A stretch of 64,000 bases of DNA, from assembly GCA_029641185.1 (NCBI GenBank), contig JAPWGK010000009.1, positions 446,501 through 510,500 on the forward strand. The letters are read 5' to 3'. The notes under the pieces are model-generated. The model was given only the letters and a program-made list of their open reading frames with translations. It made no database searches and was not told the origin of the DNA. The translations under genes and the position numbers were made by a program. Positions 1 through 64,000 of the stretch are shown in pieces; the first letter of the stretch is position 1, and each line of letters begins with the position of its first letter. Origin of the DNA: Pseudofabraea citricarpa. Lineage: Eukaryota > Ascomycota > Leotiomycetes > Helotiales > Dermateaceae.

Positions 1-79
1 TATCCATGACGAATGCCGAAAGGAACATCTAGAATCCTCCTTCTCTTCCAGTTCAACTTTGGTGCTGAACTTTCAAATT

Positions 80-1210
80 CTAGCTTGCCAGCTTTGCCTG
101 TAACCACCTCAATTCCTCCTTCGCATCTTGACAGTCCTGCCACAAATCATCGCCAAACTCCAGGTCCAAAATCCCGGCCTCGGCCTCGACAGTACACATG
201 CGTTTCAGTTCACCAAGAATCGTCAGTCCGGGACCTGGTGCCGGCAACTCATCTTTCGGATGTCTGCTCAAAAACGTCTTGATGCCACCTTCGACAGCTG
301 GAGCACGTTCTCGAAACAATCTCTCGGTTTCCTTTGCAATATCCTCACGCCTACAACAGCGCGAGCACTCGCAGTCAAAGAAATACCTTTCTCTCAACTG
401 CGTCCGACGAGTCTCAGCATCGAGTTTCGTATCGATATACGAGATGAGGATTTGCTCATCCCTCTCGATATTCCTGAGCGCCGTGAGGGTAGCTACTCGG
501 CCAGAAAACCGCACCATGGCATTAGGACGACACGAGTGATTCGCGAGCGCAAGAGCATCATCAAAGCAATACCCCATGGTATCTGGATCGTCAAGCTGCA
601 GGATCTGGAACGAGTTGTTCTCCATCCTGCAGAAGATTTCCTGCGCCACGGCAGCCCTGGCACGGTCGAAGCCCGAATAATGCATCGCCGCTTCGACTTG
701 TAGCGCGATATCCTTCCAGGCTTGGGTCTTTCGCTGCAGCTGGATGCCGTGCGAGGATAGTTCCATGATGGTATCTAGCCGTGCATTTGAGGGCGCCCGC
801 TGCGCGAGCAGCAGGATCTGCAGCAGCGCATGTGTCGTCGTGGGCAAGATGTTCGGCGCGATTTTCTTGAGGATCTTGCATTCGAGTTTATGGATTGCGC
901 TCCATGACTGTACCTGGCAATCTTTGGAGCAGTATCGTACTACCATGCAGCCCTTGCAGCGCTCGAGAGTCCCGCCGCTGCTGGGGCTTGGCGCGCGTTG
1001 TTCTCTCTTGAAGCAGTGGTAACATACTGTGGAAAGGTGATCGTTGGTGGGTAGAGCTATGAATGGCTCGTTTACTGTTAGGATGAGGTCTCCTTTGGAT
1101 ATGTTGTGTGTTGCGAGAAGGCCCCGGCCAATGTCTTTGCTAATGAGCTCGGTTTTCACTTTGGAACTCGTGAGAGCACCAGAGGTGATCTGTCTTTGAC
1201 TGCTATTCAT
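80..1210 (-). CDS. SET and MYND domain protein (SMYD-like lysine methyltransferase)
   Basis: Single-exon gene of 376 residues. A MYND zinc finger lies at residues 63-111, with C63, C66, C85, C88, C94, C98, H107 and C111 in the usual spacing. It is inserted in a split SET domain whose signatures are NHSCRPN (224-230), the SYID motif (257-260) and a post-SET-like cysteine cluster (C280, C282, C285). This order is that of SMYD proteins, which transfer methyl groups from S-adenosylmethionine to lysines on histones or other proteins; the substrate here is unknown. I chose the ATG at 1210: the frame stays open upstream to 1351, but that part is AT-rich and low in protein character. The 3' neighbour lies outside the window. 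A CACGTG box sits near 1338. The family call is firm; specificity is not inferable. Confidence 0.85.
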   Translation of the reverse strand: MNSSQRQITSGALTSSKVKTELISKDIGRGLLATHNISKGDLILTVNEPFIALPTNDHLSTVCYHCFKREQRAPSPSSGGTLERCKGCMVVRYCSKDCQVQSWSAIHKLECKILKKIAPNILPTTTHALLQILLLAQRAPSNARLDTIMELSSHGIQLQRKTQAWKDIALQVEAAMHYSGFDRARAAVAQEIFCRMENNSFQILQLDDPDTMGYCFDDALALANHSCRPNAMVRFSGRVATLTALRNIERDEQILISYIDTKLDAETRRTQLRERYFFDCECSRCCRREDIAKETERLFRERAPAVEGGIKTFLSRHPKDELPAPGPGLTILGELKRMCTVEAEAGILDLEFGDDLWQDCQDAKEELRWLQAKLAS

Positions 1211-1563
1211 GCTGGTGTTGCTATTGATATCAAACCAAGAGGTCTTAATCAGGTCATTCCGTTGTAAAATATGACCTCTTAATTTATAAACAAGTTTTGT
1301 TGTCCTGTTAGGACTTCTTTGAGGTTTTGTTTTCCATGTCACGTGAAACAAGAGGAAGAAAAAGTGTGCTGCTCAAAGATCGAGCAGATTGAGTAGAAGT
1401 ACCAGAAGAATTAAGTTTATTCGGCTCTCGATGCTAAGCTAAATCTAGTTTTTGGTGAACGAGTTTGCATTGTGCAATTGTTTAATCAAACATGCGAGTC
1501 GAGTAGCCAAGCAAGGTATCATAATCCAGACATTAAAACAACATGAATAGTAGGTTGATCAGA
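1211..1563. other. intergenic, upstream of the SET/MYND gene
   Basis: Tail-to-head spacer between two minus-strand genes. The half next to 1210 is AT-rich and probably 5' leader and promoter of the SET/MYND gene; a CACGTG box lies near 1338. No other gene or repeat seen. Confidence 0.5.
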
Positions 1564-3206
1564 TCAAACAAATCTCAACGTCTCTTTAGCCAAAGCTTCT
1601 CTTGCCTCTAACCTTCTTCGCTTATTTTCCTCCTCGGGATTTTCTTTCTCGATCGATGGCAGAACGGCCCTACGTCCAATACCAGCAGAGGGGTGGAAAG
1701 CTTTTTGGGTAGAGCTTGATATGTCTTCTTCGTCGTTGTCGAGATCGATGATTTCAGGTCCTTGCATGGTGCGCCGAGACTTCTTTTCTGGATGTGAGGG
1801 CTCAATATTGGGCTTCCTCCTCCTTAGCGACCGTCCATCCAGTTTGCCTGATTCTCCATCTACATCTCTTTGGCGAGAGGACATAATAGCTGGAGGTGCT
1901 TTACGAGGTCGGCCCACCGATCTTCGATTTTGAGGCTCCACCGGCTGGTCGAGTATAGGTGAAGACTCATGCATTTGTTGTACTGGCGAATACTTGGTCT
2001 GATCAATACTAGAAGGATTTGTTGGCGGGTTTGAACCTCCTCTCTTGGTTTTTAGGGATTTGGAATAAGTTGGTTCAGTAACTCCATTCTCAAGCTCACT
2101 GACCTTGCGCTTCCCCAAGACTCGACCAATGAGCTGGGCCGCCATATCCCTCTCGCCTTGTTCGAAAATATCCTCAGCTAAATCAATCGCTGCTTTCTTT
2201 CGTGAGCTATACCCTGCAAGTTTAGCTGTAACAACTTCATCCGTATCCACCTGCATATCGTCGGGTCTCTGTGCAGCTTGACGCGTTGTCGTCTCTACAT
2301 ACTTTAATCGGGTTTTCATGGAGTTGAGTTCCATCTTCAAGCTTCCCACTTCAGTTACGGTCTGATCCATTTTCTGTGTGTGCTCCCTGGACAACTCGAA
2401 TGGCTCTGATTGAACCCTGTTGCTGATTTGATCGACTCGTTCCAGCTTTTGCCGAATCTCTTTGAGTTCTTGCTGAAGGTTTATAATATCGCGGTTGTCA
2501 GAAACTGGAGGTTGACGATTGATGTCTAATTCTTTCCGCACATCTGTCATAAAATCCTTAAAAACTTGCATATCTCTCTCAATGCGCCCCACTGCCCCAT
2601 CAATGCGATCGATATCTCTCCGTTGGGTGCTTATAACGTCCTCTGCCCACTCAGCAAATTTTGTAAATTCTCGTCGTTCAATCTCGTTGACGCGGTCGTT
2701 CACTGTTTGCTTAACCTGCGACACGTTTTCCTCCGTCGCCGCTTGTGGACCAGAGATTCGTCGCGAGGATTTTGACGCGCTGGAATCAATAAGGGAATAT
2801 GTTTTTAAAACAGCTGGAGCTGTTCTTAAGCCAGTTTTATCTGACAGGACAGTCATTGCCTTTAGTCGTAGGATCAATTGATCTCTGTAAAGTCAATTAG
2901 CAAAAGAATTCATCATGGATACAGCACATACCTCTTCAATATATTGCCTTTCGGCGCGCTTTCGCAGCGCATACCGACCACAGTCTTGCATTTCTTGCAT
3001 GCCAAATCTTGCAGGAAGCTCTTCTCAATTCTAGTTCCTGGTTCGGCAGCGCGGAACTCTCCAATGGCTTCCAGTCCCAGAGTTCCGAGTACCAAATATG
3101 ATGTACCAACTGGGCTGAAGTATGTCTTGCCTATACCGTTCCAAGAATTGTTGAAACGTCCTAACTGTTCCTCGCATTTGAGGCAGTAACAGGTAACGGT
3201 ATCCAT
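1564..3206 (-). CDS. Mis18/Yippee-domain protein with coiled coil and AT-hook
   Basis: Two exons, 3206-2932 and 2884-1564, with a 47-bp intron (2885-2931; GTATGT donor, CTAAT-like branch, TTACAG acceptor); 531 residues. Residues 1-100 form a Yippee/Mis18 fold with paired CxxC zinc ligands (C8/C11 and C70/C73), followed across the splice by a hydrophobic stretch typical of Mis18. Mis18 proteins act at centromeres, priming deposition of the CENP-A histone. Residues of about 110-310 are heptad-rich and charged, consistent with oligomerising coiled coil. The tail is basic and carries a textbook AT-hook (VGRPRK, near residue 415). Fission-yeast and human Mis18 are only about 190-235 residues, so the tail is unusual. 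The gene is divergent from the AT-hook/BRCT gene. A general Yippee-like role is the alternative. Confidence 0.75.
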
Positions 3207-4038
3207 CTCGATTCAGTCGTGGGGTTGGTGTTGAAGGCTGGAGGCGCAGAAATTGGAGACGAATGTCGCGATACTGAACTACTGCCAGAGCTTAGCAATA
3301 TGATGCCCGATATAAGTTGCCTGGCCAGCTTCTCAACTATGGTGGAGCAGATTCTGGGAGTTAGCGTGGTCGCGTGGTTTGGATGGTAAACAAGTACGGA
3401 AGTACAAAGTAGATCGCGTCCCAGGATGTGCCCTTCTAGCGTGATGCGGTGGGTATTTCGCCTGAGGCCACGATAACCTAATCAGGCTTTAGTAGGCCTG
3501 GTGGGCAGGTCTCTTCTTAACATTCACTACTATACTGCCATCAATTATCTGCCATCGGTCATTAAAGCGAGAAAGTCGAATTTCTCTCCGGCCTTGACCG
3601 TTGGTTAGGAATTTAAGTCCATTTATTTTAATATGATTGATCTCCAGTCAGCGACAGAAGCCTAAAGAGATACCAAGGTGGTCTCTGCTAGTAATCTAGC
3701 TGATCATAATGACTTTATTCAGTACACTCATCAAGCCTAGCCCAGCATGTTACCAATACCTCTGTGAAATAGCAACAACCTTTACCCTAATTCAAGTCAG
3801 AAGCTAAAATGACCCTTGGAATGCTGTTCACGCCAGAATACTTCGTAAGAAAAGGTGTTGCTGTAGCAACAATCACGTGTTTACTAAGCCCGTTCCAGCG
3901 CGATTGACGAAGCATGTTTACAAGCAACTTTGGAGGTATCAGTCTCCATCAATCATTAATATTTACGACAACAACGAAAACCCTCATCTATCAATGCCCT
4001 AATCATTTGGACGCGCTCATCCCCAACTCACCGACATC
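3207..4038. promoter_or_regulatory. shared divergent promoter, Mis18-like and BRCT genes
   Basis: 832 bp between two divergent ATGs. It contains a CACGTG box (3874-3879) and an ACGCG core (4011-4015), the latter resembling the MluI cell-cycle box, just before the BRCT start. No GATAAG sites and no ORF of note. Cell-cycle co-regulation of the two genes is inference. Confidence 0.4.
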
Positions 4039-7000
4039 ATGAGCGACCCATCACCACCAGTTCGCGTCACACGCGCTCGAGCCGCCGCCAAAGCCGACCC
4101 AAAGCTTAGTATCGCGACTGCAGCTTCCAAAGCAAAAGTTACTAGAGCAACTGCCACAACTGCATCTGCTGCAGCCAAAAGGAGAACCAGAAACGATGAC
4201 CACCAAGATGAAGAACAAGACGAATTGGCCGAAACCATGAAAGAAATAATCGAACCAGAGGCACCGAAGACGCGCGGTCGCCAAAAGAAAGCCATCGTCC
4301 CCGAACCTGCAGCAAAAGAAGCTCCAATTGCGCCGAAAGCAAGAGGTCGCCCCAAGAAGGAGACGGCTGACGCCCCAGAACCAACAAGAACTACTCGCGG
4401 ACGGGCGAAAAAGGTTCCTGAAGACGAGACAGCCGAAGATGAGATTGCTGTTGCAGAGCCTGTTAAACGTGCCACGCGTGGTCGAGCAGCAACAGTTACA
4501 AAGCCAGCTGCCCCAAAAAAGACCGTCAAGTTTCAAGAGTCTGGAAAGGAGAATATTGCTCCTACTTCAAAGGCGAAGCCTACATCAGAGGTTGCAACTG
4601 GACTGAAAGCTAAACCCGTACGCAAACCCGCATCTGCAACTACAACTACACGTGCTACTCGAGGTCGAGCCAAGGTTGTCGAGGAGCCAAAATCCTCACC
4701 CTTGAGCCCAAAGAAGGTCACACAAGTCGCAACAGCGAAGGACAAAGACAACTCTGACGATGAATTGGCTACAACGGAGAAGACTCCCATGCCTCTAATG
4801 AAGAGCCCTATGAAACCACCTGGAAGCTTGTTCAACGCAGCGAAGAAGATCGATTTCACAAACACAACCACACTAAGTGTACACAAGGTCTCTGTGTCCC
4901 AAGACTTGAGTGCGTCAATAATGGCAAGTCCAGCTCGTCGTCCCCCACAATCACCGTTCAAGGATGCCATGAAAGCTTCGCCTCAAAAACTAGTACTTGG
5001 GGATTCGATGATGATGCGATCACCATTCAAGCCATCTTTTCCAGCACCACAGTCTGTAGCTAAGAATCCAGATCCCAAGGCATCATTGCTTCAATCACCA
5101 GCTAGACGACCACAGTCACCAATGAAGGTTTCCGAATCAGGCTCGCCAAACAAGTTGAGCAATAGTTCCTCGTCAGGCCAGACTCCCAAGGCCAGTACAT
5201 TCAAGATATCTAGATTTGGTACCCCCAAAACTGTTTCAAGAACTCCTCGTAATGCACCTTTCAGCTCTATCAAGACACTTCCGTCGCCCGTTCCAGAAAC
5301 GTCAGTAACTCCTAGTCTGAAGTTCTCTGGCCGTCTTTCATCTATCATGCCGCGTGAGGCCGACCCATCGTTTGAGTCTGCGACAGTTATCGACGAAGAA
5401 ACAGATGTTGAAGGGGCTCAGGCCCAGGAGATACCAATGCACGAGGCGATGGCCCTTGATGATGAAGACACCATCACTGTTGAAGTTCCAGAGACCAATG
5501 TACAGTCACCTCAGATCACTTGCAAGGATGAGATCGAACAAAACCCGGCATTCTGTTTACGCGAACAAGACGAAAGTCCTTTCGACTCTGATTCGGAAGA
5601 TGAACTCGCATCTGAGTCTCCTAGATATTCCCCTGTACAACTGACAGAATTCAATGTCTCTGCTCACGATTTTGCATCATCGCCAGCGTCTCCAACTCCT
5701 TTCAATGCTGGCAACAAGACACCAAAGAATAGCTTCTCAAGCAAGCGAGCTGCTCGCCGTAGCGAGATTGGATTTACTCCTTTAGCGAGACAGCTTAGCA
5801 CTTGGATGGCATCGAGTCCTGAGTCTGATCATAGCAGTAACGGATCTGAGCAAGAACATCCCTCACCTCTGAGATCGAACCCACTGAATTTTGCAGCACC
5901 ATCCATTGTACAAGAATCACCTGCTAAGAGTACCTTTTTCGAAGATGAGATGTTAGTTCGCGATGACATCGTTTCTGATGATACGCCGATTATTCTCGAA
6001 CAAGATCCAAATTTCAGCCCAGTTGAGCTCATTGAAGAGGATCTCGAGTTAGCTGCTGAAGCTGATGAGATGTCAGTCCTTGAGCCTAATGAGATCGCAC
6101 ATAACGATGAGGAAGAAGTCCTTGGTCTTACCGAGGAGCCTACTACGGATGATCAAGTGGATGAACTCGTCAAGGAATTCATACAAACACCGACTGATGA
6201 GCAAACGCACGGATACTTTGAGGCTTCTGTTGACGTCGTTGATGCTATTGATGAGGATGTCGGGCCAGCACCATCGGAAGCAAGCCAAGAGTATGGTGAT
6301 GAGAATGCCATTCCTATTGACCCTACTCTTCTTGCTCTTCCAAGATCTCAGCCAGCTTTTGCAACACCAAAGCGAGTATTGACTGAAAGAGTCTGCCATA
6401 CTGTCTCGAAGGTGCCTCTCAAGCCTGCTGCTGAGGAGTCACCTATGAAAGGACCTTCAAAGAAGCGAAGTGCAAGCATCTCGCGACTCCCTGTGTCAAG
6501 ACCATCAAGCAACCTTTCCAGAAGTAACACCGTTATCTCTTACTCACCATCAAAAAGCACTGCTCGTCAATCGCAACACATCGAAGATGAAGATGTACAG
6601 ATGGCGGATGCTCCCGTTACACCATCCAGGCCTGCAGCAGTCGACTGGTCGACAGTTGGTACGCCCGCAAGAACACCCCGCCGTGATCTAAATGCTACTC
6701 TTCTAAAGGGTGCCGTTGTGTTTGTTGATGTCCATACCAGTGAAGGTGCCGATGCCAGCGTTTTGTTCACCGAACTACTCACTGAAATGGGTGCTCGTTG
6801 TGTCAAGACTTGGAACTGGACACCGACTGCTGAAGATGGAAGCAAAATTGGAATCACACATGTAGTCTTTAAAGATGGTGGGAGACGCACATTGGAGAAG
6901 GCCAGGGCCACAGGTGGTGTCGTTGCCTGTGTTGGTGTTGGATGGGTCTTAGAGTAAGTTGTTCTAGTCTACGCCATCATTTGACAAGTACTAATATCGA

Positions 7001-7617
7001 ACAGTTGCGAGCGCGAAAACCAATGGCTTGACGAGGCTTCTTATGCAGTTGATACTGCCGAAGTGCCACGTGGTGGTCACCGCAGACGCAAGAGCATGGA
7101 ACCACGTGCACTTGCTAATCTCAATGGAGTATTGATGACTCCATCTGCAAAGACCCCAGGTCGTAACTCACCGACCAAGGAGTCATTCGGAATTCTTGAG
7201 ACACCAGGTACTTCTAAGCCGGTTCGACGAAGAGAAAGCGTACAATGGGTACGCTCACCTGCTTCTTCAAACTCTAACGAGGATCACCTCGATGACCAGA
7301 CAATGGCATTGTCACCAATTCCTGCTACCCCCGGTCCAGATACCATCTCTGCATATGGTGAAGCATATCTCGACCAACTCAATGCAGGCGAACAGACACC
7401 AGGCGGAGCGGAAACACCATATTTCTTGCACAAGGATAAATTGGTTCAGATGACGGCACCACCCAAGCAAAGATATGACGTTGATGGGAACGGTGTGTTA
7501 AGCGAGAAGAAGGACGAGAGTGTCATGATGAGATTGATGGCTGCTCGAAGAAAGAGCTTACAATGGGCACCCAAGATTGGAAGTCCACTCGCTAAGAGTA
7601 GTGACTGGGGATTCTGA
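4039..7617 (+). CDS. AT-hook and BRCT-domain chromatin protein
   Basis: Two exons, 4039-6953 and 7005-7617, with a 51-bp intron whose TACTAAT branch point is clear; 1175 residues. The N-terminal 215 residues hold about five AT-hook-like repeats (RGR cores near residues 80, 103, 121, 148 and 210, the second a good RGRPKK), so minor-groove DNA binding is likely. A KEN tripeptide at 170-172 resembles an APC/C degron. Residues of about 230-880 are disordered, Ser/Pro/acid-rich, with many SP and TP sites. A single BRCT domain lies at about 890-990, with the conserved Trp in VGVGWVLD; the intron cuts just after this Trp. The tail has three RR-x-S motifs, two of them in similar settings. Features fit a cell-cycle-phosphorylated DNA-damage or chromosome protein. 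No named orthologue is recognised. Confidence 0.85.
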
Positions 7618-7938
7618 GTTGCCAGTAGTATAGACTTTACGAAATTCATGTGGAGTGATTGTGTTTGGATTTACGGTTTGGTTTGGGTATGGATATGTAT
7701 ATGGGTATGGGGTTTTGTTGGAGTTATCATACATTCCTGGGTTTATCACTTATTGAACATTGAGCAATCGTTTTCTATGGTTTTTCGATCGCTTGACTTC
7801 TTTAACTCGCTTAATCTCTACCAGCAGGTAACCACATTGTGATTCGTGAGAAGAGCAGGACCAAGGATATTTAAGCGGTATTAAGTGAATCAGGTAAATA
7901 GTAGCTGAGTATTAAAAGCCCCTTAGCTACTCACTCGT
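7618..7938. other. convergent intergenic region
   Basis: 3' ends of the BRCT gene and the amidase gene face each other. Holds a TATGGGTATG-like GT-rich stretch near 7690, probably 3' UTR. Nothing else seen. Confidence 0.5.
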
Positions 7939-9873
7939 TCAGACATACTTGGCAAATGGGCATCCCGTCTCTTGCATAATCACCTCACAAGCCTTCACAA
8001 CCTTCTCGTCCTCATACCTCCTGCCCACAATCTGCAGACTGACAGGTGCATCCTTATATCCCTCGCAACCAAACTGTTCCCACAACGCCCAATTATACTC
8101 ATCCTTTTGATTCCTCGGCACATATTTCTCTGCCGCATCCTCTTTCTTCTCCGCACCCTCTGCATCGACTTGATCGACAGGAAACACCAAGGCCGGATAA
8201 TCCAGCAGGTTCCACTGCGACGTGTACCCCCAATACTTCGCCGTCTCGATCTTCGGCGCCACGCCCGGCCCCACGGGACACAGCACCACGTCGACGTCGC
8301 CGTACTGCTCAGTCCAGTACTTCGCATACTCCGTCCGGTACGCGTCCCGCTGCACGGTCGATGTCCAGAGCGACGAGATGGTGTGCTCTTGCACGTGCTT
8401 GTTAGCTGTCGGTGACAGGATGTGTGTTGTTAGTGGCAGCCAGGGTTCCCCGGAGGCGTCTATGGCACTGGATTCTTGGGCGCCGCCGTCGCAGAAGTAG
8501 AGGTTTGCCTATTTGTGCGAGGGTGAGTCAGTGAGGTAGACTGGGAGTTTGAGGGAACCAGAAGAGCCTTACGATGATATCCCATGCTAGCTCATGCTTG
8601 TACGGCTTCCAATCTACCACGTCGACATTCCCGCCCGCTTTAAGTGCACTTGCGAGCTTCTCCATCGCTCGCGTAATGGGCGGGTGTGGTTTCACCACGC
8701 CGTCATCCCACAGCACAGCGACCTTCAACTTCTTCCCTTTGAATGCTTCTCCCTCTTCCTTCCATGGGAACGGCAACAAGGCGGGTTCTGTCAGCCACGG
8801 CTGCGCCGCAATAATCGTCTTCATGAATAACTTGCACCCGGCCAGACTCGTGCTCAGCGGCCCAATGGTAGGAATGATACCCTCGGCGCCAGCCATCGTC
8901 GCTGACCAGCCCCCAACGGGGAGTCGTAAAGTCGTGGGTTTGAATCCGTATAGGCCGTTGTTGGCTGCTGGTGACCGGATCGATCCACCGATGTCGGTCC
9001 CGATTCCCAGACAGGAGCCTCGGAATCCTATAAGGGCACCTTCGCCGCCGGAAGAACCGCCTGCGGTTAAGGTGGTGTTGTAGGGGTTGGTGGTTACCCT
9101 GGAGAGAGGTTAGTTGGTCTCTGTGATGAGAGGATGAAAGATGCAGTGACGGACCCGTAGAGGTTGTTGTTGGTTTCTAGGTGCATGAGACTTTGGGGCT
9201 GCGTCGTTCGGGCGAAGAATACACAGCCGGCTGACCAGAGGATCTGGAGGATGTGCGAGTCTTCTTCCGCTATCCTGCCCACCCAGGAAATGAAACCAGC
9301 TTAGAGAAGAGTTAGCTTGGTTCTCGTCACGTTATGAGATGTGAGAGTGTGAAGGTAGGGAGATATAGTCACCATTTATATCTAGCCCTTTCATGGACAG
9401 ATGCTCCTTCACACTGATAGGAATCCCATGAAGAGGACCCATGGGTTTCCCATGCGTCTTGAGATACTCATCGAGTTCTTTAGCTCTGGTGAGCGCTCGG
9501 TCGGGTAGTAATTCCGTGATACAATTGACCTATCCGTGGGTCAATACATGATATGCTCTGCCCTAAAAGAAAATCTCAGAATTTAACTCACCACTTTCTG
9601 GGCAAGACCGGCTCTTCTCAAGAATGCATTCGTTACTTCTACTGCACTGAGCTCTCCCTTGGCTAACTGAGCTGCTAGCACTTCCACCGTCGTCTCGGTG
9701 ATCTTGATCTCTTCCGCGGTGAGAACTTGCCTTGCTACGGGGATGGTATTGAGTGGGATCTCGGAGATGTCGGGCAGACTTGGGACGATGGCAGCAATGG
9801 TTGCATCGCGGTGGTCTTGCCTGTCTCTGGCTACTTCTTGCCATGTTGCACCCGAAGCTGTGGTTACCACCAT
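7939..9873 (-). CDS. amidase-signature enzyme (acetamidase / general amidase type)
   Basis: Five exons: 9873-9592, 9529-9373, 9299-9155, 9098-8573 and 8508-7939; introns are 56-73 bp; 559 residues. The amidase-signature Ser-cisSer-Lys triad is intact: K135 in the ISVKEH motif, S210 in AGGSSGGEG and S234 in GTDIGGSIR. The spacing of 75 and 24 residues equals that of mammalian fatty-acid amide hydrolase. Length and C-terminal region fit fungal acetamidases (amdS/gmdA type), cytosolic enzymes that release ammonia from amides for use as nitrogen source. The exact substrate is not predictable. A GATAAG site (10042-10047) followed by GATAAT lies about 170 bp upstream, in keeping with AreA-type nitrogen control. 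It is convergent with the BRCT gene. Confidence 0.9.
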
Positions 9874-11770
9874 TGTGTTTTTCTTTTCTGTTTCTGTTTC
9901 CTGGCACGTGGAATTGAGGAAGATCTTTCTTTCGAGGATGGGAAAGAGATTCTATGTTACAGAGAGAAGCTGTATAACTCATTTATCATCCATCAACCTT
10001 TTGAAGGTGGGGTTGAGAGATAGATGTCGCCGTGCAAGTGAGATAAGAGATAATGCACCGAATTCGGCAAGTCCTTGCGAGCCCGTTGCGTTGAGCTCTT
10101 GTACCTACGGGCCTCCGGGGCGGGTTTGGAATTATATAAATAAAGAGATTGAAGGTTGGAGATGTTTCTTACTCAGTTGACTGTCACTTGACAAGACTGA
10201 TGAGATTATGCTAGATTTACTCATGGTGTTATGCTGACCTATGTATGTTACACCACGCTCGTCATTTTGGATAGTGAGATGCTAATCGTGAAAGCATGAT
10301 CTTCCACTTGGTTGTGCTGCCCACCTTACATTGACAAGAAGCATGAGGAAATCTTACTCAGATGTTCAACTCAAGATGCAGCTAGCTTCATGGTTTCGAA
10401 AGAGACAGTCAAGCACTTGCTAATGTCACGAGATCCCACACGTGACCATCGCCCTCCTCGGTGGTCTCAACTCTCAACTCTCAACGGCGGCTGCACCCGT
10501 AGTAGTATTTCTGACCAACGCCTCTCAACGCCAACGCCAACGCCGTCGAAACTATTTGGGGACACCGAAGCCTCCTCCTGGCGGACACTGGGCGATTCAA
10601 GTAACAGATTGTCACCACTAGCAACACAAAGAAGACAGTTGACCCGAGCTCAGTGTGTGGGGCCTGTATCATTGGCTGCAGCGGGGATAAAGGGGGATTG
10701 ACCGCTAAGGGACTTCTGTACATGTACAGGCTACATCACTTGCCTAGGTTGGCTGCTAATTACCGTGAGCAATTAGGGGGAGACTGACCCTAACAAGCCG
10801 ACCTGCACTGCACTGCACTGCACCTGAACACATCATCCTCATTCAACTCGACAATCTCATCTCGAAGCAGAAAACCGCGCAGAGCAAATCACAGCCTGTC
10901 ATGCTTCCCCTTCCAGACACCGGATCTCAGCTCGACGTCAAGCCGCCACCTGATCTGGTCCAGATGGTGTGCTGATTGGCTTCCGGGCATCATGGCCAGC
11001 GTGGTGGCAAAGGCTCTTCTGTCAGGACCACCAACAACCCCTCCAGCCATCCAGCCAACCACCAACCACACGGCCTTTGTCCCTCACGACTGCACAAACA
11101 AAAAACGCGGGGTGTATCCTGGGGTTGCTGGGCGTGCCAGGGTCGCCTTCCCAATGTGTCGCTCTCCTCCGAGACTCCTCGGTATACGAGCTTCAGGCTT
11201 TCGAGCGCCGACTGACATCTGATCATTGCGTCGGAGAAATCATCCAAAGCAGAGGCTCAATCTGGACCTCATTTGCGCTGCAGAAGAGCCATCGCAGTGC
11301 TTCCAGTTCGACGCTTTGGTGGTGGTGGTCGCGAAGCTATCTGAAGGTTTGCCTTGCGACTCGGCTCGCTTCTTTGGGGTCAAGTGTCAAGTGGTACCAG
11401 AGATCCAACAACAAAGGAAACCCTTCTCTAGCTCTTTGTACCAGCAAATCCGTCATTCTTGTTTGCCTCTTGTTCAGCCTTTTGTCTCTCCCAAGAGAAT
11501 CACATGCCAAGGGTGCCCGGAGATGATACCCCAGTGGTACAAAGTGGGTATTCGTGCTCTCGAAAATCGATGAAAGCTCCCACCACTCTCTGCATCCTTC
11601 GCAAACCTAATATTCCCCAGATTTTTCGTCTCCATAGAAATACAATCCACATCTCCTCTTTCCACAACTCCCTCTCCGCATCCTCCGGACCTGGGGTTTT
11701 CTGGATTACTTCTCTCCTGCGCCTGTCACCATCACCACGGCTCTCAATAGTCTAATATAATACCGACAAG
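9874..11770. other. divergent intergenic region, amidase and DUF3712 genes
   Basis: About 1.9 kb. Holds the amidase promoter (GATAAG at 10042) and, toward 11770, a pyrimidine-rich leader for the next gene. Several overlapping ORFs at 10.3-11.6 kb occupy competing frames, show no domain, and were not called. A short CTGCA run (CACTGCACTGCACTGCAC) lies near 10805. Confidence 0.5.
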
Positions 11771-12922
11771 ATGGGTTCTCAAGATTCAGAGCAGAAGATA
11801 GAGTCGTCGCAGCTCGAGAATGGCACTGTCGCCAGACCAGGATTCGCTGCCAAAGCAAAGCGACATTGCGCAAGATGGTGGTGGGTTCACTTACTGGTCT
11901 TCTGTGTCGTCTTCCTCCTCATCGCATTACTGCTGTAAGATAACCAACCCTTTTTCCAAATCACTGCTAAATCAGAGAACAGAGTGTACGTGGGTATGCC
12001 GAAGATTGCTCAGCATGACGTTAACCGGTCATCATTGACCTTCAACGAGCTGGATTTCTTGAACCCAACCCCAAATACCATCACCCTCACGCAATTGGGC
12101 GTCCTCCACAACCCCAGCCTGTTCACCCCGACGCTGGATGCTTTCAATGCGACTCTGTCGCTCGTCACCGGTGGTGTCATCGCTAACACCTCTTTTTTCA
12201 ACATTGAAATCCCCAAGATTCATGCCACCAAAGGAGATACCGATGTCCCGATCAGAGAGCAACTCATCACCGTCACGGATATGGACCAGTTGACTCAATA
12301 CTGTATCGCGGTTCTGCAAAACGAGAATGTCACCACTCACCTGCGAGGCAGGACCAAGTTGCACCTCGGCGCTCTCCCAGATGTAAAGGTGAACTATAGA
12401 GAATCCACCACCTACAAAGGTACCGTGCCTCCAAACCCAAATAAAAATGACGCTTCAAAAAAAGTATCAAACTAACCTTAAATCAAACTAGCACTCAACG
12501 GTCTGCAAGGCTTCAACGTAACCGACGCGCGCATCGACCTCTCCGTCACCAGCGGGCCCAACTTCCGCGGTAACGCTTTCATCCCCAACCCATCCGTCAT
12601 GACCATCGCCATGGGCAACGTGACTTTGTCGCTGGCCACAGAGGCTGCAGGAATCATCGGCAACGCGACTATCGACAACATGACCCTCGTGCCCGGCGAC
12701 AACATCCTGCCCATGCAAGCCGTCATCAATCAGACGCGCGTGCTCGGCAGTCTGAACGCTGCGACAGGAGAGGTCGATATGAAGATTACCGGTACCAGCG
12801 CCGTCTACAATGGCCAGAACCTGCCGTATTACGAGGAGGCCCTCAAAAGTAATGTCTTGAGCTTGACTCTGAACGTCGCGCAGATCTTGAGGGACAGCGC
12901 TGCGGCGGCGGCAGCTGCTTAG
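11771..12922 (+). CDS. DUF3712 family single-pass membrane protein
   Basis: Three exons, 11771-11934, 11983-12419 and 12492-12922; introns of 48 and 72 bp; 343 residues. A basic cytosolic N-terminus is followed by one strong membrane segment at about residues 36-57 (Trp/Leu/Val-rich), then a beta-rich domain with many N-x-S/T sequons, typical of fungal DUF3712 proteins. These are relatives of LEA-2/AsmA-like lipid-binding folds in overall form, but no biochemical role is established, and database names such as pre-rRNA-processing protein are unsupported for them. The topology suggests a type II protein facing the lumen or outside. It ends in a polyalanine run. It is monocistronic, with no functional link to its neighbours visible. 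Confidence 0.8.
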
Positions 12923-14364
12923 AGTACGAGTTTGTCGCTTCTGAAGTTGTCTTTTGGGGATTGGTATTGGTTTTTTGAATTGGGTCTGGGTTTGGATTTT
13001 GGATGCGATGTATCCGGATAAACTACGAGGTGCCTCTGAGAGGTGAGATTCGGGTTTTCTGTTATCTGCTGTATCTAGGGGAGGAACTGGAATTTTCCTC
13101 TTGGGAGTCTTGTTGTTCTTTTTCTTTTTCGGATCTTGCTTGCTTGCTTGCCTCAAGCTGAGAAAGCGAGTGAGATGCATACATGATGGGGGGTCTTATG
13201 TGACATAATGGATGGGTGGATGAACACTCGTATGTATTTATGGGCGGATGGCTTGAATGGATGGCTTAAATGGGTGGAAGGAAGGAAGGAAGGAGGGAAA
13301 AGAAGGAAGGAAAGAGGAACCTGAAGTCAACTGAAGCGAATAAAATCTTAGAAGCTCGCTTTTCCCAAGGGAAGAAAAGATAGCGACGGCAACTACTAGC
13401 TCACTAAAATCTCTATCTTTACAACTTCTCCAAATCGGAATCAGAATCAGAATCAAAGGAAAAGAGACTCTGCATGCACGCTTTCATATCTCCATACGAA
13501 CGTACCTCGTATAAACTGAACTATCCATCTCTTGTCCTTGAAATTCTCATCTCTCTTCTATTAACCTCTTCCTAAGCGACATCTCCCTATCTCCCTATCC
13601 TTGCTCTATTTACCTCCTACTGTACCTCCTACCTCCTACCTCACTTCCTAAACCAAACAGACATCACACACCTCGAGCCCTCTCTTTCTTTCCTTCTTTC
13701 CTTCTTTCCTTCTTTGTTCCTTTCCCTGCTTTCTTTTCGTTCCATTCAATTCCATCTACCTCGTAAACCAATCCATTCCAATTCCAAACTCTCTCCAGGA
13801 TCAAGGATGATACTGTATTTCCCTTTTCCTTTCGCTAACATTGAAGAGCGGGGGCGGAGGGCGGTATTTTAACTTAAACCAGGAACCCAGTGCGGTGAGT
13901 AGAAATGGATGTTTGTATGTGGGCGTGTTATTATTGAGGGGTATTCTTTTCTTTTTTCTTTTTCTTTTCTTTCCTCGGTTGTTTACTATACGAGCATGTA
14001 GTAAGATCTAGCATGTAGCATACCCCTCTTGCTTTCTTACTTTCTTCCTCGGTATGTTGACCCCGGGACTAAGTCATACCGTAAACGGTACTTGTGCGTG
14101 TGATGCGAGGCGAGGGGAGGGGTTTAAGGTGTGGTGTGGTGGGGGTCTTTCGTTCTTCACTCGCTACCGGTAGTTGATTATTTCCGTGTTAATATCATTT
14201 GTTGTTCGTTCGTTCTCTTGCCTTGCGTCATGCTGGGTTGTGGTTGTGAACGGGATGCATATGTACTCGCGATATAGATATCAAAAGGGGATTGATCTAC
14301 TGCTAATCACATTTTCATTCATGTCTATCATCTAGAACGTACCACTGAACTCACAGCTCACAAC
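12923..14364. other. convergent intergenic region with simple repeats
   Basis: About 1.4 kb between two 3' ends. Contains GGAA repeats (13275-13316), TTCCTTC runs (13687-13715) and pyrimidine-rich low-complexity DNA. No ORF or structure worth calling. Confidence 0.5.
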
Positions 14365-15501
14365 TCACAAATCCGCTCTGGCATCCTCGCCCGCCCACGC
14401 CCGTCTCAGCAACTCCCTCAGCGGTTCCCTCTCGACCGGCCTGGGATTCCAATACGGGTTCCCCACCGCGATATCCGCCGCCTTATCAATATCCTCTTCC
14501 TTGAGCCCGAAATCCTTCAAGCCGCGCTTGACCTGCAGCTTCGCGAGCAGCACGTTCAGGCCCTTGATGGCGTCGCCTTCGCTACCGGGCAGCACGGCAG
14601 CCAGCTGCGCCATGACTTGCGGGATCGCGGGCGCGTTGTATGCTAGTGCGTGAGGCAGGATGATGGTGTGCGTTTCTGCGTGTGGCATGTTGAAGGACCC
14701 GCCTAGGGTGTGGCAGAGCTTGTGGTGCAGCGACATGCCCACGGCGCCGAGACAGGTCCCGCAGAGCCAGGCGCCGTACAGCGCGCTTGACCGTGCCGAT
14801 GGAGAGGACGGGTCGCTGATTATTTGTGGCAGGGACTCCGAGAGGGCTTTTGTGCCTTCGAGGGCGAGCAGGCTTATGATGGGGTTTGTGTTGCGTGCGT
14901 ATAGAGCTTCGACTGTAGTCGCTGTGTTAGTTCGGGATCAAGAGTAGATGTCTAACTCTGGACTGAACGTACCCGCATGCGCAATCGCGTTCACTCCACT
15001 CGTAGCGCTCATCGAAGCTGGCAATGTCATGGTCAAGTCCACATCATATATCACAGTCCCGGGCAGGATCTTCGGATCGCTCCTCGTCGTCTTCTTGCCC
15101 TCCTGCGTCTCCCCTAAAATCGGCGTCATCTCTGATCCTGCATACGTCGTCGGGATACATATATGCGGCAGACCCGTCCGGATGCTGATGGCCTTTCCCA
15201 GCCCAATCGTGCTCCCGCCCCCGATTGAGATGACGGAATCCGCATGGACCGATGTCGCGTATGCCAGGGCCTTTTCGGTGATGTGTACGGGAGTATGCAT
15301 CGTCGCCTCTGTGAAGATTCCTGCGATCTTGCCATTGAGCAGACCCGAGAGCTGCTCCGCTTGATTGACTTGTTGCGGAGTCGATAGGAGGAGTGGCTGG
15401 GTCAGCTTCTGCCGTGCTATTTCATCGCTCAGTCTAGAGAGTGTGCCAGTGCCAAAGATGACTCGAGCCGGTGCGGCGTTGTATTCGAATGCGTCGACCA
15501 T
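14365..15501 (-). CDS. maleylacetate reductase (iron-type alcohol dehydrogenase family)
   Basis: Two exons, 15501-14973 and 14912-14365, with a 60-bp intron; 358 residues, the usual family size. Maleylacetate reductase (EC 1.3.1.32) reduces maleylacetate to 3-oxoadipate with NAD(P)H, the last step in hydroxyquinol and resorcinol breakdown. Seen: an N-terminal FEYN..RVIFGTG start, the nucleotide-binding SIGGGSTIGLGKA motif, PTTYAGSEMTPI, and across the splice AIAHAVEALYA, then HKLCHTLGG..PHAETH. I preferred the acceptor that gives HAVEALYA over one 9 bases upstream because it restores the family consensus. I started at the ATG at 15501, since the frame upstream lacks another ATG. No ring-cleavage dioxygenase or other pathway gene is adjacent, so its partners lie elsewhere. 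Confidence 0.88.
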
Positions 15502-17076
15502 CGTCGCGTTGTGATTGAAGAGGTAAGAGGTCAAGGTGTCTAGACTGTCTGTCAGTAATTCAGATAAGTATGCTAGATGTCTATTAGTGAGCTGAGTATT
15601 CTTTATAGCAAATCCCCCGTACCCCGTGCCGGGTGGGGTAGACAGAGACCCGTGAAGCTTTCATGTGGGGTTGGTGTTGTTCGATGGAGAGAGAGTGAGC
15701 CGGCAAGCTGAGGTTTTGCACGGAGAACCCCCTCGGCCCGTGACGTCGGCAATCTTAGGGTTGGATAAATCTTTGCCCGAGAGGACTGCCGCTTGTACCG
15801 CTCAAGTCCCGCTGCTGTCCAAGAAACCTCAATATCTCGAGCACCTTGTGTTCTTTACAATCATACCCGTACTTGCCGTCTTCCTTGAAAAGCCTTCCAT
15901 ACTCGTCGCTCAGACCGAGATGATATGTCTTGACATCGTATTGCGACTCTTGAAACACTGCTCAAAGGCAAAAAGACAGTACGAAAGCCCCAGCGTTCGG
16001 ATCAAGAGCTACGACTTCTCCTGCTTCTTAAGAAGAAACGACTGTATTTAACCCAAGATACACTTGTACTTTCTGCTTTTATCCAAAGAGTGGCGGGCAG
16101 AATGAGATGGCTGTGATCCGCCAGAACCGAGCAAGAATGCTCTCGCATATTTGCTCTCGCTGGACTCCTTAGCTGGACTTCTTTTCCAGCACTACGGCAA
16201 GAAAATGTCGTCGTAAGAGTCATTTTCGACATGGAAACGGGAGTTAACAAAATTCTGATCGGAAGACACAAGACATATGGTCTGGCTGCTCAAGGTTCGA
16301 GACTCTTTTGTGCCGGATCGATATACATATATACCATGAAATCCGTCTCAGGGATACCTGTCCTTTCCCTTGCGCTATTCAGAAAAGTGCTGTGCCACCT
16401 CTTTTCTGACTCAAGATCCTCAAATACTTCTCAAGTATGCACATCATCAGAGCTGGGAATTTCCACGTGGAAAATTAAGATTCTGTACAGTTACCCCGCC
16501 ATGTGCTCAGCATTCCTCGTTGCCGTTGTTCGGCGAACCGCATGAGGGCTGGACATTTACTTCGTACTCAACTTTCAGTGAAACATGGGCGAAACTACCA
16601 CGAATACGACTCGATTCAGAAAAGTCTCATGAATGGTAAATAAACATTTCGTTTGTTTTAATCCGGCTCCTTTGCTGCTTAAAATTTACAACCTTCCTTC
16701 ACAATACTCTCCAAGGAGGCTGTATTTCGTGAATGCTCGACTCGCTCGCTTGAATTGTCCAAGGTGGCAGGGGCTCGCTTCAAGAATCAAAGACCATTAA
16801 AAATCATCACTAGTCAACCGATTACCAGCATCCATAATTAGCCATGCAAGGCACAGATTTTAAGGCGGGAAGGAGGCTGATGGCAAGGAAAGGAGATGCG
16901 GGACGAGCCAGCAGATATGTCGAACTGGCTGGTAAATCTGCTCATGTAGTGAGCTCAAGGGATATAAGGATCTCAGGTAAGGTCGGTTCCAAAATACATC
17001 ATCAAAACTAATATCAGCAGTTTCAAACACCCATGCACAGTCCCTCCTTCGTCTGCTTTATATCCTACCCCTACTC
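15502..17076. other. divergent intergenic region
   Basis: About 1.6 kb between maleylacetate reductase and chitinase starts. Short overlapping ORFs (for example 15665-16051 and 16231-16545) lack recognisable domains and are not called. It holds the two promoters. Confidence 0.45.
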
Positions 17077-19318
17077 ATGTTATCGTTTAATTTGCTCGCC
17101 AAGGTGGTGAGTTTCCTGACGGTTGTACCGACTATACAAGCAGGTTTCAACCCTTCTGCAACAAATAATGTAGCAGTATACTATGGTATTTACTTCCAGC
17201 CAAATTCTACTGCAAATTTCTAACCATAACACAGGTCAAAATTCATATGGGCGAGGTTCTAGCGACCCGCTTTCTCAAAAACGCCTATCGGCGTATTGTG
17301 CAAGTCAGTTTAACTTTCCCGTTACAATTGAGACTATGCTAATGTTTTTATACCAGATACCGATTTCAACGTATGTAGATCTTTTTCTGATTATTGGGCG
17401 GGTTTCTAAATTATTATCAGATCATTCCACTTGCATTTTTACTTTCGCTTTCAAGCCCGGCAGTCAACTTCGCCAACGCTGGTGACAATTGTACAGCAGT
17501 CGTCGGCTCAACGCTTGTCAGCTGTCCACAGCTTGAGTGAGTATACCATAACTTCTACATATCGGGGAATTGTTGCTGAATATCAATAGAGCCGATATCC
17601 AAGAATGTCAAAGCGTTTATGGAAAGACTATTCTTCTCTCGATAGGAGGTGCCACATATACAGAAGGTGGCTTTACCAGTTCTGACAAAGCCGTCGCAGC
17701 TGCCAACAATATCTGGGCTATATTTGGTCCTCGCCAGTCCAGTTCCACGGTTGTCAGGCCTTTTGGAGCGTCAGTTATTGACGGCTTTGATTTTGATTTT
17801 GAAAGCACGGTATCTAATGTCGTGCCATTCGCCAATCGACTACGTTCGCTCATGACTGCCAGTTCCGCTGTCACTGGGAAGAATTACTATTTCACCGCAG
17901 CTCCACAATGTCCCTATCCTGATCAAGCAGGCAAAGATCTATTGCAAGGTGGAGTGTTCTTCGACGCAGTCTTCGTTCAGTTTTACAACAATTACTGTGG
18001 CCTGCAATCTTATGTCGCTGGAGCCACAATACAGAACAACTTCAACTTTGAGACTTGGGATACTTGGGCTAAGACAGTCTCATTAAATCCCAACGTCAAA
18101 GTATTTCTCGGCGTACCAGCTTACACTACCGCTGCGGGAAGTGGCTACACGCCTACTGATAGATTGGCAACCATCATCGCTTACTGCAAGACATTCTCAA
18201 GTTTTGGTGGTGTGATGATGTGGGATATGAGCCAGGCATATGCAAACGCTGGATTTCTGGATTCTGTCAGAATGGCTTTGGGGAGTAGTAGTACACCTAC
18301 AACCTCAAAGGTTGCTACAACTAAGGGTGTTACCACTAAAGCTGGTAGCAGTACTAAAGCTGGCACGACTAATGCTGGTACCAGTAAGGCGGCTACGACC
18401 AAAAGACCCGGTTGCTCTTCTGTTCGTGCCACAACTGCGACTACAACTCGACGAACCTCTGTCACACCTTCAAGTACACCACGACCCAGCTCACCCGTTG
18501 GATCCAGCGTATCTACTTCATCACGACGTCCAGCATCTACCTCGGCCCCATCAACACCAAACAACAACTATGTTACGCAGTGGAACCAATGCGGAGGAAG
18601 TGGCTATACGGGACCCACAGTCTGTGAACCACCTCTAGTATGTAAAGTCGTCAGCGAATGGTGGTCACAATGTGATACCGCGCCAAACAATCCCAATCCT
18701 TCATCAGCAGCGGTAACAACAAGACGACAATCTCAAACTAATGCTGGAACAACCTCCGCTCGAAACCCTACTGCTACCACTGCGCGTACGAGCTTCTTGA
18801 CGTCGATTCGTGCCAGTAGTAGCAGCAGTAGTAAGAAAACAACCTCCACCACTCGTTCTTCCTCAACCACCCGCGCCGCTACTACTGCTCGTACTTCTTC
18901 AACACCAGCAACCACCCGCCCACAATCACAATCACCAACCCGAGTACAGACATCTCAGACTCCAGTCCCAACATCCACCTTGCCGGCATCCAGCGATTTC
19001 GTGAACGAGTGGGGCCAATGCGGCGGGACAGGCTATACGGGGACAACCATCTGCCGGGCGCCTTTTACATGCCGCATCCTCAGTCCATGGTGGTCGCAGT
19101 GCGAATTACCTGCCAACGCTCCCGTGTCGACTCTTGCTCCTACCCCAACGCCCACACGGGCTCCGGCTGCGACTCCAACTCCCACGAAGCCTGTAGCGGG
19201 CACCGGCACCGTGGAGAGGTGGAGTCAGTGTGGAGGGGAGGGCTGGACTGGGGGCACGGTATGCATCGCGCCTTACACTTGTCAGTATTTCGGCGTGTGG
19301 TACAGCCAGTGTGGGTGA
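17077..19318 (+). CDS. secreted GH18 chitinase with three C-terminal CBM1 modules
   Basis: Five exons: 17077-17185, 17235-17303, 17357-17370 (a 14-nt micro-exon), 17421-17536 and 17590-19318; 678 residues. Signal peptide at about 1-22. The GH18 catalytic domain spans about 25-330, with VAVYYGQNS near the start, SIGG near residue 120 and the catalytic DGFDFDFE at 167-174 (acid E174), as in plant-type class III chitinases; it hydrolyses chitin beta-1,4 bonds with substrate assistance. Ser/Thr-rich linkers, probably O-glycosylated, join three CBM1 modules starting near residues 430, 573 and 643. Each has QCGG, four cysteines and aromatic W/Y residues for flat polysaccharide binding. The multiplicity is unusual. 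It probably acts outside the cell on fungal or arthropod walls. Confidence 0.93.
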
Positions 19319-19591
19319 CGTTGTGAGATTATGTTCTTGATTTTCTCGCTTTTGCCTTTTCGGGACGTATTGGTCTTTTACACGCTTGCATTACTTGGAG
19401 TTTTGACATTGTTGTATTGCGGCTCTTCAAATTTGAGTTCATGTTTGTGTTTGTGTTTGCCTTTATGAGGGAAGGGGTTTTCTAATGGTTCTCTGATGCC
19501 GAGATGACTTGATCTGATTGATGTACGGATATGGCTATATGAGAACAAGAGTGAAATATCACGAGCACGAGAAAAAGAGAGATAGAGAGAT

Positions 19592-19647
19592 GAAAGGAAA
19601 GGAAAGGAAAGGAAAGGAAAGGAAAGGAAAGGAAAGGAAAGGAAAGG
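19592..19647. repeat. (GGAAA)n microsatellite
   Basis: About eleven perfect copies of GGAAA, downstream of the chitinase gene. Confidence 0.95.
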
Positions 19648-20340
19648 CTTTGGATAGACATGCGGTGTTCTTGATAGATGTAAATATATAGATTCTATGA
19701 TCTCATGTCTACTCTAAAGCTTGCCTTTTCTTTTCCTTTCATCTCTCTTAGTTTAGGAACAAGTTCGAATTAGATCATGTTTACGAACAGGGAGGCTATT
19801 CAAAGTGTTAGAAATGCAAGTCATTTGACCTTATGGGGGATTCTTGAAGACTCTACTGCCATGCTAATACAGAGCCTCATCGTGTATTTGGGCACCAATA
19901 CCCGAGGAAGACTTCGTTCGCTTTCTAAGTCTTTGATATGACAACGCTGCTCGTGGCGTCCTATCACATCCATCCACCTCCCCCCACCCACATCACAACT
20001 CAACAGCCTGATAATCAATCACCTAACCCATCAGCTGGATCAGTGACAACTCATCATACATTTCCTTACTGTTTAATGAAAACTTCTATCTCTATTTGAT
20101 GCCCATACATTCCCCATACTTTAGCACCTTTCACAAGAACCCTTCTAAAAAGACAAAGCCAGAGCTAGCTTCGCGTATTGGAACATACTCCAGAGGTAAA
20201 TGATCCTCGATAGACATTAAGATACACTAATTGAGATACTGAAACGAGTATAGAACCCGTCAGGACACAACCACGATTAAATATTAGACATGGCTGTCTC
20301 AAATGGAGAGTATCTAGTTCTTAACACGGAGCCTAAACCC

Positions 20341-20500
20341 CCGGTGAGAGACACAATCAAAGACCCGAAATATCTGTCTAGAATACAGAGTAGCTAATTA
20401 TCAGCTTAAAGCCTAACCCTGAACCGCCGGTGAGAGACACGATCAAAGATCCGAAATATCTGTCTAGAATGCAGAGTAACTAATTCTCAGCTAGAGGCGT
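20341..20500. repeat. two-copy 86-bp tandem repeat
   Basis: Copies begin at 20341 and 20427 (both CCGGTGAGAGACAC). Four of the five differences in the first 60 bases are C/T or G/A transitions, which is compatible with repeat-induced point mutation. The base before each copy also matches in part (GCCTAA..CC). Confidence 0.85.
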
Positions 20501-21111
20501 AAAAAAGACTTTTAGAGGAAGATTGCTCAGAGAAAGACACTACCTACGTAAATTATAGTATTACAACTCTATTATGCAAAATGTTGACTATTTATAAAGG
20601 GGTATTAAACGGCAATCAAGGACCTGACCTGATTTAGTGGTTGATGGGTGGGAGGTTTGAGCTAAGTGGTGGTGTAGTTAGTGGTTGGAATGGGATATAT
20701 CTCCCTGTCATCTCGACTTGTCTTCAAGGCACCCGCTGAGAAGTTAAACGAGACAAATTTTATAATTCTCAGGTCGTATGAAAATTATATTCCCTTTTGG
20801 TGATAATATTCCAGAATGGCCACTCTTTTCTTTCTTGTCCTTTGCCCTTTGTTTGAACTTTCTCCGTGATTCTATATCAATGTCGAAAGGTAGTTTCTCA
20901 GCTCTATTAAATTCATTGCTTCCGTTACATTCTTCACTCTCATCTCATAATTTAATCCACAGCTTAAGGCTCCTGCGAGGCGTCTCGCGTAAGCCGGGGG
21001 TCCTTTATCTCCAAGACAGCTTTCGGAAGTTCACAGCTAAGTAGAATAGAGATTGTAGTAGATTACCGCATACATGTTAATTGAATCGAGTAAGCATGAT
21101 ACTTCAAACGA

Positions 21112-22998
21112 TCAAGCAGACGACCTCGGCTTGCCAGCTGTGCGGCTTTTATATCGGACCGGTGTCCTGGTATTTTGGGTCCAAGACTGCGCCTTGCTGA
21201 CGGTATACTTGGCTGATAACCTAGGAGTATAGTGAATATTCATCATGGGTAGTGATTTATACTCGCTCCTGGAAGGCTGTAAATACGACGCAGTCCGAAT
21301 CGGGCCTGTGCTGCTTGGTGCACTGGGAAAGAAAGCTGTTTTCCCCGCTTGAATCCCCTCAAAATCAGCCAGTCGACAGCTTTCAGAGCAGTACAATCCA
21401 TTGGTTATTTGTTTCTCACAACTGAGACAGAATCTGACTTCCCAATCGGACTCGATATCCAAAGTGCTGGGTATGTTTTTGTGGCGTGCAGGAGTTGGAT
21501 CATGGATCTGGGGTTGAAGGGAAACATGTTTTTGCTGGAACAGGCGTACCCTCTTGAAGAAGCTGATGCGCTCATCATTTCTGGAGTGACCAGGCCCGTA
21601 GTGTCTCGATGCAGGCTCATCTCCCTGTGGAATCGGTGCTAATAGAGAGTCTTCGATGATTTCTTCGACTCGCTGAAACCACATACCACAACTCTGACTA
21701 TTTGATCTGAGCAAGCATCTTAAAACAAGGGCCGAGAATTTAGAAAATCACGAGATAATACTCACCAGCTGACTGTCTTTGAATGGTCTTTTTCTTCAAC
21801 TTCGCGTCGGCACCCTGGACATGTCATCCCTTCTTGATGATCTTGCTTGAAGATCACACACATGTCAATGTAGCGACCGGGCAAGAAAGCCGCGTGAAAT
21901 GGAAGGCTTCTTTCAATATCGCGTTGCAGGCTTTGATCTCTGATAGCGTACTCCTTGTTCCTGATCTTTCCCTCACCAGGGATATCGATAAACCGCGCTG
22001 TGAGCACAGCTTCGAAGACTTCCCACGTGTTCACCAGCTCTAGATGGATCGGGGTAACGCGTCCTAACGCATCTGTGAACATCAGAGGCTCCTGGATCCA
22101 GCACGGCCCAAACTCCCGTGGCACTCGAGTCTGGAGTTCCAGTAGTATGTTATAGCTTCTGATGCCATTCATCAAGATCCGAGCCATGAAATCTCGGAGC
22201 TCACTGCCTAGAGTGATAAAGTATTGCCTAAAAATCAAATCAGCATGCCATCATGTATCTGTACATGCTTTTCATACATCCCATCTGCGAGTCTACTGGC
22301 CATGCTGCTTTGCGCCTCCAAATATCCTGTGTTTTTATCAACGCTGGTTTTCAACAACTCCAATAATATATCCTGCTGTTGGACCGACGACTCGATGGCT
22401 AGTTGCATGTCATTAACTCGCTCGTGTAATCGAGTGTCGTGAAACTTCGAGAGAGACCTTGTATGAGACAAAAGTCAACGTCGATACGAGTACCACATAA
22501 CAGAGAGGGAGAAAGAGAGGGAGAAACAACATACACGCCAGCCGTGATCAACAGCATATTTATAGTAGAACTAAGCCCATTAACCTGCGTTCTAAATCTA
22601 GCGAGGTCGTTTTTCCTCGCGAGGGCCCAAGTGATTTTAGCCTTCGCCTTCGCAGCAGACCATCTAGAGGCCGACGACGCAGCAGCAGGTTGGTCGCCGA
22701 GCAAGGCGTCATAATGCTTGATCCGAGCCAGGAATCCCTCGAGACATGCGCGGCACTGCTCGGTCGTCCTGCGAGCCGTTTCACCAAGCGCCTTCATCTC
22801 GACCGTCGCCTGCAGCTCGTGGCTTCTCGAGCACAGCTCTGCTTCCAGCAGCGCCGCGTCTAATGCCCAGAGCTCGCGCTTCACTTCTTGGTACTCGCTC
22901 GATGCCCCGGAAACTTCGTCTAGCGCTTTGATGGCGTCTTTGATTAATATACATACCGCGAGGCAGTCGCCCGCCGAGAAGCCAAATGGAACGGCCAT
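21112..22998 (-). CDS. fungal ubiquitin-like-domain protein with Ecl1-like zinc motif
   Basis: Four exons: 22998-22535, 22457-22278, 22227-21766 and 21691-21112; 561 residues. Residues 1-155 match the fungal N-terminal region seen on STAND/NLR-like proteins (PFGFSAGDC start, helical). About 155-215 is coiled. Residues of about 250-345 match the fungal ubiquitin-like domain (FTDALGRVTPIHLE...). A zinc ribbon follows: C351/C354 and C369/C370, then GMWFQR; the last intron falls inside it. In the same frame downstream, C457-x2-C460-x9-C470-x3-C474 followed by RLAD resembles the Ecl1 life-span/stress-response family. Acceptors that keep upstream AG choices create a stop, so the AG at 21693-21692 is needed. 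It could instead be two genes, with the Ecl1-like one starting at an internal ATG (Met372). Role unknown. Confidence 0.7.
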
Positions 22999-23124
22999 CG
23001 CTGACACGTAGGGATGCTACTCTGCCTGGTTGATATTGGGGATCCAGTGGAAGTTGCAAATGCAATGGTTTCACTCAATGTGGAGAACTGATGATTAAGA
23101 GATGTCAAGATGGAAGAGAAAATA

Positions 23125-23171
<47 letters not shown>

Positions 23172-24016
23172 CATGCGACATCACTTGGGCTGTGTTGCAC
23201 ATCGCACAGCCTTGTCGACTTGCTCACTAGGTAGGTAGGGTTAGCAATCACGTGTGCATATAAGTACACCTGGGTACATGGTGATGCCCTATAATATAAA
23301 TTTGTGTAGAAACTGTTTCTTAGTCCATGCCCCGTAGAAAATTTAGAACTAAGGTACTTGAACGTACAGCTTTTTTCAATAGAAAAGTATGATAATTTTA
23401 ATTTGGGTTTAAAAAGCTAATCTGTCGGTTGACTGTAATCATTAGATCGATAGGCATCACATATTCACTTATAAATACTTCTTTCGGACGTATTTATTTA
23501 TCCCAGGAAGAAAGAGGATAACTATAAGAGGGAGGTCTTTATATAGGCAGTAGCGTGGCTGATCACGTGCACACATGACTATTCTCTCGACACAATCCTT
23601 GTGTGCAAGTTAACCTTAGTTGTAAATGAATATCTGTCATATTAAACAAATAAGTCATTTAGACTCAAGAGTAAAATATGCTTGAAGCACCAACTTAGGA
23701 TAACAAGAAAGCAAGTCAGTAATTTCTAGGGTGGCATCTCAGATATCTGCCGTTGAAGAATCCCACCTCGTTCTGCTAAAGTATCTACATACCTAGGTGA
23801 AACAGGTTACCACAACAGCAAAGAAACCTGTTGCAAACCTGAGGAGGAAAATTGGAATTTACCCGCGTATAAAACATGCTATCTCTGTACTCCCAAAAAC
23901 AGAACAGGATTACCCGATATCTACAATCAAGATTCAGGTGGCGTGAAACTAACTTAGATGCAGCACCATGACACAGCTCTCTCTCTCCCTCTCTCTAATG
24001 CCTCTGTGTTCTAGCT
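22999..24016. other. intergenic, upstream of the ubiquitin-like-domain gene
   Basis: About 1 kb between two minus-strand genes. Carries a long (AG)n tract at 23128-23168 about 130 bp upstream of the start codon, then AT-rich DNA (23.3-23.7 kb). No ORF called. Confidence 0.5.
23128..23168. repeat. (AG)n microsatellite in promoter region
   Basis: About 20 dinucleotide copies. Read on the gene strand it is a CT tract, a frequent element in fungal promoters and leaders. Confidence 0.95.
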
Positions 24017-26046
24017 CTAGCTCCAAAGAATGTTGTACTTTCTCCACCCTGTCGGCTTCACAGCTGGCGGTTCCGGATTCGCATTCGCGATATCGATGAA
24101 GTGACGGATCGGCATATCCTCGAGAGGGATGATCTTGGTCTTCTTGATGAATTTGAATCCGAAGTAGAGGATGGCGAAGATGGGGATATTGATGTAGGCG
24201 GAGACGAAAGTCTCGGTATGCCAACTATGCACACACGTGTTGAATTAGCTCCCTTCCCTTTCCTCAGAAGTAAGGATGCCTGAAAAGAGAAGACCCGAAC
24301 AAGAAAAAAGAAAGGAAAAGAAAGAAAATACTCACAAGCCGCGGAGGAATACTACATAACCACCCGTAAGCAAAAGCACGGCAAAGAAAATAAGCGACGT
24401 CCAGGCCGCATACGGCTGCAACGGGCCTTTCCACGGCAGCTCATCCCTCGAGATGCCCTGCTTCTTACAGCCGTAGTAGAAGCGGAGGTAGACGGCACAG
24501 ATGACCATCCAGTTAACGAGGGCCGCGGTAGCGACGAGATCCTGTAGCCAGCCGAAGACGGTCGAGGCAGAATCCGAGAGCGTCATGAAGCCGAGACACA
24601 TGAAGAGGCTCATGAAGCCGACGGCCACGTACGGAATGCCGAAGCGGTTGATGCGGAGGAAGACTTTGGGTGCGTGGCCTTCACGAGCCATGCCGTACAG
24701 ATTCCGTGACCCGCCCAGCAGGCCTGAGTTTCCAGCCGACCATGCCGACGTCAGCACGACGAAGTTGATGATGGACGGAACGACTTTGATGCCGGCGTTC
24801 TTGGCTGCGATGACGAACGGCGACTGAGCGGCGGTGCCGGTGGATTGCAGAAGGGATGGGTCGTTGGAGGGAACGATCAATCCTACCATGAAGATGGAGA
24901 GCATGTAGAATATCACGACGCGGAAGAAGATGCGTTTTGCAGCGATGGGGATGTTGCGTCGTGGACACTTGGTCTCGGCTGCTGCCAGTGAGATGTTCTC
25001 GATGCCAGCGTATGCGTAGATGGCGTTTGCGAACGTCGTCCAGAATCCCATGAACTGGCCTAGCGAGCCGGGGAAACCGAGATATTGTACGAAGGGGCCA
25101 GGGTTGTGCCAGTATTGGAAGCCATATGTGTGATTGTCTGGACCGCCTCCACATGTAATGACGAGAGCCTTGTTCTATTATCAGGATTGTTAATATAGAA
25201 AGGAAATGCATAGACATACCATAATGTTCAAACCAATTATCAACATGATTTTCAGACTCGCGAATGTGAACTCCAGTTCGCCGTATACCCGAACGAAGAA
25301 TATATTACTGAGGACGAGAAGAACCCCGAAGATCACAATCCACGCAGCGCTGTTGATGTCGCTCCAGAATTGGACAATGACGGCGGCAGCGACCATCTCG
25401 GCTGGGAGACTGACCATGGTACTATAGATCTGATTCCATCCGTCGGCAAATGAGAGAGCTGGGTCAACAAAATATTCGGCATGACGAATGACACCACCAG
25501 AGAGAGGGACAAGTGCACTGGTTGCGGTCAGTGATTGGTCTTGCCATTTTAAGGAAGTCAACTAATTACCTCAGTTCTGCGATGGAGAGCACAACGGCTG
25601 AGACTAGCACTCCGACAAATGAATAGCCCATACTGTGAGGTTGTTAACTGACGTGTGGGATTCAATGATTGGATATAATTTACAAAGCACCAAGTGGACC
25701 TGCTTGAGCAATTGCCTTTCCTGAACCCAAGAAGAGACCCTGAGAATTGTTAATATCGAGAAAACAAACCTCTAAGTTGCCAATTGACTTACAGTACCGA
25801 TAGTTCCCGCCAGCGCAATCATCTGAATATGTCTTTGGTCAAGACCACGTCTTGATAACACATTAGACAGTTGCCTCGTGCGATCAATTCATCGGGTACC
25901 CACCTCAATTCATTGACCTCCTTGAACTCGGCAGTTTCTCCCTCCCGAAGATCATTGTGAAAGATATGGGTGCCATCATCACTCGTATAGGCGACCTTCT
26001 CCGTAGATGAGGGCACAGATTGTTTCTCAACATCTGGTGAAGACAT
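24017..26046 (-). CDS. amino-acid permease (APC superfamily, fungal YAT type)
   Basis: Seven exons: 26046-25904, 25850-25793, 25739-25684, 25632-25570, 25517-25220, 25174-24336 and 24224-24017; 554 residues. Introns are 45-111 bp and cut the first membrane helices into small exons. Seen: a polar acidic N-terminus, the family opening GLDQRHIQMIALAGTIGTG, the GSGKAIAQAGPLGA segment, SIAELSALVPLSGGV, about 12 hydrophobic segments, and AGIENISLAAAETKCPRRNIP. This is a plasma-membrane proton symporter for amino acids; the substrate (a broad range, or a neutral or basic amino acid) cannot be read off. It is divergent from the FAD oxidoreductase gene with a GATAAG-rich promoter between, so nitrogen control is likely. 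Confidence 0.92.
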
Positions 26047-27603
26047 GATAAAAGAGCTGATTCTCGGGAGTCCCAAGAACAGAGTTTAATCTGGCTGGGG
26101 AGAGAAAAGTCAGAGGTAGAGGGGACAGATTAAGTACTTAATCAATGCACTGCATGTTCCCAACCTTGGTTAAATCGCGTCCTTGTCTCAGGCCTCCTAC
26201 ATGCACACAACTGCTTGGGGACGTTGAAAGCCCAGCGATAGGAGAAGAGCGGGTCACATCACGGCCGTGATTAACGGGTGCAACCGTGATAAAGGAAGAT
26301 AGACGGTCTTGATTGCCACTTCAAGGCTTTCCAAGATCCAGTTACGCAAGGTTGCATCAATTGTTGCACCGGTAACCTTGCTCGGCGCGGGGAAAATGTG
26401 CCAGTAGATAGCCTTCAGTACCCGGGCTGCAAGATAGCGACGTGCAACAGAGAAGGACAAGAGTGGAGGACGGAAGAGGCACTTTGGCAAAGCTTATCAG
26501 ATGGTTGCCAATAATGCTTCTTCGCCCGGCCAATCTAACCTCGGCCTCCAAGTAGGTCGGTCGGCATTCTGGATAGCTTCATTTTCCCTTCGCAAACTTG
26601 GTTGGGCTTATCGCTACGCCGACAACAACTTGCTGATAAGACTTAGCGACGGTATATGAGCCCCTGCATGCGAAGAACGTCATATACACGACGATAGTGT
26701 GATATGCTCAATTGATCCTCCTGCATCATACAGCCTTGCCATATTCGTTTATTGTTGCCAAGCGACGGACCAGATGGGCGGATACGGATGGTCCTTTGCA
26801 GTTGATAAGTACCTACCTTGAGTAGATACAAGATGGAGACAGAGTAGACAGCCCGAGTGCATATACTGTATCCTACCACAAGTACCAGGAGCCTTTATGG
26901 GTCCCCAACAAGGTCTATTGGCATGCATTCTGCTCGTCCCGGTATTCTGCTGGTCCTTTATCTCTCAGGCCAGCTCCTTATCCGGATCCTTGTCCTTTCA
27001 TAATCCAGAGTACCCGAGGACGGTCGATAAGGAGGACAACGAGAAGTACTTTAAGCCAGCTCGGATCTCGACATTTCTCAGGTAGTATTTGTCAGGTGTC
27101 TGGTGGTACGACTGCCGACGAGTCTCCTATAACACCGGCGCATTCCTCCGTGGCGTGGCAAGGCATGTGGTGTTCCGGACAGGCCATCCCATCATCCCCA
27201 TCTCGCTTGGGCGAGCTGAAAGAGCCGTTTCCTGGGAGACACTTGGCTCATTCCCCCTTTCCAGGCTTTCCAGCCTCCCGCCACTCCATTTCCCCCTTCC
27301 GCACTCGCTATCAGATCTGATAAGATTTAAATTTCGTATGACGGGTCAGGTGACGTGGACCAAGTCCAGCGGAATGGCTTCCCCGGCGGTGACACCCCTG
27401 ATTCTGACCTGGGGGTGCCTGCCATTTGGGTCCGATCGTTCACCGGTGCTTCACCGTCAGACCGTCAGACCGTTTGGTACTTGCTCTGGCCTGGCTTTTT
27501 ATATGGGAAGCTGCTGCTCGCTCACAGCGCTTCTCTTTCATTCTCAGAGACCATCTCTTCCCTCTCTTCTTCCTCCCTCCTCCTCATCCATCCGCGCTGC
27601 ACA
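26047..27603. promoter_or_regulatory. divergent GATAAG-rich promoter, permease and FAD oxidoreductase
   Basis: 1557 bp. Seven exact GATAAG sites on either strand start at 26493, 26607, 26635, 26804, 26977, 27026 and 27319; about one is expected by chance. The last lies in a perfect 14-bp palindrome (27309-27322) that presents two facing GATA cores. GATAAG is the preferred AreA/NIT2-type site, so nitrogen metabolite control of both genes is inferred. Short ORFs here were not called. Confidence 0.6.
27496..27505 (+). promoter_or_regulatory. possible TATA element of the FAD oxidoreductase gene
   Basis: TTTTTATATG about 100 bp before the ATG at 27604. Position is suitable; not otherwise supported. 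Confidence 0.35.
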
Positions 27604-29279
27604 ATGGCCCCCTCTGCCACCGGTCGAACATCTCCACTCAATGGCAGCCATCATCCACACGAATATCCTCGTTTCAACGCCAGTACCAACGGCAGCGGCC
27701 ACTTCTCTTCCGGACCCAGGACCACTCTGCCGGTAGAGCATCCAACGGATTCGTTCTGGCACACGCAGCCCCACGACTTAGACGACCAACGCACGACAGA
27801 ATACCTCCCCGAGCACAGCGACATCGTCATCGTGGGTGCGGGATACGCCGGTGTGGCCACGGCATACAATCTGGTCAAGAACGCAGCGTCGCCGTCCAAC
27901 CTGTCCATCACCATCTTGGAAGCTCGTCATGCGTGCTCGGGAGCCACTGGACGTAATGGTAAGTTGGCCTCAACCAGTAAAGCTTGTTTGGCTCGTCTCC
28001 ACTCCACTCCAAAGCCCCTTGAATTCCTTTCGCTTACCGACGTGCGGTGCAGGTGGCCATCTTCGCCCGGATCTGTACGGCCATATTCCAACATACATAA
28101 AGCGCTTCGGGCTCGATGCTGGTGCCGAATTGGCCGAGTTCGAGATTGCTCATGTCCAAGCCATCAAGAAGCTGGTGGCCGAGGAGAAGATCGATTGCGA
28201 CTTCACCCTGACGAGAACCTGCGATGTCTGGACCAACCAAGCTGCAGCAGACAAGGCCAAGGCCGTCTATGATATGATGGTGGCTTTTGGTTTGAGTTAT
28301 ATGGATGACGTGGATTTCACCGTTGGTCCATCAGCCGAAGGGGTAAGTTCCAATCACGTGTCTCGCATGCATACCTTCTTGTCTAACACATCAAGGTGTC
28401 GGGGATCAAAGATGCAAAGGCGTGTGCCACCTATACTGCCGGTACATTATGGCCGTACAAGTTTATCATGCATCTACTCACATCGGCCATCTCGACGGGC
28501 AAGGTCAACTTGCAAACATACACACCCGCCACTGGCATCAGCGCCTCTTCGTCGGGCGGATATAACATCCAAACATCACGCGGTTCCATCCATGCCCAGA
28601 CGGTCATTCATGCCAACAACGCTTACGTATCGGGCTTGTTGCCAGAATATAAAGCTAGCATCATTCCTTGCAAGGGTATCTGCTGCCGCATTACTGTCCC
28701 TGAGAACTCTGTTGCTCCATTGGTCCAGAGTTCTTACATCGTCAGGACTACTGATGGCAAGGGTCTGGATTACTTGATCCCACGCTCCGATGGAAGCATT
28801 GTTGTCGGAGGAGCAAGTCAGACGTTCAAACCTTCCAGGGAGCAATGGTACAATAACGTTGATGACAGCGTCCTGATTCAGGATGCCGAAGGTTACTATG
28901 ACGAGTATATGCAACGGACTTTCCGCGGGTGGGACGAATCCGGAGCAAAGATCGACAAGATCTGGACTGGTGGTAAGTAAACCATATCCCCATACTTGGT
29001 GTGTACTAATGTTCTGTAGTGATGGGATACTCCTATGACTCTGCTGCACACATCGGATGTGTTCCTGCAAGAGAGGGACAGTACATTCTTGCTGGTTTCA
29101 ACGGCCATGGTATGCCCCTCATCTGGCTCGGAGCCAAAGGGATTGCGGACATGGTCCTCACCGGAAAGAGTTACGAGGCTGCTGGATTGCCTCGAGTTAT
29201 GAAGACGTCTTCCGACCGTATCTATGCGGCCATGAACGGAAGAGAAGGGGGTGATATTCTCTTCACTCCTGAATCCTAG
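27604..29279 (+). CDS. FAD-dependent oxidoreductase (DAO family)
   Basis: Four exons: 27604-27958, 28053-28342, 28396-28972 and 29020-29279; 493 residues. The Rossmann dinucleotide motif VIVGAGYAGVATAYNL lies at about residues 75-90, with the acidic residue ending the second strand in TILEAR. GATGRNGGHLRPD follows, split by intron 1; it is typical of the fungal branch of the DAO family. C-terminal GYSYDSAAHIG and the GFNGHGMP..GAKG segment close the FAD site. Such enzymes oxidise amines or secondary amino acids with oxygen, releasing an imine and peroxide. No peroxisomal SKL signal is present (the end is PES), so it is probably cytosolic. It shares a promoter with the amino-acid permease. The substrate is unknown. 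Confidence 0.9.
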
Positions 29280-29758
29280 AGTATACTATGTATTACGCCT
29301 GTATTTCTTTTTCTCGGGTTGGTTGGGGGCGCGGGAGTCTTTTCCTCTTGTTTGCTTTCGATTCGGTTCGATTCCTTTCCTTTCCTGTCTAGATGAGCCG
29401 GCGTCTGAGCGATCAGAAAAAATATATATATACGAACGAACGAAACGGGTGGTGTAAGGGGATCGGTCGGACGACATGCACGAACGCCAGCAGGCACATA
29501 ATTAACATTACTTAGATTGGCATCTGTAAACTGGACGGTAGCAATTGTATTATATAGAATTTGGGGGTTATATGACAAGATCTGGTTTGCGTCTCTCTCT
29601 TCCGCTCTCTTCCTCGATTTTGAAGATTTGGTGATTCGGTGATTCTGACCCATATATACAAGCAACACGCATGCACTTTAACGCATATTCTGTTTCTCCA
29701 ATCTCACATCGGCATCTCTTGCAAACCTATCTTCTGGTTCTCTCACCGCCGTCGTCTC
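29280..29758. other. convergent intergenic region
   Basis: About 480 bp between the FAD oxidoreductase and M20 gene 3' ends. Contains the run ATATATATACGAACGAACGAAACG near 29422. Nothing else seen. Confidence 0.5.
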
Positions 29759-31243
29759 TTATGACTGCCTCACCATCTCATCGAATTCCTTCCTCGCGTC
29801 GGCCAACAACTTCGGGTCCGTCAAGACCTGCAAGCCCGTCACGGCCAGGATCTTCGCAATCCTCAAGGCGGCGACATGGTTCTCCTTGGTGCGAGCCGCG
29901 GCAGCAAAGCCAGGATTGTGCGGGCCGGCGTCGCTCTTGATCTGAAAGCCCAGGCTGAGCGAGGGCATAGCATAGCTGATATTGCCCTGGTCGGTACTGG
30001 CACCGCTCTGGCCGGCGATGAGATCGAGGTCTGGCTCGGGGATGGCACCGCCAAAGGCATTGCAGGCGTCACGGCAGGCCTTGCCCATGGCTCGATTCGG
30101 CACATGGTCGTCGTAGCTCATGATGGGCGTCAGCTTCAGCGTGGCCCCCGTGGCGCCGGCGCCCGCCGCGAAGCAGGCATCGACCTTCTTCTTGAGCTCG
30201 CCCACGCGCGCCTTCGACAGCGCCCGCACTACGAAGATGCCGCTCGTGTACGCGTGGATGATGTTCGGCGCTGACCCGCCGTTCGTGATGTGGCCCTGGA
30301 TGATGTCGCCCGCCATGGTCTGCTGCCGCAGCACGCTCAGCGCGTTGTACGCCGTGATCATGGCGTCCAGCGCGTTGATGCCCTCCCACGGGGCCGCGGC
30401 GGCGTGGGCTTCGCGCCCGAAGTACTCGACTTGGAAGTTCACGTAGGCCGTCGTCCGCACCAGCACCGAGTCTGGCACCGTCCCCGGATGCGAGATCAGG
30501 TTCATGCTCACCTTCTGGTCGCTGTATGCTCCGGCCTCCAGCAGCTTGATCTTGCCCCCGCCCCCTTCCTCGGCCGGCGTCCCGAACAATACTACTTTTC
30601 CTCCCACGTGCGGGTTCCGTCTCATGGCTGCGGCGACGCCCAGTGCGGCTCCGACCGAACAGATTGCTATCAGGTTGTGGCCGCACGAGTGGCCGATTCC
30701 TCGGAGAGCATCTTTTAAAGGGCCTTCCTTAGCACGTGCATTCTTTGCAGCTCTCGGGTTGGGGTTGAGATCCCATCTCAGGACTTACCGTACTCGGCAT
30801 TGTAGCTAATGACTGGACCTTTCCTCCCACTGTCAAAGACGGCTACGAAGGCCGTCTCGATGCCGTACGCTGAAGGCGTCACGTTCCAGCCCTCCTTGCT
30901 CTGCATGAACTCGGTGAGCGTCTTGTGGGCAATGACCTCTTCATAGTTCAGCTCCGGGTTGTCGTGGATCGTCAGACTGAGCTGCCGCAGCTGTGGGCTG
31001 ATCGAGTCGATGTATGCCGAGACCAGATGGTGCGGACCTTTTACCCGGTATGTGTTTTTGTATTCTGAGCGGACTGGGTTTCTTTGTGAGTTTGGAAGTC
31101 GAGAGATGATGGGAGGGGGGCTTACATGCTATCGGTTGATGCTGGGACTGTTGTGGTTCTTCAACGTTGTCGTGGTCGTCGTCGTTGATCGCAGACACGT
31201 GAACGAAATCATCGTCTACTGTAACCATAGATACGCGCTTCAT
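29759..31243 (-). CDS. M20 family metallo-amidohydrolase (M20D2/ACY1L2-like)
   Basis: Three exons: 31243-31126, 31073-30789 and 30711-29759; introns 52 and 77 bp; 451 residues. The first 45 residues are acidic, polar and poorly conserved. The catalytic domain has GIGHSCGHNL (metal-binding His) and TPAEEGGGGK (general-base Glu pair), with the AEEGGGGK form typical of peptidase M20 domain-containing protein 2 and bacterial amidohydrolases such as AbgB. A central dimerisation domain carries REAHAAAAPWEGINALDA. These zinc or manganese enzymes split N-acyl amino acids or unusual dipeptides. The catalytic part matches family length. The gene is tail-to-tail with the FAD oxidoreductase, and its upstream region has two GATAAG pairs, so release of amino nitrogen is a reasonable guess. 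Confidence 0.88.
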
Positions 31244-32665
31244 GATGATGACGACGACGGATAGCTCAATCACCAGCAGTGCTTTCCTCCGTGAGTCAAG
31301 CCGGCCAATGAATTCCCTGCAAAGTCGACCACGAACTGCTCAATCCTCCACGGCAATCGTAGAAATTCCAATTGGGCATACAGTTACTGAACGTCTTCGA
31401 AAAATGAGATTGAGATGGGACGAGATGAGAAAGTGGGGGAGAGGTGAGGGAGAGGTTGAGCACAGATAACTCGGCGATCAGTGCCGCAGCTCCAGCGATG
31501 TCGGCGTTCTAATCTTTTTCTCCTGCTCTCATCTCTTCCTTCTCTTGCGCCCGTTGATAAGGAGGCTGCGATAAGCCATCGTGGTTGTTTGATGGATGGA
31601 TGGGTGGATGAGGAAGAACGAGGGGTTTGGGTGAGGTGCATGATGGGAAGCACGGAGGAGTTCTTTTTTTTTGTTCCTCTCTTGAGCTTTTACTTGCTTG
31701 CTTAGGCTTAGGCTTAGGCTTTGGGATTGTCGGTTGTGGGTTGTGAGGTATGGGGTATGCAGTCGGCTAAAGTCATTCCCGAGAGAGCAATTGCTGTCAC
31801 AAGGCTCTTCATTCTTGGTTCTGTTATACTAAGATGGAGATGACATGTATAAATGAGTTCAAAGCGGATGAGTTTGAGAATCTGACAAGTAGATTCTCAT
31901 TGTCATCCGATGATCCGAAATATCTAGGGTGGGGGGATTCACTGGTGGTCTTCGCTGCATGCATGGTCTATGTATGCTTACTGTCCGATTGGAAACATTT
32001 ATATTTGAGCATAACTGTTGTGGTGGTAGGAGGATCTTCATGAGTTTGCAAGAGCTGACACGTCCTCGGTTCATGGTTTATATCTACTTAGTATAGATGG
32101 GTAACACCTGGGCAGAGATCTGTTGTTTTCATTTTGTTGAGCATTACAAAGTGGTGTGATTATCTGTACTGATGTTAGTATTTTTCGATAAGGCTCAAGT
32201 TAGATAAGCAATTGATCGTTACCCACCATCTAATCACAGAGCTTTGGAGAGCATGTTGTTTTCCTGTCGGGATTTCTGGTTTGATTTTCCTTGGCTTCCT
32301 TACGACCTTGTTAACTTGGTAGTTTCTTGTTTTGTCTTGAAAGATTTAAAGGGCCAATTGATAATTGACTTGGAATAGCAAATATGGGAGATACAATTTA
32401 CTGAGTATTATAAACATCTATTCAAGTAACTTTGAATGAATAGGCCATCTAGACTATTTCGGGTTCAGACTTGTAGAAGATCATCAGCTTTCATGCGTGA
32501 GTTCAATATGCTGGGGGCTTCTGATTACTAATATTACTGTCTTTATGTTGTACGTACGGACTTGAGTGGCTTTCTCGGGCTCTCTTCTAATTATTATCGT
32601 TCTCGAAGAACATCCAGAAATCTACATCTTCAACTAGAACTATTTTCTCCGATGCATACCTAACT
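31244..32665. promoter_or_regulatory. upstream region of the M20 gene with paired GATAAG sites
   Basis: 1.4 kb. GATAAG sites at 31556 and 31570 (14 bases apart) and at 32187 and 32203 (16 bases apart), all in the same orientation. Three TTAGGC copies lie near 31703-31723. The part next to 32665 is the 3' side of the aldo-keto reductase gene. No ORF called. Confidence 0.5.
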
Positions 32666-33676
32666 TCAGTATCCCGGGGCCGATTTCTCAATGACCATCC
32701 ACATGTCTTCAAACCCCTTTACCACCTCGCTCGGTAAAGGGCCCTTTTCTGTTGCTGCAAGCGAGGCGTCAATCTGCGCGGTCGAAGAAGCACCTAAGAT
32801 CAAGCCATCCTTATCTTTCAACGGCGAATGATGCATGAACCACCTTAACGTCGCTTCCATCAGCGAAACCCCCTTTCCCTCACATAAAGCGGTATGCGTT
32901 TTCAACGCCGAGATAATAGTCTTGTTCAAGAACAGGTCCCCGAACACCGGCATAGCATCGAAGCGAGACCCCTTTGCCGGCTTGAGTATGTCATCGATTG
33001 GCTTCACTAGTAGCCCTCCAGCTAGTGGAGAGAAGGCATAGAATGACATGTTGAGCTTCTGGAGTAATGGCAGAAGCGTATCCTTTGCTTTCTGGTGCAG
33101 AGGACTGAAACCACCTTGGTAAACAGACGGTAGACAGTATCCCTCCCGTTGACAAATGTCATAGATCTTCTGCACCTCGTCATCCCTGATATTCGAGACA
33201 CCAAACCGAGCGAATTTCCCCTGGGCATGCAATTCGCCAATTGCTCGACATTGTTCTTCTAGCGGTGTCTGCCGATCCGGGCCGTGGAGATAGTAGATAT
33301 CAACTTTATCTTGCTGCAGCGCCTTAAGGGATTTCTCACAGTTGTCTATGATTTTTTGATATGCGAGGGAACCGGGTGAGAATGCGGGGGCTTTGGTCGA
33401 GATGGCAAAGTCGCTCTGGGCTTTACTTAACCCGAGCAGCTCTTCGGATCGTCCGTTGTTGTATACCCGTGCTGTGTCCAATTCTTGAACCCTGTGCGGC
33501 TTCACGGCGGACAGAAACTCGGTGACTTGGGAGGCTTCGGCCATTTTTGAAGATCCTCCTGCGACTGAGGATCCCATCATGCCTACGATGACCTTGACCA
33601 TATTTATTGACGATGTTGAGAATTGTCTATGTTGGATCCTGGTCGAGATGTGTATTGGAAGAGACGAGGAGAACAT
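32666..33676 (-). CDS. aldo-keto reductase (AKR7, aflatoxin-aldehyde-reductase-like)
   Basis: Single exon of 336 residues. The AKR tetrad is present: Asp and Tyr in LDTARVYNNG, Lys in ISTKAPAF and His in YYLHGPDRQTP. The rest follows the AKR7 pattern (GKFARFGVSN, YCLPSVYQGGFSPL, FYAFSPLAGGLL, GLILGASS). It reduces aldehydes or ketones with NADPH. The first 25 residues are Ser/Arg/Gln-rich without acids and could be a mitochondrial presequence; a second ATG at 33601 gives the usual cytosolic start (VKVIVGMMGSSVAGG), 311 residues. The frame supports both. AKR7 enzymes are broad detoxifying reductases; the name does not imply mycotoxin production and no such cluster is present. Confidence 0.9.
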   Translation of the reverse strand: MFSSSLPIHISTRIQHRQFSTSSINMVKVIVGMMGSSVAGGSSKMAEASQVTEFLSAVKPHRVQELDTARVYNNGRSEELLGLSKAQSDFAISTKAPAFSPGSLAYQKIIDNCEKSLKALQQDKVDIYYLHGPDRQTPLEEQCRAIGELHAQGKFARFGVSNIRDDEVQKIYDICQREGYCLPSVYQGGFSPLHQKAKDTLLPLLQKLNMSFYAFSPLAGGLLVKPIDDILKPAKGSRFDAMPVFGDLFLNKTIISALKTHTALCEGKGVSLMEATLRWFMHHSPLKDKDGLILGASSTAQIDASLAATEKGPLPSEVVKGFEDMWMVIEKSAPGY

Positions 33677-36600
33677 GGATATGGATCAACAATTATCACT
33701 GCTTTCCATGATACAGAGATCCCCATTCCGTCTTCAAGTATATAGGTGTTGATTGACAGCATCTCAGTTGCTCACAAGGCTGAATGAGATCGTGGATCAG
33801 CACTAAAGCATCCCCGCCTCGTGCATCGAGTTAGAGGACGGCATTCGGGGATTTGGGCCGTGCGAGGCCAATCAACAGAAGCAATTTGGTCAAGGGAAGC
33901 TTGTTAGTGCGGGGAGAGTGGGAAATCAGGAACGCCGTGGTTGATGACTGATCAGCATGGATAGCATCAAATACGTCATGACAAGGTACATGGGTTCTGA
34001 GCCTGCACGAGTCAGACGTAACTGCTTTTGAACAGGACCTGCAGCATGTCCTGCTTGAACATGTTTGTCTATTGTCTACAGGCTTCTGGGCCCTGCCCCT
34101 TCGAACAGTTCCATGCCTAAGGCAGGGTGGACCTGAAAGGAATGGAAGCAAACATCCGCTGATATGGATATCGGAATTAAAGCGAGAATATCACCGAAGC
34201 ATCTCGCTTCCTCGCTTCTACAGTATCGAATGTGAGATACCCTTCCTTAGAGGCAACTTTGTTGGTGATACTTTGTAGAAATATTGAACTCGACCAGCCT
34301 TTGTAGGTTTGGTGCTACGCTTACTTTCCTGCTATGAATTGTTGTCACAAATATGGCGCAAAAGGTTGAAGGAATAAGGAACTGTCAATGTTCTCTCCAG
34401 CAGACTTGAAACCGGATGTGAGATGACTGGTCTTTCCTGTCCACACAATGGTACACATGTGTATTATTCGAGAGCAAAACTCCGATAGGATGAAACGCGG
34501 ACATCTTGAATAGAGGGGCTAAACACTTGACAATACTCCGCGTAACCCTTGGAAGAAAGAGAGGTAGTAGCTTTTGTGTACCTTTCATTTACTACTTTAG
34601 GAAATAAGACAAAAACCAACACAGATGACAAGGCTGCTTGCCCACAACCACTGGCCGTCAACAAGCCAGCACACTTTCGAAGCTTTGGTGATCCTTTCAA
34701 TCTGACGTAATCCGGAAATATTAAGTGGTACGAGTTGTGCCCGACAGGAGCAAAAAGGAAACCTTAAAACTCTTGTTCTGCTTTCGGCCGAAGCATGAGT
34801 AGGTAAGCAAGGGAAGGGAAGGAAAGCAAGTCAGCAAAGCACACAGAAATCCAAACCAAAATAAAACATCTTGAGCGGAGAGAGTTCCCAGCCCCTTGCG
34901 TTACGTGAAGTGGAGCGGTGAGGACAGGAACTTCCCACCTACACCACCACCGGCGTTGGTTCCTCTTCCTCTTTTTATCTTTCTTGTAACTCTTGTTCCT
35001 CGTCTGATCTCGCTGGCCTCAGCCGCGGGATTTGAAAGAGACATGGCAAAGTCAAAGTTTGTCCAATGAAAGTACATGAGGGGAGATCTTCGATACAATA
35101 TCGGAAACAGATCAGCTTCCAGGCGCCCGAGTGGTCCTTTTGCCGTCGCAATCTGAATTAAACTCTAAACGTGCCTCTCGGTACCGAAAACAAAACAGCA
35201 ATCACACGTCGTTATTCCCGCCTAACTCGAGGGAAGGCCGCCAGAATTAATCACAGGGAAACTCTGTATTCGACAGCAGGGTTGAGCAAACGCCGAACTT
35301 AGCCTTTCAACTCTATCTCTTTGAAATGCCTAATCGGGAAAGTAGGGAGACGACCATGGTGAAGAAGGACAACAGCAGGAGAGATGCGACAGGAAAGTCA
35401 GGAAAGGCAGACATCGCAGAGAGCGAAATGTGAGATGTCGACTTTGACCCGGTCTTGATTTTACGTACATATAGCACACACACCGTTTTCCATCTTTCCA
35501 GAATGTCTCAGCGAGCCAACGAATAGCAATCCCGACTCCCCGAGAAGATGGGCCAGAAAAAGAAAATCCCACCGTGCGAGCGGCTCTCCACAATCTCGCT
35601 CACTCGCTGCACGGTACAGTCAGTGTACTGATTTAAGGTTTAGCAACTTGTAACTCTAGACACTTGGATCGCCTTCACTCGTCAGCCCGCCTGGGTTTTC
35701 TCCATCCCGTCCGTTCGTGACCAGCAGCTGTGGCGCTTGTGTCCAAGAAAAGGCAAAGAGAAAGGGGATCCGAGAGTAGAGCGCCCGCTAGCTGAGTGGC
35801 AAAGCTGTTTGACACCTCTGATGTTGGCACCCGCACGAGGGCGAAAAATAGGAGAACAGATTTCTGGTTTTGTTGTTGACGGTTGAGTTGAAGGCTTGAA
35901 GCTACTCGGTTGCTCGTATAAACGTTACGAGGAGGCGAAGGTGATTAATCATGTCTTTGTAAGGAGGAAAGTTTCCCTTCCCTCCGTTCAACTTTCCCAG
36001 GCAACAAAAGCTTCTCTCTGGCAATTCTCCGGGAGAAGCATGGCCAACTTTATGCACATCATACTGCCGGTCGGCTGTACGTCTCTTAAGCTTCGGCGTG
36101 GGCTGGGCGTGAGTTATGATGTGCAACAAATTCGACCCACCCACGACACAAGTCCATCAGCCTCCCAAGCAAGAAACTTTCCCTTTTCCCGCGACACGAA
36201 GGCACACGACCAGTCTGGTGTCTTGGATGAGAAAAGTCAAAAAATGCGGCGTGCAACAAAGTCGTCCAGAGGGGCCCTCTTTACCACCTGGCTGCGAACT
36301 TTGACACACCTTACCCGCTCAGCCAGCGAAGCTATCCCAAAGAAGTCTCCCCCTTTTCTTCGTCGCTCCCACTAGGGCCTCTTGTCTTCGAAAGTCAAAA
36401 AATGCAGATGTGCAACAGACACTTCTTCCAGCCCTGCTCTTTCATATATTTAACTTGTGCAGTGTGCATCACCTTGTCGTGTACAAAACGGCTCGAGAGC
36501 TTGTTGACGTAAACTATTTTGACTCATGGTCATCCATGTGGGTGAGGATACTTGGATTTTACTATCTGGTCTTCCAGCTCGCTTCCACTTCTCTGTGCTG

Positions 36601-37927
36601 GTTAGAAATGAGCTTATTGATTCTATGACTTGTAGAAGTCACAATCCAGCTCGAGAGCAGACCCAAATCATCACGACCATGTCTAAAGTAGAAGGAGTGT
36701 CGGCTAGGTGAAGTAATACCTCCTCAACAGGGTTATGGATCTTCATGGCTATCTTCTCCATCTTAGAACGCCATTCTATAGGAGCATCGCTTCCTAGGAC
36801 ATGCTTTTCAGAAAAAAGCCACAACCACGAATCTAACACCGAAGCTGCTAGTTTTGGAGGTCAAACAAGGCTCAGTAGCGTTCACTACAATCACACACAC
36901 ATCGAAGAACTGAAAGGTTCAAGTGGTCGTATAACTCAGGAGAAGTCGATAGATAAGTACCACCACGACACCATGGCACTTTGGAACTGGAAGGTACCTA
37001 TCAGCAACAGCCAACAATACTTGGAATGCTTGTATCCTGAAAGTATTAGATAATTTTATCATCACTTGCGTTGATCTTAAGTAAGTCCAACTTTTTATGC
37101 TGAACTGCATATCCGGTTTATGAATTCCCCATGATTCTTGAAATCCCGGGATTTGTTTCGGTAGTTGTATGTTTAGCGATGCTTAACTTGCTACTTAGTA
37201 CCGTCTCAACCTGATCTTTTTGTGGCTTCTTCCTCCGGGGTTTTCGATAAAAGTCTTTCATGGTCACACAACGGCTGGCACAGAAGTAAACCACCCAGCA
37301 CCTCCAAATACTTCCAATACTCGACCTGATTAATGGAATTCAAGCTAACATTATCTCACCAAGAAAAGTTTTACCGTTCTTTTGAAGAATGTATACCTGC
37401 CCCATAGACGAGGAACTGTGGTGGCACAACAGGTTGTATGTATCACGTGCAGAAGCACTGACCTATACTCCTCTCCTTCAAATTTAGACTAATCCCATGG
37501 GGTTTAGATAAGCAGGGCGATGTCACTCGAACATTTCGATTCCTGCTGAATAGCTATCAGTTGAACAAGGTCCATTCTTCCAGCATTTGGTGAGACTTGA
37601 ACGGGACGACCTCGGTTATTGTGGCGAGGAAGAACTGCCGACAGCTGTCAGTTCGCAGCCAAGACGAATAGGGACAGTGGTCCGTTGAATCGATGCAAAC
37701 TACTTCCTATTCTCTCTCCAGCCGTTCCAAGATAGTGCTGGAGTTCGTGGGGTAGAGGGGTCTGATAGGCCGTCGTTTCGACGATCAAAGGCGTTGTGAA
37801 ACGGTCAACGAACCACCTTCCACCCACCTCGATGACGACCGATAACGCAATACCGGTATAAGAGTCTGTGCAGGACCTCAACATGTCCCCAAAATAAGAC
37901 TTTGGACGAAACACAAGCAATACATCC
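33677..37927. other. long gene-poor region
   Basis: 4.25 kb between the aldo-keto reductase and alcohol dehydrogenase starts. Many short ORFs in competing frames (for example 35896-36375) have no recognisable domain. Two isolated GATAAG sites occur near 36951 and 37508. I saw no tRNA, transposon or repeat. It may contain untranslated transcripts, which cannot be judged from sequence alone. Confidence 0.4.
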
Positions 37928-39265
37928 ATGATGACGCTCGAAACTCAGGCTGCAGACTTCCACATCCCGAGGACCTATCGTGCTGCCGTCTATGGTGAGA
38001 CCACAACCCGAAGGAATACGAAGGTAAAGGTAGTTCTCTGATGAGAGGAGCAGATACTCCGGGCAAGATCAGCACCCGCATCGAGGAGTTGGTCGTTCCA
38101 GAGCCAGGGCCGGGGGAGGTTCTGATTCGCCTGACTGTGAGTGGCAGTGTTCAGGTGAGACGGATGAGGCTGATGAGGCTGACGCAACCTCATTAAGCAC
38201 TCAGGAGTATGCCATAGTGATCTGAGTGTTATGACTGTGGGGTGGAAGACGCTACCGATGCCGCCTCCTGTAGGACAAATTGGAGGTCATGAGGGAGTTG
38301 GTGTGGTCCAGAAACTTGGGGAAGGACTCGACGCCAGCACCGTGAAATTGGGAGACCGAGTTGGGATCAAATGGGCTGCTGCCGCCTGCGGAACTTGTCT
38401 GCAATGTCGCAACGGATTTGATGGACACTGCAAGCTCAACAAGATCTCAGGGTAGCGTGTTCTCATAGTTTTGAACCGCCGTCTGACCATGGCTAATCTC
38501 GACTGTCCACTAGGTACTTTACTCCAGGAACTTTCGCTGAGTATGTCGTCGGACCTGCAAATTACGTTACGCCAATCCCCGACGGCTTGGATAGCGCTGA
38601 TGCTGCCCCAATGCTGTGTGCTGGGCTGACAAGCTACTCAGCTCTGTCGAAGTGTGGTGCAAAAGCTGGGGAATGGATTGTTGTATCAGGTGCAGGCGGA
38701 GGTCTGGGACATCTTGCTGTTCAGATTGCTACACGCGGGTTGAGCTATCGGGTTATCGGGATCGACCACGGATCCAAGGAGAGCTTGGCGAAGGATTGTG
38801 GTGCTGAAGCTTTCGTCGACATGACGAAGTACGACGACAAAAGTATCGTGGAGGAAGTCCACCGGATAACGGATGGTGTCGGTGCCGCAGCTGTGATTGT
38901 TTGTGCTGGGAGTAATGTTGCTTACCGGCAAGCATTGCCAATGCTTCAGTTTGGTGGAACTGTGGTTTGTGTCGGAATGCCGGATGGAGATCTTCAGCCT
39001 ATCTCGAATGCTTTCCCCATGACTATTTCTGTCAGGCACGCACATATCGTCGGCTCCAGTATCGGTTCGCAACGTGAAGCGATTGAGGTCCTCAACCTCG
39101 CGGCTAAAGGCGTGGTCAAGACACATTACCGCTTAGAGAAGCTGGAAAAACTTGGCGAGGTATTTCAAGAGATGGCAGACAACAAATTGGAAGGAAGAGT
39201 GTAGGTTTTCCAGAATTCAAGACAAGGAAATAGCTGACCGACATAGCGTTCTTGATTTGACGTGA
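37928..39265 (+). CDS. zinc-type alcohol dehydrogenase (MDR family)
   Basis: Five exons: 37928-37994, 38054 to about 38143-38146, about 38205-38208 to 38451, 38514-39200 and 39247-39265; about 369 residues. Seen: catalytic zinc ligands in (V/I)CHSD and GGHEGVG, a structural zinc loop C-x2-C-x2-C-x7-C (CGTCLQC..GHC), and the NAD-binding GAGGGLGHLAVQ. The fold matches fungal Adh1-type enzymes interconverting primary alcohols and aldehydes. The final exon adds only six residues. The second intron is odd: no standard GT donor joins exactly to the conserved CHSD frame (see findings). All other junctions are clean. The window gives no pathway context. A splice-damaged allele cannot be excluded. Confidence 0.82.
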
Positions 39266-41041
39266 GCGTTGCATACATATACTATGGCCTCGAAAGCCAG
39301 GTAGTCCGATGTGAATATTTTGAGGGATTTCAGAATGGGCTTTGATAACTGAGCAGCGTGACTCTATGATGACTCTATGATGACTTGCATAGATCACCGA
39401 TCTTACTGTCTTCCTAGAGGCCTCAAGCGAGGTTAACTCTCGTCTTTGCTACCATCGGCTTCATACCAGAAACAGAGAATAATAGCCGTCACTTTCGTAA
39501 CCTGCTAGGCTTTAGCCTTTAGCTTTTAGCCTTTAGCCATCTCCCACTTTCTGTAATTGGGGTCAGCTGCTCAATCTTTCAGCTGGCTTGCCTAATGTCT
39601 CTGCACCCGTGGTTTAGCCCACGATGTCCACTCTATGAAAGCGGTGGTTCCGGGAATTGACAGAAAGTTAACTTAGGGAAGAAATGAAACTCAAAACAAT
39701 CTGTTGTTCTGCTTGCGATTGGTGGGAGTGAATAGACGCGTGGACAGCACAGCCACGAAGAAGATCCCATCCGAGAAGTACGGAACAGAAGAGCAGAAAT
39801 TGCGAAAATTGAGAAAAGGAAAAAGAAGATTGAGAATTTCTTTGCCTCTTTATATGCGCCGGAGAGGAGCATTGTTGAGATTTGAAGGCTCGAAAAAGGA
39901 AGCTACAGTCAAGCTCGCAAGCACTAGCTATCTGACCAAGACCAATTCTCCACCAGCTTGTTTCTCGAAAGGGCTGGTCGTAAAAGTAAAGAGGAAGGCA
40001 AGAAGCAAGTTCATTAAATCGCAACTGTTTTGTTTCCGGATGGTCACATTGATAATAACCGCTGGCTCAATCGGTGGTCTCATGACGGAACTGGAATGTG
40101 TTTTGCTGGAAGAAGCAGCTAACATCGGTCGCTTACTCCACTCTCCAACATTAACCGGCCGCAGGTTACCAAGGAACGGCACCGACGATATTCAGCGATT
40201 TGCACGATGCCAGAAAGTAATAAGTGCAGCTCTGACAAACATCTCGACCGAGAAACTCCGGTGTCGGGCGCAAGAATGGGATCGAGAAGACCGGTGTGAG
40301 GCGCGAAAGCGAAAGAGAAAAAGAGTTGGAGAAGAGGTCAGAAGTTTCTTCGCCCTCGCTACTGTGGGCAGCATATATAACATCTGCTATATGCCCACGC
40401 GCGTGTCGCCTTACCGTAATTGCCAGCCAAGAGTGGCACCGGCGGATCCACCGCACCATCACGATCCCCCATCTCGACCTTCCTATTTGCCCATTCCAAA
40501 TACTCAGCCCTAGAACCAACTTCCAGGTACCGGTACTACTTGTTCAGCTCTGGACAAGTCCCGAGCGGGGGCGAGACTTCAGAGTCGAGAGAGGGGGGGG
40601 AAGCCGTTTGCGAGATGCGAAGATAGCGCCTGATATGGACAGATGGCCAGCTCAGCTTGGTTGGCTTTCCCCATTTTCTCCTTCCACATGCAACAATTGG
40701 TTATGTGACCTTGCATCTTGGGAGATTGCAAATCATGACCGGGCCGCTTGGTTATCAGATGGTGGAGTCTAGAATCTTGCTTTTTTGTTGCCCATCGGAG
40801 CATTATTGCATGTTTCCCCTTAGCTGCTGTGAGCTTCGAGTTCGAGAGCTGCATTTGCCGTCGCCGTTGCCATTGTCATTATTGCCCCAGTCCCCTTTTT
40901 CTCACCTCTCTGCTGCGCACCAGCGTGACGTAGCTTAATATAAATACTCGCGGGCCCAGACTTCAAAGCTAGTCTGATCACTACCCTCATCTGCTCCTTC
41001 AATAACCTTACTATCTATATCCAATCAGACTTCTTTACAAG
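39266..41041. other. intergenic, upstream of the CVNH gene
   Basis: About 1.8 kb. Holds a short repeat of TAGCCTTTAG type (39509-39537) and one long open frame (39704-40513) that I rejected. The promoter of the next gene lies at the right end. Confidence 0.45.
40926..40946 (+). promoter_or_regulatory. CRE-like site and TATA box of the CVNH gene
   Basis: TGACGTA (40926-40932), an ATF/CREB-type core, lies just before TATAAATA (40939-40946), which is about 95 bp before the ATG. This is a compact, well-spaced promoter and suggests stress-responsive bZIP control. Confidence 0.55.
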
Positions 41042-41638
41042 ATGCAGTTCTTCACTCTCTCTTCTGCTGCTCTCCTGGCTGTGCTCCCAGTGATCACGGC
41101 CCAGGGTGGCTTCTTTGAGTCCTGCGATGCTTCGACTTTCCTCTACCAGAGAAACTGGACTGGCAACTTCCCCATCAAATATACCCTTCACGGGTGGTTA
41201 TCAGGAGAGTGCCTCTCGCCGAGTGGAGAGTACACCAACTCGACACTTGATCTGAGCCAATGTCTCGGAAACAACAACGGTGACCTACAAGTAAGTGACC
41301 CGCCCATAGAGAACGTGATTTGAATATAGCCTAACGAGATATCTTAGTGGCAAGCAAAGTAAGCTTGACGGTGCTCAATGAAGATGAGAGTATCATCTTG
41401 CTAATAGCCAACACAGTGGAGCTTTCGTCAACTCGTGCGTTTGCGATATCAACACCTTCCCACAACTATGCTGCACGTGCGAGATGAACAACAGCGGCAA
41501 GAAGCCAGGCGTCTGCGTGAACCTCGGTACGTTGACTTCTCTCATGTATTGCTCTGCATCAGCTCTAATATGTGTACCTGTATAGATGAGAAGATCGCTG
41601 CGTCGAACGGCCAACTCGGCTGCCCAAATGCGTCGTAG
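41042..41638 (+). CDS. small secreted cyanovirin-N homology (CVNH) protein
   Basis: Four exons: 41042-41290, 41348-41358 (11 nt), 41417-41526 and 41586-41638; 140 residues. A clear signal peptide (about 1-20: MQFFTLSSAALL.., cut near ITA-QG) precedes a 25-residue lead and one CVNH domain. The first half shows LSGEC....STLDLSQCLGNNNGDLQWQ, then GAFVNSCVCDI; the second half shows a shorter C-rich segment, VNLDEKIAASNGQLGC. Fungal CVNH proteins are mannose-binding or orphan lectins; here the ligand is unknown. Many cysteines imply extracellular disulfides. A TATA box and CRE-like site stand just upstream. A wall-associated lectin or secreted effector role is possible, but sequence alone does not decide. 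Confidence 0.8.
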
Positions 41639-42388
41639 AGAGCGTCGCGCAGACCACCGACATTGAACGCCCCGTAACGAATACATCTCTATAGGCTGGC
41701 GAGTAACTCCGCTTGCGGAGAAAAGTTTAACTCGACGGAGCAGGATCCACTACGATGCAGCACCAGTAATCGATCGATCGCACAGGCTTGCGAGTTCGAG
41801 CGTGAGCCGAGACTGGGAGAAACGTATGATGGATCTGATTGATGCATCAAAATTTTAACCTTCGGTCGGAGTTTTTTTCTTCTTTTCTTCTTCTGATGCT
41901 GATGGATACTTTTGGCTCGATCCTATTTTTTTCTTCTGCTTCATCCATCGTCTTCTGGGGCTTCTCGTCTGTCATCTACGGTTAAATATGGTAAAAAGAG
42001 GAAGAGCACGCTCTGTTCAATCTAGAGATATATTAAATCTATCGATTCAGCTGGGGCAGATTATTTATCCACCATAGAGATATGGCTCTGGATATGGCGG
42101 ACATGCGAAGAAAAAAAACCAACCAATTTATCTCACAAGCTAAACTCTTCCTTCTTCTCTCTGTTTAGAAGAGCTGTGAGACAAAAAAAAATCCCTCTAA
42201 ACCCCATAACCCACCTTCCAACACCCCAGCAGGAAAATACTCGCAGCTACATCGATCGATTGCTTCTCATCGTCTCCCGCTCCGTTTTTATCCTCATTCC
42301 GATCATCGGCTCGGCTCGGTCGCTTAGCGGAGCTTATTTTCTTTTTGCTTTTCGTTGCGTTGGGTAATGCATGCATGCGAGGCGAGGC

Positions 42389-42468
42389 GATGTGATGTGA
42401 TGTGATGTGATGCGAAATAACCCTCTCACGCACCCCACATCTTCCTGCAGAGATGGGCCGGGAATAAG

Positions 42469-42499
<31 letters not shown>

Positions 42500-42503
42500 T
42501 GTA
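42389..42503. repeat. (GATGT)n and (ATGT)n microsatellites
   Basis: About four copies of GATGT (42389-42411) and about eight of ATGT (42471-42503). Confidence 0.9.
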
Positions 42504-42860
42504 GGCTAGGTCTTATTTCTCTCATTAGCCTATTCTTCTTGTTGAAGGTCATGGAGAGTGATGTTTTATGGTATGGTATAGCACGGCACGGCACGGCAGT
42601 TGGTTACTTGCTTACCTTACTGTACTGTACATACCTGCCCTATGCACCTGCAGGCTAGGCCCTTTCGAAAAGGCCCAGACAGAGTATTTTGAGTTTGAAA
42701 ACCTCAAGGTATCCACCCATGTTGGTTTATCCGATCCGATCATGTATAACAAACAGGTAGCATGCCCACATACATATATGCGTAACACAACATGATTAGG
42801 ATGAGGAGTTGAAGTATCAGGGAGTTGGGGGAGGAACTTGTATACGTTTTCTCTTTACCC

Positions 42861-42871
42861 ACACACACACA

Positions 42872-42922
<51 letters not shown>

Positions 42923-42923
42923 G
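42861..42923. repeat. (CA)n(CT)n(CA)n compound microsatellite
   Basis: CA run to 42875, CT run 42875-42917, then CACACA. The CT run is complementary to the AG run at 43121-43167. Confidence 0.95.
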
Positions 42924-43120
42924 TGTCTCTTGTTGCAGATATCCCAAGTAGATGGAAAACGAGGACCCTCCTGGCTGGGGGGACTGCTCAACATACCACT
43001 CCCTCGCACACCCAAAGTTCGTTGCATAAGATATGCATGCAAACATTCTTGCTGCTGGCTGGTGCAAAATCTTTATTGCTAACCAATTAACCAACCACCT
43101 GACACTTTCATTGCATATTC

Positions 43121-43133
43121 AGAGAGAGAGAGA

Positions 43134-43167
<34 letters not shown>
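43121..43167. repeat. (AG)n microsatellite
   Basis: AG tract broken once by AACC near 43133. Confidence 0.95.
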
Positions 43168-43170
<3 letters not shown>

Positions 43171-43500
43171 GAGGAAAAGATAAAACTTGCATCAGTATAA
43201 GAAAACCAATCCTCTGGTCTGGTCTCGTCTCGTCTAGCCTGATCTACCAATAGATATCACCATGTGCAGTCGCAAAAGCGATATCATGATCACGGTACGG
43301 TTCTAACTTCTTCAAAAGAAATCAAGTAAAGACGGTAGAGCAATACCGAGTCTCGAGAGACCTTACAGTTCACGACGAGAAAAGAAAGACATGTGTACAC
43401 CGATGAGTATCTCAACATACTTATTGAGCAACCACATGACAAAGAATCTAAGGACCAGCAGAAGAGAAAAGAGAAGAAAGAAAACCCGACCTTGGATAGA

Positions 43501-43532
43501 GTAAGTAAGCGAGTAAGTAAGTAAGTAAGTGA
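43501..43532. repeat. (AAGT)n microsatellite
   Basis: About seven imperfect copies of AAGT. Confidence 0.85.
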
Positions 43533-44908
43533 CTAGAAAACATACATACACATACATACATATAAAACAAGATAGGCCGACAGATTATCTATACCATAAC
43601 CCAACACAACGCAAAACGCAGCATAGCATAACATAGCATAAAACAAAACAAACCCCTCCCCCACCAAAAGAAAAAGAAAAAAAGAAAAAAAAAGGAAAAG
43701 GGTGCAGAAACAGCTAGCTACATGTGTACCTACCTATTCAGCAAACACGAAACGTAAACAAGAGATATGATAGGGGTAATTCACTCTTACTTTTCTCTCT
43801 AGCGTAGATAATTCCCACCACCTCACCTCACCTCACCTCTCTATAACATAAAACCCAAACCAGAACGAGAACCAGAACCAAAACCAGCAAGGAGAAGAAG
43901 AAAAAAGGGGGCGGGGTAGAGATTAATAGATCCCGGATTCATGAGACCCAACTCTCAAAACAAACCCTCTACGGAAAGAAAAGAGAAAGAAAGGAAGGAA
44001 GGGGAAAAGGAAAGAGTTTACACGTTCGTGCATACCTAGGTACATCTAGGCCATGTGATATACCTATAAATATAAATATATAAATGGTATACCTAAGTAT
44101 GTATATATATAAAAAAAGAAGCACCCAAGCCAATCAATCAATCAAGCCATCAATCATCCATCTCTTGAAGTCGACTGGCTACCTTTCTTCCTTCCTTCCT
44201 TGCAACCTTCCTTGCAACCAATAGCTCACACAAGAAAGACCAAAACCAAGCAGACCAAACCAAAAAAAAAAAAAAAATATAGACAAAGAAAAAGAAAACG
44301 AAAGAAAAAAAAGTGCCGACCAGATCAAACAAACGAGCAGAGAGCAGAGAGCAGAGAGCAGAGAGAGAGAAAAAGACAAAGACAAAAAAAGTAAAAAATA
44401 TATATTATCCTCCCACTCATTTCCTTCCTTCCTGCCTTCCCGTTGCCACGCTTTAAAAATCCAAACCATAAAAAAAAAAGACATGAAGAAAAAGAAGAAA
44501 AAAAGACGACGCTTGCTTGCTTGATTGAAGTTTCCAGTTTCCCTCCCTGTTCCATCATCCCGTCCCATTCCATCCCATTCATTCATTATTTCCCCGACCC
44601 TGACATGACATGACATGACGATCCCAGCAAAAAGAAAAGAGAAAATCCAACCACCACACCCCTAAATCCCATCCTGATTGTTGGAGATAGCCAGCCTACC
44701 CATACCCACACCCACACCCAACCCCACCCCCTTCATGTGTTCATTAATATAGACAAGTCCAGCTCCCTTATTAAAAAAGTCCCCCCGTCGCGTAGTTGAC
44801 ATCTGCTTGGTTATATGCAGTGCCTATTTGACCCTCTGACTCCCCGCCATTCATTACGTATTCATGTAGCAAGTCGCCGTCACCCTGACCATCTCATTCC
44901 TGATATCG

Positions 44909-47625
44909 TTAAACCATGATCCATTCACCATCGATCCCGCTCATATGTTTGGTCCATCGGAAGGCGCCACTGGTACTATTACTAGCAGCAGCAGGAGCAG
45001 CGCTGCGATCCGAGTTGGAGTCTTCCTTCTCGGCCCAGAGCTTCTCGAGAACCTCGAGGCCTGCAAGGTTATTGAGATAGCCACTGCGGCCCATTATCTC
45101 TCTGCATTTCGTGCGGACGATGGATTGCTGCAGCTCGTTGACGCACTCGCTACCGCTGATGAAGAGCGGCCACAGGAGGAACTTCTCAGCACCGCTACCC
45201 TGTTCCAGACTCGTCACGTAGTAGAGAACCTGCGAGACGAGGTTCTGGAAGTTGAGGTGCGAGGAGGGAAGGTTAGGACAAGCGAGGCGCTCTGTGTATA
45301 GGAGAGCCGAGTAGCGGAATGCTTCACTGATGTAGCCGAAGTCTCGCAGCTGGGTAGGAGATGGAGTGGGTTGCAGCTGAGACACTAATCGGCTCGGGTC
45401 GAACTCCCACGATTGCAGAGCAGATCGGCAGGCTTTCCATTCCGACCAGAAGGACGTGTTGAGATCTTCCGATGAGGGAGAGTTGGGCCGTCCTGTGGAT
45501 CCGAGCGGGAAGGCGTCATCGTCAAGAGTGGAGGCGAAGCCATTCCCGTCGAAGTTATGGGCGTGCAGGTTGTAGAAATCCACTAATGCTTGACCAGCGA
45601 GCTTGGGCCTTGGCATAGGGGGCGTTGGCCGGAGGAGGAGCGTTGTGGTGGGATAGTCAGGCATGATGGGACGGTGCTGAGCGAGGAGGTTCAGGCGTCC
45701 AAGTCTAGCGATGGTCTTGAAAAGAACACTGTCGCAGCCCGCGAGGTTCTCAAGGGCATGATTTGGATTTGCTGGATTCGCAACCATTTCTAAGAAGCCC
45801 CCTCGTAGTTGGGATTCTCGGTCGTTGATGCTGGCTGCGATGCCATCGAAGTATGTGAAGAGTGATTCCATCCAGCCCCAGTTCCCAGTCTCGAGACCAG
45901 ATTCTCGCATTCCCAGGATCTTCTTAACGCCTGCGAATTGTGTTCTAAACTGAGCTATGCCAGATTCACACATGCGGTAATGGCATAGAATAAATAATGT
46001 CGCGAGGACACAATCGTGTCTTGCTTTTGACGGGTCGCCAAGTTGCTCGTTGAGTAACTGCACAGCGAGGCTTCGATGCCGACATTCTTCCTGCATGGAT
46101 GAATCTTGAGCTTGGCTGTCAGATGATGATGCTTGTGGGGTGGTTCGTTGTGATGGGTTATATGATGATGTGTTGTTGATTTGATCGAGCTGTTCAAGCT
46201 CTGAAGGACGACGCCAGTTCTCTTGTCCCAGAGACTGCTTGCGCTTCATTCGTAGATTGCAAGCCGACAGTGCACAGATAGCATGCTGAAGACTGCGACT
46301 CGATGTGGCGAGACTCAGAATGTGTTCTCGATACGGATTGCTCGGACTGTCAATGACAACCACAGATGGGCAGATGACTTTATCATAGAAGTCCATGAAG
46401 AAAGAGATCCGTGGCGAAACGTCGGACGTATATGAAGATGAAAGTGATTCGTTATTTATTTGATAAGCTGCCTCGGCATCCGATGCAGCTTGGGAGGCTA
46501 CATCGTCGTCTCTCATGCTCGCCCAGCTGCGACCAAAGTGACTTGATCGGGCGCTGGTGCTGTAGACGTCCATTTCTTGCCTCCCTGCTTGGCCTTCACA
46601 GCGTCAGTAAAGGAACTTCAACCCGAGACGCACGACTAACCAAAGATGTCATCGCCGATGAAGATGTCAGCTTGACTGTGATGGCCCGCCGGAGAATGCT
46701 GGTGCTGTCGGCTCTCTTCGACCTCGTAGATGGTCTGGTGCGAGCTCAGGCTTGAACTCATCTCGGACTGCGCATAATACGGCTCTGGACACGACGTTGG
46801 ACCACGTGAATCCACCATCATGCCAATGTTTCCCACAACTGGGCTCTGGCCGGCATTCGAACTGGGCGTGGTATAATTGTACATGGGAACGGGGCTGTTG
46901 AGATAGGGGATGTCGTCGTGGGGGAACGACTGGCTGATGGGAGAATGCGCATATTCACTCTCGGCATAGGCACTCATAGCATCATGAACGGGCGAATTGG
47001 GCCCCAATCCCAGGGACATGTTCTCGCGAGCGAGGCTGAGGGTATGCAATCGTTGGAGCTGGGGCAGCTGCCTCTGATGGCTCATGGAATCATGGTGATA
47101 GTCGGGCACAGAGAACTCATTCGAAATGGCCATGTTCCAGTCGGGGATGGGCATTGGCGGGGCAGTGCCGTGGGGAGCCATGTTGACAAAGTCATAGTTG
47201 GTATACGCACTGACGGGCGTGTTTGCGCTGGACGACTCCATCTTGATCTTGACCTCGTCGCCATCCTGAAGCTGCGACTTTGTGAGGATGGAATTTGCTC
47301 GAGCTCGGCTGGTTGACGGAGGGGGACTTCGTTGCGCGGGGGCTGATCTCGCGACGGGTAGGGAAAGTCCTCGTAGCTTTCCTCGACTGGCCACGCCCAC
47401 GCCCCATGTTAATTGAGTTTTATAACCCGAACACTCTTTTCCAATCTCCAAGCACTGCGAACAATATGGTCGTCTGCGATCGCACTTCACACTTCTCTTG
47501 GTGCAAGTAAAACAGTCGTCACTGGCACCACTCGCAGGCGCTCTTCTACGCCTCTTCCGCTGTGGTTGCACTGTCGGCAGTTCCGAGGACTTGCTGGACG
47601 GCGGACACGAGACGGGTAAAGTCAT
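44909..47625 (-). CDS. Zn2Cys6 transcription factor
   Basis: Two exons, 47625-46641 and 46584-44909, with a 56-bp intron; 886 residues. The binuclear zinc cluster is C38-x2-C41-x6-C48-x6-C55-x2-C58-x6-C65, preceded by a basic stretch (RKRRRR) and followed by the conserved GYKTQLTWGVGVASRGKLRG segment. Residues of about 110-330 are Ser/Pro/Gln-rich. The second exon (about 330-886) resembles the fungal-specific regulatory domain of the Fungal_trans_2 kind, with FMDFYDKVICPSVVV and CALSACNLRMKRK segments. It is a nuclear DNA-binding regulator; targets are unknown. The acceptor is a tandem AAGCAG, allowing 886- or 887-residue forms. Very long repeat-rich flanks suggest long untranslated regions and complex control. 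Confidence 0.9.
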
Positions 47626-47962
47626 GATGATGGTGAGGATGGCGAGGCGGCAAAACAGGGAGAAGAGGAGGAGGCGGAGGAGTAAGTCGAGTTGGTGATG
47701 AGTGAGTTGGTTGTTGTCGTTGTTGTTGTTATGACGATGATGGGATGTAAGTGGCAGCTGTTGGGCACATTGAAATCGACGGGAGCATCAATGACGATAT
47801 GTGAAGGAGAATGAGGGAATCATTGAGGGACGTCAGAAAACGGTTTGGGGAGGTGGTGGTGGTAGTAGTGCTTGGGGACGAGGTCGTTGGTGGAGTCGCA
47901 GACGGGGGAAAGAGTACTGGGCCTACCAGGTCGACCTAGTTGGTGCAGGGCAGAGCAGGGCA

Positions 47963-48083
47963 GAGGGGGAGGGGGAGGGGGGGGAGAGAGGGAGAGAGGG
48001 AGGGAGTGAGTGAGAGAAAGAAAGAAAGAGAGAGAGAAGTGACAGGGTGACAGGGCTCTATCTCTCTCTCTCTCTCTCTCTCT
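47963..48083. repeat. G-run cluster, GA-rich tract and (TC)n tract
   Basis: G runs at 47965-47969, 47971-47975 and 47977-47984, then GAGA/GGGA DNA to about 48035, then TC repeats at 48058-48083. The GA and TC parts are mutually complementary. Lies about 340-460 bp upstream of the Zn2Cys6 start codon. Confidence 0.8.
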
Positions 48084-49430
48084 TTTCCTCCAGGTGGTTA
48101 TGGTGGTGGTGGTGGGTGGTGGGTGATGGTTAGTGGAGGTGGAGGTACTGTTGCTGCTGGTTGTCCTCGTCGCCTGCTGGTAGACATGCCCTACCACCAC
48201 TCACTCACTCCCACCACTCACTCCCTCCCTCCCTCTCCCACTCCCACTTCCTGGCTCTTTCGTATCAACATGAGGAGGCGGCCATGGGACTCTGGTTACT
48301 TGCTGCTGCTGCTGCATGCTTGCTCGCTCGCTCTCTCTAATGCCTGCACCCACTACACCACACTAGACCAGGGTCGCCGTCGCTGAGAGATCAACGCTGC
48401 GGGCATTGCATGGACCTCATCAGGGGGGCCAGAAGTCTGTAAGGGCCGAGGACCAGAATCCAACAGCCATCCGTCTCCGGCCCGCCAATCAACACGCCTG
48501 CACGGCTGTGGCTCTGCAGAGGAAGCACATCGCAGCCTTCCATGCAGGCATCTCACGAGCTTCTGTTGCTTCTTCCACCGATGATGGCGTCCCTTAATTG
48601 ATGTCTCGCAGGAAGAGGAACGCGGAATGTCTGGATTGAGCCAGAATCACAAGCAAGTTTCACGCCTCTCAACGAGGAAGGACAGAATGGTTCCTGAGAG
48701 GAAAACGCCTTGGACATTGTCCGCTTCCTACGACACTTCACCATCGACCAACCCCCCACCGCCCTATCCCCCACGGCATACCTCTGTCTTTCTCCCTCTC
48801 TCTTTTTTTTAGCCTTTAGGGGTACTGGATAGGTGCAGGGCATAAGCTTGCAGTCGGTCGTGCTGCTGCGAGTTGTGCCATGTATTTTCCGCACAGATCA
48901 GAACTTTGTTTGTGCAAGGTATCACCAACCGCCAACCATCCCTCCCTGAGTCCCATCTAGTCCCATCCATCCCTCCATCCCATCACACGGCGGCCGAGGT
49001 CTTCCCCTTCATCTCTTCACGACTTCGGACGTAGACGCCGGGTGCCAAATCTGCTATCCGCCTGGACTTGCTCCCACGGGTGTAGCAGGACCTAAGGCGT
49101 GCTGATCGCCCCGCGAGGCTATTATTGTTCCAGGCGGAGAAACTAGGTGCTGGCTGAAGGAGCAAACGACAACAATGGGTGGTTTCTTGACGATGTGTAG
49201 CGCTGTTTTGAGTGCCTGCAGAGGCGGAGATGAGGGAACTCATCACACTACCGTACCGTCGAGGGCAAGCCACCGACCAGTGACAGGGCCACGACCGTCT
49301 GGCGTCAAATGCAGCCATTGACGGAGCCCGGTGTGTGAGGCCCAGCGCGGGTGTGCACGACCACAGCTAGTTGCAGCATGTGCTCTCAGACAGACAGGAC
49401 GCCAGCAGGACACCCACCCACCAGCAGGAC

Positions 49431-49464
49431 AGTCGGACAGCAGACAGCAGACAGCAGACAGCAG
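49431..49464. repeat. (ACAGCAG)n minisatellite
   Basis: About four copies of a 7-bp unit, some interrupted by G. Confidence 0.75.
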
Positions 49465-50304
49465 GACACCAGCGAGGTACGGTACGAGGCTGCGGTCCCA
49501 GGCTCCCCTCGCTGTCGAAAGGCAGTCTTGCGAAGAAAGGCTTGTGCATGCTTGATTCGAGAGTCGCGCCACACAGCCTAACACGCAACAATGCAGCCGT
49601 TTGTCCACAACCCCCCCAACCCTCGCCGATGGCGTGGGCCCTTCCTTGGGATTCGCACAACCGCGCAGAGTCGCATCGCCAGTGCGCATGTTATATTGTT
49701 GCAAACACTCAATCGCAGGTCCTCGGGCCAATTGATAGGAAGGATCTCGCACCACGATGATGCGAGCAGACGACCGGACGATAAGACCAGGCTGGAGCCG
49801 TGTGTGCTCAGTGCGTGCTGCTGGTCAAGATAAGGAATGTTCGATGTCAAGTCTGTCGATGCTCGATAGCTCTCAGTGCAACTGTGCGCAGGGATGCGGA
49901 GTGGGAGGGGTGAGGGGGAGAGCTTGCAAGTTCCTAGTTGCCAGAGAGAGGGGGGGGGGTTAGGGCGCGGACGCTGATGGGGGCCAGGTAGATGCTAGAC
50001 AGGCTGGCCCTGGTACTGTACTCTGTGAAGTAGGCTTCGAGTGGACGACAGGGAGCTCCGGTGCTCTGCTCCTGGCGATGGTCGACTTCGCTTCCCGGGC
50101 ACCCTGTACATTTCCCATCCTCGATAGATGTCAGTGACTTAGTTACCAGTCGTGGGCTCCAGAAGTTGACTCGTGCATATATGGTTGCACGTCTGCATTC
50201 CACCCTCTAGCTGGTCGGTGCTGGTGGTGGATGGGATGGGTGGATGGATGATTGAGATGAGCGACAGATGGTGCGCCGTGTGAGATCCAATAATAACAAG
50301 CATT

Positions 50305-50432
50305 GTGTGTGGTGGTGGTGGTGGTAGAGGTGGTGGTGGTAGAGGTGGTGGTGGTGATGGTGATGATGGTGGTGGCTCGCTGTGTTGCTGTGGCACTGAC
50401 TTGGGCATTGGCACTGGCACTGGCACTGGCAC
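50305..50432. repeat. GGT-rich and (CACTGG)n repeats
   Basis: GGTGGTGGTAGA units at about 50311-50370 and four to five CACTGG units at about 50407-50432. Confidence 0.8.
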
Positions 50433-50540
50433 TTGTCTTCCGGCAGAGCTGACATTGGCTTTGATGTCATGAAGTCTCAAGTCGACAACCCGCCCGTCCC
50501 CGTGCTGAAGTAAAAAAGAAATAAAGTAGAGTTCACGGGT

Positions 50541-50577
50541 CGGATGGGATGGGATGGGATGGGATGGGATGGGATGG
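50541..50577. repeat. (GGGAT)n microsatellite
   Basis: About seven perfect GGGAT copies. Confidence 0.9.
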
Positions 50578-53182
50578 ATCATGGATGGCGGGCATTAACA
50601 CGGCAATCGAGAGGAACAATAATAAATTAGCGAGAGAGTAGTGAGTTGAGAGAGTGAGTAGTGGTAGTGAGTGAGTAGTGATGGACGGGGCGGACACCCT
50701 CTCAGTGCTCAGCGCTCAGTGCTCTCACTACTCACTACTCACTCGGTACTCACTAGGTACTCACGGTCACTTGCCTATTGCCCACCAGGATCCCCCTCTC
50801 GGCCACCACCCCTCCCCAAAAACAAAAAACAAAAACAACATCAGTCAGTCAGTCAGTCAGGTCAGTGCTTCTCCCTCACAACCACTTTGTTCCTGTATTA
50901 TTATCATTATCATTATTACTTACTGCTAACCTGCTATGTACAGTACCACACGGCTCAGCATTGCCTCCCCCCCAGCTCTCTCGCTCTTACTTCACCTTCT
51001 ATACTCGCCAGTGCGCCGCCCAGGACACAGCTGCTGCAGTTCGCTGTGTGCTTCGAGCTTCTGCATGGTGAGCGGGTGCATCCACTACTACCGCCCTTGT
51101 ACCGGCCACTACTGGCACCACAGCAGCTGCCAGCATCGACAGCCTCGATGCACCCAATCGTATCTTGCGCTGGCCATCAGCGTGCATGCCCCACAGCCGG
51201 CGGCGCAGGCGCAGACGTGCAGCATGGGATATAAAAGCGACATGGGAGACATGGCTATCTCTGTCCGGCAGGACGCTAGAAGGGTTCTAGTCTCAATGGA
51301 AGCTTTTCCCACCGTTCGTCTGTGCTTCCAAACATTCCAGACGGTCACGATAGAAGGCTGGAAGCCGCCGATGACCTGAACAAATCCCGTCTGCCCTCGC
51401 CTGTCTCGACCCTCTGAATCTCGTATCCTGGATCAAGCTTCTTCTTGTCGATTCAGAGCCAAGTATATGCTCTCTAGACCGCTCGCCCAGCCTGCGCGAA
51501 CATGAGACAGCAGCAAAGGTAGATGCTCGGCCGGAGCTCTGCCCCAAAGTTGGAACCTCAATACCATCTCACCATCCTCACCACCTCAGCCAGTGGGGTT
51601 TTGAGTTCGCAAATCCAGACACGACATACCGTACCTCCCTATTGCTTTTTTTGACTTCGATGCTTGATGTTAGCCTCCCTCTCCAGAAGCGCACCACATC
51701 CAGCCGTCGACCTGAGCAATCCTTCGGCGCTCAGATTGGTATTCTTGGGGGGCCATCCCATCATCTCACGGCTTCCCCGAGGCTGAAAATAATGATGGTC
51801 GAAATGTCCGTTACACCAAAGCCTTACGTGATGCTTGGTGAAGGGGACTTGGGGACTTGGGAACCAACCAAAGGATTGCAGCCGAGCTTGCCCCTCACTG
51901 GTCCTGAGTCGCATGGCTGAATCGTAGGCTACGGACACCGGACACTAGATGAGCGGACGATGGGGGCGACCAGCGCCTAACGGCGAGGCTCGCTCATTGG
52001 ATGGGCGGGTGAGATGAGCATCAATCATGAGGACCAACAACGCTGCTGCAGCTAAGAGTCGAGGGTAGTGTGTACATTCTGGTACATGGCCAACCGTCAA
52101 CGGCGCTGCTGGCTGGAGGAGGAGCAAGAAAGCACACGCTCGCGGATGGAAAGCGAGGCAAAAGGAGAAGTTAGTCAGAAAGCCATCATCGAGGGCATCT
52201 GCTCGCAGCCGTATCTCGATTTGCGAGGCTTGCGCTGGCCCTCACCGCTGATTCGACGGAAATTTATGAGTTGGTGGTCCTGCGAGCAAAGATCGTGGCG
52301 CAAAGATAAAGTTGATGGAACGTTACCTTCCTATACAGGATCGACATCCGTTCTCCACAGACGCCTGATTCGAACATTTCCAGACACCGCTTTCCATTCC
52401 TGCCCGAATTATCAGGATGCCGTCTTGACATTCATCTCGACATGCTCTCCCTCCTGACTCCTGAGTCTCCCGAGCCGAGCAAGCAGAGTTCAGGACTACC
52501 ACGACGGAGAGCGGCGCTCATGCATAACTTTATTCTCTTAAGGATCTGACGACAGGGGAACTAGACTATTTTGACCTGGCGGGATCTTGAGCTCTGTACC
52601 TCGGCGCGTCTGTGAAATGATGCTCTCGGGAAGGATTGATCAAAGCAGGGAAGTCGCCAACACGAGATTAGCATTATCGCGATCCTGACGCGCGAAGGAC
52701 GTGACGTCGTGGAGACCGTACTTCTTGGGGGGACGATCCGGGTCAAATGTTCCAAGTGTATATGCAGAGACGGAGTGGGGGGGACATCAGATGAGGGGTT
52801 GGACAGATACTGAGATAGGAGGGATTACAGTAGTTAGATTTGGAATAATGGATTCAACAAATAGCAGACGTCGCGACAAGGTACGTCGATTCGTCTAAAG
52901 CAGATGTTCCAAGGCCCAAGCTCCCAACCAACAACCCATCCTCGCTTCGCAGCGTTTTCCACATTTCTTTCGACACCGACTCTCTTCTCGGCATCACCAA
53001 CATCGAGCATGCGCTTCCTCGGGAAGCTCGGGGCAAATCACGTGTGTCTCTGGAACGGCGAAACGTAGCTCCGACCCAACCTTAATTCCACGCCAAGATA
53101 TGAAAATGTTGTATCGGAGATTTCACGATATCCATACCAAGTTGCGACAACCAAAAAACGACGGCATTGCAACACCGCAACC

Positions 53183-53962
53183 ATGGGACGTGAACTACAA
53201 AAGAAGAAGAACCGATCTTCCATCTCGAAGATCAAGATGAAGCCGAAATCTAAACGGGTCAACCCGCTTGGAAATCCCATCATCGCTGCAAACTGGTAAG
53301 CAGATTGATTGCAACTCCACCCCTCCACGGATCACTTACCTCACCTTACCTCACCTTCGCAACACACACTAACACCTTACAACAGGAACCAAGCCGAAAC
53401 CTTGACACAGAATTACAGAAGGTTAGGACTCACCAGTCGATTGAATGCCGCCACGGGTGGAATCGAGAAACTCCGCACTGGCAAAGACACACATTCGAAG
53501 ACGTCAACCATCAACAAGCTGGCGATAGAGAACTCTTTCCCCACGACCATTGCACCAACCGAAGCGCGAGTCGAACGCGACCCCGAGACAGGCAAGATCC
53601 TGCGAGTGATCCACAGCGGTTCTCGACCCAACCCGCTCAACGACCCTCTCAATTCGGATTCCGAAGACGAGGAAGAGAAAGAGTATGAGGAGTTCAATGG
53701 GTTCGACGGTGAAGAGAAGCCCCAGAATGATATCGTTCAGAAACTCGAAGAGCTCGCGTCGAGAGAGGCGCCGAAGAAAGAGAGAACCCAGAGCGAGCGT
53801 GAGCGTGAATGGATTGAGGGACTGGTCCGGGCTCACGGAGACGATTACACACGCATGTTCCGCGACCGCAAGCTCAACCCCATGCAGCAGACGGAGAACG
53901 ACATCAGAAGGCGCATCGGGAAATGGAGGGCCAAGGGTGGATCGATCGAGGCGGCGAATTAA
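53183..53962 (+). CDS. NOP16: 60S ribosome biogenesis protein Nop16
   Basis: Two exons, 53183-53295 and 53386-53962, with a 90-bp intron; 229 residues. Starts MGRELQKKKNRSS, a very basic head, then [27 protein letters not shown], the signature of Nop16. The centre has an acidic SDSEDEEEKEYEEF run, and the C-terminus has the conserved HGDDYTRMFRDRKLNPMQQT and IRRRIGKWRAKGG. Nop16 is a nucleolar component of early pre-60S particles and helps 25S/5.8S rRNA processing. Length agrees with the family. The intron position after codon 37 keeps the NW-NQ motif intact. Housekeeping gene, with no link to the repeat-rich DNA on both sides. Confidence 0.95.
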
Positions 53963-55056
53963 AAAGTCCGCGAGGGCTGCTCTCGTGCGGACTTGAGATG
54001 GGATGTGTCGGACCTTGGACTGGAGGAAAAGTTTCTGGTGGCTGTGCATTTGCTTGAGGATTTTTTCGAAGCCATGTTTGGAGTTTGGGTGTCTTGGTCT
54101 ATGTCTGTTGGCGGTAGAAATGGGATGCGACCATCACCTCGATCCTATGATAGAAGAATATTGAAGAATTCGAAAACTCGCACTGGAAGTTATGAGCTTT
54201 TTTTCTTTCTCTCTTTCTTGCATCCGATCGTGTAATCCAGTACTGTGCCGTACGGATCATGCGTACATACATGCATGCATGCATCCTTGACAGTGCTGTA
54301 GAGCACAATAAAGTTTCTCCTGCGAACGAACATCAACCATCTCCTTCTTAATCTTACTCTTATTCTTCTTATCCTTATCCTTATCCAACAAACTCTCCTT
54401 CCCTCATGTGGGCTCGTGTGGGAGGAATTAAGTTAGGTTTTGTTCGTTCAGTTATATGATAGTAAGCAAGCAAGCAATCCAATCCAGAACCGGGATCAAG
54501 CATCCATCGAGGATCCAGCATCCCTCCATCCATCCATCCATCTATCGAAAAAAAATCAAAACTGGAAACTCAACTTCTAACACGATCAAGCACCATCCCT
54601 CCCTTCATCTTCTCTCATTAGGCTTTTCGCTTCAGAGCACGCACAGAGCACAGAGCACAGGTACAAAGCTTCACGGGGAATTCTTTTTTTTTTGGTTTTG
54701 GCTTTTGGCTTTTGGGTTTCGGCAGTTTTGTTTTGGAGCAGAGTGTTTTTTTTTTTGTGTTTTGGTTTTTGCTTTTACTTTTGATCGTCTTGCTTGGGAT
54801 TCGGGAGGGGAAAGGGAAGGGAAGGGAAAGTTAGGGGAAAGTTAGGGGATCTCGGATCTTGTTGTTTGTTTTTGAGTTTGGGATTTTTGGGTTTGGGGGG
54901 TTTTGTAAGGAGGGGTTGCAGTTTGGAGTTTGGAGTAGGTGGGTGAGGAGAGGAGAAGAGGGGGTGTTATATTATAGGTAGATGAATGGATGGATGTTGG
55001 TAATAGTAGGGAGAAGGCGTCAGAGTCTCTTCTCCTTTTCCTTCTCTTCGTGTTTT

Positions 55057-55058
<2 letters not shown>

Positions 55059-55088
<30 letters not shown>
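55059..55088. repeat. poly(T) tract
   Basis: Uninterrupted run of 30 T. Confidence 0.95.
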
Positions 55089-55621
55089 CAAGACGGGAAG
55101 AGGGGGTGCTCGAGAGAGGATTAAACAAAGTTCAATGAAAAGCTAATTCTTGAGGAATCTGCGGGGGAGGGGGGAGAAAGATATAAAGACGAGTTTTTTT
55201 GTTCTTACTTGTTCAACCTCGGATAACGACGAGAAGAGAAGTGTTTAGGCTTAAGTTATATGCATATGAATGACCTAGGGTAAGTCATCCGAGAATAGGT
55301 ATTCCAAGGAATACCTTTTTTTTGGCTTAGATTATACCTGATCTCGCATATATACAGCTAAGTATTACAGATACGGCAAAACAAATCTTAAAGAAAATGA
55401 CAACAGGACTCCAGCTAGCAGCAAGAAAAACAAACCCGTTATTCTAGATAAAAAAAAAAAGGAAAAACCAAGAGGAATTGACACTTGCACGTAAACTCTC
55501 CATAGGAGTATCATAATCCCGAGGAGTGGCATACACCCTTAAGTACACAAATAGAGAGTTTTCTTTGACCGTCTTGGCAAGAGAGTTAGGAGGAATACTA
55601 CTATGGAGAACCGAAGAATAC

Positions 55622-55757
55622 ATATCGGGATATTGCTTCACCGTGCGTATCGCTGCTTGTGAATTGAACGGCTAGTTTGCAAGAATCAAAGAGTCTATAT
55701 CGGGAAACCGCTTGACCGCGTCGTTGCTGGTGAATCGAACGGCTGATTTCTATCTAG
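55622..55757. repeat. degenerate 75-bp tandem repeat
   Basis: Units start at 55622 and 55697 with ATATCGGGA, then share GCTT.ACCG, GCTG.TGAAT and GAACGGCT. Differences are mostly transitions and small indels. Confidence 0.65.
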
Positions 55758-57395
55758 CATAGGTATGGGAACGAAGCGTATTTTTATGTGTGCGTGTGTG
55801 TTTGTGTGTGTTTAGAAAAGAAAACTGAAGATCCTTACCAGTAACCATTAACTCCCTGTTATCAAGAATAAACTTAACCTCTGATCCCTATATCGACGTG
55901 TCCAACGTATTAAACATCCCACTGGAGCAGATTCCTGTATAAGACCTCAACTTGATTCAAACCACTCTAATCCTGTCATCTAATTCCTTGAAAGTCCTTC
56001 CTCGACAATTTCTCCCTCCTACACAAGACTTGGAAAACTTGAAAAATGCCCTTTGCTGGAAGTTGAACTTAAAAACTATCTTAATCCTGCTATCTCGATA
56101 ACCAGAGTCGGGGAAGCCTCTCATTTCTCCACACTATAAATACCCGTGCGTGCGTGCGTGCGTGCGCATCCCCGTGAACCTGTCATAGCGGCGGCATGTA
56201 GTCGAGTTCTATGTAGCGAGGGAGGGAGGTGCTTCTGTGCAACGAACCAATGCGTTGGGATGGATCTTTTCAGAAAAGAAACATAAAAGTTCAAGTTTTA
56301 AGTATTATCGATATCGAACGTGTTTGTCTCGCACAGGATGTTGATAATTTCAATCTAATAAAGAATTTCAAGTAAGAGTTTTAAGACAAGGTCATCTGAC
56401 TGACTTTCCTCTTATGTTAAAAGCCCCGCGAGCTTTGCTGATATTTCTAGGTTATATCTTCCCGGCCCTGGAAGATGATAGTTAGGCAGTAAATCCTGAT
56501 ATAGAGATAGATATAGGAGAGGAATAGGATATATGAAACCTAGATAAATTAAACACTTTATCCTATACAACCGAGTCGGTTAAGTTATTAAATGCGCGAG
56601 ACGAAGAAGCACGTTTAAGATATTCTCTTAGAGCCCGAATAAAGATCTCATAAACGACAGATTTTAACTCGGGCGAGGAACTCAAAAGAACCAAGACCCT
56701 CTTTACAAATCCTTGTTTCTTCTATTATTTATTTAACATCTAGACAGGACTCGAAACTGCCGAGGTGAGTTAAAGAATAAAGAGCGACGACGAAAACTCT
56801 CCAAACTCGTTATTGATTATAGTATTTCAAATTCTTCGCTTCGTCTTGTCGCTTACCTATATGGTTGTTATATTGTTTGGCCCAGCGGAGATATAAATTG
56901 ATTGATGATAAAACGCAGCTGCTCCTGCAAGCAATTGAATTTGTGATGCCTTCCTCTTATTGACTAGGCTTTCGTGTGTCTATTGTTTTGGCGTGTTAAA
57001 GTTTCAATATACCTCCCCCCCCCCTTCCTGGCGTTCGTTCTTTTGTTGCATATCGCACCGAATATGGTATTACTATGAATGAAGACCCGACAGCGAGCTG
57101 ATCACTACGATCGAATTGGTCGTCAATCTGATAACACGGACAGTGTTTGCGAGGGCATTTGATTCGTACAATGTCCAGTTTAGAAAATATGAGATTTCCT
57201 AGAAGCCATGATTGCAGAGAACACCAGGCATGTGTCAAGCTGGTCAAAGCGACTGAAATGAGCTGCTGTACAGAACAGCCATCGTTGATATCAATACATG
57301 CTAACTAACCGCTTAAAAAAACGTGTACATCTCATTGTAATGAGTATTAGTTTAACTATAGCGATCTATGTACATGTAATCGGAGAAAATAATAT

Positions 57396-60300
57396 TCACA
57401 AGACATAACCATCAAAGATATCCCAACCTCTGATGGCACGTCCCTCCTCTAACTCTACACACCACCACAGTACATCTCTCGCTTTATCCAATTGTCCACC
57501 TTCCTCATAAGCTCTTGCAAGCGTAAACCAGGCTTCTGAATTATTCCATCCAGAGCCAAGTTTTGTGAGGGTGGAGAGAAGACCATATGCGCGGTCTCGT
57601 GCTGCGAGACGATCGAGATGTGCTGTCTCAGGTGATGAAGGTGTTGCCTGGCTGGAAATTAGAACGGGCGAGGTTGGCTTAAAAGAAGCAACACCTAGAG
57701 GACCAGGTCTTATGGGCAGCATTGATGAAGGTACAGATGTGGTGGATTTGTTGCCGTTCAGCGTGTTAGATGATGAAGAGAATGTAGTTTTGGTCGTATT
57801 TGTAGGAGCGAGAGGAAGAGGTAGATCAAGAGCAGGCATCATTGGGGCCGGCTGAAGGACCTCCGAGTAGATATCAAGAAGAATATTAGAGACGCCGACA
57901 ATAGCAGATGCATGGTCGGCAAAATGTGAGAGAGCAGTTTCAAAGTTTTCAAGAGCAGCATATGAGGAGGATTCAGCTACAGCAAGATGTCCACGCTAGA
58001 AATAGGTTAGTATCTTGTGAGCCCAAGCAGAAATACATCAACTTACCTCAGAGAATACATCAGCCCGTAACTCCGAAACGCTCTTCCCTCCGCCCCATCC
58101 TCCATGCGAGATAGATATGTTCCCAGTTGTATCCTGAGTAACATCCAACTCAAGTGATTGTACGAGCTTCAAGGCTTCCTCGATTGCACCTCTTGCATCT
58201 TCGTACATAGCTGCACGACGATAAAACGAGCCTATTAGTATCCAAACCCTTACCAAAATGCCTGTTCTTCGCCTTGATTCTTGGTCTTTCGGGAAGCGAG
58301 TGACTGGATTTGTTGAATAAATGGTCGAGACTTGTGGGAGATGGGTATTTTGTGTTGGTGCAGAGCCAGAAGGGCCTGACAGCAATGCCCTTTCTGTCTG
58401 TATCATGTTATGCGAACTTTGAGGCAGTGTTCTTAATGATCTGGATTGGTTTTCAGATACATCGGAACCATCACCAGATAGAGCGAGTCCTACAACACCC
58501 GCTTGGCTATCTTCGTTCAACCACTGCTCACGTTGTGCGGTGTCCGGCGGTGGTGTAAAAAACGTGTCGCCATCAACTGTGGTAGGAGAAGGGCCTTGAG
58601 AATGAGCGCGTGATTTGCTTGTACTCGCGCTTCTTGTTTTTCTATTGCCGGAATTCTTCTGTCCAGTTACACTTGCGCTACGCTTTTCTAACTTACCATG
58701 ATGCGACGAAGGATGTTCTTTCAGGAGTCCATGAAGATGTCTCTTGGCAGCGCTACCGTGCTCACCCTTCTCATTGGTTACTTGGATTTTAGGTGCCGTT
58801 GTCATTGTACTCGCCACAGTTTGGGTAGTTTGCGGTCGGGTTTGGGTTTGGGCAGTAGGTTGCTCGCTTATGGCGGAAGAAACGTTGGGCGATTTTCTAA
58901 GCGACCGCCGTTGGCTGGACCGTCCGAAAATACTACCCTTGATACTTCTGATAGTCCCAGAAGAGCTCTGAGGCGGAGGTACAAGCGTTGTCTTTTCCTT
59001 GACCGCATTGTTTATTTGCGCCTGTGGATCTCCAAACAGTCTTGCGTATAAGCTAAGTAGCTCATCACTGGCATTAACTGCGATCTCGGGACCCTCGAGG
59101 ACTTCGATCAGAGTCAATTGTGTCATTTTAACTTCTAGAACGTTTTCCTTCTCATGATCGCTCATCTCATCTACTATACCAAGCTGCCCAGAAGCAGAAC
59201 TCTCCTTAAGGTGTTCGCTTTGGTAAGGTAAGTTCAGATCGGCATCCCCAAAAAGGTTTCTAGGGTCCTGAAATTGCTCAAATGCACCTTCGCACGCCCG
59301 AGCTGCTGTGGTAAATTCTTGTCGTGCACTAAGCAATAGTGATAGTAGATGCCACAGAGGTATTAAAGATCGCTCCCTGGTGAAAAGCCCTTTGCGTGAA
59401 CCCAAACCCGCGGTATTTTTCGAAATTGAGGATTTCGGAGGTAGTAACGCAGCTTTGACAACGTCAATGGCAGCCGCAAGTTCTCTTCTTTCTGCCAGAA
59501 TTACACCTAGAGCAAACAAAGTTTCGACATCCACAGAACTCGAGTAACCATACGAAAGAGCCTTTCGAAAGCACTTGATAGCTTGCAATTGAATCTCTGC
59601 CCGGGACGATGCATCATAAGTTAAACGTGCCCATTGCGCATGTCCAATACCGATGCATCGCCAAGCCATTGCAAGTGTCGTCGAAGAGAGTTTGGTCCCA
59701 GCATTCTGGCTATCTCCATTTTCTAAGGCGCTTGTACCTGGTACGGATTCCTGATTAGGATGGTGTTTTTCTAGCCAATCATCTAGATATTGACCGAGAT
59801 CTTTTGCTTTCTCTGCCTCTTCTATACCACCATACCGACAAAGAGCCTTGATACAAGTAGATGCTGTCTCTAGTACAATCTCGTCATCGTCCAAACCGTG
59901 CTCGGGCTCTCCGGACTTTTCAACCCTAGCCTTTGCCTTCTTAGCAATATCCAAATAGGTGTCAAAAGCCTTAAAAGCCAAGTCAAACTCGGCTATTGCC
60001 AAATGCACTGTAAATAAGTGCCGCAGTATGGCTGTCGAATGGAAGGTCATTGTAGCAGCTCGATACAATATAGCCAAGATGCCCCTACTAATAGCTTCGG
60101 AGCCTCCCTCTCCAAGGTCTGGTTCTCGCCAGCTAGTGCCACATAAGATGCGCCAATTCTGCATTGCAAATTCCACAAAGGTCTCCACTTCCTCACTCGC
60201 CTCTTCAGCTTTTGGGAAATGTAACTCTTTCAGCAGCAACCCCTCATAACGAGATTCGACCATTTTCAGTTCCGCTCGCTGTTGGCTGCGCGTGGATGTG

Positions 60301-61294
60301 TTCTCGTAGACAGGGGCTAAAGCAGTGGTCGGGTAAGGCAGTTCTTGCTGTAAAAGGTCGGAAAGAGTTATATAGTACTCTTTCCACACAAGTCGCCGAG
60401 GTACTTCAGAATATGAGGCACGACCACCTATTGGGAGCATGTTCTGGTTGTCCCAAAATTTAGCCCAAGCGCGAAATGCAGAAAGAGACTCGGCCTCTAA
60501 AACGGAAGAGACCTTGGACTTTATGGCATAGCTTGAGGTCATACAGAACGAAGTCAAGAATAGCTCAGTCCATGACTGCATCTCTGGGCCAGCTTTTGCG
60601 GATGTAGAAATGCTCGTCAGAACTGGCATACTTGTCTCAAAAGTCTCTATAGCTTCGGCCACTGCACCAGTTGTACGTTGCGCACTTCCCTTGATGTATG
60701 TGGCCTTTAAAGCAGAGACCTTAGTCCATTGTGCTGATTCTTTATTTGTACCATCTAGTTGCGCGTAATCTGCCTCGATATTCCTGGGCAATCTTGCGAG
60801 CGCTTGGTCAGGCTCACCGAGGTACCAGTGCAACCATGCGAGGCAGACCTGGGCCTGAAAGTCGTCTTCAACATAGGTACGTTCTTTTTCAATGGCCTCC
60901 GCCAATGAGGGGATGTACGCCGTGAGACCATCGGGCTTAGCACCGGTAGCAGTTGAGGGTCGAGACTTGTGTAAATGAGGACTCGTGGGACGAACTCTCG
61001 AGGCTTGTGTAATAGCATGCTCGCATTCCGCAGTTAAGGTGAGGCCTATGAAATGCTTAATACACTGGTAGAATATGTCGGCGTGGGGCGCGCAAGCAAA
61101 AGGTGCACCTACAAGTCCTCCCAGGCGCATGCTTCCGGACCTTCCTGATCAGCTCTGGAACTGCATCCCAATCTGCATCGCATCGGGCCTCATCTAATAG
61201 CTGTATGTACCGCGCAGCTTTTACAGAGTCGTGCTATATACGATTGAGTCAAAGGCAGTCACAAACAAGTTCGAGAGGCCAAACATACGGTCAT
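57396..61294 (-). CDS. YPP1: Ypp1/TTC7-type TPR protein of the PI4-kinase complex
   Basis: Four exons: 61294-61289 (only ATG ACC), 61233-61113, 61045-58047 and 57995-57396; introns 55, 67 and 51 bp; 1241 residues. The N-terminus reads HDSVKAARYIQLLDEARCD, then VPELIRKVRKHAPGRTCLTLTAECE, a family hallmark rebuilt across intron 2. TPR-like helical repeats run through most of the protein, with a long disordered basic/Ser-rich insert at about 750-950 and a C-terminal TPR block ending GGQLDKARDVLWWCVELEEGRAI. Ypp1 binds Efr3 and brings the PI4-kinase Stt4 to the plasma membrane. It is longer than the yeast protein (817), as usual in filamentous fungi. It is divergent from RIX1. The 6-nt first exon is the least certain part. 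Confidence 0.88.
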
Positions 61295-61804
61295 TGTGTT
61301 GATTTGTAGACTCGGGCAAGCTGGTTCGGATTCGGTCGTCGAATCTAGCAAGACGTGCTGCAGAAGTCCATATTCGTGTATTATGAATAGGATAGATTTG
61401 CCTTTGAGCGAATGCGCTGCCAATACAATCCAGGAGCCAGGTAAACGTTGTCACAGGCCTCAGCCAGCAGAGCCACAACTCGAACCAAATCATCTAGCCT
61501 TTCGGTGTCAAGTTCTTCCGGCGCCGCCATCACCGCGTCACCGCACCGTCAATGAAGCGCATTTGATATCACGTGCAAATGAGAATTTTGGGAAAATAAT
61601 TTCACAGGTTGCGATACCGACTGGAGCATGAATGCATTCGAGTATAGTCAAGGGCGACGAGAGAACCAGTCGCATATAAATCTAGCACCGGGACCGTTGC
61701 TTACGACACTACATCAACTTCAATCGCATCAAACACCCCAGATATAAAATTAATTGCTCAAGAACGCAAAATATCAATCCTGACACACCACTCAAAGCCT
61801 CATC
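61295..61804. promoter_or_regulatory. shared divergent promoter, YPP1 and RIX1
   Basis: 510 bp between two housekeeping starts. Contains GAGAATTTTGGGAAAATAAT near 61580, weakly like a ribosome-biogenesis RRPE element, and a 49-codon open frame on the YPP1 strand. Confidence 0.45.
61381..61530 (-). other. possible upstream ORF of YPP1
   Basis: ATG at 61530 opens a 49-codon frame (MAAPEELDTERLDDLV...) ending at TAA 61383-61381, about 90 bp before the YPP1 ATG. It could be a translated leader ORF. Alternatively its first part could be spliced to the main frame: a weak GTTTAC donor and the CTGCAG acceptor near 61361 would keep the frame and add an N-terminal extension. Confidence 0.3.
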
Positions 61805-64000
61805 ATGTCTCTCCCATCGGAATTGAGGGTACTCTGCCTTCAGCTCTCTACCCATGAAGCAGAAGAGCTGCCACGGATCACCCCTATACTTGTGCGACAT
61901 GTACTGCGCAGTGAAGCGGCCTTGTCCAATGCTGGAAATAATTCGACACAGGCCGATGCGTCTGCCACTGCAGTACTGGTGCACAAATTGAAGACTCAGC
62001 TGTCGACTCTTTTGGGCGGGAAGAGCGCTCCAGGGAGATTTGCTGCAGTGGTATTAATCAAGGCAGTTATCGAAGTTGGAGGATGGGAAGTGCTTCGAGG
62101 TTCAGAATCTTGGGTTCGAGGGTTGCTTTCAATTCTGACGGTACAGCTATGCCAATCCTGCCCATTCACGTGCTTCGTCGCTAATTGTTTATAGAAACCA
62201 GACCCTTTAGCGACCAAAGAGTTATGTATCATAGCTCTCACAAAGATCTACTGCATGACCCATCAGTACCAGACTCTTGTGAGGGAGATTACAACACCAA
62301 CTCTTCCAACGTTTGTGACATCTTGCCTCAACCTAGTCTCTTCCAAGTCAAGTAAGATTGTAGATGTGCCCGCATCGCTTGTCGAAACAGTATTTCGGTC
62401 CTTCTTGACTCTATTGCCTCGCCATACTACCATCTATCGGCCATTTGCTTCTCAGATAAGAGCTGCTACTAGACCATATGTTGCACCCACATCATCGGAT
62501 GGCCGCCTTGTGTCAGCTTCCGTTGCCGAAAGTGCTCGAAGTCTCACTGTTGCTTTGCATCAAACTGTCGCAAAGAATGGCGGCGGGGAGGAGTGGGGCA
62601 AGAGTGTTCGAGAACTCGTGAAGGATATCCATATGACGGCGGATCAGGTCTTTCGTGCTGTGGTAGAGGATTGGGAGTCTACTACTGGTTATATTAGCCA
62701 GACTGTTGATGTCAATCAAGCATTATCGGGGGGTGCTGATGGCAATGATTTATTACCTGCATGGACTGGTATTGATTCCGGAATAGAGAGACTCGTTGGT
62801 CTCCTCGGTATGCTAGAGGAATACTTCAGATCTGAGACATCCTCCGCCATCACCATCCCTTTGGGGTCGATTCTCGACATGACCAACAGAATGTTGTCTA
62901 TTGTCCTCCCGTCGCATACCTCCGGCCGAGAGCAAGGTGGTGCACGATTACACCCAGCCATTGATCGAGACGAGCGTGACGGTCTTTGGAGTGGTCTGCC
63001 TCAAGTTTATGTTGCCGCGTTGGAGCTGATTACAAGCATCGCCGACCGACTTGAGTCTGGTTTCGCCTCAGTAGCAAGTGGATGTCTCGAGCAAGTAACT
63101 TGGATCTTTCCATCTGGTAAAGACGTGCCAGAATTTAGAAGAGCGACATACACTCTGCTGGCGAGGTTGTTGCCTTTGTTGCATGGAGGTATCGCGAAGT
63201 CGACTCTCGACAAGATGTCGCCTGTGCTTCGCTTATGCTGCCGCGACTTACATCCAGCAGCCATCAACCCAAACAATGCCACAAACCCTACGATGGACAA
63301 TTCTGGAAAACCAACAGTAAAGAATCCAAATGCGAATGGAGCAAATACAAATGCAGACTCTTTCCTCAAGAATGGATTGAGCAATGCTATTGATTTCAGC
63401 TGCAACGACCCTGCCTTGGTCGCCTCCGCCGCTGGCCTTCTTCCGTTGCTATTTTCACACCTACCTCAGCAGTACCTCAGCATCACCTTGCGTGCAATCA
63501 TGGACCGGACATCGATTCTGACCCACAATAAAAACGCTATGCTAGCTAGTATAGTAAACCCATTCGTCGGAAAAAGAGGAAAGAGCCTACCGACCATCTT
63601 GCCTCATTTGACCAGGCAATACCCACACGATGATGCCGTTGAGGTCTTGCTGCGCCCCAGAATGCCTCTGGTTCCGACCAATTCTACATCAAACCTATTA
63701 GAAGAGCCTGAAGACGTCATCGAAGAAGAAGCCATGATGGATATCACATCAGAGAATCTTTCGGGCCAGGCTCTTTCGATGGAGTTCCAGTATCATGCTA
63801 CTACCATCAAGAAGACGATCTCAAATTCTAATGATCAAGATGTAAACTTACCAGTGACTCAAACCCACTGGGGGACGCCGGCGGTTGCGGGAATATCAAC
63901 TACTGTTGGTAGTAGCTGGGTAGCGTCAACTGAATCTGGGTCCCAAGCGAAGCCTAGCAGGGATATGCCATTGCCTGCGCAGACCGTAGCCCTTCCTTCT
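61805..64000 (+). CDS. RIX1: pre-rRNA-processing protein Rix1, 3' truncated by window
   Basis: Exon 1 is 61805-62140; intron 62141-62194 (54 bp); exon 2 runs from 62195 open to the window end, so at least 714 residues are seen and the stop lies outside. The N-terminal helical domain (PSELRVLCLQLSTH, then LIKAVIEVGGWEVLR, SWVRGLLSIL, and after the splice CIIALTKIYCMTHQYQTLVREITTPTLPTFV) is typical of Rix1/PELP1 (RIX1 domain). Rix1 with Ipi1 and Ipi3 recruits the AAA ATPase Rea1 to pre-60S particles for ITS2 processing and nuclear export. The later part is armadillo-like, then acidic and disordered (LLEEPEDVIEEEAMMD). It is divergent from YPP1. NOP16 of the same pathway lies 8 kb away. Confidence 0.92.

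Follow-up and report, generated by a model that had tools for sequence, protein, structure and literature searches.

Plant NLR receptors are known to contain integrated baits. In fungi, candidates for integrated baits in NLRs were proposed in 2025, and a CHK-2-like kinase that is C-terminal in some NLRs of Sordariales was put forward as an integrated decoy (PMC12258605). Fungal NLRs that guard cellular proteins are discussed in PMC10197012, and PMC9815663 describes fungal NLRs whose N-termini carry ubiquitin-clan (Crinkler) domains and terms the PF17111 domain HeLo-like. Another line of work concerns the Ecl1 protein of fission yeast, which binds the TORC1 subunit Mip1 and whose function requires four cysteines, C6, C9, C20 and C24 in S. 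pombe (PMC11984688).

The gene analysed here has features in common with each of these systems and departs from each of them. As in NLRs with integrated domains (plant NLR-IDs and the CHK-2-like kinase NLRs of Sordariales, PMC12258605), a conserved receptor-like half is combined with a diverged relative of a cellular protein, and the cellular protein is also present as a separate gene, which is the case for four of the tails described below. Unlike those receptors, the gene has no NACHT or NB-ARC match, and a whole tail is exchanged rather than an extra domain added. With the HeLo and HeLo-like cell-death proteins (HET-S, HELLP) it shares a helical N-terminus of related type, detected by profile in some of its relatives; however, its own N-terminus does not reach the profile and is followed by a ubiquitin-like domain and a ribbon. 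Fungal ULD_2 proteins (PF22893) with a PF17111-type N-terminus have the same order of head domains, the ribbon and the FKRVRL motif, but the Ecl1 tail is absent from all 16 relatives scanned. Finally, the tail matches the Ecl1 family (PF12855; S. pombe Ecl1-3) above the profile cut-off, has its four putative zinc-type cysteines and resembles the first residues of a stand-alone Ecl1. It differs in lying C-terminal to a stretch of 448 residues, whereas known members are small free proteins, in the spacing of its cysteines (x2-x9-x3, compared to x2-x10-x3 in S. pombe Ecl1) and in its divergence beyond the zinc motif. No description of the family or of the fusion was found in the titles and abstract openings of the open-licence literature, in keeping with the suggestion of a preliminary description of this DNA that the architecture is undescribed.

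Gene model and conserved head

The window is the whole 64,000-nucleotide stretch analysed (C43:446501-510500); the assembly searched comprises 43,985,132 bases in 43 contigs. On the minus strand, at 22998-21112, four exons (22998-22535, 22457-22278, 22227-21766 and 21697-21112) were assembled into a gene with a predicted product of 563 residues. Its domain order is a helical N-terminus, ULD_2, a four-cysteine ribbon, the FKRVRL motif and an Ecl1-family tail. All the parts that the preliminary description had assigned to one gene are thus present on this strand, the last two in one open exon.

Exon 1 (22535..22998, minus strand) encodes the helical N-terminal domain, residues 1-155, as judged by its open frame and by homology to the relative P0001. 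Removal of intron 1 (22458..22534, 77 bases, GTATGT...CAAG) yields ITAGVSLSKF, similar to ITASVSLTKL of P0001. Exon 2 (22278..22457) encodes a linker, residues ~155-215, placed by the alignment of relatives and helical in the predicted model of P0003; it is followed by intron 2 (22228..22277, 50 bases, GTATGA...TTTAG), whose removal gives RLADGMQYFITLGSEL, compared to SLAERMKYLLTLGTEL in P0001. Exon 3 (21766..22227) contains the ULD_2 domain (residues 260-342), matched by PF22893, and the first half of the ribbon (C351, C354). Intron 3 (21698..21765, 68 bases, GTGAGT...AAATAG) then leads to CQSCGMWFQR, which corresponds to CSGCGMWFQR of P0001. All three splice junctions, ITAG/VSLSKF, LADG/MQYFITLG and TVS/CQSCGMWFQR, align to homologues. 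The third intron had been expected at 21692-21765; an intron is indeed predicted there, but a length of 68 bases (21765-21698, acceptor AAATAG) fits better than 74, since the 74-base version gives CCGMWFQR and breaks the conserved second C-x2-C, which the shorter intron restores as CQSCGMWFQR. Exon 4 opens with the second half of the ribbon (21649..21697; C369, C372, GMWFQRVEEIIED), which is kept in relatives, and continues with ERISFFKRVRL (21541..21573, residues 411-421), a pattern found in relatives that marks the end of the head.

A Pfam search with the whole protein matched PF22893 to residues 260-342 with an E-value of 5.3e-13 and 49.4 bits, compared to a curated cut-off of 24.5, and the ubiquitin-like domain suspected earlier is thereby supported by its profile. 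In a fold search the predicted model of this domain from a relative matched ubiquitin folds.

The N-terminus, previously described as STAND-type, gave no match of its own to PF17111 in Pfam at E ≤ 1, and a genome search with that family, which listed 11 rows, did not include it; the one weak Pfam row on it was AbpA-like (E 0.08, under the cut-off). Of the 16 relatives, 4 match PF17111 at E ≤ 0.01. The cut-off of 27.2 bits is reached by P0001 (27.8 bits) and also by P0003, with P0002 just below. The window protein is 46% identical to P0001 over the match, and about 50% identical to it in the head; because of this homology to a protein that reaches the cut-off, we count the helical N-terminus as a PF17111 relative. 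In the predicted model of P0003 the N-terminal part is all-helical, and the fold-search rows in this part were long-helix folds of many kinds, with no HeLo, HET-S or MLKL chain among the 50 rows listed. Neither NACHT nor NB-ARC was detected in the 563-residue protein (Pfam, E ≤ 1) or in the 16 relatives (E ≤ 0.01), and the earlier view of an NLR-like signalling protein holds only in part.

With the 68-base intron 3, the ribbon cysteines read C351-x2-C354-x14-C369-x2-C372. The two C-x2-C pairs are present in 11 of the 14 rows of the family alignment, window included, two other rows being truncated and one having an insertion. Zinc-ribbon profiles stayed below their cut-offs in the window protein (best, zf-HYPF, 13.3 bits compared to 23), and the assignment as a likely zinc ribbon, made already in the preliminary description, therefore rests on the conserved cysteines rather than on a profile. 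Of the 16 relatives, 12 showed an FKRVRL-type motif. The P0003 model has a predicted strand at residues 429-433 and a mean pLDDT of 85 in the block 421-430. When the family alignment was used as a profile against the PDB, it returned DnaJ chains, which correspond to the P0007 tail, together with a few rows at E ≥ 0.2.

Several other elements were observed in the window. A GA-dinucleotide run lies at 23128-23167, some 130-170 bases upstream of the start codon of the gene, and 54-base direct repeats (20346-20399 and 20432-20485, four mismatches, 86 bases apart) lie past its 3′ end. An open frame at 17552-19318 on the plus strand encodes a glycosyl hydrolase of family 18 with three matched stretches of fungal cellulose-binding domain. 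On the minus strand, a SET domain with a MYND finger within its matched range is found at 80-1372, and a Zn2Cys6 finger and Fungal_trans_2, in two adjoining open frames that perhaps form one transcription factor gene, at 44909-47787.

The Ecl1-family tail

The tail (21112..21459, minus strand; residues 449-563 and the stop codon) contains C459, C462, C472 and C476, which form the C-x2-C-x9-C-x3-C motif noticed earlier as Ecl1-like. PF12855 (TORC1 inhibitor Ecl) matched residues 454-550 with an E-value of 8.8e-13 and 50.1 bits, compared to a cut-off of 28.3, when the whole protein was searched, and with 51.9 bits when exon 4 was searched alone; the Ecl1 likeness was thus borne out by the profile.

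Three other Ecl1 loci were found in the genome, of which at least two stand alone as judged by their frames, and the four cysteines of the tail align with two other Ecl1 proteins of this genome. The tail is 51.5% identical over 33 residues to the stand-alone Ecl1 at C1:1206089. The likeness starts at residue 1 of the C1 protein (DIESDWEVRFCLSCEKQ compared to MDMDWSLPFCLACDRQ); the fusion therefore appears to have taken in the Ecl1 frame from its beginning.

A single open exon carries the second ribbon half, the FKRVRL motif and the Ecl1 motif, with no stop between them. From the ribbon to the Ecl1 motif there is only one in-frame methionine, residue 374 (in GMWF); the next follows at residue 520. 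A separate Ecl1 transcript beginning at Met374 was considered and is unlikely, since this residue lies inside the conserved ribbon; for the same reason a separate Ecl1 gene is unlikely. As predicted from these frames, one intact gene joins the head and an Ecl1-family frame within one exon.

A constant head with exchanged tails

A homologue search in which the best 7997 candidates were scored yielded at least 13 proteins, and a core-directed search from P0006 added three, which gave 16 relatives; these searches reach relatives of similar length that share exact five-residue words, the 7997 scored first being those sharing most words. The named relatives are fungi of the Helotiales and Pleosporales, the order having been checked for Venustampulla. 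ULD_2 was matched by Pfam in 16/16. Six of them have other Pfam tails (DUF3425, chromo, RRM, DnaJ, MIT, ankyrin), and Ecl1 was matched in none of the 16 at E ≤ 0.01. A search with the Ecl1 region itself gave no hit at E ≤ 0.001 among 49 candidates. To the question raised earlier, whether orthologues keep ULD_2 and Ecl1 together, neither search gave a positive case. No conserved group of Ecl1-fused orthologues was found, which weighs little given the limits set by five-residue words and length; since no such orthologue was found, the Ecl1 fusion may be young or lineage-limited.

Heads and tails were then compared separately in 13 of the 17 proteins, window included, P0004, P0013, P0014 and P0016 being left out for having no FKRVRL-type motif. 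The tail was cut 12 residues past the motif, and tails of database proteins were taken from the gene models of others. At E ≤ 1e-3 the heads matched in 78 of 78 pairs and the tails in only 3 of 78, all three among P0008, P0009 (both from Alternaria) and P0012. An example is P0002 and P0003, with 82.6% identity between their heads over 437 residues and no match between their tails at E ≤ 1e-3; some linker letters that the two share beyond the cut fall below the E threshold. Across this fungal family, as judged by sequence comparison, a constant head is combined with exchanged tails, and the tail swapping is a stronger finding than the Ecl1 fusion itself. Because the relatives do not have Ecl1 and their tails vary, we regard the Ecl1 gene as one instance of a tail-swapping family and not as a conserved sensor-output pair. 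The dedicated coupling of an immune-like input to starvation envisaged in the preliminary description is accordingly not supported, as none of 16 relatives has Ecl1 and the same head bears many unrelated tails; coupling to starvation is possible as one case of a wider pattern.

The same pattern is seen within the genome, where at least seven ULD_2 genes were found, two single-protein searches adding none. Besides the window gene these are L013 (C23:1585500-1592500, minus strand) with a kinase tail; L015 (C41:386500-393500, minus strand) with TPR-like sequence, the best TPR row being below the cut-off, and a PKA-type kinase; L016 (C6) with a TPR tail; L017 (C1:2939000-2946500) with a long ankyrin array, whose open frame of 880 codons also takes in the last part of the ribbon; L018 (C12:832500-838500, minus strand); and L014 (C26), whose tail has a 112-residue frame judged by eye to be coiled-coil-like. 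The tails of L014 and L018 had no Pfam match at E ≤ 0.01, the L014 scan covering an 88-residue piece ending after the motif and an N-terminal piece. At the L018 locus, a 523-codon open frame with ankyrin-like repeats, as seen by eye, lies on the same strand beyond the 243-codon frame of the paralogue.

With the tail of each own-genome member taken as the part within one open frame, not the full spliced tail, 1 of 21 tail pairs matched at E ≤ 1e-3, namely the two kinases (27% identity over 93 residues). In five of the seven genes (window, L013, L015, L017 and L018) a single open frame holds both the head end and the tail, the head end of L017 being taken as the second half of the ribbon for want of a clear FKRVRL motif; in L014 and L016 the two lie in different frames. 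These five joins are therefore not artefacts of gene prediction.

Four tails, the PKA-type kinase, the second kinase, the TPR part and Ecl1, have a separate relative in the genome. The L015 kinase had 1fot, a cAMP-dependent protein kinase type 1, as its top solved structure, and over 102 residues it shares 76% identity with the separate kinase L035 (C34:1797457), the next best being at 43%. Intron-like interruptions occur in the L015 tail and in L035 at the same two places, after LLRKSQ (65 and 51 bases, respectively) and after SVDW (70 and 53 bases), which suggests that the tail was copied as DNA with its introns. The kinase retains the lysine, YRD and DFG motifs, with one glycine of the Gly loop changed to alanine. 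Over 180 residues the L013 kinase shares 66% identity with the separate L040 (C16:133228; next best 31%); since its Gly loop and DFG motif are changed (TTDNFA in place of GTGAYG of L040, and NFD in place of DFG), this tail is probably not an active kinase. The L016 TPR part is 54% identical over 85 residues to a protein encoded at C1:906224, which retrieved a range of TPR proteins from the PDB and which we take to be Ssn6/Cyc8. By these identities both kinase tails are clearly copies of separate genes; for the TPR and Ecl1 tails, with 50-54% identity over short stretches, direct copying is less clear.

A putative bait or tether for cellular regulators

We lean towards the view that the family has an NLR-like head without a nucleotide-binding domain, to which the tail adds a bait or tether for one cellular regulator. 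The architecture and the tail swapping are read from the sequences, and from them we infer the bait role. The head would be the signalling half, self-associating through its helical domain and making contacts through the ubiquitin-like domain and the ribbon; the tail would be the addressing half, tying the head to one regulator, which for the window gene would be the Ecl1/TORC1 starvation axis. A disturbance of the regulator would then trigger the head. Such an arrangement would be analogous to the integrated domains of NLR immune receptors, minus the nucleotide-binding domain. Because fission yeast Ecl1 binds Mip1, the Ecl1 tail could hold the head at TORC1, whether as bait or as output. The degenerate L013 kinase supports a non-catalytic role of the tail, while the catalytic motifs of L015 would fit both a bait and an active output.

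That ambiguity leaves some room for the opposite direction of signalling, which we hold to be rather unlikely: the tail would be an active effector and the head a sensor that delivers active Ecl1 to TORC1. The paralogues would likewise deliver an active PKA-type kinase, a TPR part and so on, and the family would rewire nutrient signalling instead of detecting attack. Several of the copied tails do belong to nutrient or stress signalling, in which PKA and Ssn6 have roles, and the PKA-type tail retains its lysine, YRD and DFG motifs. The Ecl1 tail, too, keeps all four zinc-type cysteines, reported as needed for function in fission yeast (PMC11984688). However, the Gly loop and DFG motif kept in the separate L040 are gone from the L013 tail, and the great diversity of tails fits addressing better than one output.

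Still less probable is that the fusions have no selected role, head genes duplicating, landing beside or inside other genes, and giving rise to fusions that arise and decay. The differences between tails even of close heads would be expected on such a history, as would the failure to find an Ecl1-fused orthologue. Against it, one open frame covers both head end and tail in 5/7 own-genome members, one such frame being of 880 codons; the degenerate kinase tail retains kinase-like frames that stay open over most of the domain; and conservation of the head extends to distantly related fungi. Finally, it is very improbable that a ULD_2 gene ending after the ribbon and a downstream Ecl1 gene were joined only on paper: other Ecl1 loci exist in the genome, at least two stand-alone by their frames, and the likeness begins at residue 1 of the C1 protein, but the conserved ribbon and FKRVRL motif share the exon of Ecl1, the stretch from ribbon to Ecl1 has neither a stop nor an in-frame methionine, Met374 being within the ribbon, and the other-frame ATGs and one donor-like site present there would require an unseen intron.

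The bait or tether reading can be carried further, tentatively, to a class of intracellular receptors in fungi that would lack a nucleotide-binding domain and in which a HeLo-like/ubiquitin-like/zinc-ribbon head would repeatedly capture copies of the cell's own regulators as baits. On this more doubtful proposal the baits in the present genome might be the PKA-type kinase, the second kinase (probably inactive), the Ssn6-like TPR part and the TORC1 inhibitor Ecl1; in other species, they might be the RRM, DnaJ, chromo, MIT and ankyrin parts. If such a class exists, the window gene would guard the Ecl1/TORC1 axis, and the captured tails would be a readout of the fungal proteins attacked by unknown enemies. 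A conserved head that has no nucleotide-binding domain and exchanges whole regulator tails would widen the idea of an NLR, and the family would give concrete candidates for the targets of fungal enemies. A tail copy and its free original in one genome form ready pairs for telling bait from output.
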